Source: Candidatus Cottocaccamicrobium excrementipullorum (GTDB lineage Bacteria > Bacillota > Clostridia > Lachnospirales > Lachnospiraceae). From it: DNA of 64,000 bases. A model generated the notes under the pieces. That model was not told where the DNA came from and ran no database searches. It worked only from the letters and a program-made list of their open reading frames with translations. A program made the position numbers and the translations under genes. This document shows, in pieces, positions 1-64,000 of the stretch; the first letter of the stretch is position 1; each line of letters starts with the position of its first letter. Where the stretch lies: assembly GCA_018713255.1 (NCBI GenBank), contig DVFL01000040.1:1-64000 (forward strand), read 5' to 3'.

Positions 1-1
1 A

Positions 2-61
2 TTGTTCCTTTCTGGAAGATCTTCTTCCATGGTCAGAAAAACTTCCGGCGGAAATCCGTAA
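2..61 (+). CDS. C-terminal tail of an upstream gene (partial)
   Basis: An open frame enters from the left edge and stops at TAA 59-61, giving a tail ending in RKTSGGNP. It lies in the same frame as the next gene and 57 bases before it. Frame 1 is also open here, so this is only the more economical reading. No function can be given. Confidence 0.3.
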   Translation: MFLSGRSSSMVRKTSGGNP

Positions 62-73
62 AGCCTAAATATT

Positions 74-94
74 GGTGGCTGCCAAGCAGCCGCC
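74..94. other. Hairpin before the 243-aa gene
   Basis: GGTGGCTGC, a CAA loop and GCAGCCGCC form a near-perfect stem with one G-T pair. There is no T-run on the plus strand, so this looks like an RNA processing or attenuation structure between two co-transcribed genes rather than a complete terminator. Confidence 0.45.
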
Positions 95-118
95 TAAAAA
101 TGTCAAGGTACTCGCTAT

Positions 119-850
119 TTGGCGTTTACGAACATAACACTCTCCGAGGACACAAAATACTACCTCAAGCTTGTAGCACCAAACAGCGGAGACGGCAAAC
201 TGGATACCAGCGTATCAAACTTCGGAATACACAAAGGCGGCCTCGTAACCCAGATAGAATACAAGGTAGCCGCAGACGTAGACGGCAACGTCACAGTTTA
301 CCGGAACAACACACCCATCAAGACCATCAACAAAACGCAGGGTGTAGAAGTGCTGTTAGCAGACGCCGAAATTAAGCGAGTAGATGACGCAACAAAAGCA
401 GTCACGAACTTCGTAGCAGCACTCGACCGCAATCTTGGTTACGACAGACAGAACGCAACATGGTACAACGAAGCGTTTGACGGCATTACCGTACTCTACA
501 GCTACTTGTCCTACGACATTGGCTTAGGCGATGGCAGTACAGGCGTTATCTCCGGAGAAGCAAAAAGCGTTCCCGTAAGAACAGCCGTACAGGATACATT
601 CTTATCTGGCGTGCTTGAGAACAGAGCCGACCTCTACAACTTCAAGTCCGACAGCGAGAACAAGGTTCGTAGCAGTATGATTCTGACAGGTGAGTATACT
701 GATGGCGGAGTTAGTTATCCTAGCGGCAATCTCGGAGCCTTGACAACGAAGAACGGGACGACAATGCAGATTACCTTACCGAACATGATGTTGTTTGCAT
801 ATAGTAAAATGTGGTATATCCCGAACGCTAATGTTACAGACCTCAACTAA
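119..850 (+). CDS. Unrecognised 243-aa protein of the mobile element
   Basis: I do not recognise this protein. The frame starts at a TTG (119) preceded by a weak AAGG; no better start is visible. There is no signal peptide or membrane segment. The sequence is acidic, rich in G, D, N, S and T, has short beta-prone stretches, and has no Cys or His-based catalytic motif. The composition resembles a structural or virion protein more than an enzyme, but that is inference. Its A/C-rich codon choice differs from the chromosomal genes downstream. It is followed by a stem-rich region and a strong terminator, so it is probably the last gene of an operon that starts outside the window. It sits on the element that ends at about 4893. 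Confidence 0.7.
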   Translation: MAFTNITLSEDTKYYLKLVAPNSGDGKLDTSVSNFGIHKGGLVTQIEYKVAADVDGNVTVYRNNTPIKTINKTQGVEVLLADAEIKRVDDATKAVTNFVAALDRNLGYDRQNATWYNEAFDGITVLYSYLSYDIGLGDGSTGVISGEAKSVPVRTAVQDTFLSGVLENRADLYNFKSDSENKVRSSMILTGEYTDGGVSYPSGNLGALTTKNGTTMQITLPNMMLFAYSKMWYIPNANVTDLN

Positions 851-857
851 ACAGAGC

Positions 858-983
858 GTTAAAAACAGCAGTTTAACAGCGCAATTTTAATATCTCAAGT
901 ATTGGCTAATAGGCCGAATACAAGGTATAGAAACAGGCTCTTACAGGGTCAAACCTGTAAGAGTCATTAGCCACCTCAAGTGG
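858..983 (+). ncRNA. Candidate structured RNA (nested stems) after the 243-aa gene
   Basis: Several perfect stems follow the stop codon. GTTAAA/TTTAAC pairs at 858-863 and 872-877. An outer stem GGCTAAT/ATTAGCC pairs 904-910 with 966-972 and encloses a perfect 10-bp inner stem CTCTTACAGG/CCTGTAAGAG (938-947 with 954-963). A small CCAC-CTCAA-GTGG hairpin follows at 971-983. A strong terminator ends the region at 1050. The arrangement is that of a folded 3' UTR, a small RNA or a phage replication or packaging signal. No known family was recognised. Confidence 0.45.
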
Positions 984-1012
984 TGAAATAAGAGCTTCTT
1001 TCTAATCCATGT

Positions 1013-1050
1013 CAGATACGGACTCATCACCCGTATCTGATTTTTTATTG
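1013..1050 (+). terminator. Rho-independent terminator
   Basis: CAGATACGG pairs perfectly with CCGTATCTG across a 9-base loop, and ATTTTTTATT follows. It closes the transcript carrying the 243-aa gene and the structured region. Confidence 0.85.
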
Positions 1051-1241
1051 TCTCCCAAGACGTAAAAATAGCTCTCCTGAGGACATATTTTTTCAATCGG
1101 TTATTCAGACAGGGGTTTGGTAGATTGAAGGTAATTTTCGGAAGCCACCTTGCTTGAAAACAGCTTACCGAAGGCTTTTTTGTGTGTCCCGAAGGCTAAA
1201 TTTATATACTCTCCGAGAGCAAAAAAGTGGCAACCAAAGGC

Positions 1242-1282
1242 TCATTTTTGAACTTTCATTTTGAGGGGTCAAAAATGAAGTT
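1242..1282. repeat. Two overlapping alternative palindromes
   Basis: TCATTTTTGA (1242-1251) is perfectly complementary to TCAAAAATGA (1269-1278). AACTTTCATTTTGA (1251-1264) also pairs with TCAAAAATGAAGTT across a GGGG loop. The same right arm can therefore form two mutually exclusive hairpins. The flanks (1051-1438) hold no credible gene. They contain a weak stem with T-run (AAGCC 1142 to GGCTTTTTT near 1181) and repeated GAAGGCT words. Confidence 0.5.
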
Positions 1283-1381
1283 TGATTTTGGGTGCAGGGA
1301 AATATCAGGGTTATTGAATCAAAATAGGTTCAAATTTGGCACTGGAAAGTGAACAATAAATAGGGGTAAATTTCGTGAAAA

Positions 1382-1413
1382 ATTATCATCCGAATATCTA
1401 TATTATCATCCGA
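1382..1413 (+). promoter_or_regulatory. Paired 12-bp direct repeats upstream of a small ORF
   Basis: ATTATCATCCGA occurs at 1382-1393 and again at 1402-1413, a 20-bp period that puts both copies on nearly the same DNA face. They lie just before the ribosome site of the 53-aa ORF, where an operator or iteron pair would sit. Confidence 0.45.
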
Positions 1414-1438
1414 CGGGTAATTCGGAGGTCGGCGCAGG

Positions 1439-1600
1439 ATGAGTGAAATTCAATCAAAAATAACAGCCAATCAGTCAGTAACAGTGTCCCGTTCAGTAAA
1501 ATATGGGGATGTTCAGCAGATAAAGTCTCACCCGCACAAGCAATTCAAAGTTTATCAGCAGGCTGCCCCGGAGATACAGAACGGAGGTATAAAACAATGA
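1439..1600 (+). CDS. Small unrecognised ORF, 53 aa
   Basis: This ATG-started frame begins MSEIQSKITANQSVTVSRSV and ends in EIQNGGIKQ. It is too short for the ORF track. A GGAGG-type ribosome site stands about 11 bases before the ATG, and paired direct repeats lie just upstream. The product is polar, with no membrane segment and no known motif. Its stop overlaps the ATG of an 8-codon frame that has its own GGAGG. It is the only frame in the 850-3115 interval that has both a good ribosome site and plausible composition, so it may be a small element-encoded regulator or accessory protein. Confidence 0.4.
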   Translation: MSEIQSKITANQSVTVSRSVKYGDVQQIKSHPHKQFKVYQQAAPEIQNGGIKQ

Positions 1601-1623
1601 GGGAATTTCTGAAAAAATTGTAA
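1597..1623 (+). CDS. Possible 8-aa coupled leader peptide
   Basis: ATG 1597 overlaps the preceding TGA and follows ACGGAGGTATAAAACA, an excellent ribosome site. The frame is only MREFLKKL before TAA. It could be a translated leader, or the stump of a decayed gene. Confidence 0.2.
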   Translation: MREFLKKL

Positions 1624-3115
1624 CCCAAAGAATAAGCACAAGCTACCTATCGTTAGTTTTACATATTTATAATAGGAAAGAACAGACCCGTACATAGGAC
1701 TGTCACCCGGAGCTTATTCAGCACATGAGTAGACAGAAGGAAAAAGCAAACAAAAATATAAGCCAATCATACAGCACTTATTCTCCTGTGGGGATGATAA
1801 GGCCACCGCAGAAAACAGTGCGGATTCTTCAGCGCATATCAAGTCAAACAATGTGGATAGGGTTTGTAGATACACATAGCAGTCACCCGAAGTGTCACTT
1901 CTGCTTTGATAAGTACACATTGTTATTCTCCAGATAATATCTCAGCAAAAATAAAACAAAAATTTCATACACAAAGCCGCCCTCCTGCAAGGCGGTTGTC
2001 TGCCGATGGTGTAATTGCCTTATAGCAGCGGTCAGCGATGGCATACACACAGAGGTCGGCCTACGGAAACTCAGCCGGGCAGGCTGTACACATTATGGCT
2101 TACCTGGGGTTCTCTCTGTATACAATGTGCTTGGCAGGCAGTAAACAGCATAGGCTGTCTTGCCTTGCAGGCTAGGGAAAAATGGCAGCTCTGTGAGGCT
2201 CTACCGGGCAACTAAGGGCTTTCAAAGGCTATGGCAGGAGAAAATCACAGTCACAGCAAGACAAGGCGTTCCAGCGGCTTCTGAGGGCTTCCAGGCATGT
2301 TGAGGTTTATTGGGAACTACTGCAATCTTAAAGGATGATTACTCGGTATCTCTCAATGCAGCTAAAAAGGTGTCAGGTACAAAAATATGAGTGCAACGGC
2401 ATTATTTTTACTGGAATCTCCATGATTTACGGGGGTTCGCAGAAGAAGGCAAAGGGACGCAGGCAGAAAAGAGCGGCTAAAAAAGGGTTGCAAGGTACAT
2501 TTTAGCTGCTTAGTGGCCCGCAGCTTATAACTGACCCTCGTGGTTCACAGAGTCAATAATATGAAGAATTATTACTAAACCAGTTGCAGGTTCAGGACAT
2601 TCAAATTTGCAAGGGAAAAACAGCGAAAAATGCCAGCCAAATGATAAGCAAGTACAGCCCTTCAAGAAAAAGCATGGCCCTCATGGAATGAAGGATATAT
2701 CAAGGCAGTGCTCAGCCTGTAAACAGTGAATATAAAAAGATAATCAAGGCATAATTCGCAAAAATATAGAGTCCAAAAGCATAGAACTCTCTGACTGCAC
2801 GAATTAAGCACATACCTCTGAAATAAATGCAGTTTAAAAACAGAAAAGATTGTCTCCCGCTGGATACTGCGTGAGTAAGCAGGGACAGCATAATAAGTTC
2901 ACTCTGCCTGAATTTCAATCAATCTTGTTATCCAGATATGAAGATATAGCTTCCCGTATAGTAGCAGGCGGCAGATAAGCGTCATTATGAAGGTTTACCA
3001 GTCATAAAAAGGCAGACTACCGGCCCTGCACATGTAGACAGGATAAAACATGGTCAACCGGCAGTAATTTTGATGAAAGTAGAGCCCTGAGGGTATAGCT
3101 CCAATATTTTAGGTC
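1624..3115. other. 1.5-kb stretch without a credible gene inside the element
   Basis: All six frames are broken often, and the listed ORFs lack ribosome sites and coding-like composition. Visible structure includes a hairpin at about 1976-1993 (CCGCC/GGCGG), many GGCT-containing words at 2090-2300, an open stretch without a start codon near 2570-2690, and a GAGC/GCTC stem at about 3082-3102 just before the recombinase. It could hold decayed genes or a large non-coding RNA. Nothing more can be supported by eye. Confidence 0.5.
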
Positions 3116-4834
3116 ATGAGCCATGTCAGAGAAGGTGGCTTATTGTCCAATTTATATACAGCTCCAAATCAAAAGAAATGGAGCAGTATAATGATATTTT
3201 ACAATTATTTGAAGGAACTTAAATGGAGTTACACTCATAACCATGGGCTTTTTCTCAATGAAAATGAAATTGTAGAGTTAACCAGAGGCAGTGAAACAGA
3301 AGTTCAAGAAAAAATAGCGTTAAACTGCTATGGCGAAGCACATACCGAGGGAAAGAGCAAGAAACCTTTGGGATATAATATATTTAATGTGATGGCAGAT
3401 TATAGACAACTTGACAAATTACAGAGAAAGACTATAGAATTTTTAGTGTCAACGGGAATTGGAAATAATATGCCGAGAAAGAAGAAGCAGGAATTTACGA
3501 TTGTATTCCAAGGGACAAAGAAAGAGAAAGAAGAAGGAAAAGGACGGTTGATGATATACGTCCCCCTGCTTAATGGTGGACGGTCAGCCGTTTATGGAAA
3601 GACAGATAAGGAGGTGACTATTAAAGCCTACAAAAGACAACTGGAGGACCGTCAGAGCGCCTTTCTGGAGGAATTGTCTAAGCTCGATAATGAAGCACTG
3701 GAAAAGTTAGATATAAGGCTTATTTCCCTTATGGAAGAGCAAAGCAGAACCAGTGATAAAGATGCGGATACCAAAAAAGTCTTGACGTTTGAAGAAGCAT
3801 TTATGCATGCCGTACATACTAGAGTGGCTAAAAAAGAAATAAAAGGACAGACCAGAGATAATTATATCAATGTATATAATCGGATATTCAAGAATAATAA
3901 AGGGTTTACCCAGCGGCCAATTTCAGAGATAGAGACAGATGATGTCTATGATATTCTGGAAGAAGTTGTAAATCGAGGGATAACCAGGCATAACTTTGTC
4001 AATCCTTATGTGGTGGTTCGCTTACCATTTCGATTTATTATGAGTCTGAGAAAAACTGACCCTTATAAGGTGAGTTTACAAGTGAGTTTAGATGAACTTG
4101 CCGAAAAAGTAAAGGGATTCAATAATAGGTTTACTATACCTAAAAAGGAGGAAGAAGCCTATAATGAAGAAGATGTTGATGATTGTATAAGCGCAATATA
4201 TAAGTTAATGTCTAGGAAACCAAATATCAAGTCAAGATATTATTTGATTATGGCAAATTTCTATTTGGGTTTACGAGCCGGCGAATTGGCTGCGTTATCA
4301 GTAGAGGATGTTGATATGGACCAGAAGGTACTTTATGTAAGACACTCAAAAACAACCAAGAAAGAATATGATGAGAATATGCAGCCGGGTAAATATCTTC
4401 ATGAGATTGGAGATACTAAGACTCCCAATGCTGTGCGAGAGCTTCAAATCGTAGACGAGGTATATGAAATTTTTACAGAATTATTTGCCTATAGAAAGCG
4501 CAAGGGATACCGTGGGAAGTATTTAATTTCAGATGATGGTAGAGCCAAGGATTATACTGGCGCTCTTAAAGGCGCATATAGACAAATCCGTATCGAGATG
4601 GCCAATAATATACACGGACACCTTCAAAGGAAAACATTTGCCACTATGAATTACTTAAATCCTAATGTAGAGGATAAGGAATTGCAAAAGATGTTAGGAC
4701 ATAGCAGCTTAGTGACTACATTGAATAAATATATTCTTCCTATGAGGAAAAGCCGTGAAAAGTTAAGGGCAGCCGTACAATCTACATACAGTAAAAAAAT
4801 ACAACAAAATAGTGCTGAAAATACAACAAAATGA
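3116..4834 (+). CDS. Tyrosine recombinase / integrase of the mobile element
   Basis: This is a site-specific recombinase that would integrate and excise the element. The C-terminal catalytic domain shows the first Arg in LGLRAGELAAL (about residue 386), a HxxR box in HGHLQRKTFATM (about 500), then LGHSSLVTTLNKYI with the second His and the Tyr nucleophile (about 538). A Lys lies in TKTPNAVRELQI. The middle of the protein carries a SAM-like core-binding domain. At 572 aa it is longer than most relatives. The first ~118 residues look unlike an integrase, and internal ATGs at about 3191 and 3470 are alternative starts, because no strong ribosome site precedes 3116. It reads toward the junction with the chromosome, as integrases next to an att site often do. 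Confidence 0.88.
   Translation: MSHVREGGLLSNLYTAPNQKKWSSIMIFYNYLKELKWSYTHNHGLFLNENEIVELTRGSETEVQEKIALNCYGEAHTEGKSKKPLGYNIFNVMADYRQLDKLQRKTIEFLVSTGIGNNMPRKKKQEFTIVFQGTKKEKEEGKGRLMIYVPLLNGGRSAVYGKTDKEVTIKAYKRQLEDRQSAFLEELSKLDNEALEKLDIRLISLMEEQSRTSDKDADTKKVLTFEEAFMHAVHTRVAKKEIKGQTRDNYINVYNRIFKNNKGFTQRPISEIETDDVYDILEEVVNRGITRHNFVNPYVVVRLPFRFIMSLRKTDPYKVSLQVSLDELAEKVKGFNNRFTIPKKEEEAYNEEDVDDCISAIYKLMSRKPNIKSRYYLIMANFYLGLRAGELAALSVEDVDMDQKVLYVRHSKTTKKEYDENMQPGKYLHEIGDTKTPNAVRELQIVDEVYEIFTELFAYRKRKGYRGKYLISDDGRAKDYTGALKGAYRQIRIEMANNIHGHLQRKTFATMNYLNPNVEDKELQKMLGHSSLVTTLNKYILPMRKSREKLRAAVQSTYSKKIQQNSAENTTK
4799..4832 (+). repeat. 12-bp direct repeats at the integrase 3' end
   Basis: ATACAACAAAAT occurs at 4799-4810 and 4821-4832, a 22-bp period. 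The copies span the last integrase codons and lie within about 100 bases of the inferred element end. Arm-type integrase binding sites of Tn916-like and lambda-like systems have this placement; assignment here is inference. Confidence 0.5.
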
Positions 4835-4893
4835 TAATGTTGATAGGGCAAAAACCTTGAATTTACAAGGAAATCCGAGAATTTAACTCTAAT
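4835..4893. other. Inferred right end (attachment site region) of the element
   Basis: Homology to a chromosomal gene begins at about 4894, while the integrase ends at 4834, so the junction lies between them. CCTTG (4855-4859) and CAAGG (4866-4870) are a perfect inverted pair with a 6-base spacer, the form of a tyrosine-recombinase core site. The exact crossover cannot be fixed without the left end. Confidence 0.5.
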
Positions 4894-5091
4894 ATGCATG
4901 ATATTGGTATCCTGGCATCCTTCGACCTTGTTGCGGTGGACCAGGCGTGCATTGACCTGGTTTATTCTGCGGAAGATGGAGCCTCCCTGATCCAGCGGAT
5001 TGAGTCCCGCAACGGGCTGCTGACCCTGGAACATGCCGGGGAAATCGGGCTGGGAAGCCGCACCTATAATTTGGTAAGTATTGATGGATAA
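4894..5091 (+). pseudogene. 3' fragment of a DUF362-type iron-sulfur protein, target of integration
   Basis: The 65 residues match the C-terminus of DUF362-domain proteins as I know them: GILASFDLVAVDQACIDLVY followed by RIESRNGLLTLEHA and GLGSRTYNLVSID. The N-terminal part, including the Fe-S binding region, is absent. Upstream, the frame stays open only to 4861 and no longer resembles the family. The simplest reading is that the element inserted into this gene and displaced its 5' part to the left of the window. The ATG at 4894 is an internal Met, not a genuine start. Confidence 0.7.
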
Positions 5092-5130
5092 ATGGATGAT
5101 TAACAGAAAAAAATTAGGAGGTTAAATAAC

Positions 5131-5685
5131 ATGAAAAAGAACATTGGAAATGCACTGGCACTGTATCCCACCCCTCTCGTTGTTGTAGGAGCCATGGTCG
5201 ATGGAAAACCTAACTGGCTTCTTGTAGGGCATCTTGGCATCATCGGCCACGACCATGTAATGGTCAGCCTGGCGTCAGCTCATTATACGAATCAGGGCAT
5301 TAAGGCGAACAAAAAACTTTCCATCAATATTGTAGACGAGGCAATGCTTGCGAAGGCGGACCGCTCCGGCTGCGTAAGCGGAAGCAAGGAAGATAAATCG
5401 ACTTTATTTGATTATATAACAGATGATGCAGGCGTGCCCATGATTGTACAGGCGCCGGTAACCATGGTGTGCAGCGTAGAGGATATTTATGAGACAAAAG
5501 GATTTGAAAGTTTTATCTGCACCATTGACGCAACCTATGCTGAAGAAAGCGTGCTGAATGAGGCCGGCAGGATTGACTATCATACCTTAAAGCCAGTGCT
5601 GTTTGAAATGCCTACATATGAGTATCTGCTGACTGGCGATGTGATTGGCAAATGCATGTCATATGGAAAAGAAAAGAAGGATTGA
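5131..5685 (+). CDS. Flavin reductase family protein (FMN-binding split barrel)
   Basis: This is a cytoplasmic flavoprotein of the flavin reductase-like fold, which reduces flavin with NAD(P)H or carries out a related reduction. Evidence is the opening PTPLVVVGAMVDGKPNWLLVG, the middle block VSLASAHYTNQGIKANKKLSIN with its Asn-Lys FMN-contact pattern, and the ending HTLKPVLFEMPTYEYLLTG, all typical of this family at 184 aa. A strong AGGAGG precedes ATG 5131. The stop is two bases from the flavodoxin start, so the two are almost certainly one transcript handling electron transfer. Confidence 0.85.
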   Translation: MKKNIGNALALYPTPLVVVGAMVDGKPNWLLVGHLGIIGHDHVMVSLASAHYTNQGIKANKKLSINIVDEAMLAKADRSGCVSGSKEDKSTLFDYITDDAGVPMIVQAPVTMVCSVEDIYETKGFESFICTIDATYAEESVLNEAGRIDYHTLKPVLFEMPTYEYLLTGDVIGKCMSYGKEKKD

Positions 5686-5687
5686 AC

Positions 5688-6266
5688 ATGAACCCCTCGC
5701 TGATTGTTTCCTACTCTTATTCGGGCAATACCCATCAAATTGCGCAAAAACTGCAGGAAGTTATTTCCGGAGACTGGTGTGAAATTCATCCCCGGCAGCC
5801 TTATCCCATGGCTTTCCCGGAATTATTGGAGCAGGCGAAGCGGGAAATTAGAACGGGATACTATCCTCAGCTTCTTCCCGGCGCCAGTTCTCCGCGGCCT
5901 TATCCGATTATTTTTGCAGGGTGCCCTGACTGGTGCGGAACGATTGCGCCGCCATTGGCTTCCTGGCTGCATCGCAACGATTTATCCGGGAAAATTATTC
6001 TTCCGTTTTATTCATACTGCGGAGGCGCTGTGGGAAATATTAGGAAAGATATTGCTAAATTGTGTCCGAAAGCAGATATTCGGGAACCATTGGGGATTGT
6101 AGATGATGGCGGAGAGCAGTTGGGAAAGATGCTGCAGCAATGGATCATCAGGGCCGGAATTACAGACGAACTAGTTCCTCTGGGCAAGGCAGAAAGCGGG
6201 CTGGAGGTGCTTTCCAGCAAAACAGAGGATTTTACAGGTACATTGGAATTAATGGAGACAGAGTAA
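5688..6266 (+). CDS. Flavodoxin-like protein
   Basis: The N-terminal phosphate-binding loop VSYSYSGNTHQIAQKLQE is the FMN-binding signature of flavodoxins, and the later GCPDWCGTIAPPLASWL and PFYSYCGGAVGN blocks are typical of the long flavodoxin_4-like group. The track start at 5652 lies inside the previous gene. ATG 5688 follows AAGAAGG at good spacing and gives 192 aa. It probably acts as a small redox carrier or NADPH:quinone-type partner of the adjacent flavin reductase. A palindromic repeat begins five bases after its stop. Confidence 0.85.
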   Translation: MNPSLIVSYSYSGNTHQIAQKLQEVISGDWCEIHPRQPYPMAFPELLEQAKREIRTGYYPQLLPGASSPRPYPIIFAGCPDWCGTIAPPLASWLHRNDLSGKIILPFYSYCGGAVGNIRKDIAKLCPKADIREPLGIVDDGGEQLGKMLQQWIIRAGITDELVPLGKAESGLEVLSSKTEDFTGTLELMETE

Positions 6267-6271
6267 ACCCC

Positions 6272-6367
6272 CATGCACCGGCAGCCGACGCACCAGCTAT
6301 CCCGCGAAAGTTTGGCGGCGCATTTGGCATCCCTGAATTAATGCCGCCTAATCGGCGGCGGACTTTC
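6272..6367 (-). repeat. 96-bp palindromic repeat, copy A
   Basis: This segment recurs in inverted orientation at 8927-9022 with roughly nine-tenths identity by eye. Shared blocks include CACCAGCTATCCCGCGAAAG and GCATTTGGCATCCCTGAA. The unit contains an inner module bounded by GAAAGT..ACTTTC, with a GCCGCC-loop-GGCGGC hairpin inside. It has no coding frame, and resembles a REP-like or MITE-like interspersed repeat. Confidence 0.85.
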
Positions 6368-6432
6368 AGAGTAACTGTCCCAAAGCTGCTGCGATGATGC
6401 GGCGGAAATAAAAACAAAAAAGGAGAATTTAT

Positions 6433-6870
6433 ATGCGTATCAGTGATAAAAATTTATTTGACCAGGAGAATGTTTTCGGATTAGGAAATGCCAACACAGC
6501 TTATGCCCAGTATTTTATTGGAAATTCTTATTTGAATCCATTAACGGAAGCGGGAAAGTGCCCGGTATTCCTGGCTAATGTGACCTTTGAACCTGGGTGC
6601 CGAAATAATTGGCATATTCACCATGCAAAAAGCGGCGGAGGCCAGATTTTAATCTGTACAGCAGGAGAGGGATGGTATCAGGAAGAAGGGAAAGAGGCGG
6701 TCAGCCTAGAACCAGGAAAAGTGATCGTGATCCCGGCTGAAGTCAAGCACTGGCATGGAGCGAAAAAAGACAGTTGGTTTTCTCATATCGCACTGGAGGT
6801 TCCCGGGGAAGAGACTTCCAATGAATGGCTGGAGGCCGTAGATGATGCGGCGTATGATGGACTTGAGTAG
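6433..6870 (+). CDS. Cupin-domain protein
   Basis: This is a single-domain cupin of 145 aa. The metal-binding motif reads NNWHIHHAKSGGGQ in the first conserved block and PAEVKHWHG in the second, with the usual glycine turns between. Small cupins like this occur beside aldo-keto reductases and carboxymuconolactone decarboxylase-like proteins, and some have lyase or isomerase activity; the substrate here is unknown. AAGGAG precedes ATG 6433. It ends in TAG, 28 bases before the aldo-keto reductase, with which it probably shares a transcript. Confidence 0.85.
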   Translation: MRISDKNLFDQENVFGLGNANTAYAQYFIGNSYLNPLTEAGKCPVFLANVTFEPGCRNNWHIHHAKSGGGQILICTAGEGWYQEEGKEAVSLEPGKVIVIPAEVKHWHGAKKDSWFSHIALEVPGEETSNEWLEAVDDAAYDGLE

Positions 6871-6898
6871 GATTAGCTGAGAACAGGAGAGTGAGAAC

Positions 6899-7945
6899 AT
6901 GGAATATGCAAAATTAGGAAATTCAGATCTCAGGGTATCCCGAATCTGCATGGGATGCATGGGATTTGGCGATTCAAAAAACGGACAGCACAGTTGGACC
7001 ATTGACGAGGAGCATTCCCGGGAGATTATTAAGCGGGGATTGGATCTGGGGGTAAACTTTTTTGATACGGCCATTGGTTATCAGAGCGGCACCAGCGAGC
7101 AGTATGTGGGGCGCGCCATCAGAGATTTTGCCCATAGAGATGAGGTTGTACTGGCTACCAAGTTCCTTCCCCGTACTCAGGAAGAGATTGCTTCCGGCGT
7201 TTCCGGGCAGCAGCATATTGAGCAGATGGTAAATACCAGCTTGAAAAATCTGGGTATGGATTATATTGATCTCTATATTTATCATATGTGGGATTATGAG
7301 ACGCCTTTGTATGATATTATGGATGGGCTTAATCGGGTGGTAAAGGCTGGAAAGGTAAGATATATAGGTATCTCAAACTGTTTTGCGTATCAGCTTGCAA
7401 AGGCCAATGCTTTGGCGGAAAAAGAAGGATTTGCAAAGTTTGTCTCCATCCAGGGGCATTATAATCTGATCTTCCGTGAAGAGGAAAGAGAAATGGCGAA
7501 ACTGTGCGCAGAGGATAACATTGCCATGACGCCATACAGCGCATTGGCAAGCGGACGTCTTTCCAAGCATCCCGGTGAAACGTCCAAACGCCTTGAGGAA
7601 GACAGTTACGCAAAGTTCAAGTATGACGCTACGGCAAAGCAGGACAACGTGATCATTGAGCGGGTAGCTGAGCTGGCTGACAGGAGAGGGGTATCCATGA
7701 CCGAGATCTCCCTTGCATGGCTGCTGACGAAGGTGACTTCTCCTGTGGTAGGAGCAACGAAGCTGAACCATATCGAGGGTGCGGCAAAAGCGGTAGACCT
7801 GACTTTGACCGAGGCGGAAATTGCTTATCTGGAGGAACCTTATGTTCCTCATAAACTGGTAGGGGTGATGGCGCAGAACACTCCTGCGGCAGCAAAGGAA
7901 AAGCATGTGTGGTCTACTGGAAATCAAAAGATTGAGAACACTTAA
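6899..7945 (+). CDS. Aldo/keto reductase
   Basis: This is an NADPH-dependent oxidoreductase with a TIM-barrel fold, 348 aa. The catalytic tetrad is visible: Asp in NFFDTAIGY, Tyr in the same block, Lys in VLATKF, and His in LYIYHMWD. The C-terminal cofactor region SPVVGATKLNHIEGAAKAV matches the YhdN/YccK-like group. AGGAGAGTGAGAAC precedes the ATG. It forms a pair with the cupin, and with the downstream permease it makes up the block enclosed by the two 96-bp repeats. The physiological substrate cannot be read from the sequence. Confidence 0.9.
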   Translation: MEYAKLGNSDLRVSRICMGCMGFGDSKNGQHSWTIDEEHSREIIKRGLDLGVNFFDTAIGYQSGTSEQYVGRAIRDFAHRDEVVLATKFLPRTQEEIASGVSGQQHIEQMVNTSLKNLGMDYIDLYIYHMWDYETPLYDIMDGLNRVVKAGKVRYIGISNCFAYQLAKANALAEKEGFAKFVSIQGHYNLIFREEEREMAKLCAEDNIAMTPYSALASGRLSKHPGETSKRLEEDSYAKFKYDATAKQDNVIIERVAELADRRGVSMTEISLAWLLTKVTSPVVGATKLNHIEGAAKAVDLTLTEAEIAYLEEPYVPHKLVGVMAQNTPAAAKEKHVWSTGNQKIENT

Positions 7946-8031
7946 GCTGCCGAATTTGGATAAAAAGCGGTTGTGATTACATTCCTGATGATCCAGATGG
8001 AAAGCATTTGACTTGATAGAGAGGAGCAGAG

Positions 8032-8928
8032 ATGGAAACTCTTCAGCGGGAATTTGTATATATTTGGTACTATTTTACAGTTCAATGGGATCAGATTTTT
8101 ATTTACTGGGTTTTGGGAATGGCAATCGGATCTGCAGTTTCTGTATTTGCAAAAGATTCTATTCACCGGATATTCCTTTCTCTTCAGGGGAAAAAGCTGG
8201 GAATTTTAGGAATTGTGGCAGCCAGTGCCTTAGGGGTCGCATCTCCTCTCTGCATGTATGGAACCATTCCCATTGCGGCCTCTTTTTCCCGAAGCGGAAT
8301 GAAAGATGACTGGCTGGCCGCCTTTATGATGAGTTCCATCCTGCTTAATCCTCAGCTCATTGTTTACAGCGCGGCTTTGGGCAATAAGGTTCTGGCAGTG
8401 AGAATCATCAGCTGCTTTCTGTGCGGAATCCTTGCAGGCCTGCTGATCTTTTTTCTCTGCAAGGATCGTTCCTTTTTTAACTTTGACAATTTTGACGGGC
8501 CGGCCAATCGAGATACGGATCCGAACCTGCTCAGACGGTATGTGAAAAATCTTGGGCGCAATGTAAAAGCCACCGGCCCCTACTTCCTGATAGGAATCCT
8601 TTTGTCTGCCCTTTTTCAGCGCTATGTGCCGGCAGAGGCCATGACCTCTCTGTTCGGAGGAAATGAGGCTTTAGGAGTTTTAATGGCAGCCACAGTAGGC
8701 GTGCCCCTCTATGCCTGCGGAGGAGGAACGATTCCTCTGCTGCAGCAATGGCTTTTTGACGGGATGAGCGTAGGAAGCGCGGCTTCCTTTATGATTACCG
8801 GTCCGGCCACGAAAATTACCAATCTGGGAGCAGTGAAGATAATCATGGGAACAAGGCGGTTTGCCCTGTATCTCGCCTTTGTGATGCTGTTTTCCTTTCT
8901 GGCAGGCCTAATTGTAAACTTACTCTGA
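8032..8928 (+). CDS. Permease of the DUF318 / YraQ family
   Basis: This is an inner-membrane protein of 298 aa with about eight hydrophobic segments. Two matching half-motifs identify the family: ASPLCMYGTIPIAASFSRSG in the first half and VPLYACGGGTIPLLQQWLFDG in the second, each with a Cys in the Pro-x-Cys/Ala-Cys context used for metal or metalloid contact in YraQ/ArsP relatives. Export of a metal, metalloid or organoarsenical is therefore possible but unproven. The start is ATG 8032 after GAGAGGAGCAG. Its stop overlaps the first base of repeat copy B. Confidence 0.82.
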   Translation: METLQREFVYIWYYFTVQWDQIFIYWVLGMAIGSAVSVFAKDSIHRIFLSLQGKKLGILGIVAASALGVASPLCMYGTIPIAASFSRSGMKDDWLAAFMMSSILLNPQLIVYSAALGNKVLAVRIISCFLCGILAGLLIFFLCKDRSFFNFDNFDGPANRDTDPNLLRRYVKNLGRNVKATGPYFLIGILLSALFQRYVPAEAMTSLFGGNEALGVLMAATVGVPLYACGGGTIPLLQQWLFDGMSVGSAASFMITGPATKITNLGAVKIIMGTRRFALYLAFVMLFSFLAGLIVNLL

Positions 8929-9022
8929 AAGTCCAGCCGCCGGATAGGCGGCATTATTCAGGGATGCCAAATGCGTCGCCGGACTTTCGCGGGATAGCTG
9001 GTGCATCGGCTGCCGGCGCATG
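8927..9022 (+). repeat. 96-bp palindromic repeat, copy B
   Basis: This is the inverted partner of 6272-6367. On this strand it runs from GAAAGTCCAGCCGCC through GGATGCCAAATGCG to GCCGGCGCATG. Differences from copy A are a handful of substitutions and one-base indels. The enclosed interval is about 2.56 kb. The TGA of the permease gene overlaps its first bases. Confidence 0.85.
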
Positions 9023-9072
9023 AAGATTCATTTGATGGAAAGGATAAGAAGATACCATAGGAGAAGAGGCAA

Positions 9073-10350
9073 GTGATCATAAAAGCAGGAAATAAAGCCG
9101 GGATTGCTGCAGCTGCTGTCAGCTGCCTGATGTGGCTGGCAGGATGTGGACTGACGGAAACGGCATATATGGTGTCAGGTGAAAGTGCAGAAACAGCGGC
9201 AGAATTCCAATTAGATGCCGCAATACAGCAGAACGCCCGTCTGGATGATAAAGATTTGCCGGAAAATATGGATCCTTTTTCTGGTGAGCAGGCACAGGCG
9301 CTGCTGCTTGAACAGAGAGAATTGATGATTCAATACATGGAAGCCTACTATCATAGTCTTTCCGCTCTGGAACCGCAGAACATGTCAGAGCTTTTTCTGA
9401 ACACAGCGGGAGATCAGCTTTTGCTTAATGAAAGCGCTCTGGAGTACATAACAGGACTAAGAAAGATGCAGAGAACAGATCTGCACCTGGATGATTATGG
9501 CTATGAATTAACTGTAACTGCCGCGGAAACTGCCGGGGATGGAACTGCTGATATTTGGATTACAGAAACCAGTACCCAGAATTTCAGCCAGCATCCGGAC
9601 GTGGATACAACATTGTATCATATTGTTCATCATTTTGAACTGCAGGATACAGCAGATGGATGGAAGATCGCAGGACATCTGCAGTGGGATTCCGTTTACT
9701 GGAACCTGATCAGAGAATACTGGGATTGGGACAGTGAAGAACTGGTGATTCCGGAAGTAGAATTACTTCTCCCGGGAAAGGTTGATGAGCTTCTGACAAA
9801 GGCAAGAGAAGACATGGAAATCCGCAGTCAGCAGCGCACTTCAGCGCCCAAGGCCTGTCAGTATGAGTATAACCGGGCGCAGGCGGTGGCTTACAGCAGT
9901 CAGTGGGTGGGCAGAAGAAACGATCAATGGGATGATTTTACAGGAAGAGGAGGCAACTGCCAGAATTTTGTTTCCCAGTGTATTTTTGCCGGCGGCATTC
10001 CCATGGATCATCAGGGAGATGAACGCTGGATATGGAATGGATCAGGAGATTATTCTGCCTCCTGGGTAGGCGTGGATGGCTTTTATGCTTATGCTTCTCA
10101 GAATCATGGAGCCGGGCTGGCGGCCTCAACAGATTTCTCTTACTATGGCGGGGAAGAGGGCGATTTGATCTGCATGGGATCGGAAACAGACTGGAATCAT
10201 ATTGTGATCATATCCCAGGTGGTGAAAGATGAACAGGGGAATACGGTTGATTATTTGATTAATTCCAATACTTCAGATGTGCGGAATTTCCCGGTGGGAG
10301 CCTATCCCAACTCTTATCAGAGGTTAATTAAAATTTATGGATGGAACTAA
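9073..10350 (+). CDS. Secreted lipoprotein with C-terminal amidase domain
   Basis: The N-terminus is a lipoprotein signal with lipobox LAGC (Cys about residue 25), so the protein should be membrane-anchored outside the cell. Residues ~60-240 form an NTF2-like or stalk region. The last ~160 residues are an Amidase_6-type NlpC/P60-like domain: YNRAQAVAYSSQWVG, then the catalytic Cys in GRGGNCQNFVSQ and His in DWNHIVIIS. Such proteins cut amide bonds in peptidoglycan or other wall peptides, often in spore formers. The start is GTG 9073 after GGAGAAGAGGC. A strong terminator follows the stop. Confidence 0.85.
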   Translation: MIIKAGNKAGIAAAAVSCLMWLAGCGLTETAYMVSGESAETAAEFQLDAAIQQNARLDDKDLPENMDPFSGEQAQALLLEQRELMIQYMEAYYHSLSALEPQNMSELFLNTAGDQLLLNESALEYITGLRKMQRTDLHLDDYGYELTVTAAETAGDGTADIWITETSTQNFSQHPDVDTTLYHIVHHFELQDTADGWKIAGHLQWDSVYWNLIREYWDWDSEELVIPEVELLLPGKVDELLTKAREDMEIRSQQRTSAPKACQYEYNRAQAVAYSSQWVGRRNDQWDDFTGRGGNCQNFVSQCIFAGGIPMDHQGDERWIWNGSGDYSASWVGVDGFYAYASQNHGAGLAASTDFSYYGGEEGDLICMGSETDWNHIVIISQVVKDEQGNTVDYLINSNTSDVRNFPVGAYPNSYQRLIKIYGWN

Positions 10351-10385
10351 GTGCAGTATAAATCCAATTTTCTATGAAAATTGTT

Positions 10386-10422
10386 GGGCTGAAAGCTGAT
10401 TTAGAGCTTTCAGCCCTTTTTT
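10386..10422 (+). terminator. Rho-independent terminator, probably bidirectional
   Basis: GGGCTGAAAGCT pairs with AGAGCTTTCAGCCC and is followed by TTTTTT. It lies between the convergent amidase gene and thiT. Confidence 0.9.
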
Positions 10423-10488
10423 GCCGGCTAAAACCCTTTGATAAAAGCTTTAACTGGCAAAAATAAAAGAATAAGTGAATGGAGCTGA

Positions 10489-11148
10489 TCAGGAAACAGC
10501 GCTCCGCTTTACCTGAGCCAGGGCTTTTGCCACTGGAGGCAGGGAGATAACGATAACAGTAATGATTCCCTCTGCCAGGATGTAGGAATAATTATAAATA
10601 ATAGGATACAGAGCCGTCAGGGACTGAGGGAAATTCTCCGGCATATAGTCCATCCAATAAAGATATCCTCCGAGGGAATGGAATGCGCCCCGGACCAGGA
10701 TTCCCAGAATGTATCCCTTTACCAGGCCGTTTTTCGACTTGTAAAACAGCCCCGACAGCCCAAGACCGGCGAAAGCCAGGATGTAGTCGCAGCATACCTG
10801 GAAGAAGGAAAGAACGTAGGGCTCCTGAAGGAACTGAAGAATTCCATATGCCAGGCCGGTCATAATGCCAGGGCCTGGACCGTACCAGTAGCCAATCAGG
10901 CAGATGAACAGCATGCTGAACAAGGTGACAGAACCGCCGTAGGGAAGGGCGAAGACCTTTAAGTATGAGGTGATAAAGGCCAGCGCCATGGCCATGGCAC
11001 AGAACACCAGCTGTTTGGTGGAAAGCTTCTTCCCAGAGCTTTTCTTGGAATAAAGGAATGAGGCGGCGATAACCAGAAGAATGGCGGCGGCGATAAATAA
11101 TCCGTAGCCCAGGGTGGTAAGACCGCCTTCAGGTGTTGTGATAGACAT
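10489..11148 (-). CDS. thiT: Thiamine transporter (ThiT-like S component)
   Basis: This membrane protein binds thiamine and works with the shared energising module of ECF transporters, which is not in this window. It has 219 aa. After an extra N-terminal helix comes the ThiT pattern: YLKVFALPYGGSVTLFSMLF, GYWYGPGPGIMTGLAYGILQFLQEP and the late GYLYWMDYMPE. AAAGGAGG lies before the ATG. The assignment is reinforced by the TPP riboswitch in its leader, which would reduce expression when thiamine pyrophosphate is plentiful. The N-terminal extension of about 45 residues is longer than I expect for minimal ThiT. Confidence 0.9.
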   Translation of the reverse strand: MSITTPEGGLTTLGYGLFIAAAILLVIAASFLYSKKSSGKKLSTKQLVFCAMAMALAFITSYLKVFALPYGGSVTLFSMLFICLIGYWYGPGPGIMTGLAYGILQFLQEPYVLSFFQVCCDYILAFAGLGLSGLFYKSKNGLVKGYILGILVRGAFHSLGGYLYWMDYMPENFPQSLTALYPIIYNYSYILAEGIITVIVISLPPVAKALAQVKRSAVS

Positions 11149-11204
11149 AAAAAAACCTCCTTTGCATGCGCGGGAGGGGACTACTGATTTGGTAAGTGTA
11201 AGTA

Positions 11205-11310
11205 TGATGCTTCCTTACGCCGGTATTATCCGGTTCAAGTAGTGAGGGTCAGGATGGGAAGTCCGGCAGGGCTTCTCATTCAGTCTCAGCACAGAGGCTC
11301 CCCTAGCGTG
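11205..11310 (-). promoter_or_regulatory. TPP riboswitch (THI element) of thiT
   Basis: On the minus strand the leader reads CTAGGGGAGCC, GCTGAGACTGA, CTGACCCTC, TTGAACCGGATAATACCGGC and GTAAGGAAG, the ordered conserved blocks of the thiamine pyrophosphate aptamer. It stands about 57 bases before the thiT ATG. Confidence 0.93.
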
Positions 11311-11331
11311 TTGTATGATTAATCCTTGTGA

Positions 11332-11360
11332 AGTATAGCGCAGGAAGAGGAGAATGTCAA
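11332..11360 (-). promoter_or_regulatory. thiT promoter
   Basis: On the minus strand TTGACA (11360-11355) and TATACT (11337-11332) are separated by 17 bases, just ahead of the TPP aptamer. Confidence 0.75.
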
Positions 11361-11385
11361 TGGTGCTGCGTTGTTTCAAAAGTTC

Positions 11386-11415
11386 TTGACAGGAATCTGG
11401 TCTTTCTTATATAGT
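11386..11415 (+). promoter_or_regulatory. Promoter of the LysR gene
   Basis: TTGACA (11386) and TATAGT (11410) are 18 bases apart. An AGTT-ATACAC-AACT inverted pair overlaps and follows the -10 and could be an autoregulatory site. Confidence 0.6.
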
Positions 11416-11446
11416 TATACACAACTAACCAAGAAAGGAACTGAAG

Positions 11447-12352
11447 ATGGAGATTAAACAGCTAGAATATTTTGCGGCGGCCTGTGATCAGGGAAGCTTT
11501 AATAAAGCGGCTGCATGTCTGTATACTACCCAGCCCAATGTGAGCCGGGTGATTTCCAGCCTGGAAAAAGAGCTGGGACGAGAATTATTTGTCCGGGACA
11601 GCAAAGGGATCCGGCTGACCCCCTTTGGGGAAACCATACGGGAATATGCTGGCAATATTCTGAAAAACGTGGGAATGATTCATAGTATGGTTCCCCTTAA
11701 TCCAGGACAGAAACTGTCGATTTCAACCTATGCCAGCAACTTTTTAGCCAGGCTGCTTCTGGATTTTTATGAGGAAACAAAAGGAACTTATGTAATTGAA
11801 CACTTTCAGGGAACGGCGGAAGAGGTAACGGACCGTGTGAAGCAGGGGATTTCTGAGATCGGCGTTGTGGTGCTGGCTCAAAAGCAGACGGCTGCATTCT
11901 GCCATATTTTAGAACATAAACGGCTGGAATTTCATCATTTAGGAAATCGAAAGCTTTGCCTTCTGGTTGGACGCAGCCATCCTTTTTATCATCGGGATGA
12001 GGTGCGGTTTGATGAACTTTCCGGCCTTAAATTTATCCAGGGCGTCAGAGATTATTTTTCCATGGAACATCACCTGGAATAGGTGAGCATGGGAGTAATT
12101 AATCAGAAAAACCTTCATCACGCTATTTTAAGCAACAGCGATTTTGTCTATGTCAATGCCCTGGATCAAACAGATATCTGTGGTTTGGGACTTTGTCTCC
12201 CCGGAGAACAGTACTGGATTCATCAGGTAAAAATGCTTCCGATTATTGGATGCGAGCCTGTTCTTACGGTGGGCTGCGTTTTTGTGGAGGGCCAGAAGCT
12301 TTCTGCTCCGGCGGAAAAGTTTGTCCAGCTGTTAAACGACCGGATAAGCTGA
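11447..12352 (+). pseudogene. LysR-family regulator interrupted by an in-frame TAG
   Basis: The first 211 codons give a normal LysR N-terminus: helix-turn-helix LEYFAAACDQGSFNKAAACL and TTQPNVSRVISSLEKELGRELF, then the effector domain from SISTYASNFLARLL. TAG at 12080-12082 interrupts the frame after MEHHLE. The same frame continues without shift for 90 codons (VSMGVINQKN to QLLNDRIS) with good LysR C-terminal character. The joined length of about 301 residues is exactly that of the family. A single C-to-T change in CAG would explain the stop. The truncated product keeps the DNA-binding domain but loses half of the sensor domain. Confidence 0.8.
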
Positions 12353-12445
12353 AAGATGATGGATGCTTCTCCTTTGTTTTGGGCTTTGTCCTCCAGCAGG
12401 CTTCATATAACAAAAAAGACAGGACAGGGGTATGCTGAATCTGCA

Positions 12446-12475
12446 TTAGTTAGATTTAACTAACTATGCTATAAT
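12446..12475 (+). promoter_or_regulatory. Promoter with IdeR/DtxR-like iron box for the siderophore operon
   Basis: TTAGTTA-GATT-TAACTAA (12446-12463) is a perfect inverted pair close in form to the DtxR/IdeR consensus TTAGGTTAG..CTAACCTAA. It covers the -35 (TAGTTA, 12447) and the spacer, 17 bases before TATAAT (12470-12475). Repression by an iron-loaded DtxR-type regulator is the likely meaning. Confidence 0.7.
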
Positions 12476-12511
12476 GTGGCGTATCTTAAAGAACAGAAGG
12501 GAGAGAAAGAG

Positions 12512-13576
12512 ATTAGAGAGATAAAATTAACATGGATTTTGGCTGCCGTTCTTGCTGTGCTGTCCATCGGCTCCTTGTTTGTAGGGGTAATTGAGGTAAA
12601 TGCCTGGGCGCTGGCGTCGGGAGATCAGGAGCAGTGGAGAATTTTTCTGGTTTCCAGACTGCCAAGGCTTCTTGCCATTCTTTGTACCGGCGCAGGAATG
12701 AGCACTGCAGGCCTGATGATGCAGCAGCTCTGCATGAATAAATTCGTATCTCCTACCACGGGAGCAACGATTTCTTCTGCCCAGCTTGGAATCCTTTTGG
12801 CGTTGATTTTCATGCCTCAGTCAACGCTATGGAGCAGAGCGCTGTTTGCTTTTGGGGCGGCGATTGTGGGAACCTGGATTTTTGTCTGGTTTATTCAGCG
12901 GATTCAGTTCAAAGACGTGGTGATGGTGCCCCTGGTGGGAATCATGTTCAGCAATGTAGTGGGAGGAATTACCAGTTATCTGGCTTATGAGTATGAGATG
13001 ACTCAGGCGCTATCCTCCTGGCTGACAGGGCATTTTTCCCTGGTGCTTCGGGGAAGATACGAGATCGTTTATCTGGTGGTTCCCATGGTAATTCTGGCGT
13101 TTATTTTTGCCAATCATTTTAATATTGTAGGCATGGGAAAGGATTTTTCCCAAAATCTTGGCGTTCATTATCATCTGGTGCTGTTTATGGGATTGACCAT
13201 TGCCGCCATGATTACCGCTTCTGTGGTGGTTGTTGTGGGAACGATTTCATATATTGGCCTGATTGTTCCTAATTTGGTGACCATGTTTAAGGGGGATAAA
13301 ATACGGGGAACCCTTGTGGACAACGCGCTGTTCGGCGCCTGCTTTGTCCTGGTCTGCGACATGATCGGGCGGGTGGCCATCAGACCTTATGAACTGCCCA
13401 TCGAGCTGGTGGTGGGGATTGTTGGAAGCATACTGTTTATCGGGCTGCTTCTTTACCGGCTGAAATACGGAAGAGGATCTGTACGGCTTGGATCAGCCGC
13501 CCTTTCCGGATGCGGAGCGGTGATCAGGGCAGAGAGAGAAAACCTGGATCAGGCAGAAGGAGGTGAAAGCGCATGA
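12512..13576 (+). CDS. Siderophore ABC transporter permease (FecCD family), first subunit
   Basis: This is an integral membrane permease with about nine to ten helices. The family blocks RLPRLLAILCTGAGMSTAGLMMQQ, VGTISYIGLIVPNLVTMF and RPYELPIELVVGIVGSILFIGLL are clear. The track start at GTG 12476 directly abuts the TATAAT and cannot be translated from this promoter. A ribosome site AGAAGGGAGAG (12496-12506) points to ATT 12512; TTG 12539 is another option. No ATG or GTG stands at the proper place in frame, which is odd. Its TGA overlaps the ATG of the second permease. Confidence 0.85.
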   Translation: MREIKLTWILAAVLAVLSIGSLFVGVIEVNAWALASGDQEQWRIFLVSRLPRLLAILCTGAGMSTAGLMMQQLCMNKFVSPTTGATISSAQLGILLALIFMPQSTLWSRALFAFGAAIVGTWIFVWFIQRIQFKDVVMVPLVGIMFSNVVGGITSYLAYEYEMTQALSSWLTGHFSLVLRGRYEIVYLVVPMVILAFIFANHFNIVGMGKDFSQNLGVHYHLVLFMGLTIAAMITASVVVVVGTISYIGLIVPNLVTMFKGDKIRGTLVDNALFGACFVLVCDMIGRVAIRPYELPIELVVGIVGSILFIGLLLYRLKYGRGSVRLGSAALSGCGAVIRAERENLDQAEGGESA

Positions 13577-14550
13577 AGACCAAGGCTTATGAACAAAACC
13601 TTTGGAAGCTGGCGGTGATGGCTGTCCTTGCGCTGGCTGCATCTGGGGCATATATGCTGGTGGATGTTAATGTTTCTAATGCAAGGCTGTTCCATTACGC
13701 CATGAGCATCCGAATTCCTAAGCTGATTGTCATGATCATTACTGCTTTTGCCATCGGCGGAGCTTCCCTTGTATTTCAGTCTGTGATTAACAATACGATT
13801 GTAACGCCGTGTCTTTTGGGAATGAATTCCTTGTATACCCTGATCCACACAGCGGTGGTGTTTTTTGCAGGCTCCGGGAGTCTGCTGGCGGTGAATGCCA
13901 ATGCTTCTTTTGCTGTGGATCTGGTGATCATGGCGGCGGCTGCCGGAATGATTTACAGCTAGTTTTTCAAGATGACAAAGCATAATGTGCTGCATGTGCT
14001 GCTGATCGGAACGGTGCTTACTTCCCTTTTTTCCAGTATTCAGTCTACTCTTATCCGGGTTATGGATCCGAATGAATACGACAACCTGTTAAGCACTTTG
14101 GTCGCCAGCTTCAGCAACGTAAATTCTGAGATTATTCTGTTTTCTCTCCTTGTGCTGGCCGGGGTGATTTTCGGACTCAGAAGGGAGCTGGCTCTTTTAA
14201 ATGTGCTGATTCTGGGAAAGGATCAGGCGATTAATCTGGGAGTAGATTACGACAGCTGCATCCGCCGCCTCCTTTTTGGGGTTGCGCTTTGCATCGCCGT
14301 AGCCACGGCAATGGTGGGACCGATTTCCTTTTTAGGACTGATCATTGCCAATTTATCCAGGCAGCTTTTAAAGACTTACCGTCACGGTCAGCTGATTCTT
14401 GGCTCCGCCTTGTTTGGCATGATTGTGCTGGTGGGAGGCCAGCTGATTGTGGAGCATGTGTATACATACTCTATTCCGGTAAGCGTGCTGATTACAGTGG
14501 GAGGCGGAATTTACTTCCTGTATCTTCTGCTGGCTAGATGGAGGGGATAA
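13573..14550 (+). pseudogene. Second FecCD permease, interrupted by an in-frame TAG
   Basis: The first 129 codons (RIPKLIVMIITAFAIGGASLVFQSVINN) and the next 196 (LIGTVLTSLFSSIQSTLIRV, GPISFLGLIIANLSRQLLKTYRH, SIPVSVLITVGGGIYFLYLL) are two parts of one FecCD permease of normal length. TAG at 13960-13962 interrupts them without a frameshift. Family alignment from memory suggests a Leu there, so TTG to TAG would suffice. No ribosome site precedes the ATG at 13972, so reinitiation is doubtful. Without readthrough the heterodimeric channel would be lost, although the ATPase and binding protein remain open. Confidence 0.8.
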
Positions 14551-14552
14551 TC

Positions 14553-15305
14553 ATGTTAATTCAAAAGCTGACAAAAAAATATAATGGAAAGGCAGTGGTG
14601 GATTCGGTATCCTTTGAGATTCCCAAAGGGAAGGTGCTTTCGTTAATTGGTCCAAACGGCGCGGGAAAATCTACGGTGATGGGAATGATTTCCCGTCTGG
14701 TTGCCAGGGATACAGGAATGGTGGAGTTTAAGGGGAGGGATATTGGAAAATGGAAGAGCAGAGAACTTTCTCAAAAACTGGCGATCTTGACTCAGAGCAA
14801 TCATATTCAAATGAAGCTTACGGTGAAGGAGCTGGTGGCCTTCGGACGGTTTCCCTATTCTGGAGGAGGAATTACGCCTGAAGACCAGGAGATCATCCAT
14901 CAGGCCATTGCCTATATGGAGCTGGAGGAATTTCAGGACAGGTTTATTGATGAACTGTCCGGAGGACAGCGTCAGAGAGCATATATCGCTATGGTGATTG
15001 CACAGGATACTGAATATATCCTTTTGGATGAACCCACCAACAACCTGGATATTTATCATGCCACGAATATGATGAAGACGGTGCGCAGACTTTGTGACGA
15101 GCTGGGCAAGACAGTGGTGATGGTTCTTCATGAGATTAATTACGCTGCCTTTTACTCTGATTACATCTGCGCTTTCGCAGACGGAAAAATCGCCAGGTTC
15201 GGTACCGTTGAGGAAGTGATAACCAGAGAAAATCTTTCAGAAATTTATCAAGTTGATTTTGAAATTCAGATGGTAAAGGGAAAACCTCTGGCGATTTATT
15301 ATTGA
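14553..15305 (+). CDS. Siderophore ABC transporter ATP-binding protein (FecE-like)
   Basis: This cytoplasmic ATPase of 250 aa energises siderophore uptake. Walker A is GPNGAGKS, the Q-loop lies in LAILTQSNH, the signature is [12 protein letters not shown], Walker B is YILLDEPTNNLD and the switch His is in VLHEINYA. The track start at 14538 is replaced by ATG 14553, which is preceded by GGAGGGG at good spacing. The gene starts three bases after the second permease. All catalytic motifs are intact despite the amber codon in that permease. Confidence 0.9.
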   Translation: MLIQKLTKKYNGKAVVDSVSFEIPKGKVLSLIGPNGAGKSTVMGMISRLVARDTGMVEFKGRDIGKWKSRELSQKLAILTQSNHIQMKLTVKELVAFGRFPYSGGGITPEDQEIIHQAIAYMELEEFQDRFIDELSGGQRQRAYIAMVIAQDTEYILLDEPTNNLDIYHATNMMKTVRRLCDELGKTVVMVLHEINYAAFYSDYICAFADGKIARFGTVEEVITRENLSEIYQVDFEIQMVKGKPLAIYY

Positions 15306-15413
15306 TGACAGCATTGGGTGTACAGGGAGGACATACGTTCCTTCACCGTGGTGTCAGCAGGAACATTAAGATTGATGGAATAGGGAATTTTTGATCAAAC
15401 AGGAGGAAAAATC

Positions 15414-16421
15414 GTGAGAAAAAAAGTGTTGACGGCAATGTTTGTCATGACGGCAGTCCTTTGGGCCGCCGGATGCAGCAAAGCGGGAAGAGAGGAGACT
15501 GGGGGGTTGAGGAACCAGGAGGAGAATTCCTTTTCGGAGACGGAGCCTGAGACGGTGACTATTACCAGTCTGAATGGAAGCAAGGAGGAGATTCTGCTGG
15601 AAGTGCCTTATGATCCCAAGCGGATCGCTGTTTTGGATATGGCTTCTCTGGATATTCTTAACTGTCTGGGGGCAGGAGACCGGATAGTGGGGATGGCTTC
15701 CACTTCTCTGGATTATCTTCAGGATTATGCCGAAAAGGAAGAAATCGCGGCGTTAGGGACCATTAAGGAAGCGGATATGGAGGCGGTAATGGCCTGCGAG
15801 CCGGAGGTAATTTTAATTGGTGGACGCCTTGCTTCGGTATATGATGAATTAAGTCAGATCGCGCCGGTGATTTATCTGGCTGTGGACACGGAAATCGGTG
15901 TGGTGGAAAGTGTTCGGAACAATGCGGCGGCAATCGCTTCCCTATTTGGAAAGGAAGAGGAGGTTGAAGACTTAATGGAGGGATTCGATCAAAGAATCCA
16001 GACTCTGGCGGAATTTGCCTCTGGAAAAACCGCTATTGTAGGGATGTGCACCAGCGGAAGCTTTAATATTTTGGGCAAGGATGGAAGATGCTCCATCATC
16101 AGCAATGAAATCGGTTTCGACAACGTAGGAATAGATTCGGAGACGGATACTTCCACCCATGGAAATGAGGCTTCTTTCGAATTTGTGGTAGAAAAGAATC
16201 CAGAGTATATGTTTGTTCTGGACCGGGATGCCGCCATTCACAGGGAAGGCGCTGAACTGGCTCAGGAAATTGTGGAGAATGAGCTGATCACAGACATGGA
16301 TGTGTATCAGAAGGGCAACATTGTGTATCTGGCTCATCCGGCAGTGTGGTATACAGCGGAAGGCGGCATTGAAGCGCTGGATATTATGCTTCAGGACCTG
16401 GAATCTCAGCTGCTGCATTAA
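15414..16421 (+). CDS. Siderophore-binding lipoprotein
   Basis: This is the extracellular binding protein of the uptake system, anchored by a lipid. The signal peptide ends in the lipobox AAGC (Cys about 21). Then come two Fe/B12 periplasmic-binding lobes: KRIAVLDMASLDILNCLGAGDRIVG and ACEPEVILIGGRLASVYDEL, and in the second lobe NPEYMFVLDRDAA and LAHPAVWYTAEGGIEALDIML. Length 335 aa is normal. It resembles the FatB/CeuE/FpuA-type group that binds catecholate iron complexes, but the ligand is inferred. The start is GTG 15414 after AGGAGGAAAAATC. Confidence 0.88.
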   Translation: MRKKVLTAMFVMTAVLWAAGCSKAGREETGGLRNQEENSFSETEPETVTITSLNGSKEEILLEVPYDPKRIAVLDMASLDILNCLGAGDRIVGMASTSLDYLQDYAEKEEIAALGTIKEADMEAVMACEPEVILIGGRLASVYDELSQIAPVIYLAVDTEIGVVESVRNNAAAIASLFGKEEEVEDLMEGFDQRIQTLAEFASGKTAIVGMCTSGSFNILGKDGRCSIISNEIGFDNVGIDSETDTSTHGNEASFEFVVEKNPEYMFVLDRDAAIHREGAELAQEIVENELITDMDVYQKGNIVYLAHPAVWYTAEGGIEALDIMLQDLESQLLH

Positions 16422-16514
16422 GCGCTTCCGGCAATTCAGGACGGTTAGAAAAGAGCAGGGGGATATGCCGTCCTGAAAAGCCGATTTTGCTGATGAAAAA
16501 TCGAAGAAAACACG

Positions 16515-16553
16515 GTTCCGCTTATGGGAAATCCTGTAAGGGGAACTTTTTTT
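16515..16553 (+). terminator. Terminator of the siderophore operon
   Basis: GTTCCGCTTA pairs with TAAGGGGAAC with one mismatch and is followed by seven Ts. An additional AGGACGG/CCGTCCT pair lies upstream at about 16439-16494. Confidence 0.7.
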
Positions 16554-16645
16554 AACACTTCTCGTACACAAATGAATTGAAATACACATAAATATTTTGT
16601 AGAATAGATTCTGTCTTGGAAAAATATTGTCGAGGAGCGAAGTTT

Positions 16646-17737
16646 ATGGAAGATAGGTGGACCGAGAAAAAGAAAAGGATTTTGCTGAATATTGCGTTTT
16701 ATGGAATTATGGGGATCGCGGTTCTGGCGGTTTGCAAATATATTATTCCTGTAATGCTTCCCTTCATTATTGCATATCTGGTGGCGGCTTTGCTGCAGAA
16801 TGGAATCAGAAGACTGGGCCGGTCTTCAAGAAGCAAAAAGCTTTTGGCGATTATTTTATGCACGATTTTTTATCTTTTTGCTTTTTTCCTGCTGATGTTT
16901 ATTGGCGGAGAGGTTTTGGGCGGATTTGGAAGGCTGATTGAGGCGGCGCCAGGAATTTACAGCAAACAGATCGTACCGCTGCTGGAGATTTTTTCCAATC
17001 GAACGGAAAAGACCATTGCTGCAGTCAATCCACAGCTGGCACAGCAGCTGGAAATCGCCTTTGCTAATTTTACCCAGAATATTGGCAGCTATATTTCTCA
17101 GCTTTCCCTGAATCTGGTGAAATGGGTATCTCAGATATTTGCGGGGATTCCCGGATTTCTGATTAAGCTGGTGATCACCGTGGTGGCTACTTTCTTTATT
17201 ACCATTGATTACGATAAGATTGTTGCATTTGCCCGGCAGATGATTCCGGAGGAGAGAAGAGAGTCGGTAATTAAAGGAAAGGATTATGTAAAAAATATTT
17301 TGTGGATTTATATTCGTTCCTATGCCTTTCTATTCTGCGTCACCTTTCTGGAACTGCTGGCAGGGTTTACGATTTTAAGAATCCCTTACGCAGGGGCATT
17401 AAGTTTGGCCATCGCCATTTTTGACATACTTCCTGTGCTGGGAACAGGAGGCATCTTGATTCCCTGGGCTGTGGTTTTAATTGCCATGAAAGAGATTCCT
17501 CTGGCCATCGGCCTGCTGATCCTTTATCTGGTGATTTTGATTGTGCGGAATATGCTGGAGCCGAAAATCGTGGGAAAGCAGATCGGACTTCATCCCTTGG
17601 CCACGCTGATCTCCATGTTTCTTGGCTTAAGCCTGATTGGCGTCATCGGACTGATCATTTTCCCGGTGACTCTGACCGTGTTCTTTAACCTGCGGCTCAA
17701 AAAGAAAATGGATGAAGAAAAAGAAGGGGGGCAGTGA
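16646..17737 (+). CDS. ytvI: Sporulation-type AI-2E family membrane protein (YtvI-like)
   Basis: This is a polytopic membrane protein of 363 aa in the AI-2E/PerM exporter family. The N-terminal helices (YIIPVMLPFIIAYLVAALL), the long periplasm-side middle, and the C-terminal block YAGALSLAIAIFDILPVLGTGGILIPW with NMLEPKIVGKQIGLHPLATL define the family. The length and the GGIL/EPKIVG wording match YtvI, a protein conserved in endospore formers with unclear transport function. ATG 16646 is used because GAGGAGCGAAG precedes it; the track start at 16616 has no site. Confidence 0.82.
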   Translation: MEDRWTEKKKRILLNIAFYGIMGIAVLAVCKYIIPVMLPFIIAYLVAALLQNGIRRLGRSSRSKKLLAIILCTIFYLFAFFLLMFIGGEVLGGFGRLIEAAPGIYSKQIVPLLEIFSNRTEKTIAAVNPQLAQQLEIAFANFTQNIGSYISQLSLNLVKWVSQIFAGIPGFLIKLVITVVATFFITIDYDKIVAFARQMIPEERRESVIKGKDYVKNILWIYIRSYAFLFCVTFLELLAGFTILRIPYAGALSLAIAIFDILPVLGTGGILIPWAVVLIAMKEIPLAIGLLILYLVILIVRNMLEPKIVGKQIGLHPLATLISMFLGLSLIGVIGLIIFPVTLTVFFNLRLKKKMDEEKEGGQ

Positions 17738-17751
17738 GAAATGCCCCGTAA

Positions 17752-17788
17752 AAACGCTTTCAGGAATAAAACCTGGAAGCGTTTTTTT
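17752..17788 (+). terminator. Rho-independent terminator after ytvI
   Basis: AAACGCTTTCAGG pairs with CCTGGAAGCGTTT and continues into a T-run. Confidence 0.9.
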
Positions 17789-18129
17789 CATGAATGATCT
17801 GATCCATGTGCTGATGCCGCGGTTTGCCGGATTTGCAGGTATCGCTTTAAACAAGGGCGGAGCTTTCCGTTCAGGCAAGCTCTCCAGTATGAGATAATTT
17901 GATGAGATTAAAATCGGGCGGGACTTCGGTCATGTGGCTGATGACGATGCCTTAACGGGAACGTCTCTCAGGTTGAGGGATAGAGAGGAGGGAATGATCA
18001 AAATTTTAGAAATTGTTTAGCTTTTTGTTATAGGGTTGTAACAGGAAGGATGATAAGATAAAACAGGAATGGCAGAATTTTGACAGAGGGGTAGCCGAGG
18101 AGAAAAAGCGGAAAGGAAGATGAGACAGG
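17789..18129. other. Spacer without a convincing gene
   Basis: No start with ribosome site opens a credible frame here. A 39-codon open run at about 17900-18020 (DEIKIGRDFGHVADDD) could be a remnant of a decayed gene, but I cannot name one. The subtilase promoter must lie in its second half. Confidence 0.4.
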
Positions 18130-19401
18130 ATGAGAAAAAGAAGAACGGGCTCTTTGATTTTTGCCTTGGCCTTGACGGCGGCAGGAGTATTTTCATCGCC
18201 AGAGCAGACCTGGGCAGCAGATGGAGGAGATGGCTGGAAATTTGCAGCTGCCGATTCTTTCAAAAGGGCAGAATCCAGTCCTGAAAGCAGGCAGCTTCCC
18301 TTTGTTCAGGGACTTTCCTACTATAATCGTCAATGGGCGTTAAACAATAATGGAAATCTGCGGCGGGTATCCTGGGAGCCTCAGATGATTTCAGAGGAAT
18401 TTACTTCAACCCCAGATTCCAGCAGCGTTCTCCACCGGCGATACCAGTGGGGAGAGCAGGTGACCAACAGTCTGGCAGGAATTGATATCAGGGCAGAGGA
18501 GGCCTGGCAGGTTTATGAGCAGCTGCCGGAGAGACGGCAGGTGACGGTTGCCATCATTGATTCCGGGGTGGACATAAACCATCCGGATTTGGCTGGGGCG
18601 ATTTGGGTAAATACCGATGAAATCCCAGGAGATGGACTGGATAATGACGGAAACGGATACGTGGATGATGATAATGGGTGGAATTTTTATGAAAACAATA
18701 ATCAGGTGACGGCTGAACCGGGAGAAAACCACGGAACTCACGGAGCAGGAACCATTGCCGGAGCCTGGGACGGACAGGGCATTACAGGAATCGCAGACGG
18801 AAACTACGTTAAGCTGATGATTCTTAAAGTACTGAATTCTCAGGAAGGACAGGGGGTGGCGGAAAATGTTAAGGCAGCCATCCGTTATGCCAGGGATAAT
18901 GGAGCGGACATCTGCAACATCAGTATGGGAACCTCTGATTATGACCCGGAACTGGAGGCGTTGATTGCGGAGTCCCCTATGCTTTTTGTGGTGTCTGCAG
19001 GAAATGGAGATTGGACGGGACGAGGTAGTGATATTGACCAGAATCCCATTTATCCTGCGGCTTATCCTTGCGAAAACATTATTTCTGTGGCAAATCTGAT
19101 GTTTGACGGTTCTCTGGATGAAACTTCAAACTACGGGGCCGTTGGAGTAGATATCGCAGCTCCCGGCACCTACATTTTAAGCACCATCCCGGAAGGCTAT
19201 GCCTATCTGTCCGGCACCTCAATGTCCGCGCCCATGGTAACGGGAACTGCCGCCCTGGTGTATTCTGCCAGGACAGATTTAGACCTGATGGGGGTAAAAC
19301 AGGCGATTTTAAATTCCGCGGTGCCTCTTGAAGGCCTTGCCGGGCGCATGGTATCGGGAGGAATGCTGAACGCTTACGGCGCCATCAACTATGGCCGGTG
19401 A
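18130..19401 (+). CDS. Secreted S8 family serine protease (subtilase)
   Basis: This is an extracellular endopeptidase. A signal peptide of about 29 residues ends near TWAADGG. A short pro-region follows, and the catalytic domain occupies roughly residues 115-420. Asp is in VAIIDSGVDINHPDL, His in NHGTHGAGTIAG, the oxyanion Asn in VVSAGNGDW, and Ser in LSGTSMSAPMVTG. The insert DNDGNGYVDDDNGWNFYENN is rich in Asp and Asn and looks like a calcium site. No sorting motif or C-terminal anchor follows, so it is probably released. It is preceded by AAAGGAAGATGAGACAGG and stands as a single gene. Confidence 0.93.
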   Translation: MRKRRTGSLIFALALTAAGVFSSPEQTWAADGGDGWKFAAADSFKRAESSPESRQLPFVQGLSYYNRQWALNNNGNLRRVSWEPQMISEEFTSTPDSSSVLHRRYQWGEQVTNSLAGIDIRAEEAWQVYEQLPERRQVTVAIIDSGVDINHPDLAGAIWVNTDEIPGDGLDNDGNGYVDDDNGWNFYENNNQVTAEPGENHGTHGAGTIAGAWDGQGITGIADGNYVKLMILKVLNSQEGQGVAENVKAAIRYARDNGADICNISMGTSDYDPELEALIAESPMLFVVSAGNGDWTGRGSDIDQNPIYPAAYPCENIISVANLMFDGSLDETSNYGAVGVDIAAPGTYILSTIPEGYAYLSGTSMSAPMVTGTAALVYSARTDLDLMGVKQAILNSAVPLEGLAGRMVSGGMLNAYGAINYGR

Positions 19402-19459
19402 TTTCCCTGATTCTGAGGAATTGCCTTTGGGGAGGTTTTCTGGTAAACTGTGAAAGCAG

Positions 19460-19495
19460 GCTTATGTGCTCTGAAAAGACGGAGACCACATAAGC
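19460..19495. other. Perfect 9-bp inverted repeat between subtilase and peptidase genes
   Basis: GCTTATGTG (19460-19468) and CACATAAGC (19487-19495) form a stem with an 18-base loop. No T-run follows, so it may be a regulatory hairpin in the leader of the M42 peptidase gene. Confidence 0.45.
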
Positions 19496-19528
19496 AGGAA
19501 AACAAAAGAACAGGGGGAAGTAAAGGTT

Positions 19529-20569
19529 ATGGAATCATGGAAACCATACGTAGATTATATTGTGGAACAGGCTCAGAAGCTTTTGGCCATTGACAGCCCT
19601 TCCGGGTACGGCAGAGAGGTTACGGATTATCTCCTGGAGGAGTTTGCGCGGCTGGGGATATCAGCAGAGAAAACCCGCAAAGGCGGAGTAATGGCTGACC
19701 TTGGAGGAGAGGATAAGCTGGACGGGATCATGCTGGAGGCTCACTGCGACACGTTAGGAGGCATGGTGGCCCAGATTAAAGAGAACGGCAGGCTTAAGCT
19801 GACCAACATCGGGGGCATGCAGGCGGCCAATGCTGAGGCGGAAAATGTGCGGATTATTACCAAAGCAGATGGAATTTATGAGGGAACCTGTCAGCTGACA
19901 GACGCCTCCGTTCATGTAAACGGAGATTACGCCAAAACTGAGCGCAGCTGGGATACCATGGAAGTAGTGATTGATGAGCCGGTGACCTCCGCTGAAGAGG
20001 TGAGAAAGCTGGGAATCATGCCGGGGGATTATGTATGTTTCGATCCCCGTACCAGAGTTACGGCATCTGGCTATATCAAAAGCCGTTTTTTAGATGATAA
20101 GCTTTCTGCGGCTATCCTTTTAGGATATGCCCGGTATGTGAAAGAGGAGAAGATTTTGCTGAAACGGAGAGTGTATGAGCATTTTACCATTTTCGAGGAA
20201 GTGGGACACGGAGGTTCTGCTCCTGTTCCCGAGGGCGTGACAGAGGCCTGGTCTGTGGACATGGGCTGTGTGGGAAAGGGACTTCAATGCACGGAGCATC
20301 AAGTTTCAATCTGCGCCAAGGACAGCGGAGGACCGTATCATTATGATGTGGTCTGTCGGATGATTCAACTGGCGAAAGAAAATAAAATTGATTTTGCCGT
20401 AGATATTTATCCTCATTACGGTTCGGATGTGGAAGCTACCCTTCGGGCGGGACATGATATCCGCCACGGTCTGATCGGCCCGGGAGTTTATGCTTCTCAC
20501 GGTTATGAGCGGAGCCATCGGGACGGAGTGGAGAATACCTTCCGTCTGATCCAGGCCTATATTGGCTGA
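19529..20569 (+). CDS. M42 family aminopeptidase / endoglucanase-like metalloenzyme
   Basis: This is a cytoplasmic, dinuclear metal aminopeptidase of 346 aa. Metal ligands are recognisable in order: His in LEAHCDTLGG, Asp in SRFLDDKLSA, the catalytic Glu pair in IFEEVGHGG, Asp in SVDMGCVG and His in YASHGYERSHR. The loop between about residues 95 and 160 is the tetramer/substrate-gating insertion of the family. Members trim short peptides. GGGGGAAGTAAAGGTT precedes the ATG. It stands alone between two hairpin regions. Confidence 0.92.
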   Translation: MESWKPYVDYIVEQAQKLLAIDSPSGYGREVTDYLLEEFARLGISAEKTRKGGVMADLGGEDKLDGIMLEAHCDTLGGMVAQIKENGRLKLTNIGGMQAANAEAENVRIITKADGIYEGTCQLTDASVHVNGDYAKTERSWDTMEVVIDEPVTSAEEVRKLGIMPGDYVCFDPRTRVTASGYIKSRFLDDKLSAAILLGYARYVKEEKILLKRRVYEHFTIFEEVGHGGSAPVPEGVTEAWSVDMGCVGKGLQCTEHQVSICAKDSGGPYHYDVVCRMIQLAKENKIDFAVDIYPHYGSDVEATLRAGHDIRHGLIGPGVYASHGYERSHRDGVENTFRLIQAYIG

Positions 20570-20620
20570 CACGGAAAGAAAATTTAGGGATTTTCCATAA
20601 AATTTACAAAAACCGCCTCC

Positions 20621-20636
20621 TGGAATTTACATTCCA
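20621..20636. promoter_or_regulatory. Palindrome in front of the 31-aa gene
   Basis: TGGAAT-TTAC-ATTCCA is a perfect inverted pair just upstream of TATAAT at 20642-20647. It covers the expected -35 region, as an operator would. Confidence 0.45.
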
Positions 20637-20684
20637 TGTTTTATAATAAAGAAAAAACATAGAAGATTTTCAGGAGGCAGCTGT

Positions 20685-20780
20685 ATGTTAAAGAATATGC
20701 AAAAATACGGCGGGCTGTATTTTTTAGGTGCTCTTCAGCTTCTGCTATACGGAGCCGCGGTGATGAATACCCTGTTTTAA
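20685..20780 (+). CDS. Small single-span membrane protein, 31 aa
   Basis: The frame reads MLKNMQKYGGLYFLGALQLL and ends in VMNTLF, with one hydrophobic helix after a short basic N-terminus. AGGAGGCAGCTGT precedes the ATG, and TATAAT stands about 38 bases upstream. It is below the ORF-track length limit. It lies directly ahead of the Mn-riboswitch-controlled ATPase. Small membrane peptides often modulate transporters, but a link here is inference. Homologues were not searched. Confidence 0.6.
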   Translation: MLKNMQKYGGLYFLGALQLLLYGAAVMNTLF

Positions 20781-20792
20781 GAAAGAATTTTC

Positions 20793-20821
20793 TTGACAAT
20801 GATTGGGTTTAATGGTAATCT
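20793..20821 (+). promoter_or_regulatory. Promoter of the ATPase leader
   Basis: TTGACA (20793-20798) and TAATCT (20816-20821) are 17 bases apart, about 10 bases before the riboswitch. Confidence 0.7.
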
Positions 20822-20831
20822 TTATCTTATC

Positions 20832-20934
20832 GTAAGGGAGTAGTCGGCACATACACTTATGTATTGTGTTGCAAAGTCAACAGCACCGGAACACTCTGTT
20901 CTTTGGCTTAGTATTAAATGGCGAGACTTACCTG
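20832..20934 (+). promoter_or_regulatory. yybP-ykoY (Mn2+) riboswitch
   Basis: The two conserved metal-binding loops are present: GTAAGGGAGTAGTCGGC at the 5' side and TGGCGAGACTTACC at the 3' side, with GTAAG and CTTAC closing P1. Two hairpins lie between. The family is manganese-responsive and typically controls Mn2+ exporters and P-type ATPases, as here. Confidence 0.85.
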
Positions 20935-20969
20935 TTATTATCGTTCAATAGCAGGAAAGTCTTTTTTTT
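20925..20969 (+). terminator. Riboswitch expression platform terminator
   Basis: GACTTACCTG (20925-20934) pairs with CAGGAAAGTC (20952-20961), followed by eight Ts. The left arm is the same sequence that closes the aptamer P1, so metal binding and termination exclude each other. Metal should turn the gene on. Confidence 0.85.
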
Positions 20970-21155
20970 GTCTTGCAGCAGGCTGGTTGTTAGCCGTATT
21001 TCCGGAAAACCATGCCGGCGGAGTATTTTTTTTGCGTTCAAGGCAAAAATACCAAAAGAGAAGCAGAGTGGATGGGAGCTGGCATCCCTGAAGCAACGCC
21101 GTATTTTCGGCGGAAAACATTCATATTCACAGTAGTGATAAAGGAGGAGAATGGA

Positions 21156-23804
21156 GTGAAAGAGTATTTATCCAGTGTTGAGGATGTTCTGAAAGAACAG
21201 AAATCAACTCCGGAAGGTCTTTCTCAGGCGGAAGCCTCGAAAAGACTGGAGCAGTTCGGCCATAACAAGCTGAAGGAAGGAAAGAAAGTTTCCCTGCTCA
21301 AAAAGTTCCTGGACGAACTGGCAGATCCCATGATCATTATTCTGATTGTGGCTGCGGCCATTTCCGGCGTTACCGCTTACTATGAAGGAGAATCCTTTGC
21401 AGATGTAATCATTATTCTTGCGGTAGTAATCATTAACGCAGTGCTGGGCGTGTTCCAGGAAAGCAAAGCGGAAGCTGCTATTGCCGCCCTGCAGGAAATT
21501 GCGGCAGCTACCAGCAAGGTCATGCGTGACGGAAAAATGGTGACGCTGAGAAGCGAAGAGATTGTTCCTGGCGATATTGTTGTTCTGGAGGCAGGAGACT
21601 CTGTTCCCGCAGATGGACGAATTATTGAATGTGCCAGCATGAAAATTGAGGAGGCTGCTCTTACCGGAGAGTCTGTTCCAGTCAATAAGCTGGTGAAGGT
21701 ACTGAACCTGGACGGGGAGAAGGATGTTCCCTTAGGCGACCGGAAAAACATGATGTACATGGGCTCTACTGTAGTTTACGGCCGAGGCAAGGCGGTAATC
21801 ACCGGCACCGGCATGAACACGGAGATGGGCAAGATCGCTACGGCCCTGTCTGAGGCTAAGGAAGAGGAGACGCCTCTTCAGCTGAAGCTGAATCAGTTAA
21901 GCAAGATTTTGACGGTTCTGGTTGTGGGCATCTGCGTGATCATTTTTGCTGTCGGTTTGATCCGGGCAAATCTGTCCCCTGAGGGAATTACGGGAGAAAC
22001 CATTTTGAGCACCTTTATGGTGGCGGTATCTCTGGCGGTTGCGGCAATTCCGGAAGGTCTGGCAGCCGTTGTGACCATTGTGCTTTCCATTGGCGTAACC
22101 AATATGTCAAAGCGCAATGCCATTATCCGAAAGCTGACGGCGGTGGAAACTCTGGGATGTACTCAGATTATCTGTTCAGATAAAACCGGTACTCTGACCC
22201 AGAACAAGATGACTGTTGTAGAGCATTTTACTGATGATGAGAAGATGCTGGAGACAGCCATGGCTCTCTGTTCAGATGCGGAGCTGGATCCGGATACCAA
22301 CGAGGCCGTGGGCGAGCCTACAGAGTGTGCTCTGGTAAATGACGCCAACAAAAACGGCATGCCTAAACCTGCTTTGAAAGAAGCGTATGCGCGGGTAGGG
22401 GAAGCTCCTTTCGACTCCATGCGCAAGATGATGTCTACGGTACATGAGACGAAAGAGCATCAGATCGTTCAGTTTACCAAGGGCGCTCCAGATGAAGTGC
22501 TGAAGCGCTGTACCAAGGCCCTGGTTAATGGACAGATTGTTCCGCTTACCGAGGAGATCAGAAACAAGATTCTGGAAGCCAACAAATCCATGGCTGACCG
22601 GGCTCTTCGTGTGCTTTGTGCTTCCCTGCGCCAGTGGGATGCGCTTCCGGAAAGTTTTGAGCCGGAGTTCTTAGAGCAGGATCTGGTGTATGTAGGCCTT
22701 TCCGGCATGATCGATCCGGTGCGTCCCGAGGTTAAGCCGGCTATTGTGGAATGTCGTGAGGCGGGAATCCGTCCGATCATGATTACCGGTGACCATAAGG
22801 ATACGGCGGCGGCCATTGCAATGGAGCTTGGCATTATCGACAGCCCTGACCAGGCCATTACCGGCGCTCAGTTAAACGAGATGAGCGATGAGGAATTCAG
22901 CCGGAATATTGAAAAGTACTCCGTATATGCCCGTGTTCAGCCGGAACATAAGGTTAGAATTGTAAATGGCTGGAAAGCCAAAGGCATGATTACCGCCATG
23001 ACCGGCGACGGCGTAAATGATGCGCCTTCCATTAAGAGTGCAGATATCGGAATCGGGATGGGAATTACCGGAACGGATGTAACGAAGAACGTGGCAGATA
23101 TGGTTCTTGCAGATGACAACTTTGCAACTATTGTATCTGCAGTAGAAGAGGGACGCCGGATTTACGCCAATATTCGGAAAGCGATTCAGTTTTTGCTGGC
23201 ATCCAATCTGGCTGAAGTGCTGGCGATCTTCTTTGCCACCCTGATTGGCTTCACCATTTTGGAGCCAGTGCATCTTCTTTGGATTAACTTGATCACCGAC
23301 TGCTTCCCGGCTCTGGCCCTTGGATTGGAAAAGAGCGAGGCTGACAGTATGAAGCAGCCGCCGCGAAATCCCAAGGAAGGCATCTTTGCCGGCGGCATGG
23401 GATTCGATGTATTCTTCCAGGGTCTTATTGTAACCGTTCTGGTTATGGTTTCCTATCTGGTTGGACATCGGATTGAAAGCGGCGTGTGGGAATTTGTAAA
23501 CAGCCCGGACGGAACCACCATGGCGTTTTTAACCTTGTCCATGGTTGAGATCTTCCATTCTCTGAACATGAGAAGCCGCCGGGGATCGATCTTCAAGTTA
23601 AAAACCCATAACAACGTGCTGTTTGGCGCCATGATCGTATCTCTGATCCTGACCACTGCAGTAATCGAGATTCCATTCCTTTCTGCAGCGTTTGAGTTCA
23701 CCCCAATCGATCTTGAGGAGTACGCTATTGCTTTAGTGCTGGCTGTTCTCATTATTCCGATTATGGAGTGCGTGAAGTTCGTACAGAGAAAGCTTGGTGT
23801 TTAA
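21156..23804 (+). CDS. P-type cation ATPase, type II (Ca2+/Mn2+-like exporter)
   Basis: This membrane pump of 882 aa expels cations using ATP. In order: N-terminal cation ATPase domain, membrane helices with PEGL in AAIPEGLAAVVTIVLSIG, the A-domain LTGES, the phosphorylation site CSDKTGTLTQNKM, KGAPDEVL in the nucleotide domain, and TGDGVNDAPSIKSADIGIGMG. The last membrane block has NLAEVLAIFF and LLWINLITDCFPALALG. It matches SERCA/PMR1-like bacterial pumps. The track start at 21012 lies inside the leader; GTG 21156 after AAAGGAGGAGAATGGA is chosen. The Mn2+ riboswitch suggests manganese as a natural substrate, with calcium as the family alternative. Confidence 0.93.
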   Translation: MKEYLSSVEDVLKEQKSTPEGLSQAEASKRLEQFGHNKLKEGKKVSLLKKFLDELADPMIIILIVAAAISGVTAYYEGESFADVIIILAVVIINAVLGVFQESKAEAAIAALQEIAAATSKVMRDGKMVTLRSEEIVPGDIVVLEAGDSVPADGRIIECASMKIEEAALTGESVPVNKLVKVLNLDGEKDVPLGDRKNMMYMGSTVVYGRGKAVITGTGMNTEMGKIATALSEAKEEETPLQLKLNQLSKILTVLVVGICVIIFAVGLIRANLSPEGITGETILSTFMVAVSLAVAAIPEGLAAVVTIVLSIGVTNMSKRNAIIRKLTAVETLGCTQIICSDKTGTLTQNKMTVVEHFTDDEKMLETAMALCSDAELDPDTNEAVGEPTECALVNDANKNGMPKPALKEAYARVGEAPFDSMRKMMSTVHETKEHQIVQFTKGAPDEVLKRCTKALVNGQIVPLTEEIRNKILEANKSMADRALRVLCASLRQWDALPESFEPEFLEQDLVYVGLSGMIDPVRPEVKPAIVECREAGIRPIMITGDHKDTAAAIAMELGIIDSPDQAITGAQLNEMSDEEFSRNIEKYSVYARVQPEHKVRIVNGWKAKGMITAMTGDGVNDAPSIKSADIGIGMGITGTDVTKNVADMVLADDNFATIVSAVEEGRRIYANIRKAIQFLLASNLAEVLAIFFATLIGFTILEPVHLLWINLITDCFPALALGLEKSEADSMKQPPRNPKEGIFAGGMGFDVFFQGLIVTVLVMVSYLVGHRIESGVWEFVNSPDGTTMAFLTLSMVEIFHSLNMRSRRGSIFKLKTHNNVLFGAMIVSLILTTAVIEIPFLSAAFEFTPIDLEEYAIALVLAVLIIPIMECVKFVQRKLGV

Positions 23805-23812
23805 TTAACAGA

Positions 23813-23871
23813 ATGCCCCCTTTCAGGATGGCGAGGGATTGATTCCCTGCCTCTGGAAGGGGGCATATTTT
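23813..23871. terminator. Terminator between the ATPase gene and hypE
   Basis: ATGCCCCCTT and AAGGGGGCAT form a perfect 10-bp stem enclosing a further GGGA/TCCC hairpin, followed by ATTTTG. It lies between convergent transcripts and can serve both. Confidence 0.85.
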
Positions 23872-23918
23872 GCGTGAAGGGAAGATTGGTTGAGCTTGTT
23901 TTCTTGGCGGAAGCTGAC

Positions 23919-24926
23919 TCAGCAGATCCGAGGGAGCTGATTCCCGGTAAGTTTTCCTAATATCCGGCTGCCGCCTAAAGGCGTGGTCAGGATCACCTTT
24001 CCTGGGTACTGGCTGGTTACCTCGCCGATTATGGCGGCTTCCTCGCCACCTTCCTGCCTGCGGATGGCTTTCAGCACATCCTCAGCTTTTTCTGGTGATA
24101 CAATGGCCAGCATTCGTCCTTCGCAGGCGCAGTACAGAGGATCAAGTCCTAAAAGAGAACAGGCAGCTTCAACGGAAGGATTTCGGGGAATTGCGGTTTC
24201 CTCCAGTCGGATGGAATAAGGCGTATTTTCAGTAAATTCATTTAAGGTGGTGGCCACCCCGCCCCGGGTTGGATCACGCATGATTTTTACGCCGCCTGCT
24301 TCTAATGCAGCGGCGCTTAGCTGGTTAAGGGGGCGGCAGTCGCTTATGATCTGCCCTTCGCAGGGAAATTCTCCTCTGGCCATCATTACTGCAGTGCCGT
24401 GACAGCCGGGAGGACCGCTTAAAATTACCCGATCCCCCGGCCGGATGGCGGATTTGCCCAGAGTTTTGCCGGGAGGAAGGAGAAAGCCGATGCCGGAAGT
24501 ATTAATATAGATGCCGTCTCCTTTGCCTTTTTCCACCACTTTGGTGTCTCCGGTAACGATGGAGACGCCGGTTTCACGGGCTGTTTTGGCGATGGAGGCA
24601 GCAATCTCCTGAAAATCTTTCATGGGAAGTCCTTCTTCCAGAATAAAAGAAAGGCTCAGGCTCCATGGCCGTCCTCCAGCCATGGAAAGGTCGTTTACGG
24701 TGCCGCATACGGCCAGTTTTCCGATATCTCCTCCTGGAAAACGCCAGGGAGACACCACAAAACTGTCTGTGGAAAAAACCAGGGGTCCTCCAGGGTTTTC
24801 TAAAACGGCGCCGTCGCCCAGCTGGTTTAAGGCTTCGTTGGAAAAGGCAGGCAGAAGGACGGATTCAATCAGCTGGGAGGTTTTTAACCCGCCGCTGCCG
24901 TAATCTAAAGTGATGATTTCTTCCAT
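23919..24926 (-). CDS. hypE: Hydrogenase maturation protein HypE
   Basis: HypE dehydrates the carbamoyl group received from HypF on its C-terminal Cys to a thiocyanate, the source of CN ligands for the NiFe centre. The start of the AIR-synthase-like fold is DYGSGGLKTSQLIE, and MRDPTRGGVATTLNEF is the ATP-binding signature. The protein ends in QLPRIC, the essential C-terminal cysteine motif. ATG 24926 is chosen because GGAGG lies eight bases ahead; the track start is five codons earlier. Length 335 aa is standard. It is the last gene of the hyp operon. Confidence 0.95.
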   Translation of the reverse strand: MEEIITLDYGSGGLKTSQLIESVLLPAFSNEALNQLGDGAVLENPGGPLVFSTDSFVVSPWRFPGGDIGKLAVCGTVNDLSMAGGRPWSLSLSFILEEGLPMKDFQEIAASIAKTARETGVSIVTGDTKVVEKGKGDGIYINTSGIGFLLPPGKTLGKSAIRPGDRVILSGPPGCHGTAVMMARGEFPCEGQIISDCRPLNQLSAAALEAGGVKIMRDPTRGGVATTLNEFTENTPYSIRLEETAIPRNPSVEAACSLLGLDPLYCACEGRMLAIVSPEKAEDVLKAIRRQEGGEEAAIIGEVTSQYPGKVILTTPLGGSRILGKLTGNQLPRIC

Positions 24927-24944
24927 AAAATGTTCCTCCATTGA

Positions 24945-26045
24945 TCAATTTACGGGATGGTAGCGCCAGGCAGCGGCGCAGGAGCCTTCGCTAGAAACCA
25001 TGCAGGGTCCGACTGGATCGGAAGGCGTGCACCGGCTGCCGAATAAGGGGCACTCTTCCGGTTCCATTAAGCCTTGGATGATCTGGCCGCAGCTGCAGCC
25101 GGGAATTTCTGTGCCAAGTTCAGGCTGAAGAGCGTATTTCACACTGCCGTCCCAGGAAGAAAAGGTTTTCCTGAGGGCCAGGCCGCTGTCTGGAATTTTT
25201 CCCAGGCCGCGCCATAAGCTGTCTTGAGGAGTGAATACTTCTTCCATAGCGTTAAGGGCCAGAGGATTTCCTTCAGGGCGAACCAGCCGGGTGTACTCGT
25301 TGCGCACCGCCGGTTTTTGTTCATAGAGCATTTTGATCAGCCAGTAAAGAGAAGCGATAAGATCTCCAGGTTCAAACCCGCTGATCACGGCGGGAAGGTG
25401 AAATTCCTGGGCTAAAAAAGAGAACGCCCTTGAACCGGTGATTACGGCCACATGGCCTGGACAGAGGAAACCGTTGACGGCAGATTGGGCGGAGGATGCC
25501 ACCAGCTTCATGGCCGGCATGGTGGTTTTCAGCAGGCTGAATACAGAAAAGTTGAGAATATTCTTTTCTTTTGCTTCCAGAAGGCAGGCGGCAGTACCTG
25601 GAGCAGTGGTTTCAAAGCCCACGGCAATAAACAGGACTTGCTGCTGGGGATGGCGGACGGCCAGATTTAAGGCGTCCATGGGAGAGTAGACTGTCTGAAC
25701 GGAAGCGCCAAGCGCTTTTCTCCGCAGAAGACTGTCTCCGGGATGAGAACCAGGAACCCGCAGCAAGTCCCCATAGCTGGCAATGGTCAGTCCAGGGCGT
25801 TGGCTGAGCGCAAGAATCTGATCCATCGCCCCGGCAGGGGTAACGCACACCGGGCAGCCTGGGCCGGAAATCAGACGGATGTTGGAAGGAAGAAGCTGCT
25901 TTAAGCCGGCCTTGGCGATGGCCATGGTATGAGTGCCGCAGACCTCCATCAGTCTGACGAGACCAAGTTCAGGGGCCATTTTGTGAATGGCCTTAAGAAG
26001 CTTTTGACTTCCTTCTGGAGAAGAAAAAAGATCAGGAGATTTCAT
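24945..26045 (-). CDS. hypD: Hydrogenase maturation protein HypD
   Basis: HypD is the [4Fe-4S] scaffold on which, with HypC, Fe(CN)2CO is assembled. Conserved Cys motifs are visible: MEVCGTHTMAIAKAG, ISGPGCPVCVTP, GFETTAPGTA and the Fe-S ligands in EIPGCSCGQIIQGLMEPEECPLFGSRCTP. The track frame starts 40 codons too early; ATG 26045 (MKSPDLF) gives 366 aa, the usual length, and overlaps hypC by 14 bases. Confidence 0.95.
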   Translation of the reverse strand: MKSPDLFSSPEGSQKLLKAIHKMAPELGLVRLMEVCGTHTMAIAKAGLKQLLPSNIRLISGPGCPVCVTPAGAMDQILALSQRPGLTIASYGDLLRVPGSHPGDSLLRRKALGASVQTVYSPMDALNLAVRHPQQQVLFIAVGFETTAPGTAACLLEAKEKNILNFSVFSLLKTTMPAMKLVASSAQSAVNGFLCPGHVAVITGSRAFSFLAQEFHLPAVISGFEPGDLIASLYWLIKMLYEQKPAVRNEYTRLVRPEGNPLALNAMEEVFTPQDSLWRGLGKIPDSGLALRKTFSSWDGSVKYALQPELGTEIPGCSCGQIIQGLMEPEECPLFGSRCTPSDPVGPCMVSSEGSCAAAWRYHPVN

Positions 26046-26253
26046 CTGCCGCCTCCTTGAGAAGGGCCAGATTCTCAAACGCCTCCTGCTGGGACATTTT
26101 TTGAATGGCAAAGCCGGCATGGACGTACACATATTCTCCAGGAACAAGGTCGGGAATAAAATCAATACGGACAGACTGAGAAAGCCCGCCGGCTTCTCCT
26201 ACGGCGGATTTTCCATTAATTTCCACTATTTTTAAAGGAACTGCAAGACACAT
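26032..26253 (-). CDS. hypC: Hydrogenase maturation chaperone HypC
   Basis: This small chaperone of 73 aa carries the Fe(CN)2CO group from HypD to the large subunit. It begins MCLAVPLKIVEI with the essential Cys2 directly after Met, and has DLVPGEYVYVHAGFAIQKMS, the OB-fold core. The start lies inside the hypF 3' end (38-bp overlap), and its end overlaps hypD, so translation is tightly coupled. The track ORF begins upstream in the hypF shadow. Confidence 0.95.
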   Translation of the reverse strand: MCLAVPLKIVEINGKSAVGEAGGLSQSVRIDFIPDLVPGEYVYVHAGFAIQKMSQQEAFENLALLKEAADEIS

Positions 26254-28561
26254 GATACGCTTCACTCCTTTGTGCAATAGCCATCTGGCCCAGAGGGATT
26301 CCCTGATCATTGGGGGAAACCTGGCGATGGCAGTATAGACGAAACCCTGCCTGGGCAAGCAGGCGGGAGACGGTTTCCAACAGGTACCGGTTTTGAAAGA
26401 CTCCGCCGGACAGCACCACAGGAAGTCTTTCTGGATTAAGCGCAAGGCATTGGTCCAGGGCCATGGCGCTTAAAGTATCCATAAATTTTCTGGCGATGAC
26501 GGAAGGGGCTTTGCCCTCCAGCAAATCCTGAAGAATGGAAGCGATAAGCGGTCTGGTGTCGAACCGCCGGATTCCCTCCTCCTGGTAAAAGGTTAATGGG
26601 TAGGGGGAGAATGACCGGTCAGGACAAGATTCTCCCAAGGCTTCCAGGCAGGAAGCTCCCTGACCTTCATAACTTGTCTGAAGCCGTCCTTCAAGAATGG
26701 CGTCAACGCCGTCGAAGAGCCGTCCCATGCTGCTTGCAGGAATACAGGATACCCCCTTTTGAAGCATGGAAAGAAGGAAGGCCTTCTCCTGGGGCGTGCT
26801 GGTAAAGGACAGGGAGGAAAGATCAGGCAGGGCGCAGGTGCTTTTGGCGTCCTCCGTCAATGCCAGGGCAATTCTGCCGATGTGACGGATCGCCTGATCT
26901 CCGCCTAGAAGGGCAAGGGGGCGGATGCTTCCTAAACGCCGGAAGGAGGAGTAATTTCCTTTTAAAAACTCCGCCCCCCAGATTATGGCAGGCTTTTCTT
27001 TGGAAGTTGGTTCTTCCCCCAGGCCGGTGCCGTCCCAGATGATGCCGAAGGTCAGTTCATCCAGTCCGTTGTCTGCCATGCAGGAGGCCATGTGGGCCCA
27101 GTGGTGCTGGATGGGAAGAAGGGGAAGGCCATTCTTTTGGCTCATCTCCCGGGCCAAGGCAGTAGAGGAATAATCTGGGTGAAGATCGCAGGCCAGAAAT
27201 CCGGGGCGGAAGCCAAAAAGATGCATAAATGAATCCATCGCTTCCTGGTAGTGTTCCATAGTTTCTACATTTTTTAAATCTCCAATGTGCTGGCTTAAAA
27301 AAGCTTCCTTTTCCCGCCCCATGGCAAAGGAGGCTTTTTGTTCTGCCCCAAAAGCCAGAATTCCAGAAACATCCCAGGGAAGAAGGATAGGCTGGGGACA
27401 GTATCCGCGGCTCCGCCGGAAAAAATATTCTCTGCCCTGCCATTCCATGGCCAGGGAGTCGTCGCAGCGCTGTTCAATGGGACGATTGTGAAGAAGAAAC
27501 CCGTCCGCCGTTCCCATCAGCTGTTCCAAAGCCTGGGCTTCGTGGATAATTACAGGACAATCAGAGGAATTTGCGCTGGTCATCACCACCAGATCAGGGC
27601 CGCCGAAGCTCTGATCCAGCAGGAGAAGGTGCAGGGGAGAATAAGGAAGCATGATCCCCAGCCTGTTGTTGATGCTGATTTCCTGGAAAGAACGGCGGTC
27701 CAGCTTCTCCAGAAGAAGAATGGGACGCCGTCTGCTTTCTAGAAGAGATTTTTCCTGAGGGCTGATTCGGCAGATGGATTCTGCACAGGCGGCAGATGCG
27801 CTCATTAACGCCAAGGGCTTTTCTTCTCGGTTTTTTCTTTTTCGCAGGCGGCGGACAGCCTCTGAATTTCTGGCATCGCAGGCCAGATGAAACCCGCCGA
27901 TCCCTTTAATCGCCAGAATTTTGCCCTGGGAAAGAGCCTTCTGAGCCAGACAAAAGGGATCGCCTTTTACTGCACCGCCCCTTTCGTCGGCAAAACTTAC
28001 CTGGGGTCCGCAGTCCGGGCAGCAGTTGGGCTGAGCGTGGTAGCGCCGGCTGCGTATATCCTGGTATTCTGCTTTGCAGGCCGGACACATGGGGAACGCA
28101 GCCATAGAAGTTCGCTTCCGGTCATAGGGCAGGCCCTTAATAATGGTAAACCGGGGGCCGCAGTCAGTGCAATTAATAAAAGGATAACGGAACCGTCTGT
28201 CTTTCGGCTGAAAAAGCTCCTGCTCACAGGCTTTGCAGGGAGCCAGATCAGGCGGAATTAATGCCTGCGGATTTCCCTCCTGGCTGCTCTCTAAAATACA
28301 AAAGTCCTGAAAGCCTTTCCGCTCTGTTTGAGGAAGAACTTGTATGGCTGTGATCACCGCTAAGGGAGGGGGATCGGTGAGAAGTTTTTGCTGAAAACGT
28401 TCAAGATCCTTTTCTTCACCCTCCAAGGTGAGCTCTACTCCCTTGGCGCTGTTTCTTACCCGGCCATACAGACGGCATTCTTCTGCCAGACGGTGAAGGA
28501 AGGGCCGCATTCCCACTCCCTGTACAGTTCCTTGAAGAAGAATGAAAACGCATTTCTTCAT
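26216..28561 (-). CDS. hypF: Carbamoyltransferase HypF
   Basis: HypF uses carbamoyl phosphate and ATP to carbamoylate the HypE cysteine. Domains in order: acylphosphatase-like (LLQGTVQGVGMRPFLHRLA, residues 1-90), two zinc fingers (CKACEQELF..CTDCGP and CPACKAEYQ..CCPDCGP, about 105-185), a YrdC-like domain (about 200-380, KGIGGFHLACDA), and a Kae1-like C-terminal domain (QHHWAHMASCMADN, GVFQNRYLLE). The 781-aa length is normal. Its ATG overlaps the hypB stop. Confidence 0.95.
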   Translation of the reverse strand: MKKCVFILLQGTVQGVGMRPFLHRLAEECRLYGRVRNSAKGVELTLEGEEKDLERFQQKLLTDPPPLAVITAIQVLPQTERKGFQDFCILESSQEGNPQALIPPDLAPCKACEQELFQPKDRRFRYPFINCTDCGPRFTIIKGLPYDRKRTSMAAFPMCPACKAEYQDIRSRRYHAQPNCCPDCGPQVSFADERGGAVKGDPFCLAQKALSQGKILAIKGIGGFHLACDARNSEAVRRLRKRKNREEKPLALMSASAACAESICRISPQEKSLLESRRRPILLLEKLDRRSFQEISINNRLGIMLPYSPLHLLLLDQSFGGPDLVVMTSANSSDCPVIIHEAQALEQLMGTADGFLLHNRPIEQRCDDSLAMEWQGREYFFRRSRGYCPQPILLPWDVSGILAFGAEQKASFAMGREKEAFLSQHIGDLKNVETMEHYQEAMDSFMHLFGFRPGFLACDLHPDYSSTALAREMSQKNGLPLLPIQHHWAHMASCMADNGLDELTFGIIWDGTGLGEEPTSKEKPAIIWGAEFLKGNYSSFRRLGSIRPLALLGGDQAIRHIGRIALALTEDAKSTCALPDLSSLSFTSTPQEKAFLLSMLQKGVSCIPASSMGRLFDGVDAILEGRLQTSYEGQGASCLEALGESCPDRSFSPYPLTFYQEEGIRRFDTRPLIASILQDLLEGKAPSVIARKFMDTLSAMALDQCLALNPERLPVVLSGGVFQNRYLLETVSRLLAQAGFRLYCHRQVSPNDQGIPLGQMAIAQRSEAYHVSCSSFKNSGN

Positions 28562-29232
28562 CCCTTCAGCTCTTCTTTCTGAATTTCCTGGCGGATTTTC
28601 CTGGCAATATGAGCCACCAGCTCATCCATTCCTTCTCCTGTTTTGGCGCTGACACAGAAGAGAGGAGCTTCGGGATTTACGCCTCGGTAATCCCTGGCCG
28701 CCCGTTCTTCGTTAAAATCGAAGTAGGGCAGCATGTCGTACTTATTCAGCACCAGGCAGTCGGTATCCGTAAACATCAGAGGATATTTGGCGATTTTGTC
28801 ATCGCCTTCAGGGATGCTTAAAACGGTAATCCGGAAGTTCTCTCCAATGTCAAATTCTGCAGGACACACAAGATTTCCAATGTTTTCTACAAAAATCACA
28901 TCCAGATTATCCAGCGCAAAAGAAGGAAGAATATGCTGGATGCTCATGGCTTCGATATGGCAGGCGCCGTCGGTGTTCAGCTGAACGGCAGGAATATTTA
29001 AGGATGCAATGCGTTCTGCATCAATCTGCCCTGCAATGTCCCCCTCAATCACACCAATAGAAAATTCTTCTCGGAGCCGTTTAATCAATTCGGTAATCAG
29101 GCAGGTTTTTCCTGCTCCCGGACTGCCCATGATATTAATCAGGCAGATCTGTTTTTCCTTCAGGCTCTGCCGTACTTGACGGCTTACATCCTGATTCCAC
29201 TCCATTACTTGATGAAGGACTTTGATTTCCAT
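28558..29232 (-). CDS. hypB: Nickel incorporation GTPase HypB
   Basis: HypB is a GTPase that with HypA inserts nickel into the hydrogenase large subunit. P-loop GSPGAGKT, the metal-site region GACHIEAM, VENIGNLVCPAEFDIGE and the base motif VLNKYD are present. There is no N-terminal CxxCGC or polyhistidine stretch, so it lacks the extra nickel store of some homologues. ATG 29232 (MEIKVLHQ) gives 224 aa. The gene begins 98 bases inside hypA. Confidence 0.94.
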   Translation of the reverse strand: MEIKVLHQVMEWNQDVSRQVRQSLKEKQICLINIMGSPGAGKTCLITELIKRLREEFSIGVIEGDIAGQIDAERIASLNIPAVQLNTDGACHIEAMSIQHILPSFALDNLDVIFVENIGNLVCPAEFDIGENFRITVLSIPEGDDKIAKYPLMFTDTDCLVLNKYDMLPYFDFNEERAARDYRGVNPEAPLFCVSAKTGEGMDELVAHIARKIRQEIQKEELKG

Positions 29233-29575
29233 TGATATCAACCTCCAGACTTTCAATCATAAACTCTTTTCCCGACAGGGTTTTCAGGCGGATGCTGCCG
29301 CAGAAGGGGCAGCAGATATGACGGCGGGTGATTTCGCTTTCTTTTCCGCAGTCCCGGCAGAGAACCTTCAGGGGGAGGGTACGCGCTTCTACCAGAGCCC
29401 CTTCTGCTATGGTTCCCTTCGCCAAAACATCCAGATACATTTGGATACATTCTGGAACGACGCCGCTGAAAGGTCCCATGGCCAGGCGGATAATCTGGAT
29501 ACGGGAGGCGCTCTGCTCCTTGGCGGCTTCTAGGGAAACCTTAAGAATCTGTTCTGTAATGGCCAATTCATGCAT
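29135..29575 (-). CDS. hypA: Nickel metallochaperone HypA with C-terminal extension
   Basis: HypA delivers nickel. It starts MHELAITEQIL with the nickel-binding His2, and has a zinc site CRDCGKE..CCPFCG (residues 73-92). The conserved core ends near SLEVDING at about residue 115, yet the frame goes on for some 30 residues (rich in S, P, E and G) because the stop lies 98 bases inside hypB. The tail is probably a by-product of this long overlap. ATG 29575 is chosen by family start; GGAGGGACTC lies ahead. First gene of hypABFCDE. Confidence 0.92.
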   Translation of the reverse strand: MHELAITEQILKVSLEAAKEQSASRIQIIRLAMGPFSGVVPECIQMYLDVLAKGTIAEGALVEARTLPLKVLCRDCGKESEITRRHICCPFCGSIRLKTLSGKEFMIESLEVDINGNQSPSSSNGVESGCKPSSTAEPEGKTDLPD

Positions 29576-29657
29576 ACTCTGAGTCCCTCCTTGAGGAAAT
29601 GAGAAATTGGCCCTATTGTAGCACGAAAAAAAGAAAAAATCCAGTGGATGCTTCCTC

Positions 29658-29686
29658 TTGTTTTTGCAAAAATAAGGGATTATAAT
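29658..29686 (+). promoter_or_regulatory. ech promoter in the divergent hyp/ech control region
   Basis: TTGTTT and TATAAT (29681-29686) are 17 bases apart and precede echA by about 50 bases. On the other strand TACAAT (29620-29615) with a weak TGGATT -35 could drive hypA. The two operons thus share one 160-bp control region. Confidence 0.65.
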
Positions 29687-29736
29687 ATGTACTGGCTGAA
29701 AAATAGCTGGAAATACCATGAGATGGAGGATAAAAT

Positions 29737-31629
29737 ATGGAGTGGTTATGGATTTTGATTGCCTTTCCGGCGCTGATGGCAGTGATTATCTGGCTGATTC
29801 CTTCAGATGTCCTAAAAGGCAGACTAGTTTATGTTGGGGCGGCCGGCATGATGGCCCTGACCATTTTTCTGCTGGGCAGTTGGAGCGGGCAGGAGATGGA
29901 AACGGCATATTTGTATGTGAATACCGCTTTTTGGGACAAGGCAATGCTGGCAGGTGAAGTCTTTTTCATGGGACTCATTATTTATGAAAGCATTCGGCAT
30001 AAAAAATATCCGGTAATGCTTCTTTCGATTGCGCAGACTGGATTAATGGTTTGGCTGGAGAGTACTGTGCATCTTCCGGAACTTCCTCATCTAATGGTGG
30101 ATCGCCTGGCTATTTTAATGTGCGTGATTGTGGCTTTTGTAGGAGGCCTGATCTGTATTTACGCAGTAGGCTATATGGAGGCTTACCATCAACACCATAA
30201 AGAATTTCAAAACAGAAGAGGCTTTTTCTTTGCTATGATCTTTTTCTTCCTGGCAGCGATGATGGGGCTGGTTCTTTCCCTGAATATGATTTGGATGTAT
30301 TTTTTCTGGGAGGTTACCAGTGTGATTTCCTTCCTGCTGATCGGCTATACCCGAACGGAGGAAGCAGTAGACAATAGTTTCCGGGCGCTGTGGATGAATC
30401 TGCTGGGAGGTCTGGGATTTGCTGCGGCGATTGTCATTTCCGCATTAAAAGGGGGAACGGCTCAACTTCAGGAAGTGGTCCTGGCCGGGAGCGCCCTGCC
30501 TCTGCTGTGTCTGTCCCTGGCAGGACTGACCAAATCTGCCCAAATGCCCTTTTCTTCCTGGCTGTTGGGAGCGATGGTGGCGCCAACGCCCTCCAGCGCT
30601 CTGCTTCACAGCGCAACAATGGTTAAGGCGGGAGTGTATCTGCTGATTCGAATTGCCCCCGCGCTGAACGGAACTGCGGTGGGAATGCTGGTTGCTCTCA
30701 TCGGCGGCTATACCTTTATTTCTGCCAGTATGATGGCGATTGCTCAAAATGACGGCAAGAAGGTTCTGGCTTTTTCTACGATCTCTAATCTGGGACTGAT
30801 TGTAGCCTGTGCAGGAATCGGCGTGGAAGAAACCATCTGGGGAGCGATCCTGCTGATGATATTCCATTCGGTAAGTAAATCCATGCTGTTTCAGGCAGTG
30901 GGCGCTACAGAAAATTCCCTGGGGTCCCGGGATATTGAAAACATGCACGGCCTTCTTCTTAGACTTCCCAAACTGGCCTATATTATGGGAATCGGCATTG
31001 CAGGCATGTACCTTGCACCCTTCGGCATGCTGATTTCTAAGTGGGTGGCCTTAAAGGCTTTTGTCGATTCGGGAAACGTGGTGCTGGTAATTTTCCTCGC
31101 CTACGGAAGCGCCACTACCATGCTTTATTGGACAAAATGGCTGGCAAAGATTACTTCGATGCATCACACCAAGGAAGTTGTGCATGACGTTACCAGGGAA
31201 GATCAGTATTTTTCCATGTATCTCCATGGGGGAGCCATGATTCTGCTCTGTCTTCTGTTCCCCGTTCTTGCCACTTCGGTGGTGAATCCGATCATCAGCC
31301 AGCTTTTTGGATTTTCTTATGAGGTGCTGTCCATGAGCGTGCTGACCACCATGGCTGTTATGCTGGCATCGGTGATTTTGGTGCCGGCGGCAATGTTTTT
31401 GATTACCAGGTCTGCGCCCAGGGATTACGTGCCCATTTATATGGGCGGCGTCAATGAAGGGGACAATACATATTTTACCAACAGTTTGGGCATGCCGGAG
31501 CATCTGTATCTGACCAACTGGTATTTGCGGTTTGAATTTGGCATGCGCCGTCTGATGCGGCCTTCGGAGATCCTTACCGCAGGGGCTTTAGTGGTGATGT
31601 TTTGTCTGATTATAGGAGGTGCAGTATGA
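29737..31629 (+). CDS. echA: Ech hydrogenase subunit A (antiporter-like membrane subunit)
   Basis: This is the large polytopic subunit, 630 aa, related to NuoL and Mrp antiporter subunits, and the presumed ion-translocating path. About 14-16 helices are visible. MIWMYFFWEVTSVISFLLIGY contains the Glu and LTKSAQMPFSSWLLGAMVAPTPSSALLHSATMVKAGVYL the Lys and His of the proton channel signature. GATEGG-like ENSLGSRDIENMHGL follows. It has no C-terminal lateral helix of the NuoL type beyond the usual Ech extension. GATGGAGGATAAA precedes ATG 29737. It heads echABCDEF and overlaps echB by four bases. Confidence 0.9.
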   Translation: MEWLWILIAFPALMAVIIWLIPSDVLKGRLVYVGAAGMMALTIFLLGSWSGQEMETAYLYVNTAFWDKAMLAGEVFFMGLIIYESIRHKKYPVMLLSIAQTGLMVWLESTVHLPELPHLMVDRLAILMCVIVAFVGGLICIYAVGYMEAYHQHHKEFQNRRGFFFAMIFFFLAAMMGLVLSLNMIWMYFFWEVTSVISFLLIGYTRTEEAVDNSFRALWMNLLGGLGFAAAIVISALKGGTAQLQEVVLAGSALPLLCLSLAGLTKSAQMPFSSWLLGAMVAPTPSSALLHSATMVKAGVYLLIRIAPALNGTAVGMLVALIGGYTFISASMMAIAQNDGKKVLAFSTISNLGLIVACAGIGVEETIWGAILLMIFHSVSKSMLFQAVGATENSLGSRDIENMHGLLLRLPKLAYIMGIGIAGMYLAPFGMLISKWVALKAFVDSGNVVLVIFLAYGSATTMLYWTKWLAKITSMHHTKEVVHDVTREDQYFSMYLHGGAMILLCLLFPVLATSVVNPIISQLFGFSYEVLSMSVLTTMAVMLASVILVPAAMFLITRSAPRDYVPIYMGGVNEGDNTYFTNSLGMPEHLYLTNWYLRFEFGMRRLMRPSEILTAGALVVMFCLIIGGAV

Positions 31630-32489
31630 TTCCGGTAATTTCCGTTCTGGCTTATTTGATTTTCGCCCCGGTGTTGGGGGGATTATTGGACGGCGCTGAC
31701 CGGATCATCAGCGCCAGAATGCAGGGAAGGGTGGGACCGCCCCTTCTCCAGCCTTTTTATGATTTGTCCAAGCTGTTTTCAAAGCAGATGATCGCCGTAA
31801 ATAATGTTCAGCTTTTGCTGAATTTAAGCTATCTGGTCTTTCTGGCGGTGTCCGGAGCAATTTTGTTCGGCGGGGCCGATGTGCTGATGTGCCTGTTTGT
31901 CCTTTCCACAGCGGATATGTTTCTGATTCTGGCAGCCTCCAGCGATTCTTCTCCTTTTGCAGTGATGGGGGCAAATCGTGAAATGATCCAGATGATGACT
32001 TATGAGCCCTTGACGTTGTTAATTGCTGTGGGATTTTATCTTTCCACCGGTTCTTTTGTGGTGAAGGAAATTATCCATTCTTCCATCAGTCCGGTGGTGA
32101 TGATGCCGGGAATGCTTTTGGGATTTTGGGTCATTACCGCCATTAAGCTGAGGAAGTCTCCCTTTGATCTTTCCACCAGCCACCATGCTCATCAGGAGAT
32201 GGTGAAAGGATTGACTACAGAAATGTCCGGGCCAACGCTTGCTGTGATGAACATTGCTGAATATTATGAGAAGATTCTGCTGCTTGGCATTGTGGCGCTG
32301 TTTATCATCAACAAGCACTGGTGGAGCTGGATTCTGGCGGTGGCAGTGTGCCTGATTTTTTATTTTTTGGAAATTCTGTGGGATAATGTGAGCGCCAGGG
32401 TGAAATGGAAAACCATGCTTATGGGATGCTGGATTGTTACCCTCCTGGCCGGAGGCATTAATCTGCTGATTCTGATGCTGATTAAATAG
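31626..32489 (+). CDS. echB: Ech hydrogenase subunit B (NuoH-like)
   Basis: This membrane subunit of 287 aa belongs to the NuoH/HycD family and anchors the hydrogenase module. The family motif GGLLDGADRIISARMQGRVGPPLLQPFYDL is clear, followed by ANREMIQMMTYEPLTLLIAVGF and KLRKSPFDLSTSHHAHQEMV, the conserved acidic/His loop facing the peripheral arm. The start is ATG 31626, overlapping the echA stop (ATGA); the track start at 31602 is upstream noise. It ends in TAG. Confidence 0.93.
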   Translation: MIPVISVLAYLIFAPVLGGLLDGADRIISARMQGRVGPPLLQPFYDLSKLFSKQMIAVNNVQLLLNLSYLVFLAVSGAILFGGADVLMCLFVLSTADMFLILAASSDSSPFAVMGANREMIQMMTYEPLTLLIAVGFYLSTGSFVVKEIIHSSISPVVMMPGMLLGFWVITAIKLRKSPFDLSTSHHAHQEMVKGLTTEMSGPTLAVMNIAEYYEKILLLGIVALFIINKHWWSWILAVAVCLIFYFLEILWDNVSARVKWKTMLMGCWIVTLLAGGINLLILMLIK

Positions 32490-32529
32490 AAGAAGCAGGT
32501 CAGGCGATTTTTGATTAAGGAGGAAGATT

Positions 32530-32982
32530 ATGGGTAAGCTTGCAAGATCCCCCTGGCTGCTCCATTATGACGGCAGCAGCTGCAACGGGTGCGATATTGA
32601 GGTGCTGGACTGTTTAACGCCCCGGTATGACCTTGAACGATTTGGGATCATTAATACGGGTGATCCTTTCCAGGCGGATATTTTTCTGATTACCGGAGGA
32701 ATCAACAGCCAGAGCGAACAGGTGGTGAAGCAGATCTACAGCCAGATGCCTGAACCTAAAGTAGTGGTGGCGGTAGGAATCTGCGCCTGCACCGGCGGCG
32801 TATTTAAAGAATGCTATAATATTAAAGGCGGAGTGGATACGGTGATTCCTGTGGATATTTACGTCCCCGGCTGTGCGGCAAGGCCGGAATCAATTATTGA
32901 CGGGGTAGTCAAGGCGATGGAGCTTCTTCGGACTAAACAGGAAGAGTTCAGCCGGAGAAAAAAGGAGAAAAAGCAGGCGTAG
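32530..32982 (+). CDS. echC: Ech hydrogenase small subunit C (NuoB-like)
   Basis: This 150-aa subunit carries the proximal [4Fe-4S] cluster. Ligands appear as SCNGCDIEVLDC, GICACTGG and VPGCAARPE, the arrangement of group 4 hydrogenase small subunits, which have one cluster instead of three. AAGGAGGAAG precedes the ATG. The basic tail RRKKEKKQA is short. TAG stop, with echD beginning ten bases later. Confidence 0.93.
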   Translation: MGKLARSPWLLHYDGSSCNGCDIEVLDCLTPRYDLERFGIINTGDPFQADIFLITGGINSQSEQVVKQIYSQMPEPKVVVAVGICACTGGVFKECYNIKGGVDTVIPVDIYVPGCAARPESIIDGVVKAMELLRTKQEEFSRRKKEKKQA

Positions 32983-32992
32983 GAGGAGAAAA

Positions 32993-33340
32993 ATGGAAGC
33001 ATTAAACCGAATTTTGCCGATTACCATGGACCAGTTCCTGCCCACGGTAATCCGCTATAAGCTGGAAGAAAGACGGCTGGTGCAGATCAACGCCTGTCGG
33101 ATTGAAGGAGGATATGAGCTGAGTTATTCCTTTGCCAGCGGCTACAATATGGATACTCTAAGGCTTACGGTTCAGGAAGATGAGCTGGTATCCAGCATTA
33201 CCCAGATTTATCCCTGCGCCTTTATGCAGGAAAATGAAGCGGCGGAACTATTTGGGGTAAAAATTGAAAACATCGACCGGGATTATAATGGACGGCTGTA
33301 CCGTATTGACCGGCAGACGCCTTTTAAGGAGAAAGGATAA
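32993..33340 (+). CDS. echD: Ech hydrogenase subunit D (NuoC-like)
   Basis: This is a small 115-aa subunit of the NuoC/HycE N-terminal type without cofactors. Its identity follows from AELFGVKIENIDRDYNGRLY near the C-terminus, the equivalent of the NuoC signature, and from its place between echC and echE. It helps hold the peripheral arm together. AGGAGGAGAAAA precedes the ATG. Confidence 0.9.
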   Translation: MEALNRILPITMDQFLPTVIRYKLEERRLVQINACRIEGGYELSYSFASGYNMDTLRLTVQEDELVSSITQIYPCAFMQENEAAELFGVKIENIDRDYNGRLYRIDRQTPFKEKG

Positions 33341-33344
33341 GCAT

Positions 33345-34424
33345 ATGGCAAAGAGAAGCATTGTTCCCTTCGGCCCTCAGCATCCGGTGCTGCCGGAACC
33401 AGTTCATCTGGATCTGGTTTTGGAGGATGAGACGGTGGTGGGAGCTATTCCTAATATCGGATTCGTTCACCGGGGACTGGAAAAGCTGGTGGAGCTTAAG
33501 GATTTTAAATCTTATGTGTATATTGCCGAGCGGGTGTGCGGCATCTGCAGCTGCGGCCACGGCATCGGTTATTGTGAAAGCGTAGAGCACGTAATGGAGG
33601 TGGAGATTCCGGAGCGGGCGAAATATCTTCGGACCATCTGGATGGAAATGAGCCGGATTCACAGCCATCTTTTGTGGATGGGACTTCTGGCAGACGCTAT
33701 GGGATTTGAAAGTTTATTTATGGAGTCCTGGCGGCTGCGGGAGAAGGTGCTGGACCTGTTTGATCTGACCACCGGCGGGCGGATTATTTTCTCCGTAAAC
33801 TGTGTGGGCGGGGTGTTAAAGGATATGACGGCGGAGATGCTCCAGGAGATTGAGCGGACCATGGGAGAGATGGAGAAGGCCTTTAAGCCATTGGAGGAAA
33901 CCTTCCTGGGAGAATATACGGTGCTGTCCAGGCTGAAAGGCCTGGGAAAGATGGGACCGGAGCAGGCGGTGCTTTCCGGCGCGGTAGGGCCCACCTTAAG
34001 GGCCAGCGGTATTCGCTACGATGCCAGAAAGCTGGGCTACTGCGCCTATAAAGATCTTGACATTGAGCCGGTTATTGATACAGAGGGAGATGCATACGCC
34101 CGCTGCAAGGTGAGGATGGGGGAAGTTCGTCAGTCCTTTGATCTGATTTGTCAGTTGGTGGCCAAGATTCCGGAAGGGCCGATCAGCGTTCCGGTAAAAG
34201 GAAATCCTAAAGGGGAATATTTTATGCGGATTGAACAGCCGAGAGGAGAAGCCGTTTATTATGTAAAAGGAAACGGCACGAAATTTCTGGATCGGTTTCG
34301 CTTGAGGACGCCTACCACCAGCAACATTCCTCCCATGCTGGATATGCTGAAAGGATGTCAGCTGGCGGATGTGCCCCTGCTGATTTTAACCATTGATCCC
34401 TGTATCAGCTGCACAGAGAGGTGA
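33345..34424 (+). CDS. echE: Ech hydrogenase large catalytic subunit E
   Basis: This subunit, 359 aa, holds the NiFe active site. The two ligand motifs are RVCGICSCGHG (about residues 64-74) and DPCISCTER at the very end. The protein stops right after the second motif, so there is no C-terminal peptide for a maturation protease to remove, and no such protease gene lies in the hyp cluster. This is known for some CooH/Ech-type subunits. ATG 33345 after AAGGAGAAAGG is chosen; the track start at 33264 lies inside echD. Confidence 0.95.
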   Translation: MAKRSIVPFGPQHPVLPEPVHLDLVLEDETVVGAIPNIGFVHRGLEKLVELKDFKSYVYIAERVCGICSCGHGIGYCESVEHVMEVEIPERAKYLRTIWMEMSRIHSHLLWMGLLADAMGFESLFMESWRLREKVLDLFDLTTGGRIIFSVNCVGGVLKDMTAEMLQEIERTMGEMEKAFKPLEETFLGEYTVLSRLKGLGKMGPEQAVLSGAVGPTLRASGIRYDARKLGYCAYKDLDIEPVIDTEGDAYARCKVRMGEVRQSFDLICQLVAKIPEGPISVPVKGNPKGEYFMRIEQPRGEAVYYVKGNGTKFLDRFRLRTPTTSNIPPMLDMLKGCQLADVPLLILTIDPCISCTER

Positions 34425-34429
34425 GAGAG

Positions 34430-34888
34430 ATGGCGGTAATAAAATTTATTCCATTTGGCAAAAAAGCTTTAAGCAATCTGTTTTCTCGTCCTGCCACCAA
34501 GAATTATCCAGATCAGCCGGCGGAATTTTCTGAGAGGATGCGGGGGCATATCGAGATTCGGATTGAAGAATGCATCAGCTGCGGTCTCTGCGCCCGGTCC
34601 TGTCCGCCGGGAGCAATTACTGTGGACCGAGGAGCAGGAAGCTGGACCATTAACCGCTTCGACTGTGTCCAGTGCGGGAATTGTGTGAATGTATGTCCGA
34701 AAAAATGTCTGGAGATGAAGGCGGGATATACGGAGCCTCAGATGAAGAAATCCGTGGATCAGTATCAAAAAGCGGCAAAACCGGAGGTTAAGCCGGAGGC
34801 ACGGCCGGTACAGCCGGCAGCCTCAATTCCGCAGCCGGCAGAGAAACCGGCGGAAAAAACAGAAGAAGGAAAATCCGCCTCTGAATGA
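34430..34888 (+). CDS. echF: Ech hydrogenase ferredoxin-like subunit F
   Basis: This is the electron entry subunit with two [4Fe-4S] clusters: CISCGLCARSCPPGAI and CVQCGNCVNVCPKKC (about residues 45-90). It should take electrons from reduced ferredoxin and pass them to EchC. After about residue 105 comes a low-complexity tail of P, E, K and A (KPEVKPEARPVQPAAS) that the redox function does not need. ATG 34430 follows GAGAGGTGAGAG; the GTG at 34421 is a less likely start. Last gene of the operon. Confidence 0.93.
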   Translation: MAVIKFIPFGKKALSNLFSRPATKNYPDQPAEFSERMRGHIEIRIEECISCGLCARSCPPGAITVDRGAGSWTINRFDCVQCGNCVNVCPKKCLEMKAGYTEPQMKKSVDQYQKAAKPEVKPEARPVQPAASIPQPAEKPAEKTEEGKSASE

Positions 34889-34904
34889 AAAGGGACGAAC
34901 AAAA

Positions 34905-34953
34905 GAAAGCAGCCTGATGAAGATGATTTCTTGATCAGACTGCTTCTTTTTTT
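34905..34953. terminator. Bidirectional terminator between echF and the MFS gene
   Basis: GAAAGCAGCCTGAT pairs with ATCAGACTGCTTC with small mismatches, followed by TTTTTTT on plus and a T-rich stretch on minus. Confidence 0.85.
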
Positions 34954-34966
34954 GCGGTTTACCAGA

Positions 34967-36175
34967 TTAGCGGGATGATGCTGCTTTCCGGGAAAGGCTT
35001 AAATAGATAATGTAAAAGCAGATCATGCATACCGGCAGGATTAAGAAACTTGTCCGGTAGCCTAAGGATCCGCAGAGGACGCCGAAAAGCAGATTAAAGA
35101 GAATATCGGCGATGGTGGCTACGCTGATGATGGCTCCAGTCCGGGTAGCGGCCACGGATGCAGGGTAGAGTTCCTGGAAGAACAGGATAATGGTAGGATA
35201 CAGGATGGAAATGGCAAAACCGGAAATTCCCACCAGGAAAATGCCGGAAGCCCCCAGGACAATGCCGGCGCTAAACAGCAGAGTCCCGATTCCGCCGAAG
35301 AGACGGATGCTGTTGATGGTTCCCAATTTCTGCACTGCAGGAGCAAATACCAGCCGTCCGATGGTCATTCCGCCCCAGAAGATGGACAGACACAGGGAAG
35401 CCCGCTGGGAGTCCATGGAAAAGGCGGAAATGCAGTAGGATAAAAACCAGTTCATAATGCCGTGCTCCCCGATAAAGTAACAGCCAAGCATTGCGGCCAG
35501 CAGCCAGAACATTGCCGGTCCAGGGGATGTTTTTGGGGAGACAGAAGCAGAGACTGCCGCCTTTTTGGCGGAATCTTTAGAGGAAGTTTTCTCCTGGGCT
35601 TCGGCGATTTCCTTCCAGCCGGGAATTTTAACGCCCAAAAACAGCAGCACGGAAATAACGCCGATGATAAACAATACTACATTGATCATTTTCCAGCCGC
35701 CGTAGCTGAAGGCATATCGGCCTAACAGAAGCTGGCTGCCGCTGGTTCCCAGACCCTGGATGAAGAAAAACACATTTACCATCAGTCCGGCGTAGCCTGC
35801 ACAGACCATAGGAGTGAGAATGTTGATGGTAGTGTTTAATAAGGTAGAAGCGCCCAGAGCCAGGAACATGGAAATCAGGATAAAAATATACTGGTCGGTA
35901 AACAGGTTGATGGCCAGAGCAAACATCCAGATGCCCATAATCCATAACGTAACCTTTTTCCGGTCAAATGTGTCGAGAAGCTTTCCGCCTAGACTTAAAA
36001 ACAGAAGATTTCCCACGTAGCTGATTGTGACGATCAAGGACAGCTGGCTGTCGCTTAAGGCGTACCGTTCCTGAAATACAGGGGCGAAAATTCCTCGGAG
36101 AGAATCATTTGAGCCCAGCCCCAGCATCAGAACGGCAAAGCAGAGAATTGGAATAAATTGTTTTCCTTTCATCAT
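34967..36175 (-). CDS. MFS transporter
   Basis: This polytopic transporter has 402 aa and about 12 helices in two halves. The loop between them (about residues 190-215) is polar and Ser/Lys-rich. The loop after helix 2 reads GGKLLDTFDRKKVTLWIMG, the major facilitator signature, and the second half has the matching GGMTIGRLVFAPAVQKLG. It resembles the sugar:H+ symporter-like or fucose permease-like group, but the substrate is unknown. GGAAGGACTAAGTAAAC stands ahead of the ATG. It is divergent from the glycan operon and may share its control region. Confidence 0.85.
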   Translation of the reverse strand: MMKGKQFIPILCFAVLMLGLGSNDSLRGIFAPVFQERYALSDSQLSLIVTISYVGNLLFLSLGGKLLDTFDRKKVTLWIMGIWMFALAINLFTDQYIFILISMFLALGASTLLNTTINILTPMVCAGYAGLMVNVFFFIQGLGTSGSQLLLGRYAFSYGGWKMINVVLFIIGVISVLLFLGVKIPGWKEIAEAQEKTSSKDSAKKAAVSASVSPKTSPGPAMFWLLAAMLGCYFIGEHGIMNWFLSYCISAFSMDSQRASLCLSIFWGGMTIGRLVFAPAVQKLGTINSIRLFGGIGTLLFSAGIVLGASGIFLVGISGFAISILYPTIILFFQELYPASVAATRTGAIISVATIADILFNLLFGVLCGSLGYRTSFLILPVCMICFYIIYLSLSRKAASSR

Positions 36176-36356
36176 GTTTACTTAGTCCTTCCTTTTTCTA
36201 CAATTTGATTACCCTTCAGTATATCGTTTTTTGCGAACAAAAACTATGCATAATTTGTCTAAAAGCAGATAAAGGGTTGCAGATATTGCGGAATTTTAAC
36301 CTTCCTTATTTTATGTGAGAAAATGGCGGCAGCTTTTGGGATCTTCTTGGAGGATA

Positions 36357-36380
36357 GTTGGGACTTTAAAATGTCCCAAC
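36357..36380. promoter_or_regulatory. Long palindrome in the MFS/glycan intergenic region
   Basis: GTTGGGACTT-TAAA-ATGTCCCAAC is a near-perfect 24-bp palindrome. Flanking TCTTCTT and AAGAAGA extend the symmetry outward. It may be a repressor site or a hairpin in a leader. The rest of 36176-36576 is A/T-rich and non-coding. Confidence 0.5.
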
Positions 36381-36482
36381 AGATAAGAAGAACGAGCAAA
36401 AAATAGAGTTTTAAGATAAATCACACAATAAAAAAACAAGAATTGCAATATTCTGATCGGACATCAAACAAAATATGCATAG

Positions 36483-36498
36483 ATTTACATAGGTAAAT
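36483..36498. promoter_or_regulatory. ATTTAC-ATAG-GTAAAT operator-like site before the glycan operon
   Basis: This perfect 6-bp inverted pair lies immediately upstream of TAATAT (about 36502-36507), a probable -10. It is about 80 bases before the first permease gene. The AraC regulator at 47531 or a LacI-type protein could bind it. Confidence 0.5.
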
Positions 36499-36576
36499 TG
36501 TGTAATATATAGACACCGGGAGGAAATACAGCTGTATATGCTACCTCGAACGAAACAAGAAAAATAAGGAGAGGGC

Positions 36577-37488
36577 ATGATGAAAAAAATGAACGAAGCA
36601 GCAGTGGCAAGAAAAGGAAAAGGCTTTGATACGCGCCAGGCATGGGCATTTGCTTTTTGTCTGCCGAATATCCTGTTTTTCCTTATTTTCTTTGTGGCAC
36701 CTGCAATCGTGGGAGTTTGGTACTCCCTGACGAACTATAACGGATTTAAACAGATGGATTTTGTGGGACTGGATAATTATATCCGGCTGTTCCAGGATTC
36801 TGATTTCTACAGCACATTGTGGCGGACCGTGCTTTACAGCGTGGTATCCGTTCCCATTGGATACGTGGTATCCCTTGGCTTCGGTATGCTGCTGTCATCG
36901 GAGAAGATTAAAGGCATTACCATTCTTCGTATCCTGATTTATTGGCCCATCCTGCTTTCCACCATTATGGTAGGTCTTACCTGGAGGTGGATCTTCGGCG
37001 AGAGCTTCGGCTTAATTAACTATTTGCTGGATTGCGTTGGACTTCCCCAGATTCACTGGGCAACGAACTCTACCGCAGCCTTTATTACCACCATTATTGC
37101 CGGCACTTGGTCCGGATGTGGTACCAATATGCTGATTTTCATCGGCGCCCTGAAGCAGATTTCCACGGAGCTTGTGGAAGCAGCTACTTTGGACGGTGCA
37201 AATAAATGGCAGGTGTTCTGGAATATTACCCTGCCTCACTTAAAACCAGTATCCTTCATGGTCATCATTCTTTCTGTAATCAGTTCGTTTAAGGTCTTCG
37301 CTATGGTACAGACCTTGACTAACGGCGGACCAGGTACAGCGACGACTTACATGATTCAGTACATTTATACCACCGGATTTACCAGAAACCGGGTAGGCTA
37401 CGCAAGTGCGGTATCGATGGTACTGTTTGTCATCCTGTTAATCCTGTCCTTTGTTCAGACGAAGATCAGCGATAAGGCATCTGATTAA
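36577..37488 (+). CDS. Sugar ABC transporter permease 1 (UgpA/MsmF-like)
   Basis: This inner-membrane permease of 303 aa has six helices in the carbohydrate uptake transporter-1 family. The EAA loop that contacts the ATPase reads LVEAATLDGANKWQVFWNITLPHL (about residues 205-230). The first helix region is AFCLPNILFFLIFFVAPAIVG. AAGGAGAGGGC precedes the ATG. It begins an operon of importer genes followed by glycan-processing enzymes. No ATPase gene is in the cluster, so a shared MsmK/UgpC-type ATPase elsewhere must energise it. Confidence 0.92.
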   Translation: MMKKMNEAAVARKGKGFDTRQAWAFAFCLPNILFFLIFFVAPAIVGVWYSLTNYNGFKQMDFVGLDNYIRLFQDSDFYSTLWRTVLYSVVSVPIGYVVSLGFGMLLSSEKIKGITILRILIYWPILLSTIMVGLTWRWIFGESFGLINYLLDCVGLPQIHWATNSTAAFITTIIAGTWSGCGTNMLIFIGALKQISTELVEAATLDGANKWQVFWNITLPHLKPVSFMVIILSVISSFKVFAMVQTLTNGGPGTATTYMIQYIYTTGFTRNRVGYASAVSMVLFVILLILSFVQTKISDKASD

Positions 37489-37500
37489 GGAGGAAGAAGA

Positions 37501-38319
37501 ATGAAGAATGTAAAAGGTGTGGCAGTACACGTATTATTATTTGCTCTTGCGTTTATCTGGATTTTTCCGGTGATCTGGCTGGTACTCAGCTCCTTTAAGG
37601 ACGGTTCCGAGCTGTTCACTTACCCCCTGACTATTCTGCCTGAGCACTTTACTCTGGAAAATTACAAGACTGCCTGGGAGCAGTTTGATTTAATGCTTTA
37701 TACCGGTAATACCGCGTTTATTACTGTAGTGGCAACTGTTATCACGGTAATCATGAGCAGTATGTGCGGTTACGGGCTTGCGAAATACAACTACAAATGG
37801 CTGAACATTTTGTTCCTCTGCCTGCTGGCAACGACCATGCTGCCTACAGAGGTAATCATGAGCCCAAGCTTCACGGTTTTGAACGCGCTGGGTCTTTACA
37901 ACAGCCTTTGGGGATGTGTTATTCCTACTGTAGGAACCATGACCGGTGTGTTTTTGATGAGACAGTTTTTTATCTCCGTTCCCAATGAATTAATGGAATC
38001 TGCAAGAATTGACGGCGCCAGCGAAGGACAGATCTTTACCCGGATTATGTTCCCTATCTGCCGTCCTCAGATTGCAATCCTGGCAATCTTCAGCTTCCAG
38101 TGGAGATGGAACGATTATATCTGGCCTTTGCTTGCGTTAAGCGATCCGAAGAAGTACACTCTGCAGCTGGCGCTGCGTACCCTTTCCGGCGCCGAGGCAG
38201 TAAACTGGACGGTTCTGCTTTCCACTGCAGTACTGACCATGATCCCCATTCTGATTGTGTTTATTATCTTTAACAAGCAGATTATGAATGCTAACATGTC
38301 GTCCGGCGTTAAGGGCTGA
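37501..38319 (+). CDS. Sugar ABC transporter permease 2 (UgpE/MsmG-like)
   Basis: This is the partner permease, 272 aa, six helices. The EAA loop is LMESARIDGASEGQIFTRIMFPICRPQIA. The N-terminus FAFIWIFPVIWLVLSSFK and QWRWNDYIWPLLALSDPKKYTLQLAL are typical of the second CUT1 permease. It starts 12 bases after permease 1, behind AAGGAGGAAGA. Confidence 0.92.
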   Translation: MKNVKGVAVHVLLFALAFIWIFPVIWLVLSSFKDGSELFTYPLTILPEHFTLENYKTAWEQFDLMLYTGNTAFITVVATVITVIMSSMCGYGLAKYNYKWLNILFLCLLATTMLPTEVIMSPSFTVLNALGLYNSLWGCVIPTVGTMTGVFLMRQFFISVPNELMESARIDGASEGQIFTRIMFPICRPQIAILAIFSFQWRWNDYIWPLLALSDPKKYTLQLALRTLSGAEAVNWTVLLSTAVLTMIPILIVFIIFNKQIMNANMSSGVKG

Positions 38320-38350
38320 TGTGTGCAAATAAAAAGGAGGAAAAGAAAAA

Positions 38351-39652
38351 ATGAAAAAAACGGCTTATGGAAAAAAATGGAAATTAGCTCTGGGAACAGC
38401 CTGCGTTACCATGGCTGGAATGGCAGCTCTGACTGGATGCAGCGGCGGCTCTTCTAGCTCAGGAGACGGTTCTGGCAGCGGCGAAACGGTAGAGCTGGAG
38501 ATTCTGCTGGCAGACGATACCCTGGAAGGCGGCGCTATGCAGACTCTGGTAGACAAGTTCAATGAAGAACACGCAGATCAGGGCGTGCAGGCCTACGTAA
38601 ACGAGATCGCTTACGCCGATATGGAAACTCAGATCAAGAACCGTGCTCAGGCTGGAAATCTGCCTGCTCTGTGCAAGATGTCCAACTTTGATACTTATGT
38701 TGATTACGTTCTGCCTCTGGACGACACTTCTCTGGATCCGGAGATGTTCAACCGCAGCGGCGTAAGAGACGGCAAGTTAATGGCTACCGATATCAACGAT
38801 ACTGCCGTAGGTTTAATTATCAATAAGACGGCCTTTGACGCAGCAGGGGTTTCTTATCCCACCACTGAGGAAGAGCGCTGGACCTGGGATGAGTTCGTTG
38901 AGGCAGTTAAGGAAGTAGATGAGAAGAACGAGAGCATTACTACTCCTTTCGTAATCGACCATTCTCAGCAGCGTTCTGGAACTGTGCTGTATCAGTTCGG
39001 CATGCAGTACTTTGATCCAGAGGATTCCACCCACTTTACCTTCCGCAGCGAAGACACCAAGAGAGGAATTGAGTTCTTCCTGTCCATGTTTGAGGACGGC
39101 GGAATTTCAAAGCCTTCTATCGGAACTGGTGCTGAGAACGCACAGGACGTATTTAAGACAGGTACAGTAGCGGCTCACCTGGCAGGAAACTGGGTAATCA
39201 CCGACTATACCGACAACATCACTGATTTCGAGTGGATGCCTGTTTTAATGCCATATGAGAAGGAAAAATCCACTTCTTTAGGCGGAAACTGGTTCTATGC
39301 ATTTGATGGAACTGGCGTTGAAGAGCAGGCTAAGGAATTCCTGGAGTGGTTCTATGAGCCGGAGAACTATGCGCTGTACTGCGAGACCGGCAACTATCTG
39401 CCTGGAACCAACAATGTAGAAGTTACCTATGATGTACCTGGTCTGGATATCTTCAACATGGAAATTGCAGCAAGCTGGGATCAGCCTCAGTATGATACGG
39501 AAGTAACTGAGCAGGAGCACAGCGGCGAGAGCGCAGGCAACGCTTTGAGAGACGCATTAGACCGTGCAATTGCCGGCGAGCTGGATGCCGACGGCGTGAT
39601 GGATTACGTTGTTAAGCAGAACTTAGACAGCCTTTCCGGTCTGCATGAATAA
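38351..39652 (+). CDS. Sugar-binding lipoprotein of the ABC importer
   Basis: This extracellular solute-binding protein has 433 aa and a lipobox LTGC (Cys about 30) followed by a Ser/Gly linker. The family-1 features are clear: VDKFNEEHADQGVQAYVNEI, EERWTWDEFVEAVKEV, AQDVFKTGTVAAHLAGNW. Homologues bind oligosaccharides. AAAAGGAGG precedes the ATG. Its ligand is probably an oligosaccharide released outside the cell by enzymes not in this window. Confidence 0.92.
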   Translation: MKKTAYGKKWKLALGTACVTMAGMAALTGCSGGSSSSGDGSGSGETVELEILLADDTLEGGAMQTLVDKFNEEHADQGVQAYVNEIAYADMETQIKNRAQAGNLPALCKMSNFDTYVDYVLPLDDTSLDPEMFNRSGVRDGKLMATDINDTAVGLIINKTAFDAAGVSYPTTEEERWTWDEFVEAVKEVDEKNESITTPFVIDHSQQRSGTVLYQFGMQYFDPEDSTHFTFRSEDTKRGIEFFLSMFEDGGISKPSIGTGAENAQDVFKTGTVAAHLAGNWVITDYTDNITDFEWMPVLMPYEKEKSTSLGGNWFYAFDGTGVEEQAKEFLEWFYEPENYALYCETGNYLPGTNNVEVTYDVPGLDIFNMEIAASWDQPQYDTEVTEQEHSGESAGNALRDALDRAIAGELDADGVMDYVVKQNLDSLSGLHE

Positions 39653-39713
39653 TCAATACGGATTTGCTGCCTGAGAGCGGCGCCGTGATCGATGAATATT
39701 GACAGATGAACAG

Positions 39714-39779
39714 GGGGTGTGGCAATAAGGCTTTCACTCGGTTTCCATACCGGGCCCGTTACCTTTTGCCATGCCCCCT
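39714..39779 (+). other. Long hairpin between the importer and enzyme genes
   Basis: GGGGGTGTGGCAA and TTGCCATGCCCCC face each other across about 40 bases. No clear T-run follows. It could reduce transcription or stabilise the importer mRNA, which is usually needed in larger amounts than the enzymes. Confidence 0.5.
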
Positions 39780-39841
39780 TCGCTGTCCCAAAAAAGGCAG
39801 AGCGGTCTGCGGGGAGATTATGATCGAGGGTAAGGATAATC

Positions 39842-42307
39842 ATGGAATTACAATATAGGATTGGACAGAATGAAACCATCAGCCGATGGAATATGACGAA
39901 AATGGGCAGCGAGCCATTTTCGTCTCCGAAAAAGACTTTTGACGCTCCTGTTAATATGGAAGAGTCTTATGTTCAGGTAGTATATCCAGTAAGGGAAGCA
40001 TTTTGGAAAGAAAGGCGGATTGAAAGAGCAGAGCGATATGATGGAGACTATCCGGATCTGTATTTCCCCTTCGAAAACAATCGGGTAGATTTATCTACAT
40101 TTATTCATACGCCCCACTACTTTTTCGTCCATGCAAAGGCAGGATTAAGGGTTGAGGAAGCAGGAGAATATCCTTTTGCAATCTACACCTGCGGAGGTGT
40201 GAAAATCTGGGTGAACGGAGAAGAGCAGGCTCTTTTTACCCCCTACACCAGGAATATTGCGGGAAACACCCGGATTGCCCTTAAGCTGAAAACAGGATAT
40301 AATGAGATTAAAGTTTATGCGGACGAGCTGGCGGAGCGGGATGTGTTCTTTTATTTCGAACTCCGTTATTTAGGAGAGAAGCCAATCGAAGGAACGGTAG
40401 AAACGAAGGAAGATCCTGCCAAGATCCGGAGAGCAGAAGCATTTTTAACCAGCTGTTACTTCCAGCGGGATATGTACACAGAAGGTCAGGTTAAGCTGTA
40501 CTATGATCCTTCCTGTCTGGAAAAAGATGAAACCGTTTATATTACCACCCAACCTGGCGGAACTGGAAAATCCCTTGTGGAGGGGGAGTATGCAGAACGC
40601 ACCGCAAGAAAGGACAGAGATTTCCTGGTGGTGACGGATACCAGAGACAGTAAAATTCAAATGTCCAAGGTTTTAGTCTGCCTGAAGGTGGGAAGTTATG
40701 TGATTCCCCGCAATCTGTTTGTGGGAATTATTCCAGGAGATAAGATCTGCTTAACGCCTGGCGCTTCCATTCAGGAGCGCAAGGAACAGGCGCTGGCTTT
40801 TCTGCTGAAGAATGGGGAACCAGGCTATCAATCGGTAATCTGTTCTCTGGAAATCCTTCAGGACTGGAACGATGCTGCCTTAAAAGGATTTGACATGGCG
40901 TGCAGAAAAATTGAGGCTCATGAAGACTGCGCTGATTTCAGCCTGGTACCGCTGACCTTGTTAAAAACCAGATATCATCATCTTCTTACCAGGGAGCAGG
41001 ATGAACGGATTAAGTCCATGGTGCTGAATTTCCGGTATTGGATTGACGAGCCGGGAGATGACGTAATGTGGTATTTCAGTGAAAATCACGCGTTCTTATT
41101 CCATTGTGCCCAGTATTTATGGGGAGATGTATATCCAGAAGAGAAGTTTGCGGCCAGCGGACGAAGCGGTAAAGAGCAGAGCATTTTAGGAAAGAAGCGG
41201 GTGGAAGAGTGGTTCGAATCCTTTTTTGCCTACGGATTTGCAGAGTGGAATTCCGCTACATATATTCCGATTGATTTGATTGGATTTTTTACGTTATATT
41301 TATGTGCTCCTCACGAGGAAATTCGGAAGATGGCGAAAAAAGCTCTGGATATGACCATTAAGCTGATTGCCTGGAATTCTTTTGAAGGGGTGATGAATTC
41401 CACATATGGAAGGACCTACGAAGAGAATATTAAGACCAGAATTCAGACAGAACCGAATTTTATCCACTGGGTATCCTTTGGAGAGGGGTATGTAACGTAT
41501 TTTGGAAATGCCACCTGCCTTTATGCCATCAGTGATTATGAACCGGAGAATTATGCAGAAGAATGCAGGCTGAAGGAGAATCAAGGGTCTGTGCTGGAAT
41601 ATCAGCAGGGTGTGGGCAAGGTATCGATCAGTTTGTACCGCACCGGTGAATATCTGACGGCTGGGGTGCGCCAGTTTAAGCCCTTCCGCCACGGTCACCA
41701 GCAGCATCTGATGAATGTGGTTTTTGGAAAGGAAAGGCCGGCAATCTTTTATGTGAATCATCCGGGAGAGCGTCTGTTCTCCGGCGAAAACCGCCCCAGC
41801 TACTGGGCGGGAAACGGCACTATCCCTTGGATAGAACGATATAAAAACTTAACGGTAATGATTTTTGACACTGATCCAGAAGAGCTGGTTCATTACATTC
41901 ACGCCTATACGCCTCTTTACGAATATGAGGAATACCAATGCAGGGGAAACTGGTTTTTTGCCCGGTCAGGAAATGCTTATCTGGGCTGCTGGTTTTCTCA
42001 TTCCTACCAGGTGACTGACCGCGGGGCAAATAAGGGGAAAGAGCTGATTTCCCAGGGGCTTCGCCACGGAGTAGTGGTAAAATGCGGGTGTCAGGCAGAA
42101 TTCGGCAGCTTTAACGCTTTCTGCAGCGCCATGGAGGAAACCAGTATTTTCTGGGATGGAAAGAGAAGCCTTTCCTTTGTGGATTGTCAATATGGAAAAA
42201 TTGAAGTGGTGAATGCAGAGCATTTTCTGGTTGAGGGAGAGGAGCAGTTTTGCCAGGCGGATAAAGAGCTCTCTTTAAAGAAAGAATTCCTTCCCTCCGC
42301 CCGATAA
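39842..42307 (+). CDS. Large cytoplasmic protein with lectin-like and toroid-like regions, function unknown
   Basis: I cannot assign this 821-aa protein to a family. It has no signal peptide. Residues ~80-190 look like a beta-sandwich of PA14/accessory type (YPFAIYTCGGVKIWVNGEEQ). The middle (about 320-560) is helical with the wording WYFSENHAFLFHCAQYLWG and FAEWNSATYIPIDLIGFFTL, as in (alpha/alpha)6-toroid polysaccharide lyases and hydrolases. The last third is beta-rich (HGHQQHLMNVVFGKERPAIF), also like the C-terminal domains of heparinase-type lyases. It sits in one operon with GH28-like and GH88/105-like genes, so a lyase or hydrolase acting on an imported uronic-acid oligosaccharide is the best inference. 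Confidence 0.6.
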   Translation: MELQYRIGQNETISRWNMTKMGSEPFSSPKKTFDAPVNMEESYVQVVYPVREAFWKERRIERAERYDGDYPDLYFPFENNRVDLSTFIHTPHYFFVHAKAGLRVEEAGEYPFAIYTCGGVKIWVNGEEQALFTPYTRNIAGNTRIALKLKTGYNEIKVYADELAERDVFFYFELRYLGEKPIEGTVETKEDPAKIRRAEAFLTSCYFQRDMYTEGQVKLYYDPSCLEKDETVYITTQPGGTGKSLVEGEYAERTARKDRDFLVVTDTRDSKIQMSKVLVCLKVGSYVIPRNLFVGIIPGDKICLTPGASIQERKEQALAFLLKNGEPGYQSVICSLEILQDWNDAALKGFDMACRKIEAHEDCADFSLVPLTLLKTRYHHLLTREQDERIKSMVLNFRYWIDEPGDDVMWYFSENHAFLFHCAQYLWGDVYPEEKFAASGRSGKEQSILGKKRVEEWFESFFAYGFAEWNSATYIPIDLIGFFTLYLCAPHEEIRKMAKKALDMTIKLIAWNSFEGVMNSTYGRTYEENIKTRIQTEPNFIHWVSFGEGYVTYFGNATCLYAISDYEPENYAEECRLKENQGSVLEYQQGVGKVSISLYRTGEYLTAGVRQFKPFRHGHQQHLMNVVFGKERPAIFYVNHPGERLFSGENRPSYWAGNGTIPWIERYKNLTVMIFDTDPEELVHYIHAYTPLYEYEEYQCRGNWFFARSGNAYLGCWFSHSYQVTDRGANKGKELISQGLRHGVVVKCGCQAEFGSFNAFCSAMEETSIFWDGKRSLSFVDCQYGKIEVVNAEHFLVEGEEQFCQADKELSLKKEFLPSAR

Positions 42308-42321
42308 ATAAGGAGAGTAAA

Positions 42322-43653
42322 ATGTTCAATATTTTAGAATACGGCGCCTTAGGCGATGGAAAAACCAATGACGGCCCGGCGATTCAGCGGGCTATTGATG
42401 CCTGCCATGAAGCAGGCGGGGGAACCGTGCTTTTCCCCGGAGGCCGGGTGTATCGGTCAGGTCATGTCAATCTGCTTTCTAATGTAGAGGTTCACCTGGA
42501 AATGGGAGCAGTTTGGAAAGCCAGCGATGATCTGGAAGAGTATTATCCTCTTCGTCCCAGACCGAATACAGAATCGGGAGACAGCAAGGTCCCCTCTTAC
42601 ATTAACTGTGAGTATGCAGGACGGCCTTATCTTGTATTTATTCATGCCTTTGAACAAGAAAATATTGCCATCACCGGTCCGGGCGTTATCGATGGAAATG
42701 AAGAGATTTTTTACGGACCGGACAACCAGTACCATATTGAGGGAAGCTTTTATCCCCGGGTACCGGTGCTTTTCCTGGAAGGGGTAAATCACCTGACCAT
42801 TCAGGGAATCCAGATTAGGGGCAGCGCCTTCTGGACGCTGCACATGGTGGGATGTGAGGATGTGCTCATTGACGGCATCCGAATCCTGAATAATCTTCGG
42901 ATGGCTAATTGTGACGGCATTGATCCGGATCACTGCCGGAATGTGCGGATCGCCAACTGCCATATAGAATGTGGGGATGACGCCATTGTATTAAAGAATA
43001 CGGCGGATCATATGCAGTACGGCCCCACGGAAAATATATTAATTGAAAACTGTACTTTAGTTTCCACCAGCGCAGGAATTAAGTTTGGAACAGAGGGTGA
43101 GGCGGATTTTCGGAATGTGTACGTGAATAACTGTGCCATCTCCAGAAGCAACCGGGGAATCTCCTTGCAGATCAGAGACTGCGGAAACGTGGAGAACGTA
43201 GTGTTTTCGAATATCAACATTGAAACAAGGCGCTTTTCCTACCAGTGGTGGGGGAGGGCAGAAGCTATCAGCCTGACGGCTGCAGACAGAAAGCCGGGAG
43301 TAAAAGCCGGAAAGATCAAAAACGTGGTGTTCAGAAACATTAACTGCCGGGGAGAAAATGGAATCTTTATCATGGGAAGTCCGGATAATTGGATAGAAGA
43401 GATTACGTTCGACCAGGTTTCTTTGACCTTGGCCAGAAGTTCCAAGTGGGAGATCAACGGATATGACCGGAGACCTTGTCCAGATATCCATGACGAAGGC
43501 CTGATTCCAGGTCCGGTGTCTGGCGTTTACGCAGACTATAGTTCCGGCCTGAGGTTTAAACAGCTGAGCATAAAAGTGGAGGAGGAATTTAAGCCCTTCT
43601 TCAACCAGAAAATGACTCTTCTGCATGTAGATGACTATTCCATTGAGCAGTAA
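42322..43653 (+). CDS. GH28-like (polygalacturonase-type) beta-helix protein
   Basis: This is a right-handed parallel beta-helix of 443 aa. It starts FNILEYGALGDGKTNDGPAIQRAIDAC, the family opening. Catalytic Asp motifs are NCDGIDPDHC (about 195) and CGDDAIVLK (about 217). The usual GHG block reads TSAGIKFGTEG, without the His, and the RIK block reads QIRDCG. There is no signal peptide, so the substrate must be imported. Galacturonide or another uronide oligosaccharide is likely, though the missing His suggests changed specificity. AAGGAGAG precedes the ATG. Confidence 0.85.
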   Translation: MFNILEYGALGDGKTNDGPAIQRAIDACHEAGGGTVLFPGGRVYRSGHVNLLSNVEVHLEMGAVWKASDDLEEYYPLRPRPNTESGDSKVPSYINCEYAGRPYLVFIHAFEQENIAITGPGVIDGNEEIFYGPDNQYHIEGSFYPRVPVLFLEGVNHLTIQGIQIRGSAFWTLHMVGCEDVLIDGIRILNNLRMANCDGIDPDHCRNVRIANCHIECGDDAIVLKNTADHMQYGPTENILIENCTLVSTSAGIKFGTEGEADFRNVYVNNCAISRSNRGISLQIRDCGNVENVVFSNINIETRRFSYQWWGRAEAISLTAADRKPGVKAGKIKNVVFRNINCRGENGIFIMGSPDNWIEEITFDQVSLTLARSSKWEINGYDRRPCPDIHDEGLIPGPVSGVYADYSSGLRFKQLSIKVEEEFKPFFNQKMTLLHVDDYSIEQ

Positions 43654-43710
43654 GACCGGCTGCAGAGAGTCTGAAAAAAGAAAAGCCGGAGAAAGAAAGG
43701 AGAAGGAAGA

Positions 43711-44808
43711 ATGCAGCACACAGCAGCAGAAATTGACCAGGAGATGAAAAAATACCTGTCAAGCTTTGAAAAAGTATTATATGAAGAGGATTCTCAGTTT
43801 TTGGATAATATGAAGACGAACAGTCTGGCTAACGATGATATCCGCAGATATCAATTCTGGGAGTGGACTCAGGGTGTAGGATTGTTTGGCGTGTGGAAGC
43901 TTTACAAAGAGACCAGAGAGCAGAGATATATGGATATTCTGGAATCTTATTATGAGCGCCAGTTAAAGATCGGCCTTCCGGCCAAAAACGTCAATACGGT
44001 AACCCCTCTTCTGGCCATGTCTTTTGTGGCGGAAGAGAAGAATAACCAGCAGTATATGGAGATCTGCAAGGAATGGGCAGAGTGGATTTATCAGGATTTT
44101 CCCAGAACCAGAGAAGGCGGTCTGCAGCATATTACGTCAGATTCTGTGAACGAGCAGGAGATCTGGGACGACACTTTGTTTATGACGGTGCTGTTTTTGG
44201 CGAATATGGGACGAATTCTGGGGGAGAAAAAGTATATTGACGAGGCGGAATACCAGTTCCTTCTTCATGTAAAGTATCTGGCTGATAAAAAGACTGGATT
44301 GTGGTATCATGGCTGGACCTTTAAGGAGAACAATAATTTTGCCGGAGCATTTTGGGGAAGAGGCAACTGCTGGATAACGGCGGCGATTCCAGAGTTTTTG
44401 GACATGATCCAGTGTTCCCCCAGCGTAAAGCGTTTTCTTCTGGAAGCCTGGACAAGACAGGTAGAAGCGCTGATGGAATGCCAGGAGGAGAACGGCATGT
44501 GGCATACCCTGGTGGATGATCCGGATTCTTACCTGGAGGCCAGCGCTACCTGCGGATTTGCTTACGGCATCTTAAAAGGAATTTCCATGGGATTCGGCAA
44601 GAAGGAATGGGCGGACAAAGCCTTAAAGGCCATTGATCCCATCCTGGAAGCAACGGATGAAGAAGGAGTCGTGCATCAGGTTTCCTATGGAACGCCGATG
44701 GGACGGGAATCAAAAGATTTCTACAAGAATATTGAGTTAAAGCCTATGCCTTACGGACAGGCTCTTGCCATGATGTTCTTCATGGAAGGCAGAAAGTTTT
44801 TACAGTAA
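43711..44808 (+). CDS. GH88/GH105-like unsaturated glycuronyl hydrolase
   Basis: This cytoplasmic (alpha/alpha)6 enzyme of 365 aa releases delta-4,5-unsaturated uronic acid from lyase products. Signature positions are EIWDDTLFMTVLFLANMG with the catalytic Asp, GLWYHGWTF, and FWGRGNCWITAAIPEFL. ATCGFAYGILKGI and MPYGQALAMMFF close the fold. Its presence implies that the imported material has been cut by a polysaccharide lyase, inside or outside the cell. AAAGGAGAAGG precedes the ATG. Confidence 0.88.
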   Translation: MQHTAAEIDQEMKKYLSSFEKVLYEEDSQFLDNMKTNSLANDDIRRYQFWEWTQGVGLFGVWKLYKETREQRYMDILESYYERQLKIGLPAKNVNTVTPLLAMSFVAEEKNNQQYMEICKEWAEWIYQDFPRTREGGLQHITSDSVNEQEIWDDTLFMTVLFLANMGRILGEKKYIDEAEYQFLLHVKYLADKKTGLWYHGWTFKENNNFAGAFWGRGNCWITAAIPEFLDMIQCSPSVKRFLLEAWTRQVEALMECQEENGMWHTLVDDPDSYLEASATCGFAYGILKGISMGFGKKEWADKALKAIDPILEATDEEGVVHQVSYGTPMGRESKDFYKNIELKPMPYGQALAMMFFMEGRKFLQ

Positions 44809-44812
44809 ATTT

Positions 44813-44834
44813 CCTGCCGCCCATAGGCGGCAGG
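44813..44834. other. GCCGCC/GGCGGC hairpin in the operon
   Basis: CCTGCCGCC-CATA-GGCGGCAGG is a perfect 9-bp stem with a four-base loop and no T-run. It lies just after the GH88/105 gene. Confidence 0.6.
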
Positions 44835-44896
44835 TATTGAAATGAAGATAAGTTTGTCAGGTCGGGAAATGATCAGGAAGGAACGGATAATCAATC

Positions 44897-46543
44897 ATGA
44901 AACGATATATGAAGTATCTGATTCAAAGCGCGGAAATCAGAACAGAACAGTTTTTGGCTTCTCAAGATAAGAATCCCTCCAGCCTTCAGTATGGGGGAAT
45001 CCGGGGAGATATCTGGGAGGCTAAGCCTACTATTTATGCTCTTGCCACAGCGGTGGCAGTGTATCTGAATCGGGACAGCCGTTTTTATCAGAGTGAACGG
45101 CTGTATCAGGGAATAGAACTGGCCCTTGCTTTCGTGAAGAGGACCCAGAGGGATGACGGAAGCTTCGATTATCCCTCCTGTAATTTTAAATCGGCAGCAG
45201 ACACTTCCTTCTGCTTTAAGCGGCTGTTTGCTGCGTGGAGACTGCTGAAAAAGTATGAAAGTACCGGCGCTCCGGGAATCGCTCATCTGGAGAAGGAATA
45301 TCTGGAGATTATGCATAAGGCCTTAGGCGCCATTTTAAGAGGCGGGTTCCACACGCCAAATCACCGCTGGGGCATTACAGCCGCCCTTCTTCAGGGAGCA
45401 AACCTGTTTGCAGAAGAAAAAGAGTTTTCTGACCAGCTGAAAAAAAGAGCCCAGCAGTACCTGGCAGAAGGAATTGACGGGGATGACGACGGAGAATATG
45501 CTGAGCGCTCCACGGGCAATTACAACGCTGTGGTGAATAACGCCATGATGGCGATGTATGAAGAGACAAAGAATGAGGACTTTTTAGGCTATGTGCGGCG
45601 GAATCTGTCCATGATGCTGACGTATATTGATCCTGACGACACGATTTTTACCCAGAATTCCACAAGACAGGACAAGGGAAAGAAGGAGTACGCCGGAAAA
45701 TATTTCTATCAGTATCTGTTTATGGCCAGCATTGAAGAGAATCCTGTATTTGACGGGGCTGCTCACAAGATTATTAAGGACAATGTGGAGCGGGGAGAGC
45801 TTACTCCTGACTGCCTGCACATTGTAATGGCCCATGACGAGATGATGGCCCATGAGTTTACTCATTATGGTTTCCTGGACACTTACCGGAAATTCTTCCG
45901 TCACTCCGGCGTTCTCAGGGTAAAGAAAGCAAATTATGCTTACACTGTGATTAAAGGGAAGAGCGCGTTCTTATTTTTCCAGACTGGAGACACCAGAGTG
46001 TTTGTTAAGATTGGAGAAAGCTACTGCGATATTCGAAATTTCATTCCCAGTGAAATTGAACCAAGAGAAGATGGGTGTACCTTGAAAGGAACGGCAAAGG
46101 GCTGGTACTATCTTCCCTTTAAAGAGGCTCCAGGCACCAGCGACTGGTGGGCAATGGATCAGAGCAAGCGGGAGAAGCTGATTAACAGCACGCTGGAAAT
46201 CACTCTGGATATTCAGGAACTGGAAAATGGGCTGGAGTTTTCGGTAAAGACGGAAGGCCTTGACCGTCTTCCTCTCCGGGTGGAAACCTGCATCCCGGCT
46301 GGAGCGGTGCTGGAAAATGAACATTTTTGGTTTAAGGCAGCTGCAGGTGAGAGCATGATTCTCCGGGACGGCTATTTGACGATCCGGGATGAAGGAAATG
46401 TGCTTCGTCTTGGTCCTGGTTTTGGAGAGCATGAATTCCAGGGACATTACTCCGGGGAAGAATTGAATACCGATGGATATACGGTTTACTGCAATGCCTA
46501 TACTCCGGCGGAAAAGAACCTGCGTCTGACGATTGAAGAGTAA
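44897..46543 (+). CDS. Toroid-fold carbohydrate-active protein, function unknown
   Basis: I do not recognise this 548-aa protein. It has no signal peptide. The N-terminal ~330 residues are helical with repeated hairpins (KPTIYALATAVAVYL, HTPNHRWGITAALLQGANLF, STGNYNAVVNNAMMAMYEE), fitting an (alpha/alpha) toroid. HDEMMAHEFTHYGF carries a dense His/Glu/Asp group. The C-terminal ~200 residues are beta-rich, as in heparinase II/III-like and alginate-lyase-like proteins. It lies between a glycuronyl hydrolase and a ROK kinase and is most likely a lyase or glycosidase for the same substrate. The ribosome site AAGGAAC is rather distant from the ATG. Confidence 0.6.
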   Translation: MKRYMKYLIQSAEIRTEQFLASQDKNPSSLQYGGIRGDIWEAKPTIYALATAVAVYLNRDSRFYQSERLYQGIELALAFVKRTQRDDGSFDYPSCNFKSAADTSFCFKRLFAAWRLLKKYESTGAPGIAHLEKEYLEIMHKALGAILRGGFHTPNHRWGITAALLQGANLFAEEKEFSDQLKKRAQQYLAEGIDGDDDGEYAERSTGNYNAVVNNAMMAMYEETKNEDFLGYVRRNLSMMLTYIDPDDTIFTQNSTRQDKGKKEYAGKYFYQYLFMASIEENPVFDGAAHKIIKDNVERGELTPDCLHIVMAHDEMMAHEFTHYGFLDTYRKFFRHSGVLRVKKANYAYTVIKGKSAFLFFQTGDTRVFVKIGESYCDIRNFIPSEIEPREDGCTLKGTAKGWYYLPFKEAPGTSDWWAMDQSKREKLINSTLEITLDIQELENGLEFSVKTEGLDRLPLRVETCIPAGAVLENEHFWFKAAAGESMILRDGYLTIRDEGNVLRLGPGFGEHEFQGHYSGEELNTDGYTVYCNAYTPAEKNLRLTIEE

Positions 46544-46554
46544 GGGGATCAACG

Positions 46555-47496
46555 ATGTATCGAGTAGGAATAGATTTAGGCGGAACCAATATTGCCTTAG
46601 GATTGATCAATGAAGAAATGAAGATTGTCTGGAAGACTTCAGAACCCACCAATCTTCCCCGCAGCGCGGAGAGCCTGGCCCAGGCCATTGGAGATCTGGT
46701 GCTGTCATCTCTTGACCAGGCGGGAATTTCTCCGGAGGAAACGGAAAGCGCCGGAATCGGCATTCCTGGAACGGTTAATCCTGCCACTGGCGTAGTGGAG
46801 TATGCCAACAATTTTGAGTTTGTGAATGTACCTCTTCAGGAAATGATTCAAAGCAAACTTCCTTTTCCGATTCATTCTGCTAATGATGCCAAAGCTGCGG
46901 CCTGGGGAGAGTATCTGGCGGGAGCAGGAAAAGGCAGCTCTTCAATGCTGATGATTACCTTAGGAACGGGAATCGGGGGAGCTTACATCGGTGAAGGACG
47001 TTTGATGGATGGATGGAATTTTGCTGCAGGCGAGATCGGTCATATGGTGATTTGCCAGGGAGGAGAACCTTGTACCTGCGGCCGCCGCGGCTGCTTCGAG
47101 GCCTATGCTTCTGCCTCGGCTTTGGCCAGACAGGGGAGGGCGGCTGCGGCGGCTCATCCGGAATCCCTTCTCTATCGTCAGGCAGAGGGCTGTTTAGAGC
47201 GGATTAACGCAAAATCTGTGACTGACGGGGTGAAGCTGCAGGATCCTGCAGCCTGCCAGGTGTTTGAGCAGTATTTGTCCTGGCTTGCAGAAGGAACCGC
47301 CAATCTGATTAATATTCTGCAGCCAGAGCGGGTGGTGATCGGCGGAGGATTGAGCGGCGCCGGAGAAGTACTTCTGGCCCCGCTTCGCAAAAAGGTAGCT
47401 CCAATGGTTTATTCCCGAGATTCCGCCCGCAACGCTCAGATTGTAAAAGCATCTCTGGGAAATGATGCAGGAATAATCGGAGCAGGGCTGCTGTGA
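46555..47496 (+). CDS. ROK family sugar kinase
   Basis: This kinase has 313 aa. It opens RVGIDLGGTNIALGLINEEM (phosphate loop), has the catalytic Asp in SANDAKAAAWGEY, GTGIGGAYIGEG, and the ROK zinc site CQGGEPCTCGRRGCFEAY. Glucokinase or N-acetylhexosamine kinase activity is typical. As the last gene of the operon it probably phosphorylates the neutral sugar or amino sugar freed by the enzymes before it. The ribosome site is GGGGATCAACG. Confidence 0.9.
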   Translation: MYRVGIDLGGTNIALGLINEEMKIVWKTSEPTNLPRSAESLAQAIGDLVLSSLDQAGISPEETESAGIGIPGTVNPATGVVEYANNFEFVNVPLQEMIQSKLPFPIHSANDAKAAAWGEYLAGAGKGSSSMLMITLGTGIGGAYIGEGRLMDGWNFAAGEIGHMVICQGGEPCTCGRRGCFEAYASASALARQGRAAAAAHPESLLYRQAEGCLERINAKSVTDGVKLQDPAACQVFEQYLSWLAEGTANLINILQPERVVIGGGLSGAGEVLLAPLRKKVAPMVYSRDSARNAQIVKASLGNDAGIIGAGLL

Positions 47497-47500
47497 GAAT

Positions 47501-47521
47501 ATGCCGCCGGTCAGGCGGCAT
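47501..47521. terminator. Hairpin between the ROK gene and the AraC gene
   Basis: ATGCCGCC-GGTCA-GGCGGCAT forms a perfect 8-bp stem, followed by GGATTTTCG. It is a modest terminator between convergent genes. Confidence 0.65.
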
Positions 47522-47530
47522 GGATTTTCG

Positions 47531-48472
47531 TTATTGATTAATGGAGGTTAACGTTACCGTTTTTTCTGTTTTCTGAGAAGACAGCTTGTAATCAGAGGGA
47601 GACATGCCGCAGATTTTACGGAATACCCGGTTGAATTGAGAAAAGCTGGAAAAACCGGTAAGCTCTGCAATCTGAGTGATTTTCTCGCTGGAGTTTAACA
47701 GCAGATACTGGGCGTTTTTTATCCGAGTAAGCTGGATATACTGAATAACCGTATAGCCGGTGACCTCCTTAAATTGATGTGAGAGGTAGTAAGGGCTGAT
47801 GAAAAATGTATCTGCCAGTGTGGTTAAGGAGATATCTTCGCTGTAGTGCAGGTGGATATAGCTGGTGATGTTGTAGATCTTATCCTTAATTCCGCCCTCC
47901 GTGCTTGGCGTATAATAATTCTGGTCTTTCATTGAGTAGAGAAGATATAAAAACTCCACGAATTTATTGTGGATCATCAAGTTGCGCACAGAAGGACTTA
48001 AAACCCGCTGGCTGATTTCCGTTATTTCATTCAGCCGGGAAAATAAAATAGCCTGTTCATCTCGATGAAACCGGAAAACCGGGCAGGGACTATTAAACAC
48101 AGACAATATTTCCCGATATCCGCTTTCAAAGGAAGGCATATGTCGGGGAAACATGAAGCCGATGACGATTCGATCGCTGGGCGGTCCCGGAGGATATTCC
48201 GTCTGATGAAGAACTGAGGGGGCCAGAAGCACCAGATCATTGGGAACTAAATCATAACGTTTTCCATTGATAAAATGATAAGCCTTAGGACTTAGGGGAA
48301 TCATCATCTCATAAAAGCTATGAAAATGAGGGAAATCCATATTGACAGAATGGCTTCTCTCATCGTAATCAAAATAATAACAGATGGAGGAGTCGAAGGA
48401 TAGAGCCTCATCGTTGATAATGATGGAAAACCCCTTTTCATATAAGAGAGGGGAATTGTGGTAATATTTCAT
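47531..48472 (-). CDS. AraC family transcriptional regulator
   Basis: The N-terminal cupin-like sensor (MDFPHFHSFYEMMIPLSPKAYHFING) binds a small ligand. The C-terminal ~100 residues are the paired helix-turn-helix: ISLTTLADTFFISPYYLSHQFKEVTGYTVIQYIQ and ITQIAELTGFSSFSQFNRVFRKICGMSPSDYK. Length 313 aa is normal. TAGGAGGTACTCT precedes its ATG. It is placed between the glycan operon and the isomerase gene and most likely controls both in response to an uronide or sugar derivative. Confidence 0.92.
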   Translation of the reverse strand: MKYYHNSPLLYEKGFSIIINDEALSFDSSICYYFDYDERSHSVNMDFPHFHSFYEMMIPLSPKAYHFINGKRYDLVPNDLVLLAPSVLHQTEYPPGPPSDRIVIGFMFPRHMPSFESGYREILSVFNSPCPVFRFHRDEQAILFSRLNEITEISQRVLSPSVRNLMIHNKFVEFLYLLYSMKDQNYYTPSTEGGIKDKIYNITSYIHLHYSEDISLTTLADTFFISPYYLSHQFKEVTGYTVIQYIQLTRIKNAQYLLLNSSEKITQIAELTGFSSFSQFNRVFRKICGMSPSDYKLSSQKTEKTVTLTSINQ

Positions 48473-48569
48473 AGAGTACCTCCTAGACAGTTACATTAAA
48501 TCATGAAAAAGCAAAAAATACAATCTTAAATTCTACATAACAGTGACCATTTTACACAGGAGGATAATT

Positions 48570-49418
48570 ATGATTCAATTTGGTATGCGGGCCCATGATT
48601 TCTGCAAGCCGGGGAAGATGGAGGAGGTATTTGCCGGACTTCACCAGGCGGGAATCCGTCATATTCAGCTTGCTATGGAAAAGTCTATTTCAGATTATGA
48701 TTTTGCCTACGGGAACTATTCTGCAGGGTTAGGGCGGTTTATCGGGGAAAAGCTGAAGGAAAATGATCTTCACGTGGCTGTTCTCGGCTGTTATATTAAT
48801 CCTGTAATTCCTGATGAAGAGCGGCGGATGGCGGAGGTAAACCGGTTCATTGAGCGCCTTCGCTATGCTAAACGCATGGATGCAGACATGGTGGGAACAG
48901 AGACCGGACGTTACAGCCTGGATATGTCCGTTACCCCTTTGACAGAGTCGAAGGAATGCTACCGTCTCCTTCTTGACAGCTTTACCCGGATTGCTGAGGC
49001 AGCTGAGGCGCTGGGGGTAGTAGTCGGGGTGGAAGGAGTATTCGACCATACGCTGTCTTCTCCAGAGAAGATGAAGCAGTTTTTGGATGATATTGCCTCT
49101 CCTTCTTTTGAGGTGATTCTGGATGCAGCCAATCTGATTGCTCCTTGGACCACAAAACCGGAGACCCAGAATGAGATCATCGACAAGGCATTCTCTTTGT
49201 ATGGTGACAGAATTTCCGTTCTGCACTTAAAGGACTGCGTGTTCGATGAAAACGGAGTGCAGGTGTGCACCCGCCCGGGAGAAGGCCTGATTGTATACGA
49301 CAGCTTAATGAAGCATCTGCGCAGCCAGAAGAAACAGATTATCGGTTTGCTTGAGGAATCTGATCCTGAACATTTTAAGAGCGACTGCGATTTCTTCGCC
49401 GGCCTGTGCCGAGAATAA
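48570..49418 (+). CDS. Sugar phosphate isomerase/epimerase (xylose isomerase-like TIM barrel)
   Basis: This is a TIM-barrel protein of the AP-endonuclease-2 superfamily, 282 aa. Metal ligands are visible: Glu in VGVEGVFDHT, Asp in VILDAANLI, His/Asp in VLHLKDC and Glu in GLLEESDPE. It probably isomerises or epimerises a sugar or keto-uronate from the glycan pathway. ACAGGAGGATAATT selects ATG 48570 rather than the track start. It is divergent from the AraC gene. Confidence 0.85.
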   Translation: MIQFGMRAHDFCKPGKMEEVFAGLHQAGIRHIQLAMEKSISDYDFAYGNYSAGLGRFIGEKLKENDLHVAVLGCYINPVIPDEERRMAEVNRFIERLRYAKRMDADMVGTETGRYSLDMSVTPLTESKECYRLLLDSFTRIAEAAEALGVVVGVEGVFDHTLSSPEKMKQFLDDIASPSFEVILDAANLIAPWTTKPETQNEIIDKAFSLYGDRISVLHLKDCVFDENGVQVCTRPGEGLIVYDSLMKHLRSQKKQIIGLLEESDPEHFKSDCDFFAGLCRE

Positions 49419-49440
49419 ATTTTTGAAAAATTGACGAGAG

Positions 49441-49483
49441 AGCGTTCTGTAATCCATTCAATATGGAACAGAACGCTTTTTTT
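49441..49483 (+). terminator. Rho-independent terminator
   Basis: AGCGTTCTGT pairs perfectly with ACAGAACGCT across a 16-base loop, followed by seven Ts. Confidence 0.92.
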
Positions 49484-49557
49484 GTGAAAAAAATGAAAGA
49501 GTTGAAGTAAACCTCGTTCTTTTCTCGTTTTACCAGACAAAAGGAGGAAGAAAGAAG

Positions 49558-50925
49558 ATGAACGCAGAGACAATCCAGGGAAAGGAAAATAGATCAGGAA
49601 ATCAGGAGGAAGAATTTGACCGGGAGCTGGAACGGCTGATGGCTCCGGAACCTAAGGGAAAAGGGAAACAGAAAAGGGCAGGCGGGCCGAAAAAGCCTTG
49701 GAGCCGGAAACGGAAAATTATGACGGCGGCGGCAGCGGTGATTGTTTTGCTCGGCCTGCGGGGACTGCTGTTTGGCGGAGGGCAGACGGCTCCGGCAGTG
49801 AGCACTCAGGCTCTGGAAATGGGGTCTGTGGAAAATCGGCTGTCTGTCAGCGGACCGGTTTCGGGAACGGACAGCGTAGATGTAGTATCTAACCTTCACG
49901 CAGAGGTAACCCAGCTTCTGGTGAAAGAAGGTGACCGGGTGGAGAAGGATCAACTGCTGGCAACCATTGATGATGCAGATCTGATGCGTCAGGTGGATAT
50001 TGCTCAGAACGCTTATGATCTGGCGGTGGCGGAGAAAAATCTTCGTCAGCGTGAGGCGGAAGACGGTTATGCCAAAGCCCTTCAGGACTGCCAGGCGGCC
50101 AAGGCATCTTTGGACCGGACGTCTGTAATGGTATCCGCCGGAAGCGAACCTCCGGTGAATCTGGAAAACGCCCAGAATGCTTATGCCGATGCGGTCAGAC
50201 AGGTTAATTCCTACAGGCTGGTAGATGGGAAGCCTGCTGCAGATGAAACGTATGATCTTCAGATTCAAAGCGCGCGCTATGAGCTGGAACAGCGTCAGAA
50301 AGACCTGGAAAGCGCCCAGGTGAAAGCGCCCATCGCCGGAACCGTGGTTCGGGTAAACACGAAGGTCGGACAGTTTGCAGACAAGCCGGAAGATGAGGAG
50401 CCGATGTTTATTATTGAAAACCTTGATCAGCTGGAGCTGGAAATTAAGATCAGCGAGTACTCCATCGGCAAGGTGAAAACAGGGCAGGCGGCGTCCATCA
50501 GTGCAGATATTCTGGATGGAAAAACGGTAGAAGGGGTGGTGGCCTCCATTTCCCCCACCGGAGAGGAGAAAGGCAACGGTTCTACCGAGCGTGTGATTCC
50601 TACTTTAATTACGATTAATGACAGTCAGAGCGGTTTGATTGCAGGGATTACAGCCAAGGCAGAAATTGTTCTGGAGAAGGCTGAGGATGTGCTGGTTGCT
50701 CCGGCGGCTTCTCTTCTTCAGCTGGAGGACGGCGTGTATCTGCAGAAGGTGGAAAACGGCAAAATACATCTGGTAAAAGTAGAGACCGGCGTGGAGGGTG
50801 ACGTGAATGTTCAGGTGACGGCGGCAGAGGGAGAAAGTCTGCAGCCGGGAGATCATATTCTGGTCACAGCAGATCCTTCCCTGGGAGAAGGCGCTCTGGT
50901 GACAGAAATAACAGGGCAGTCTTAA
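49558..50925 (+). CDS. MacA/HlyD-like membrane fusion protein
   Basis: This is an adaptor of an ABC exporter, 455 aa. It has a cytoplasmic basic N-terminus, one membrane helix (MTAAAAVIVLLGLRGLLFG, about 50-70), then the outside domains. Lipoyl halves VVSNLHAEVTQLLVKEGDRVEKDQLLATIDDADL and KAPIAGTVVRVNTKVGQFA enclose a helical hairpin. A beta-barrel domain follows. In Gram-positives such adaptors work with MacB-like ABC proteins to export peptides or antibiotics or to act as mechanotransmitters. AAAGGAGGAAGAAAG precedes the ATG. Confidence 0.88.
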   Translation: MNAETIQGKENRSGNQEEEFDRELERLMAPEPKGKGKQKRAGGPKKPWSRKRKIMTAAAAVIVLLGLRGLLFGGGQTAPAVSTQALEMGSVENRLSVSGPVSGTDSVDVVSNLHAEVTQLLVKEGDRVEKDQLLATIDDADLMRQVDIAQNAYDLAVAEKNLRQREAEDGYAKALQDCQAAKASLDRTSVMVSAGSEPPVNLENAQNAYADAVRQVNSYRLVDGKPAADETYDLQIQSARYELEQRQKDLESAQVKAPIAGTVVRVNTKVGQFADKPEDEEPMFIIENLDQLELEIKISEYSIGKVKTGQAASISADILDGKTVEGVVASISPTGEEKGNGSTERVIPTLITINDSQSGLIAGITAKAEIVLEKAEDVLVAPAASLLQLEDGVYLQKVENGKIHLVKVETGVEGDVNVQVTAAEGESLQPGDHILVTADPSLGEGALVTEITGQS

Positions 50926-50946
50926 TGGGGGAGGAGAAGGAAGAAG

Positions 50947-51723
50947 ATGAAACTTTGGAATCCCGGCGGCTTTCTTAAAAAGAAAGGCCTGCCGGCCTAT
51001 ATGACGGAAAATCTCACCGAGGAGTTAATCCGTCTGGAAAATCTGGTGAAGATATATGATACCGGCGCCATCAAGGTTCTGGGATTAAAAAAGATTAATT
51101 TGACCATACGCAGAGGGGAATTTGTGGCCATTATGGGCCAGTCTGGATCAGGCAAATCTACATTAATGAATATATTAGGCTGTCTGGACCGCCCCACCAT
51201 GGGACATTACTACCTGGACGGCATGGACACGGCCAGCTTGACGCCGAATCAGCTGTCTGAGGTGAGAAACCGGAAAATCGGCTTTGTGTTTCAGTCGTTT
51301 AACTTAATTCCCAGAACTTCGGCTTTGCGTAATGTGGAGCTTCCCATGACCTATGCCCATCAGCTGTCAAAAAAGGAACGGCGGGACCGGGCCATGATGC
51401 TTTTGGAGCGGGTGGGGTTAGGAGAGCGGTATCTGCATATGCCCAATGAGCTTTCAGGAGGGCAGAGACAGCGGGTGGCCATCGCCCGGGCGCTGTCCAA
51501 TGAGCCTCCTCTGATTTTGGCGGATGAGCCCACGGGAAATCTGGACACGGCTTCCTCTGTAGAGATTATGGAATTGTTTTCTAAGCTTCATGAGGAGGGA
51601 GCCACAGTGGTTCTGGTAACTCATGAGGAAGACATTGCCGCCTTTACCCAGAGGATCATCCGGTTCAGGGACGGACAGATTATCAGCGATGAGCGGAACG
51701 GAGGAAAATCGACATGCTCTTAG
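50947..51723 (+). CDS. MacB-type ABC transporter ATP-binding protein
   Basis: This ATPase has 258 aa. Walker A is GQSGSGKST, the signature [15 protein letters not shown], Walker [13 protein letters not shown], and the switch His is in [10 protein letters not shown]. This wording is the LolD/MacB/FtsE type. The first ~25 residues ([16 protein letters not shown]) are an extension not part of the domain; the ATG at 51001 (MTENLTEE) is an alternative start. It overlaps the permease gene by ten bases. Confidence 0.92.
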
Positions 51724-52928
51724 AAAATATGGCTATGGCTTTTTCAGCGATCCGGGTAAACAAAATGCGGTCGATTTTAACCATGCTGGGAATTGTCATC
51801 GGCATCGGTTCGGTGATCTCCATTGTATCAATCGGCGATACGATGCGGAGTCTGTTTGCAGATATCTATAAAGACGTAGGACTGACCCAGGGATATGTCC
51901 AGGTAATGAGCTGGGAGGTGGACGACTGGAGACAAAGCGATATGTTTACCTTAGATGAGATGGAACAGGTAAAAGAGGTGTTCGGGCCGGAGATCGCTTA
52001 TATCGACAGCAGTGCAGGCACCTCGGGAGAAGCTGTATTTGGAAGAAACCGGGTGAATTTCGACTACAGCGGGATTGACTGGAACTACCAGGATGTGCAG
52101 CCGGTAACTGTGGTTTACGGCCGGTACTTGAACGAAGGAGACATTCTGGGACGAAAATGCAGCGCTGTGATGGATGTGGACAGTGCCATGAAGCTTTTCG
52201 GAACGGAAAATGCAGTGGGAAAGGAGTTTCGAACGGCTCTTAACGGGGAAGTCCTGGATTTTACCGTGGTGGGAGTTTACCGCAAAGAGATGAGTCCTTT
52301 CCAGCAGCTGATGATGGGGAACACCGGGGACCGGGGATCGGCTTATATTCCGTATACTCTGCTTACCTGGCCCAACGATTATTTTGATTCTCTTCACGTG
52401 TATGCTGCCGATGGAATCAATATGGAAGATTTTTATAATCGGCTGACGGCTTATGTGGCCAGGATGAAAAACCGAACGGTGGATCAGATTTATACCTACA
52501 CCGCTCTGGAAGAGATGGATTCTGTGGACCAGCTTATGGGAGGATTGTCAGTGGCAGTAGGAGGAATTGCTGCGATCTCCCTGGTGGTAGGAGGAATCGG
52601 CATTATGAATATTATGCTGGTGTCGGTGACGGAGAGGACCCGGGAGATCGGCATCAGAAAAGCTCTTGGGGCCAGGACAAGAGACGTTTTGCTTCAGTTT
52701 CTTACTGAGTCCGCCATTCTCTCCGCCATGGGAGGTATTTTGGGAATTGTTATCGGTGCAGGGCTGGTAAGTTTAGGAGCGGCGGCTCTCCAGGTTCAGG
52801 TGGTGATCAAACCCTCAGTGGTTATTCTGGCGGTGGGATTTTCCGCCCTGGTGGGGATTTTCTTCGGTCTTTATCCTGCGTCAAAGGCAGCCAACGCAGA
52901 TCCCATTGACGCGCTGCGTTATGAATAA
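51714..52928 (+). CDS. MacB/FtsX-like ABC permease
   Basis: This is a permease of 404 aa with four helices. The first is followed by a ~230-residue outside domain (MacB periplasmic core type, SGIDWNYQDVQPVTVVYGRYL), then three helices in the FtsX domain: GIGIMNIMLVSVTERTREIGIRKALGA and GLYPASKAANADPIDALRYE at the end. With the ATPase and adaptor it forms a tripartite-like exporter, though this organism type has no outer membrane. Confidence 0.92.
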   Translation: MLLENMAMAFSAIRVNKMRSILTMLGIVIGIGSVISIVSIGDTMRSLFADIYKDVGLTQGYVQVMSWEVDDWRQSDMFTLDEMEQVKEVFGPEIAYIDSSAGTSGEAVFGRNRVNFDYSGIDWNYQDVQPVTVVYGRYLNEGDILGRKCSAVMDVDSAMKLFGTENAVGKEFRTALNGEVLDFTVVGVYRKEMSPFQQLMMGNTGDRGSAYIPYTLLTWPNDYFDSLHVYAADGINMEDFYNRLTAYVARMKNRTVDQIYTYTALEEMDSVDQLMGGLSVAVGGIAAISLVVGGIGIMNIMLVSVTERTREIGIRKALGARTRDVLLQFLTESAILSAMGGILGIVIGAGLVSLGAAALQVQVVIKPSVVILAVGFSALVGIFFGLYPASKAANADPIDALRYE

Positions 52929-52950
52929 GTTTGAACAAAAAGGGAGAGGA

Positions 52951-52976
52951 AAAGAGCACGTCAGTGCTCTTTTTCT
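52951..52976 (+). terminator. Rho-independent terminator
   Basis: AAAGAGCAC-GTCA-GTGCTCTTTTTC is a perfect stem with a tetraloop and T-run. Confidence 0.92.
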
Positions 52977-53117
52977 TGGTTTGGATTTCTTTTTATTTTC
53001 TAAAGAAAGGGGAGGAATTTCATAACAATTTCATAAATTTTTCCCAGACCCCTCGCAAACTGAAAAAATATATGCTATACTTAATTGATTGTTTTAGAAA
53101 TTAAGAGGAGCTTGACT

Positions 53118-53564
53118 ATGCTGAATGAAGAAAAAATCAGGCTGATGACGGGCATTGCCATGTTTGAAAAGAAGGAGGGAAAGAAAATTTTCCCTTTGAA
53201 CCGATATTTTGAACGGGATTATGTAAGCCGTCATCTGATTGGCGCTTTCTTCGGATATACGGTTTGCTGTCTTTTAGGAGCAGTATTGTGGATATTATAC
53301 CATACGGAAGAATTATTAAGCTCCATCAGTGTGGACATGGCTGTACAGCTGGTTCGCCGGTTTGGGCTTTTTTACGGAATAGGACTGATCATTTACCTGA
53401 TTCTGGTTGCTTATGTCAGCCGAAAGCGTTATGCTTATGCCAGAGGCGGCATGCGGGTTTATCTGGCTAAGCTGAAGCGGCTGGAAAAGCGCTATGAACA
53501 CCAGAACAGAGTAAAGGAGATCGCAAAGGAGGATACCGGACATGATGGGGCTTCTGGTGTTTAA
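53118..53564 (+). CDS. Uncharacterised membrane protein with two helices, upstream of cdaA
   Basis: This 148-aa protein has two clear membrane segments (GAFFGYTVCCLLGAVLWILY and LFYGIGLIIYLILVAYVS) and a basic, coiled-coil-prone C-terminus (LAKLKRLEKRYEHQNRVKE). I do not recognise a family. AAGAGGAGCTTGACT and ATG 53118 are used; the track start at 53085 lies at the TATACT promoter. It overlaps the next membrane gene by 23 bases, so the two are coupled and probably act together, perhaps with CdaA. Confidence 0.75.
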   Translation: MLNEEKIRLMTGIAMFEKKEGKKIFPLNRYFERDYVSRHLIGAFFGYTVCCLLGAVLWILYHTEELLSSISVDMAVQLVRRFGLFYGIGLIIYLILVAYVSRKRYAYARGGMRVYLAKLKRLEKRYEHQNRVKEIAKEDTGHDGASGV

Positions 53565-54477
53565 AGAACGGCTGAGGGCCTTTTATGGAAGGCACAGCCT
53601 GGTAATTAATCCGATATTGAAATTTTTGCTGGCAGCGGTGTCTATTCTGCTGCTGGACCTTAATTTGGGATACATGACCTGGATGACCAGTCCTGTTATT
53701 TTGCTGGCTCTGAGTTTGGTATGTGCCTTTACGCCTCTGGCGATGACCACCTTTATCACAGCTTTGGTTATGCTGGCCCATTTGTATGGCTTATGTCTGG
53801 AGATGGCCGCGGTAGCCGGCATCCTTGTGCTGGTGGTGACTATATTGTACGGAGGTTTTCAGCCGGGAAACTCCATTTTGATGGTGATCGTTCCCCTGTT
53901 GTTTTTCTTAAAGATACCATACGTTGCACCGCTGATTCTGGGCCTGTCCTTCGGGCTTTCTGCAGTCATTCCCATGAGTATCGGCATATTTATGTATTAT
54001 CTGATTGTGTATGCCAGTCAAAATGCAGGAGTGCTGGCGGGGGCCGATACGGTGGATATTGCTCAGAAATATACCCAGATTCTGGACAGCTTATTTACCA
54101 ATTCAGAGATGGTAATGATGATTGCAGCTTTTGCCGCGGCTCTGCTGGTAGTGCTGTTTGTGCGTAATCTGGCGATTGATTATGCCTGGACCATTGCCAC
54201 GGCTGCAGGAACGGTTGTGCTTCTTGCCGTGATTTTTATTGGAAGCTCCAGCATGGAGATCAGCTTTCCCCTTGCAGAATTGAGTGCGGGGATTCTGGTG
54301 TCTGTTGTTCTGGCTTTTATTTACCAGTTTTTCGCATTTGCTGTGGATTATACCAGAACAGAATTTCTGCAGTTTGAAGACGATGACTATTATTATTATG
54401 TAAAGGCGGTTCCTAAGATCGCTGTTTCTGCCCCGGATGTTAAGGTGCAGAGAATTAATAAACGGAAAGATTCCTAA
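53542..54477 (+). CDS. Uncharacterised polytopic membrane protein, upstream of cdaA
   Basis: This 311-aa protein has about eight hydrophobic helices. A charged tail (FLQFEDDDYYYYVKAVPKIAV) lies on the cytoplasmic side with an unusual run of acidic residues and tyrosines. I cannot name a family. It is translationally coupled to the gene before it and followed at 28 bases by cdaA. ATG 53542 or 53545 may be used; AAAGGAGGATACC precedes both. Confidence 0.75.
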   Translation: MMGLLVFKERLRAFYGRHSLVINPILKFLLAAVSILLLDLNLGYMTWMTSPVILLALSLVCAFTPLAMTTFITALVMLAHLYGLCLEMAAVAGILVLVVTILYGGFQPGNSILMVIVPLLFFLKIPYVAPLILGLSFGLSAVIPMSIGIFMYYLIVYASQNAGVLAGADTVDIAQKYTQILDSLFTNSEMVMMIAAFAAALLVVLFVRNLAIDYAWTIATAAGTVVLLAVIFIGSSSMEISFPLAELSAGILVSVVLAFIYQFFAFAVDYTRTEFLQFEDDDYYYYVKAVPKIAVSAPDVKVQRINKRKDS

Positions 54478-54504
54478 GGGGTTGGGAAAGGAGGAGATGG
54501 CGCC

Positions 54505-55380
54505 ATGGCGGAGCTGATGGACAGATTTGGTTCCTGGATGTGGTTTTTGCCCCGGATCAGCATTTCGAATCTGGTGGAGATTGTGATTATTACAGTCTTG
54601 ATTTACGAACTGCTGCTCTGGATTAAAAATACCCGTGCCTGGACATTACTAAAAGGCCTGGTTGTCATTTTGGTATTTACGCTTTTTGCGGCAATATTTG
54701 AACTGCGCACCATTTTGTGGATTATTGAGAGGACGGCGACCATCGCGGCCACGGCTCTTCTTGTGATCTTTCAGCCTGAGTTAAGAAAGGCGTTGGAGCA
54801 GTTGGGCAGCCAGAAGATTATTACCAATATTCTCTCCTTCGATGATGGAAAGGACGGCTCCGGCTTTAGCGAGAAAACCATCAATGAAATTGTACGGGCT
54901 ACTTTTGAGATGGCGAAAGTGAAAACAGGAGCATTGATGGTCATCGAGCGGGGAGATTCTTTGAAGGAAATCGAGCGCACCGGTATTGAGATCAACGGTT
55001 TGGTTTCCAGTCAGCTTTTGATTAATATTTTTGAACATAACACTCCCCTTCATGACGGCGCGGTGGTGATCTGCGGCAACCGGGTAACGGCAGCCACCTG
55101 CTACCTTCCCCTGTCGGATAATATGACCATCAGCAAGGATCTGGGAACCAGGCATCGGGCTGCAGTGGGAATTTCTGAGGTGACAGACAGCCTGACGGTG
55201 GTGGTTTCTGAGGAGACCGGCCGGGTTTCCGTGGCAGAGAGAGGAAAGCTTACCCGAATAGGAGACGGCGAAACTTTGCGGACTCTGTTGTCTGGCAAGG
55301 TTGGGGAGGATTCTTCTTCTGGCAGCAGATTTAAGTTATGGAAGGGAAGGCTGAAGAATGAAAATAAAAATCACGCATAA
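54505..55380 (+). CDS. cdaA: Diadenylate cyclase CdaA
   Basis: This membrane enzyme makes c-di-AMP from two ATP. Three N-terminal helices (about 20-85) precede the DAC domain. The substrate and metal motifs are HDGAVVICGNRV (DGA) and GTRHRAAVGISE (RHR). Length 291 aa is slightly longer than the usual ~275, due to a Ser/Lys-rich tail. It overlaps cdaR by 23 bases, the conserved arrangement. c-di-AMP controls potassium and osmolyte balance and wall homeostasis. Confidence 0.95.
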   Translation: MAELMDRFGSWMWFLPRISISNLVEIVIITVLIYELLLWIKNTRAWTLLKGLVVILVFTLFAAIFELRTILWIIERTATIAATALLVIFQPELRKALEQLGSQKIITNILSFDDGKDGSGFSEKTINEIVRATFEMAKVKTGALMVIERGDSLKEIERTGIEINGLVSSQLLINIFEHNTPLHDGAVVICGNRVTAATCYLPLSDNMTISKDLGTRHRAAVGISEVTDSLTVVVSEETGRVSVAERGKLTRIGDGETLRTLLSGKVGEDSSSGSRFKLWKGRLKNENKNHA

Positions 55381-56740
55381 TCTGGGCCTTAAAATTATTT
55401 CTGTCATTGTAGCCTTTCTGATCTGGCTGATTGTGGTGAATGTTTCGAATCCCAGTATGGATGAAACCATAAGCATTCCCCTGGAAGTACGAAACGGAGA
55501 TGTTCTGACGAACGCCGGCCTGGCCTATGAGATAGAAGGAAACCGTACTTCAGTAACTGTAACCTGTACAGCCAGAATACAAGACCAGAGCAATATCAGC
55601 CGGGCAGATTTCCAGGCTTATATTGACTTGGCGGATTATTATCCGGCTACCGGCACCGTTCCGGTGTATGTTGAGGTATTGAACAACAAAGAGAGTTTGA
55701 TCCAGTCTGTGTCTGTCAGGCCGTCTGTTCTTCGGGTGCACACAGAAGAGATTCAAACCAAGGATTTTGATTTGATTGCCAATACGGTAGGCGGGGAGGC
55801 GGCTGGTTATAATGTGGACAGCATAGAACTGACGCCTTCGATGGTTACGGTGAAAGCTCCGGAATCGGTGATGGGGCGGATCAGTTCTGTGGGAGTAGAG
55901 ATTAATACTGAGGGAATATCCAGCGATATTTCCGGTACTGCGGCTCCCGTATTTTATGATGCAAATGGAAATTCCATGAACCTTGGAGAGGAAGCTAAGG
56001 TAGATGTGGAGGAGATTGATTATTACGTTCATGTGGTAGAATCGAAAACCATGACGTTGGATTTCCAGGTGGGCGGCCAGCCGGCGGAAGGGTATCGGTA
56101 TACCGGCCTGGAAGCTTCTGCAGAGGCGGTTAACGTTACTGGTCCTCATGATATTGTGGCGGCGGTGGATACGATTACCATCCCTGCCGATGTGCTGAGT
56201 GTAGAAGGCGCCACCAGCGACCGGACTTACACAGTGGATGTGGAAGATTACCTTCCAGACCCGGAAAACATGAGCATACCCTGGGATAGCCAGGTTACCA
56301 TAACCTTAAGGGTTCAGCGCCTTGAGCGAAGAACCCTGGAGATTTCTACCAACCGAATTATTCAGGAAGGCGGTCAGGATAATTATCATTATACCTTTGA
56401 TCAGGCTTCCATTGATGTAACGGTGGAAGGCCTTCCAGAAGAGCTGGAGGGACTGGAGGCATCTGATCTGATTATGGAAATGGATGTATCTCAGATGGGA
56501 ATCGGCTCCTATGCTGGGGAGCTGACCTTTGATGGACTGCCAGACGGCGTCCAGGTGGTAGATTATTCAGATTTCCATGTTCTGATCAGCTCCAGAGAAA
56601 TCGGCCCAGGCGTAAGCTCTGCTCCTGCAACTAGTGAGGCGGGAGGAGAAACCACTTCTGCTGCAGAGACCGTTGAGGCGGCAGCACAAGAAAGCAGCAT
56701 AGAACAAACAGAAAGCGGCAGCGAGACGGCTGCCCAGTAA
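55358..56740 (+). CDS. cdaR: CdaA regulator CdaR (YbbR-domain protein)
   Basis: This is a membrane-anchored outside protein that modulates CdaA. One N-terminal helix (GLKIISVIVAFLIWLIVVNVS) is followed by several YbbR repeats with recurring VTVKAPESVMGRISSV and VNVTGPHDIVAAVDTI wording; about four repeats fit within 460 aa. The C-terminus is a low-complexity Ser/Glu/Thr/Ala tail (about residues 415-460). It is 13 bases ahead of ptsH. Confidence 0.9.
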   Translation: MKIKITHNLGLKIISVIVAFLIWLIVVNVSNPSMDETISIPLEVRNGDVLTNAGLAYEIEGNRTSVTVTCTARIQDQSNISRADFQAYIDLADYYPATGTVPVYVEVLNNKESLIQSVSVRPSVLRVHTEEIQTKDFDLIANTVGGEAAGYNVDSIELTPSMVTVKAPESVMGRISSVGVEINTEGISSDISGTAAPVFYDANGNSMNLGEEAKVDVEEIDYYVHVVESKTMTLDFQVGGQPAEGYRYTGLEASAEAVNVTGPHDIVAAVDTITIPADVLSVEGATSDRTYTVDVEDYLPDPENMSIPWDSQVTITLRVQRLERRTLEISTNRIIQEGGQDNYHYTFDQASIDVTVEGLPEELEGLEASDLIMEMDVSQMGIGSYAGELTFDGLPDGVQVVDYSDFHVLISSREIGPGVSSAPATSEAGGETTSAAETVEAAAQESSIEQTESGSETAAQ

Positions 56741-56753
56741 CGGAGGGATAAGG

Positions 56754-57017
56754 ATGGTTAGTGAAAAAGTAGTAATCAAAAATCCAAGCGGATTGCATTT
56801 ACGTCCGGCAGGACTTCTCTGCAAGGAGGCAATCAAATATAAATCTTCTATTAATTTCCGGTTCCAGAATACTACGGCGAATGCAAAAAGTGTGCTTAGT
56901 GTATTGGGAGCATGCATTAAGTGCGGCAATGAGCTGGAGTTTATCTGCGAGGGAGAGGATGAGAAGGAAGCTCTGGCTGCGATGATCAAGCTTGTGAATG
57001 ACGGTCTGGGTGAGTAG
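56754..57017 (+). CDS. ptsH: Phosphocarrier protein HPr
   Basis: HPr passes phosphate from Enzyme I to the sugar-specific EII proteins. His15 lies in NPSGLHLRPAG and the regulatory Ser46 in NAKSVLSVLGACIKCG, so it should also be a target of HPr kinase in catabolite control. Length 87 aa is standard. GGAGGGATAAGG precedes the ATG. TAG stop. Confidence 0.95.
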   Translation: MVSEKVVIKNPSGLHLRPAGLLCKEAIKYKSSINFRFQNTTANAKSVLSVLGACIKCGNELEFICEGEDEKEALAAMIKLVNDGLGE

Positions 57018-57025
57018 AAGGGAAC

Positions 57026-57046
57026 TGCCCTTGGCAACCAGGGCAT
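57026..57046 (+). other. Hairpin between ptsH and ptsI
   Basis: TGCCCT and AGGGCA pair across a short loop. No T-run follows; it may set the HPr to EI ratio by partial attenuation or mRNA protection. Confidence 0.4.
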
Positions 57047-57116
57047 GAAAAAGCAAAACCGAGAGAGTAAAAACATCTTTCTCTGGGGATAGATAATTAA
57101 TGAGGAGGTAGTGTTT

Positions 57117-58829
57117 ATGTACAAGGGTACAGGCGCATCGGCCGGAATCGGCATTGGAAATGCAGTGATTGTAGAAGAGAAGGAACTGGTGATCAAGAGG
57201 GAGACCATCAATGATCCGGATCAGGAGATTCAGCGCTTTAAGGGGGCGCTGGAGGAAAGCATGAAGCAGACGGAGGCTTTGGCAGCCGACCTGGAGAAAC
57301 GGGTAGGAGAGAAGGAAGCGGAGATTCTGAAGGGCCATATTATGCTTTTGTCAGATCCTATGCTGGTGGGAGAGATCCAGAATAATATCCAGAATGAGAA
57401 GGTCAATGCGGAATTTGCCATTGAAACGGTGTGCACCATGTATGCAGATATGTTCGCCTCGATGGGAGACGAGCTGATGCAGCAGAGAGCCACGGATATG
57501 CGGGATATTAAAACCAGAATGCAGAAAGTTCTTTTGGGAGTGGAGTCAGTAGATATTGCTTCTCTGCCGGAGGGAACGGTAATTGTAGCCAAAGATCTTA
57601 CGCCTTCCATGACTGCCGGCATTAACCCGGCGAATGTGTCCGGTATTGTGACAGAGCTTGGCGGCCGGACTTCACACAGTGCGATCCTGGCCAGAGCGTT
57701 GGAGATTCCTGCTGTTGTGGCCTTAAGCGGAATTTTGGATAACGTAAGCAATGGAGATGCTCTGGTGCTGGATGGAACCGAAGGCACGGTGCTGGTCAAT
57801 CCTGAAGAGCCGGTGCTTAAGGAATATCAGGACAAGCGGGAGGCTTTCTTAAAAGAAAAGAAAGAGCTGGAGCAGTATATAGGCAAGCCTTCTGTTACCA
57901 AGGATGGCGTTAAAGTAGAGGTAGTGGCGAATATTGGAAAACCGGAGGATGTGGATAAAGTTCTCCAGTATGACGGCGAAGGAGTGGGCTTGTTCAGAAC
58001 GGAATTTCTGTTCATGGACAGAGATTCCATGCCTACGGAAGAGGAGCAGTTTGAGGCCTATCGGAAGGTAGCGGTTGCCATGGACGGCAAACCGGTTATT
58101 ATCCGTACCCTGGATATCGGCGGTGACAAGGAAATTCCTTATATGGGGCTTAAAAAGGATGAGAATCCTTTCCTTGGTTACCGGGCAGTGCGGTTCTGTC
58201 TGGACCGGAAGGATGATGTATATCGTCCGCAGTTAAGAGCTCTTCTTCGGGCAAGCGCATACGGCAATATTAAGATCATGATTCCCCTGGTGACCTGCAT
58301 TGAAGAGTACCGTCAGGTAAAAGCGCTTGTCCATGAGATTATGGCGGAACTGGACAAGGAAGGAATTGCCTACAATAAAAACATTGATCTGGGAATTATG
58401 GTGGAAACGGCTGCCGCTTCGTTGATTGCAGATATTTTTGCCAAGGAAGTAGACTTCTTCAGCATCGGAACCAACGATCTGACCCAGTATACCATGTCGG
58501 TAGACAGAGGAAATGATAAGGTTTCCTACTTGTATTCCACCTTCAATCCTGCAGTGCTGCGCAGCATTAAGCGGATTATTACCTGTGCAAGAGAAGCGGG
58601 AATTATGGTAGGCATGTGCGGTGAGGCGGCAAGCGATCCGATGATGATCCCGCTGCTGCTGGCCTTCGGCTTAAACGAGTTCAGCATGAGTCCTTCTGCG
58701 ATCTTAAGAGCCAGAAAGATGATTACCCAGTACAGCACGAAAGAGCTTCAGGAAGTGGCGGATAAGGCCATGAGTTTTGCTACCACGGCGGAAGTAGAAA
58801 ATTATATGAGAGAGTTTATCAGCAAATGA
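57117..58829 (+). CDS. ptsI: PTS Enzyme I
   Basis: Enzyme I autophosphorylates with phosphoenolpyruvate and phosphorylates HPr. The active His is in GGRTSHSAILARALEIPAVV (about 190). The C-terminal TIM barrel has GLFRTEFLFMDRDSMPTEEEQ, RTLDIGGDKEIPY, and FSIGTNDLTQYTMSVDRGND with GMCGEAASDP. ATG 57117 after GAGGAGGTAGTGTTT gives 570 aa. The stop overlaps the ATG of the following membrane gene. Confidence 0.95.
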   Translation: MYKGTGASAGIGIGNAVIVEEKELVIKRETINDPDQEIQRFKGALEESMKQTEALAADLEKRVGEKEAEILKGHIMLLSDPMLVGEIQNNIQNEKVNAEFAIETVCTMYADMFASMGDELMQQRATDMRDIKTRMQKVLLGVESVDIASLPEGTVIVAKDLTPSMTAGINPANVSGIVTELGGRTSHSAILARALEIPAVVALSGILDNVSNGDALVLDGTEGTVLVNPEEPVLKEYQDKREAFLKEKKELEQYIGKPSVTKDGVKVEVVANIGKPEDVDKVLQYDGEGVGLFRTEFLFMDRDSMPTEEEQFEAYRKVAVAMDGKPVIIRTLDIGGDKEIPYMGLKKDENPFLGYRAVRFCLDRKDDVYRPQLRALLRASAYGNIKIMIPLVTCIEEYRQVKALVHEIMAELDKEGIAYNKNIDLGIMVETAAASLIADIFAKEVDFFSIGTNDLTQYTMSVDRGNDKVSYLYSTFNPAVLRSIKRIITCAREAGIMVGMCGEAASDPMMIPLLLAFGLNEFSMSPSAILRARKMITQYSTKELQEVADKAMSFATTAEVENYMREFISK

Positions 58830-60154
58830 TTATCTATTTAATCAGTTATTGTCTGTGCTTTATGTTGGCCAGGGTCGGATGGTTTATTCCATCCGGCCTG
58901 GTTTTAATTGCCGGAGCGTTGTTTCTGTATTGGAAGGATTACAGGGCTTCCGGCAATCTGATTCATCTGCGGGGACTGTTCTGCCTGTTTTTTGCGGGGG
59001 GTCAGGGAATTTCCTGTATGAAGCTGAGCCGGCTCCAGGGGCAGTGGAGTTTGATGACCTGGGCTTGCTTCCTGGCGGCAGTTTTGTGCTTTTCTGGAGC
59101 TTTTCAGGGAGTAAGCCAGTGGCTGGGACCGGTTCGGGGACCTCATTGGCTGAAAAAGCAGGCCAGGGGAGGGGGAGATATTCTTCCGGAAGGAAAGGCC
59201 AGAGCGCTGCGCCTTTACCGCAGGCCGCTGTTTTTTTCCATGGGGGCAGTGACGGCAGTTTCATTGGGGGCCTTTCTCATTGAGGCGGCAGTTCTTGGCT
59301 ACATTCCTTTTTTTCTTCGGGGAGTGCCCCATGCTTATTCTTATTTTCACATCAGCGGTCTCCATTATTTTACGGTATCCTGCGTGCTGGAGCCGTCGCT
59401 GTATGTGCTGTATCTGCTGGCTGGCGGAGAACGGAGCAGGTGGAAAAAGGCAATGGCGGCAGGATTTACGGTGATCTGCCTTTTCATTCCCATTTTATGC
59501 GTGTCACGGTTTCAGTTGATTTTTGCAGTGGGAATGGCGGTATTTACCTTTATTGCCGTAAATCACCGAATCCGCATATATCAGGCGGCTGTTTTGGTGT
59601 GTTTGATGATCCCGCTTTATGTGGTGCTGACCATAGCCAGGAGCCATGATGTAGCTTATTTAAACGGCATTTTTGAGATGAAAAACAGCGGGATGCCTAT
59701 TTTTATCACCCAGCCCTATATGTACATTGCCAATAATTACGATAATTTTAACTGTCTGGTGGAGGAGCTTCCCCGGCACAGTATGGGACTTCGCATGCTG
59801 TTCCCTTTGTGGGCTCTTACGGGATTGAAATTTTTGGTTCCTCAGCTGGTAAACTTCCCGATTTATGTGGACAAAGAAGAGCTTACTACCTTAACCTTGA
59901 TTTATGATGCGTATTACGATTTTGGAATTCTTGGCGTAGCTCTTTTTTGCTGTATCCTTGGAGGCATCTGTGCTCTTTTGGTATGGGAGCTTAGTCAGAT
60001 GAGAAATCCGGTGGGATATATGATTTACGCTCAGGCAGCCATGTATATGACCTTGTCCTTTTTTACCACCTGGTTTTCTAATCCTGCCACCTGGTTTTAT
60101 TTAGGGGTTACAGTAATCATTTATTTATTCTGCCGCTACCGGCAGGGATTGTGA
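58826..60154 (+). CDS. Oligosaccharide repeat-unit polymerase-like membrane protein
   Basis: This 442-aa membrane protein has about 11-12 helices with a larger outside loop between the last ones (FIYVDKEELTT region). VSRFQLIFAVGMAVFTFIAVNHR and SHDVAYLNGIFEMKN resemble the Wzy-like O-antigen or capsule polymerase group. Neighbouring glycosyltransferases are absent, so the polymer cannot be deduced. It is fused to the ptsI transcript through a 4-bp overlap, an unusual partner. Confidence 0.72.
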   Translation: MIIYLISYCLCFMLARVGWFIPSGLVLIAGALFLYWKDYRASGNLIHLRGLFCLFFAGGQGISCMKLSRLQGQWSLMTWACFLAAVLCFSGAFQGVSQWLGPVRGPHWLKKQARGGGDILPEGKARALRLYRRPLFFSMGAVTAVSLGAFLIEAAVLGYIPFFLRGVPHAYSYFHISGLHYFTVSCVLEPSLYVLYLLAGGERSRWKKAMAAGFTVICLFIPILCVSRFQLIFAVGMAVFTFIAVNHRIRIYQAAVLVCLMIPLYVVLTIARSHDVAYLNGIFEMKNSGMPIFITQPYMYIANNYDNFNCLVEELPRHSMGLRMLFPLWALTGLKFLVPQLVNFPIYVDKEELTTLTLIYDAYYDFGILGVALFCCILGGICALLVWELSQMRNPVGYMIYAQAAMYMTLSFFTTWFSNPATWFYLGVTVIIYLFCRYRQGL

Positions 60155-60228
60155 CTGGAGAAAAATTCTCAGCAGATGAAAGGGGCAGCTTATTGATAAT
60201 TGTTTCACAATAAATACGGAAACAGGTG

Positions 60229-60257
60229 TTGACGAAAGAGTCCAGAGTTGGTATATT
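60229..60257 (+). promoter_or_regulatory. pflB promoter
   Basis: TTGACG (60229-60234) and TATATT (60252-60257) are 17 bases apart. An ATTG-TTTCA-CAAT pair lies upstream at about 60199-60212 and might bind a redox regulator such as Rex; the match to the Rex consensus is weak. Confidence 0.65.
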
Positions 60258-60306
60258 GTATACACAGGCAATGTTAATTGTTTTTTTTATAGGAGGACAG
60301 ATTAAT

Positions 60307-62559
60307 ATGGTACAAAAGGAACAGTGGAACGGGTTCAAGGGAAGAATCTGGAAGGAAGAGGTAAATACCAGAGATTTCATTCAGAACAATTACACCCCTT
60401 ATGAAGGAGATTCCTCCTTCCTGGCAGGTCCCACCAAAGCGACAGAAACCCTTTGGGGAATTCTTCAGGGCCTCCAGAAAGAAGAAAGGGCTAAAGGCGG
60501 CGTGCTGGATATGGATACCCATATTGTATCCGGCATTAACTCTCACGCGCCTGGCTATATCAGCGAAGAATATAAGGATCTGGAAAAGGTAGTCGGACTG
60601 CAGACGGACAAGCCGTTAAAACGTGCGTTCATGCCTTTCGGCGGCATCAAAATGGCTGAAGAGGCCTGCAGAACCCATGGCTATGAGCCGGATCCGGAAC
60701 TGCATAAAATCTTTACCGAATATCACAAAACCCATAATCAGGGCGTATTCGATGCTTATACCCCGGAGATGCGCAAAGCTCGTCATAATAAGATTATTAC
60801 CGGTCTTCCTGATACTTACGGCCGGGGACGAATTGTAGGCGATTACCGGAGAGTGGCGCTTTACGGCATCGACTATCTGATGGAAAAGAAGAAAGAGGAT
60901 TTCGATAACTGCGGCGACCGGACCATGTCTGATGATGTTATCCGGCAGAGAGAAGAGATCTCCATGCAGTACCGTGCCCTGGGTGAGATGAAAAAGATGG
61001 CGGCGTCCTATGGCTATGATATTTCTCAGCCGGCAAAAGACGCAAGAGAAGCGGTACAGTGGCTGTATTTCGGTTATCTGGCAGCGATTAAGACTCAGAA
61101 CGGCGCAGCGATGAGCGTAGGCCGTGTGTCTACTTTCCTGGACATTTATATCCAGCGTGACTTAAAGGCTGGAACGCTTACCGAGGAAGAGGCTCAGGAG
61201 TTAATCGATCATTTCGTAATGAAATGCCGTATGGTGAAATTTGCCAGAATTCCTTCTTATACTGAGCTGTTTTCTGGAGATCCAGTGTGGGCTACCCTGG
61301 AGGTTGCCGGTTTAGGCCAGGATGGACGTTCTATGGTAACCAAGACGGATTACCGTTTCCTCCACACCCTGGAGAACATGGGACCAAGCCCGGAACCGAA
61401 TATGACGGTGCTGTATTCTTCCAGACTTCCGGAGAATTTTAAATCCTATGCAGCATATATTTCCATTAAGACCAGCTCCATCCAGTATGAGAACGATGAT
61501 GTAATGCGTCCGGTATGGGGAGATGATTATTCGATTTGCTGCTGTGTATCTGCCACCCAGACAGGAAAGGAAATGCAGTTCTTCGGAGCAAGAGCAAATC
61601 TGGCCAAGTGCCTGCTGTACGCAATTAACGGCGGCGTGGACTGCAAGACTAAGGTTCAGGTAGGCCCGCCATATAAGCCGATTACTTCTGAGTATCTTGA
61701 TTTTGATGAAGTAATGGAAAAATATGACGCCATGATGGACTGGCTGGCTGAGCTTTATGTGAATACGCTGAATGTAATTCAGTATATGCATGATAAATAC
61801 TACTATGAGGCTGCGGAGATGGCCTTAATTGATACCGATGTAAGACGTACTTTTGCTACCGGTATTGCAGGATTCTCTCATGTGATTGATTCCTTAAGCG
61901 CCATTAAGTACGCCAAGGTTCGGGTAATCCGGGACGAAGACGGACTGGCTGTGGATTTTGATACCCAGGGTGATTTCCCGCGCTACGGAAATGATGATGA
62001 CCGGGCGGACGATATCGGCGTATGGCTGTTAAAGACTTTCCTGGATAAGATTAAGAAGCATCATACTTATCGAAATTCTGAGCCTACCACCTCGATTCTG
62101 ACCATTACCTCCAACGTGGTTTACGGAAAGGCCACGGGATCTCTCCCAGATGGAAGAAAGGCTGGAGAACCCTTATCTCCTGGAGCAAATCCAAGCTACG
62201 GCGCAGAGAAAAACGGCCTGCTGGCTTCCCTGAACTCTGTGGCGAAACTGCCGTATGAGTGGGCGCTGGATGGAATTTCCAATACCCAGACCATTAATCC
62301 TGGCGCTTTAGGCCATAATGATGAGGAGAGAGTAGAGAATCTGGTTCGAGTAATGGACGGATATTTTGATCAGGGAGCTCACCACTTAAATGTAAACGTA
62401 TTTGGAGTGGACAAGCTGATTGACGCTATGGAGCATCCGGAAAAGGAAGAATATGCAAACTTCACCATCCGGGTATCTGGATACGCAGTAAAATTCATTG
62501 ACCTGACCAGAGAGCAGCAGCTGGATGTAATTGCCAGAAGCGCTCATGAGAGAATGTAA
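60307..62559 (+). CDS. pflB: Pyruvate formate-lyase
   Basis: This glycyl-radical enzyme of 750 aa splits pyruvate with CoA to acetyl-CoA and formate. The active cysteines lie in [24 protein letters not shown], one more Cys than the usual ACC pair, and the radical Gly in [20 protein letters not shown] near the end. TAGGAGGACAGATTAAT selects ATG 60307; the track start at 60226 overlaps the promoter. It is followed by its activase after a hairpin. A key fermentation enzyme under anoxia. Confidence 0.96.
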
Positions 62560-62622
62560 TCAGCCCAGAAATCTTTGAACAAAACATCTTTGAACAGAGA
62601 TTGCTGCGGAGTAAAGTAAAGA

Positions 62623-62656
62623 GGACTGTGCCGCCAGGTGGCACAGTCCCTTTCTT
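62623..62656 (+). terminator. Terminator or attenuator after pflB
   Basis: GGACTGTGCC and GGCACAGTCC form a perfect 10-bp stem followed by CTTTCTT. Its position before pflA allows more PflB than activase. Two copies of ATCTTTGAACA lie just upstream (about 62570 and 62586). Confidence 0.8.
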
Positions 62657-62709
62657 CCCCGTAAAATACTGCAGAAATGGACATAAAGAGAAAGAGAAGG
62701 GATTTACCT

Positions 62710-63480
62710 ATGGAAGCAGGGAAAAAAAGTACAACCGGCTTTATTCATTCCATTGAAAGCTTTGGTTCGGTAGATGGACCAGGGGTGCGGTATGTGATTT
62801 TTATGCAGGGATGCCGACTTCGATGCCAATTTTGCCATAATCCTGATACCTGGGCCCGCCATAGCGGGGAACCGGTTACGGCAGAGGGGATCTTTGCTCA
62901 GGCCATGAAATATAAAGCATACTGGGGGAAAAAGGGAGGAATTACAGTCAGCGGCGGGGAACCTTTGCTGCAGATGGATTTTCTCATTGAATTATTTTCC
63001 CTGGCCAAAGAAGAAGGGGTTCATACCTGTATTGACACTGCCGGTCAGCCTTTTACCCGACAGGAACCGTTTTTTGGAAAGTTTAAGAAGCTGATGGAAT
63101 TAACTGATCTTCTTTTGCTGGATATTAAGCATATGGACCCGGAGCAGCATAAGCGGCTTACCGGGGCTTCCAATGAAAATATTCTTGATCTGGCCCGTTA
63201 TCTGTCTGATACAGGAAAGCCTGTGTGGATTCGGCATGTGCTGGTGCCGGAACGCAGCGATTATGATGAATATCTGCTGGAGCTGGATGCGTTTGTCCAG
63301 TCTTTAAGCAATGTACGCCGCTTTGAGGTCCTTCCTTATCATACATTGGGAATTTTCAAATGGGAGGAGCTGCGGATTCCTTATCCGTTAAAGGGGATTG
63401 AACCGCCGGCGAAAGAGCGGGTGGCTTATGTGAATAAGCTTCTTCACACCGACCGGTATAAAGGCTATCTGGAGGATTGA
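62710..63480 (+). CDS. pflA: Pyruvate formate-lyase activating enzyme
   Basis: This is a radical SAM enzyme that makes the glycyl radical on PflB. The [4Fe-4S] motif is GCRLRCQFCHNPDTW, followed by GGITVSGGEPLLQ and LLLDIKHMDPEQHKRLTG. It opens FIHSIESFGSVDGPGVRYVIF, diagnostic of PflA. ATG 62710 follows AGAAGGGATTTACC and gives 256 aa; 62677 is an in-frame alternative. Confidence 0.95.
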   Translation: MEAGKKSTTGFIHSIESFGSVDGPGVRYVIFMQGCRLRCQFCHNPDTWARHSGEPVTAEGIFAQAMKYKAYWGKKGGITVSGGEPLLQMDFLIELFSLAKEEGVHTCIDTAGQPFTRQEPFFGKFKKLMELTDLLLLDIKHMDPEQHKRLTGASNENILDLARYLSDTGKPVWIRHVLVPERSDYDEYLLELDAFVQSLSNVRRFEVLPYHTLGIFKWEELRIPYPLKGIEPPAKERVAYVNKLLHTDRYKGYLED

Positions 63481-63520
63481 GAGACAGGCGGCGGACCTTC
63501 GAAGGAAAATGTTGCGGGAT

Positions 63521-63556
63521 AAGATCTGCAGTGTTACAATTTGATCAGATCTTTTT
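63521..63556 (+). terminator. Rho-independent terminator after pflA
   Basis: AAGATCTG pairs perfectly with CAGATCTT across 17 bases and continues into a T-run. It lies just before the ribosome site of the next gene, so that gene either has a promoter within the hairpin loop or is controlled by readthrough. Confidence 0.75.
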
Positions 63557-63574
63557 GCATTCAGGAGGAAAGCA

Positions 63575-64000
63575 ATGAAAAAATTTTTGACGGTTCTTAC
63601 TGCGGCAGCCATATCCTTATCGTCCTGTCTGCCGGCTTTGGCTGGTCAGTGGCAGCAGGATGAAACGGGCTGGTGGTATGATAATGGAGATTCTACCTAT
63701 GCCAGCAATGGGTGGCAGTGGATTGACGGCAGGTGTTATTATTTTACTCCAGAAGGATATTGCCTTACCGGCACGGTAACTCCAGACGGTTATACGGTGG
63801 ACGAAAGCGGCGCCTGGACGGTAAATGGGGTGGTACAAACCCAGGAAGGCTCTTCTTCTCAGGCGCAGACCGGCCAGAGCGAAGAAGGGATTGCTTTTTT
63901 CGTCCCTCAGGGCTTTGTGGTGACTGTTCAGGAGGAGGATGCAATGGCCTTATCTTCTGCAGATGGAAGCAAGACTATTTCTGTGGTGCGCCAGGAACTG
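63575..64000 (+). CDS. Secreted cell-wall-binding repeat protein (partial, runs off the window)
   Basis: This gene is not in the ORF track because its stop lies beyond the window. AGGAGGAAAGCA precedes the ATG. A signal peptide (FLTVLTAAAISLSSCLPALA) is followed by wall-binding repeats QQDETGWWYDNGDSTY and SNGWQWIDGRCYYFTPEGY, the choline-binding-like module common in Lachnospiraceae. A Gln/Ser linker follows at about residue 90, then a new domain starting IAFFVPQGFVVTVQEED whose identity is not visible here. A 142-codon open frame is seen. Confidence 0.85.
   Translation, partial: MKKFLTVLTAAAISLSSCLPALAGQWQQDETGWWYDNGDSTYASNGWQWIDGRCYYFTPEGYCLTGTVTPDGYTVDESGAWTVNGVVQTQEGSSSQAQTGQSEEGIAFFVPQGFVVTVQEEDAMALSSADGSKTISVVRQEL

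Follow-up and report, generated by a model that had tools for sequence, protein, structure and literature searches.

A row of hairpins with a predicted terminator behind an IS66-truncated mobile-element gene in a member of the Lachnospiraceae

Introduction

The closest described counterparts of the structure considered here are the intrinsic (Rho-independent) terminators at the 3' ends of genes, the stem-loops of the clostridial cip-cel operon and the GOLLD and ROOL RNAs. In the cip-cel operon, stem-loops at transcript ends stabilise the transcripts and direct their processing (PMC10311766). GOLLD and ROOL are large, ornate RNAs of phages and mobile elements (PMC12286853).

The stretch at 851-1050 on the forward strand of a 64,000-nt window, the start of contig C24 in the 42-contig draft genome of Candidatus Cottocaccamicrobium excrementipullorum, resembles each of these in part. 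Like an intrinsic terminator it has an 11-bp hairpin and TTTTTT downstream of an open reading frame on the same strand, but here four additional stem-loops precede the hairpin, over ~130 nt. As in cip-cel, the stem-loops follow a clostridial coding region, although those of cip-cel are placed inside the operon and the array here is known from the folding of its sequence. With GOLLD and ROOL it shares the setting, a structured noncoding stretch beside mobile-element genes; those RNAs, however, extend over many hundreds of nucleotides, whereas 851-1050 is ~200 nt of simple hairpins in a row, with neither an Rfam match nor conserved relatives. We argue that it is probably the 3' UTR hairpin array and intrinsic terminator of a long mobile-element gene cut by an IS66-family insertion. 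The features are collected in Table 1.

Table 1. Features at the start of the window and at the right end of the integrated element
Feature	Position	Strand	Remarks
Right end of IS66-family insertion sequence	1..129	+	TnpC C-terminus, hairpin, terminal inverted repeat ending GGCGTTTAC
C-terminal remnant of long protein, ~239 aa	130..850	+	Homology to C-termini of larger proteins
Stem-loop 1	856..882	+	Weak, -6.3 kcal/mol, predicted fold
Stem-loop 2	885..933	+	-13.1 kcal/mol; apical stem 899-907/912-921; shares GGCT with the proposed outer helix
Alternative outer helix TGGCTAAT/ATTAGCCA around stem-loop 3	903..973	+	Disfavoured by 4.5 kcal/mol
Stem-loop 3 (inner helix of the first-pass annotation)	936..965	+	12 bp, 6-nt loop, -21.1 kcal/mol
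Stem-loop 4	972..985	+	-5.8 kcal/mol
Intrinsic terminator (predicted)	1011..1047	+	11-bp stem (1011-1041), 9-nt loop, TTTTTT tail
Tyrosine recombinase, 572 aa	3116..4834	+	Right end of integrated element; Pfam Phage_integrase, E 5e-17
Host gene 3' end	4892..5091	+	Marks right junction; complete relative L104:567-2144, same genus

A gene truncated by an insertion sequence

Breaks between contigs in this assembly fall at repeats, such ends having ~130 bases in common, and the window opens with one of them. Positions 1-129 recur without a mismatch (100% identity) as the opening of contig C2 of this genome, ahead of a different gene, and in L122, a second genome of the family, a copy of 92% identity lies behind a complete IS66 TnpC with the same C-terminus, itself matching Pfam PF03050 (DDE_Tnp_IS66; E 2e-80) and PF13817. 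These two matches identify 1-129 as the end of an IS66-family element. Judged by its sequence it has both parts that such an end should show, the C-terminus of TnpC, whose last 21 codons occupy 3-65 and end ...CSFLEDLLPWSEKLPAEIRKA ahead of a stop at 66-68, and a terminal inverted repeat at the boundary. A search of the assembly for the other flank, which should appear as GAACATAA (the target duplication) adjoining a left IS end, did not recover it.

Contig C2 has this IS66 end immediately beside a phosphopantetheinyl transferase gene (L019:102-725), the frame of which runs into the IS end; this is possibly another IS66 truncation, or a gene whose start is supplied by the IS. A reading of 1-129 as the 5' end of such a transferase gene was dropped, C2 and the window having only the IS end in common.

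The reading frame ahead of the hairpins had been annotated at first pass as an intact element gene of 243 aa. Its TTG 'start' sits inside the IS66-family terminal inverted repeat, and the frame is the C-terminal remnant of a protein of 886 to >1336 aa. The remnant is 33-35% identical (E 3e-15) to the C-terminus of an 886-aa protein (L106/L114), and 26-29% identical both to a 1098-aa protein of Lachnoclostridium sp. An131 (L119) and to a protein of >1336 aa on an IMG/VR contig (L128). All three homologues found have the remnant's C-terminal tail motif, conserved in these large proteins as IPN..V.DL. Further protein matches (L107-L113; E 0.002-0.05) were to elongation-factor-like and other unrelated frames and were discarded. 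The large proteins themselves (L119:3367-6663, L114:8977-11637 and L128:3-4049) are encoded at mobile-element-like loci and match no Pfam family. No family in Pfam, PHROGs or NCBIfam covers the remnant, and single-sequence AlphaFold gave no usable model of it (mean pLDDT 35). The assembly lacks both the promoter of the gene and its 5' part; neither the 5' half nor the left end of the element was found at contig ends of the same genome.

Folding beyond the stop codon

All the perfect stems named at first pass are present in 851-1050. Two are perfect 10-bp inverted repeats: CTCTTACAGG/CCTGTAAGAG (938-947/954-963, loop of 6), which reaches 12 bp when the flanking G-U and G-C pairs are counted, and TCAGATACGG/CCGTATCTGA (1012-1021/1031-1040, loop of 9), followed by TTTTTT. 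Dinucleotide-preserving shuffles of the stretch are expected to hold 0.003 perfect repeats of at least 10 bp, so the two observed are not due to chance. The proposed outer helix, GGCTAAT/ATTAGCC, also exists, but its arms are 8 bp rather than 7 (903-910/966-973), and with an expectation of 0.25 in the shuffles for repeats of 8 bp or longer it is, taken alone, close to chance.

The first-pass annotation made this outer helix enclose the inner one, and based its claim on that nested architecture. The predicted fold is instead a row of four stem-loops and a terminator. The nested form has a pairing probability of ~1e-4, and forcing it costs 4.5 kcal/mol because stem-loop 2 is broken: the outer helix competes for the same GGCT with the better stem-loop at 899-921.

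The strong terminator placed at the end of the set is borne out in form. The sequence at 1011-1047 has the form of an intrinsic terminator, a predicted stable short-loop stem (-15.8 kcal/mol; the 9-nt loop narrowly exceeds the limit of 8 in a simple terminator scanner) with a T run, TTTTTTATTG, at 1041-1050 directly behind it on the transcribed strand.

Pairing in excess of a plain terminator and of shuffled sequence, as had been asserted, is also found. For the whole of 851-1050 the predicted folding energy is -63.1 kcal/mol (z -6.7), a stability that not one of 200 shuffles reached, and 851-1003, with the terminator left off, still gives z -5.3; no stronger structure occurs anywhere along 1-5300. 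Within the genome the stretch is less exceptional. When 306 gene 3' flanks from part of the same genome were ranked by folding relative to shuffles, the 150 nt 3' of the remnant's stop codon came ~7th, six others folding as strongly or better, which places it in the top 2-3% and makes it not unique. The strongly folding flanks that were inspected are mostly long terminator-like hairpins, whereas here the strength comes from several hairpins ahead of the terminator.

Search for relatives of the structure

No Rfam family matches 851-1050; the best sub-threshold match, SpF11_sRNA, scores 23.9 bits against a gathering threshold of 54 (E 0.1). A blastn search with the structure gave no relative in 200 genomes of the family, in phages or in plasmids. 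A covariance model, R1, which is built from one sequence and is weakly sensitive, found no true relative in 397 genomes of the family or in 1.3 Mb of the same genome, and no match at two of the homologous gene loci. Its matches were a terminator between convergent genes (L101) and the interiors of coding genes, one hsdR-like (L102) and one nucleotidyltransferase-like (L038). Exact searches of IMG/VR with the cores of the structure returned a single 17-base match (L120), which has no R1 match.

Behind all three homologous genes a single strong terminator-like hairpin (-23 to -29 kcal/mol) lies in the 70 nt that follow the stop codon, and the array is missing; at 26-35% protein identity this absence is not a strong refutation of a conserved structure. 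A structured 3' end is thus the rule for the gene family, and the additional hairpins set this copy apart. The proposal of a new structured RNA finds no support in these searches.

Origin and function of the array

Several observations favour a 3' UTR array with a terminator. The array begins 5 nt past the stop codon, and the coding strand folds better than its complement (z -6.7 vs -3.3). It ends in a textbook terminator, and the + strand immediately ahead of the array shows no promoter-like site beyond what chance would give. Relative to shuffles, folding as strong or stronger is seen in six further 3' flanks of the genome. The terminator does not by itself explain stem-loops 1-4, since the homologues manage with one hairpin and 851-1003 folds well beyond its shuffles.

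If the gene were transcribed, its RNA would form four stem-loops in succession past the stop codon, followed by the terminator hairpin, and polymerase would be released at the U run behind it. The hairpins would most plausibly be a barrier to 3'-to-5' exonucleases, or signals for processing of the mRNA. The suggestion of an mRNA-stability element is the part of the earlier reading that survives, as something we infer. An IS66-family element has since inserted into the gene, the 5' part of which is now gone from the contig, so that the present array may be no more than a relic, with any transcription coming from the IS side.

A structured regulatory RNA, either derived from the 3' UTR or a stand-alone sRNA with the four stem-loops as body and the fifth as terminator, is unlikely. 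It would account for folding that remains strong beyond the terminator, and for a compact stretch with several well-separated hairpins and a terminator of its own, but the Rfam, blastn, phage, plasmid and covariance-model searches returned no relative, the homologous genes are without the array and no above-chance promoter precedes it. We are more doubtful still of an orphan form of this idea, a 3' UTR-derived regulatory RNA of an ICE-like element that switches between two conformations (stem-loop 2 or the nested helix) and belongs to a sparsely sampled family.

It is improbable that the stretch acts as DNA, its hairpins forming in the single strand at a transfer origin or a replication or packaging site. 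The inverted repeats do lie close to the integrase end of a mobile element, and folding as single-stranded DNA exceeds that of shuffles (z -5.9). Counts of G-U pairs, considered as a way to tell an RNA role from a DNA role, do not discriminate (6 vs 5 on the two strands) and give RNA no edge. However, the site is immediately bounded by a stop codon on one side and a directional T-run terminator on the other, neither a relaxase nor a replication gene adjoins it and nothing in plasmids or phages matches it; the packaging or replication signal raised at first pass has no positive evidence.

Little credence can be given to attenuation or antitermination serving the small-ORF region downstream, in which the RNA would pair either as TGGCTAAT/ATTAGCCA or as stem-loop 2. 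Many Gram-positive plasmid conjugation operons have internal terminators with antitermination (PMC8955417), and the two helices, 4.5 kcal/mol apart, are mutually exclusive, but the alternative helix keeps clear of the terminator arms, so that no anti-terminator is predicted, and its 8-bp repeat is near chance and without relatives. A small MITE- or REP-like remnant inserted between gene and terminator, with GGCTAAT/ATTAGCC as terminal repeats, would explain why the homologues lack stem-loops 1-4 but is very improbable, the stretch being single-copy in the genome and absent from 200 genomes of the family, with no target duplication recognised.

The right end of the element

The tyrosine recombinase has a long N-terminal part without a family match. 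Among 295 genomes of the order no relative of it appeared at E 1e-30, and phages, plasmids and IMG/VR patterns gave none. Behind it lies the 3' remainder of a host gene, which from 4892 has 73% DNA identity to genome G111 and encodes a fragment with 74% protein identity from residue 311 of a full-length relative. Since a complete relative exists in the same genus, the element is integrated inside that host gene. The integrase and insertion site suggest an ICE-like context; no conjugation genes were seen in the window.

Between the predicted terminator and the integrase lie ~2 kb (1050-3115), A-rich on the + strand, with no ORF of >70 aa in any frame; alternative genetic codes (TAG, TGA or TAA/TAG reassigned) yielded no long frame beyond chance. 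A 53-aa ORF at 1439-1623 (MSEIQSKITANQSVTVSRSVKYGDV...) has a GGAGG site and an ATGA overlap with an 8-codon ORF that also has GGAGG, and the opening DNA of a 70-aa ORF at 1725-1937 resembles its start (79% over 33 bases). Farther along the window, a TPP riboswitch at 11195-11314 on the minus strand scores above the Rfam gathering score.

Conclusions

This locus serves mainly as a reminder to be careful. The wealth of stems stands up statistically, but folding of this strength recurs in about one in 40 gene 3' flanks of the genome, and what had been taken for an 'element gene' ahead of the array is an insertion-truncated remnant. Should the array function as an RNA, a small structured RNA would join the large mobile-element proteins, themselves a poorly described family.
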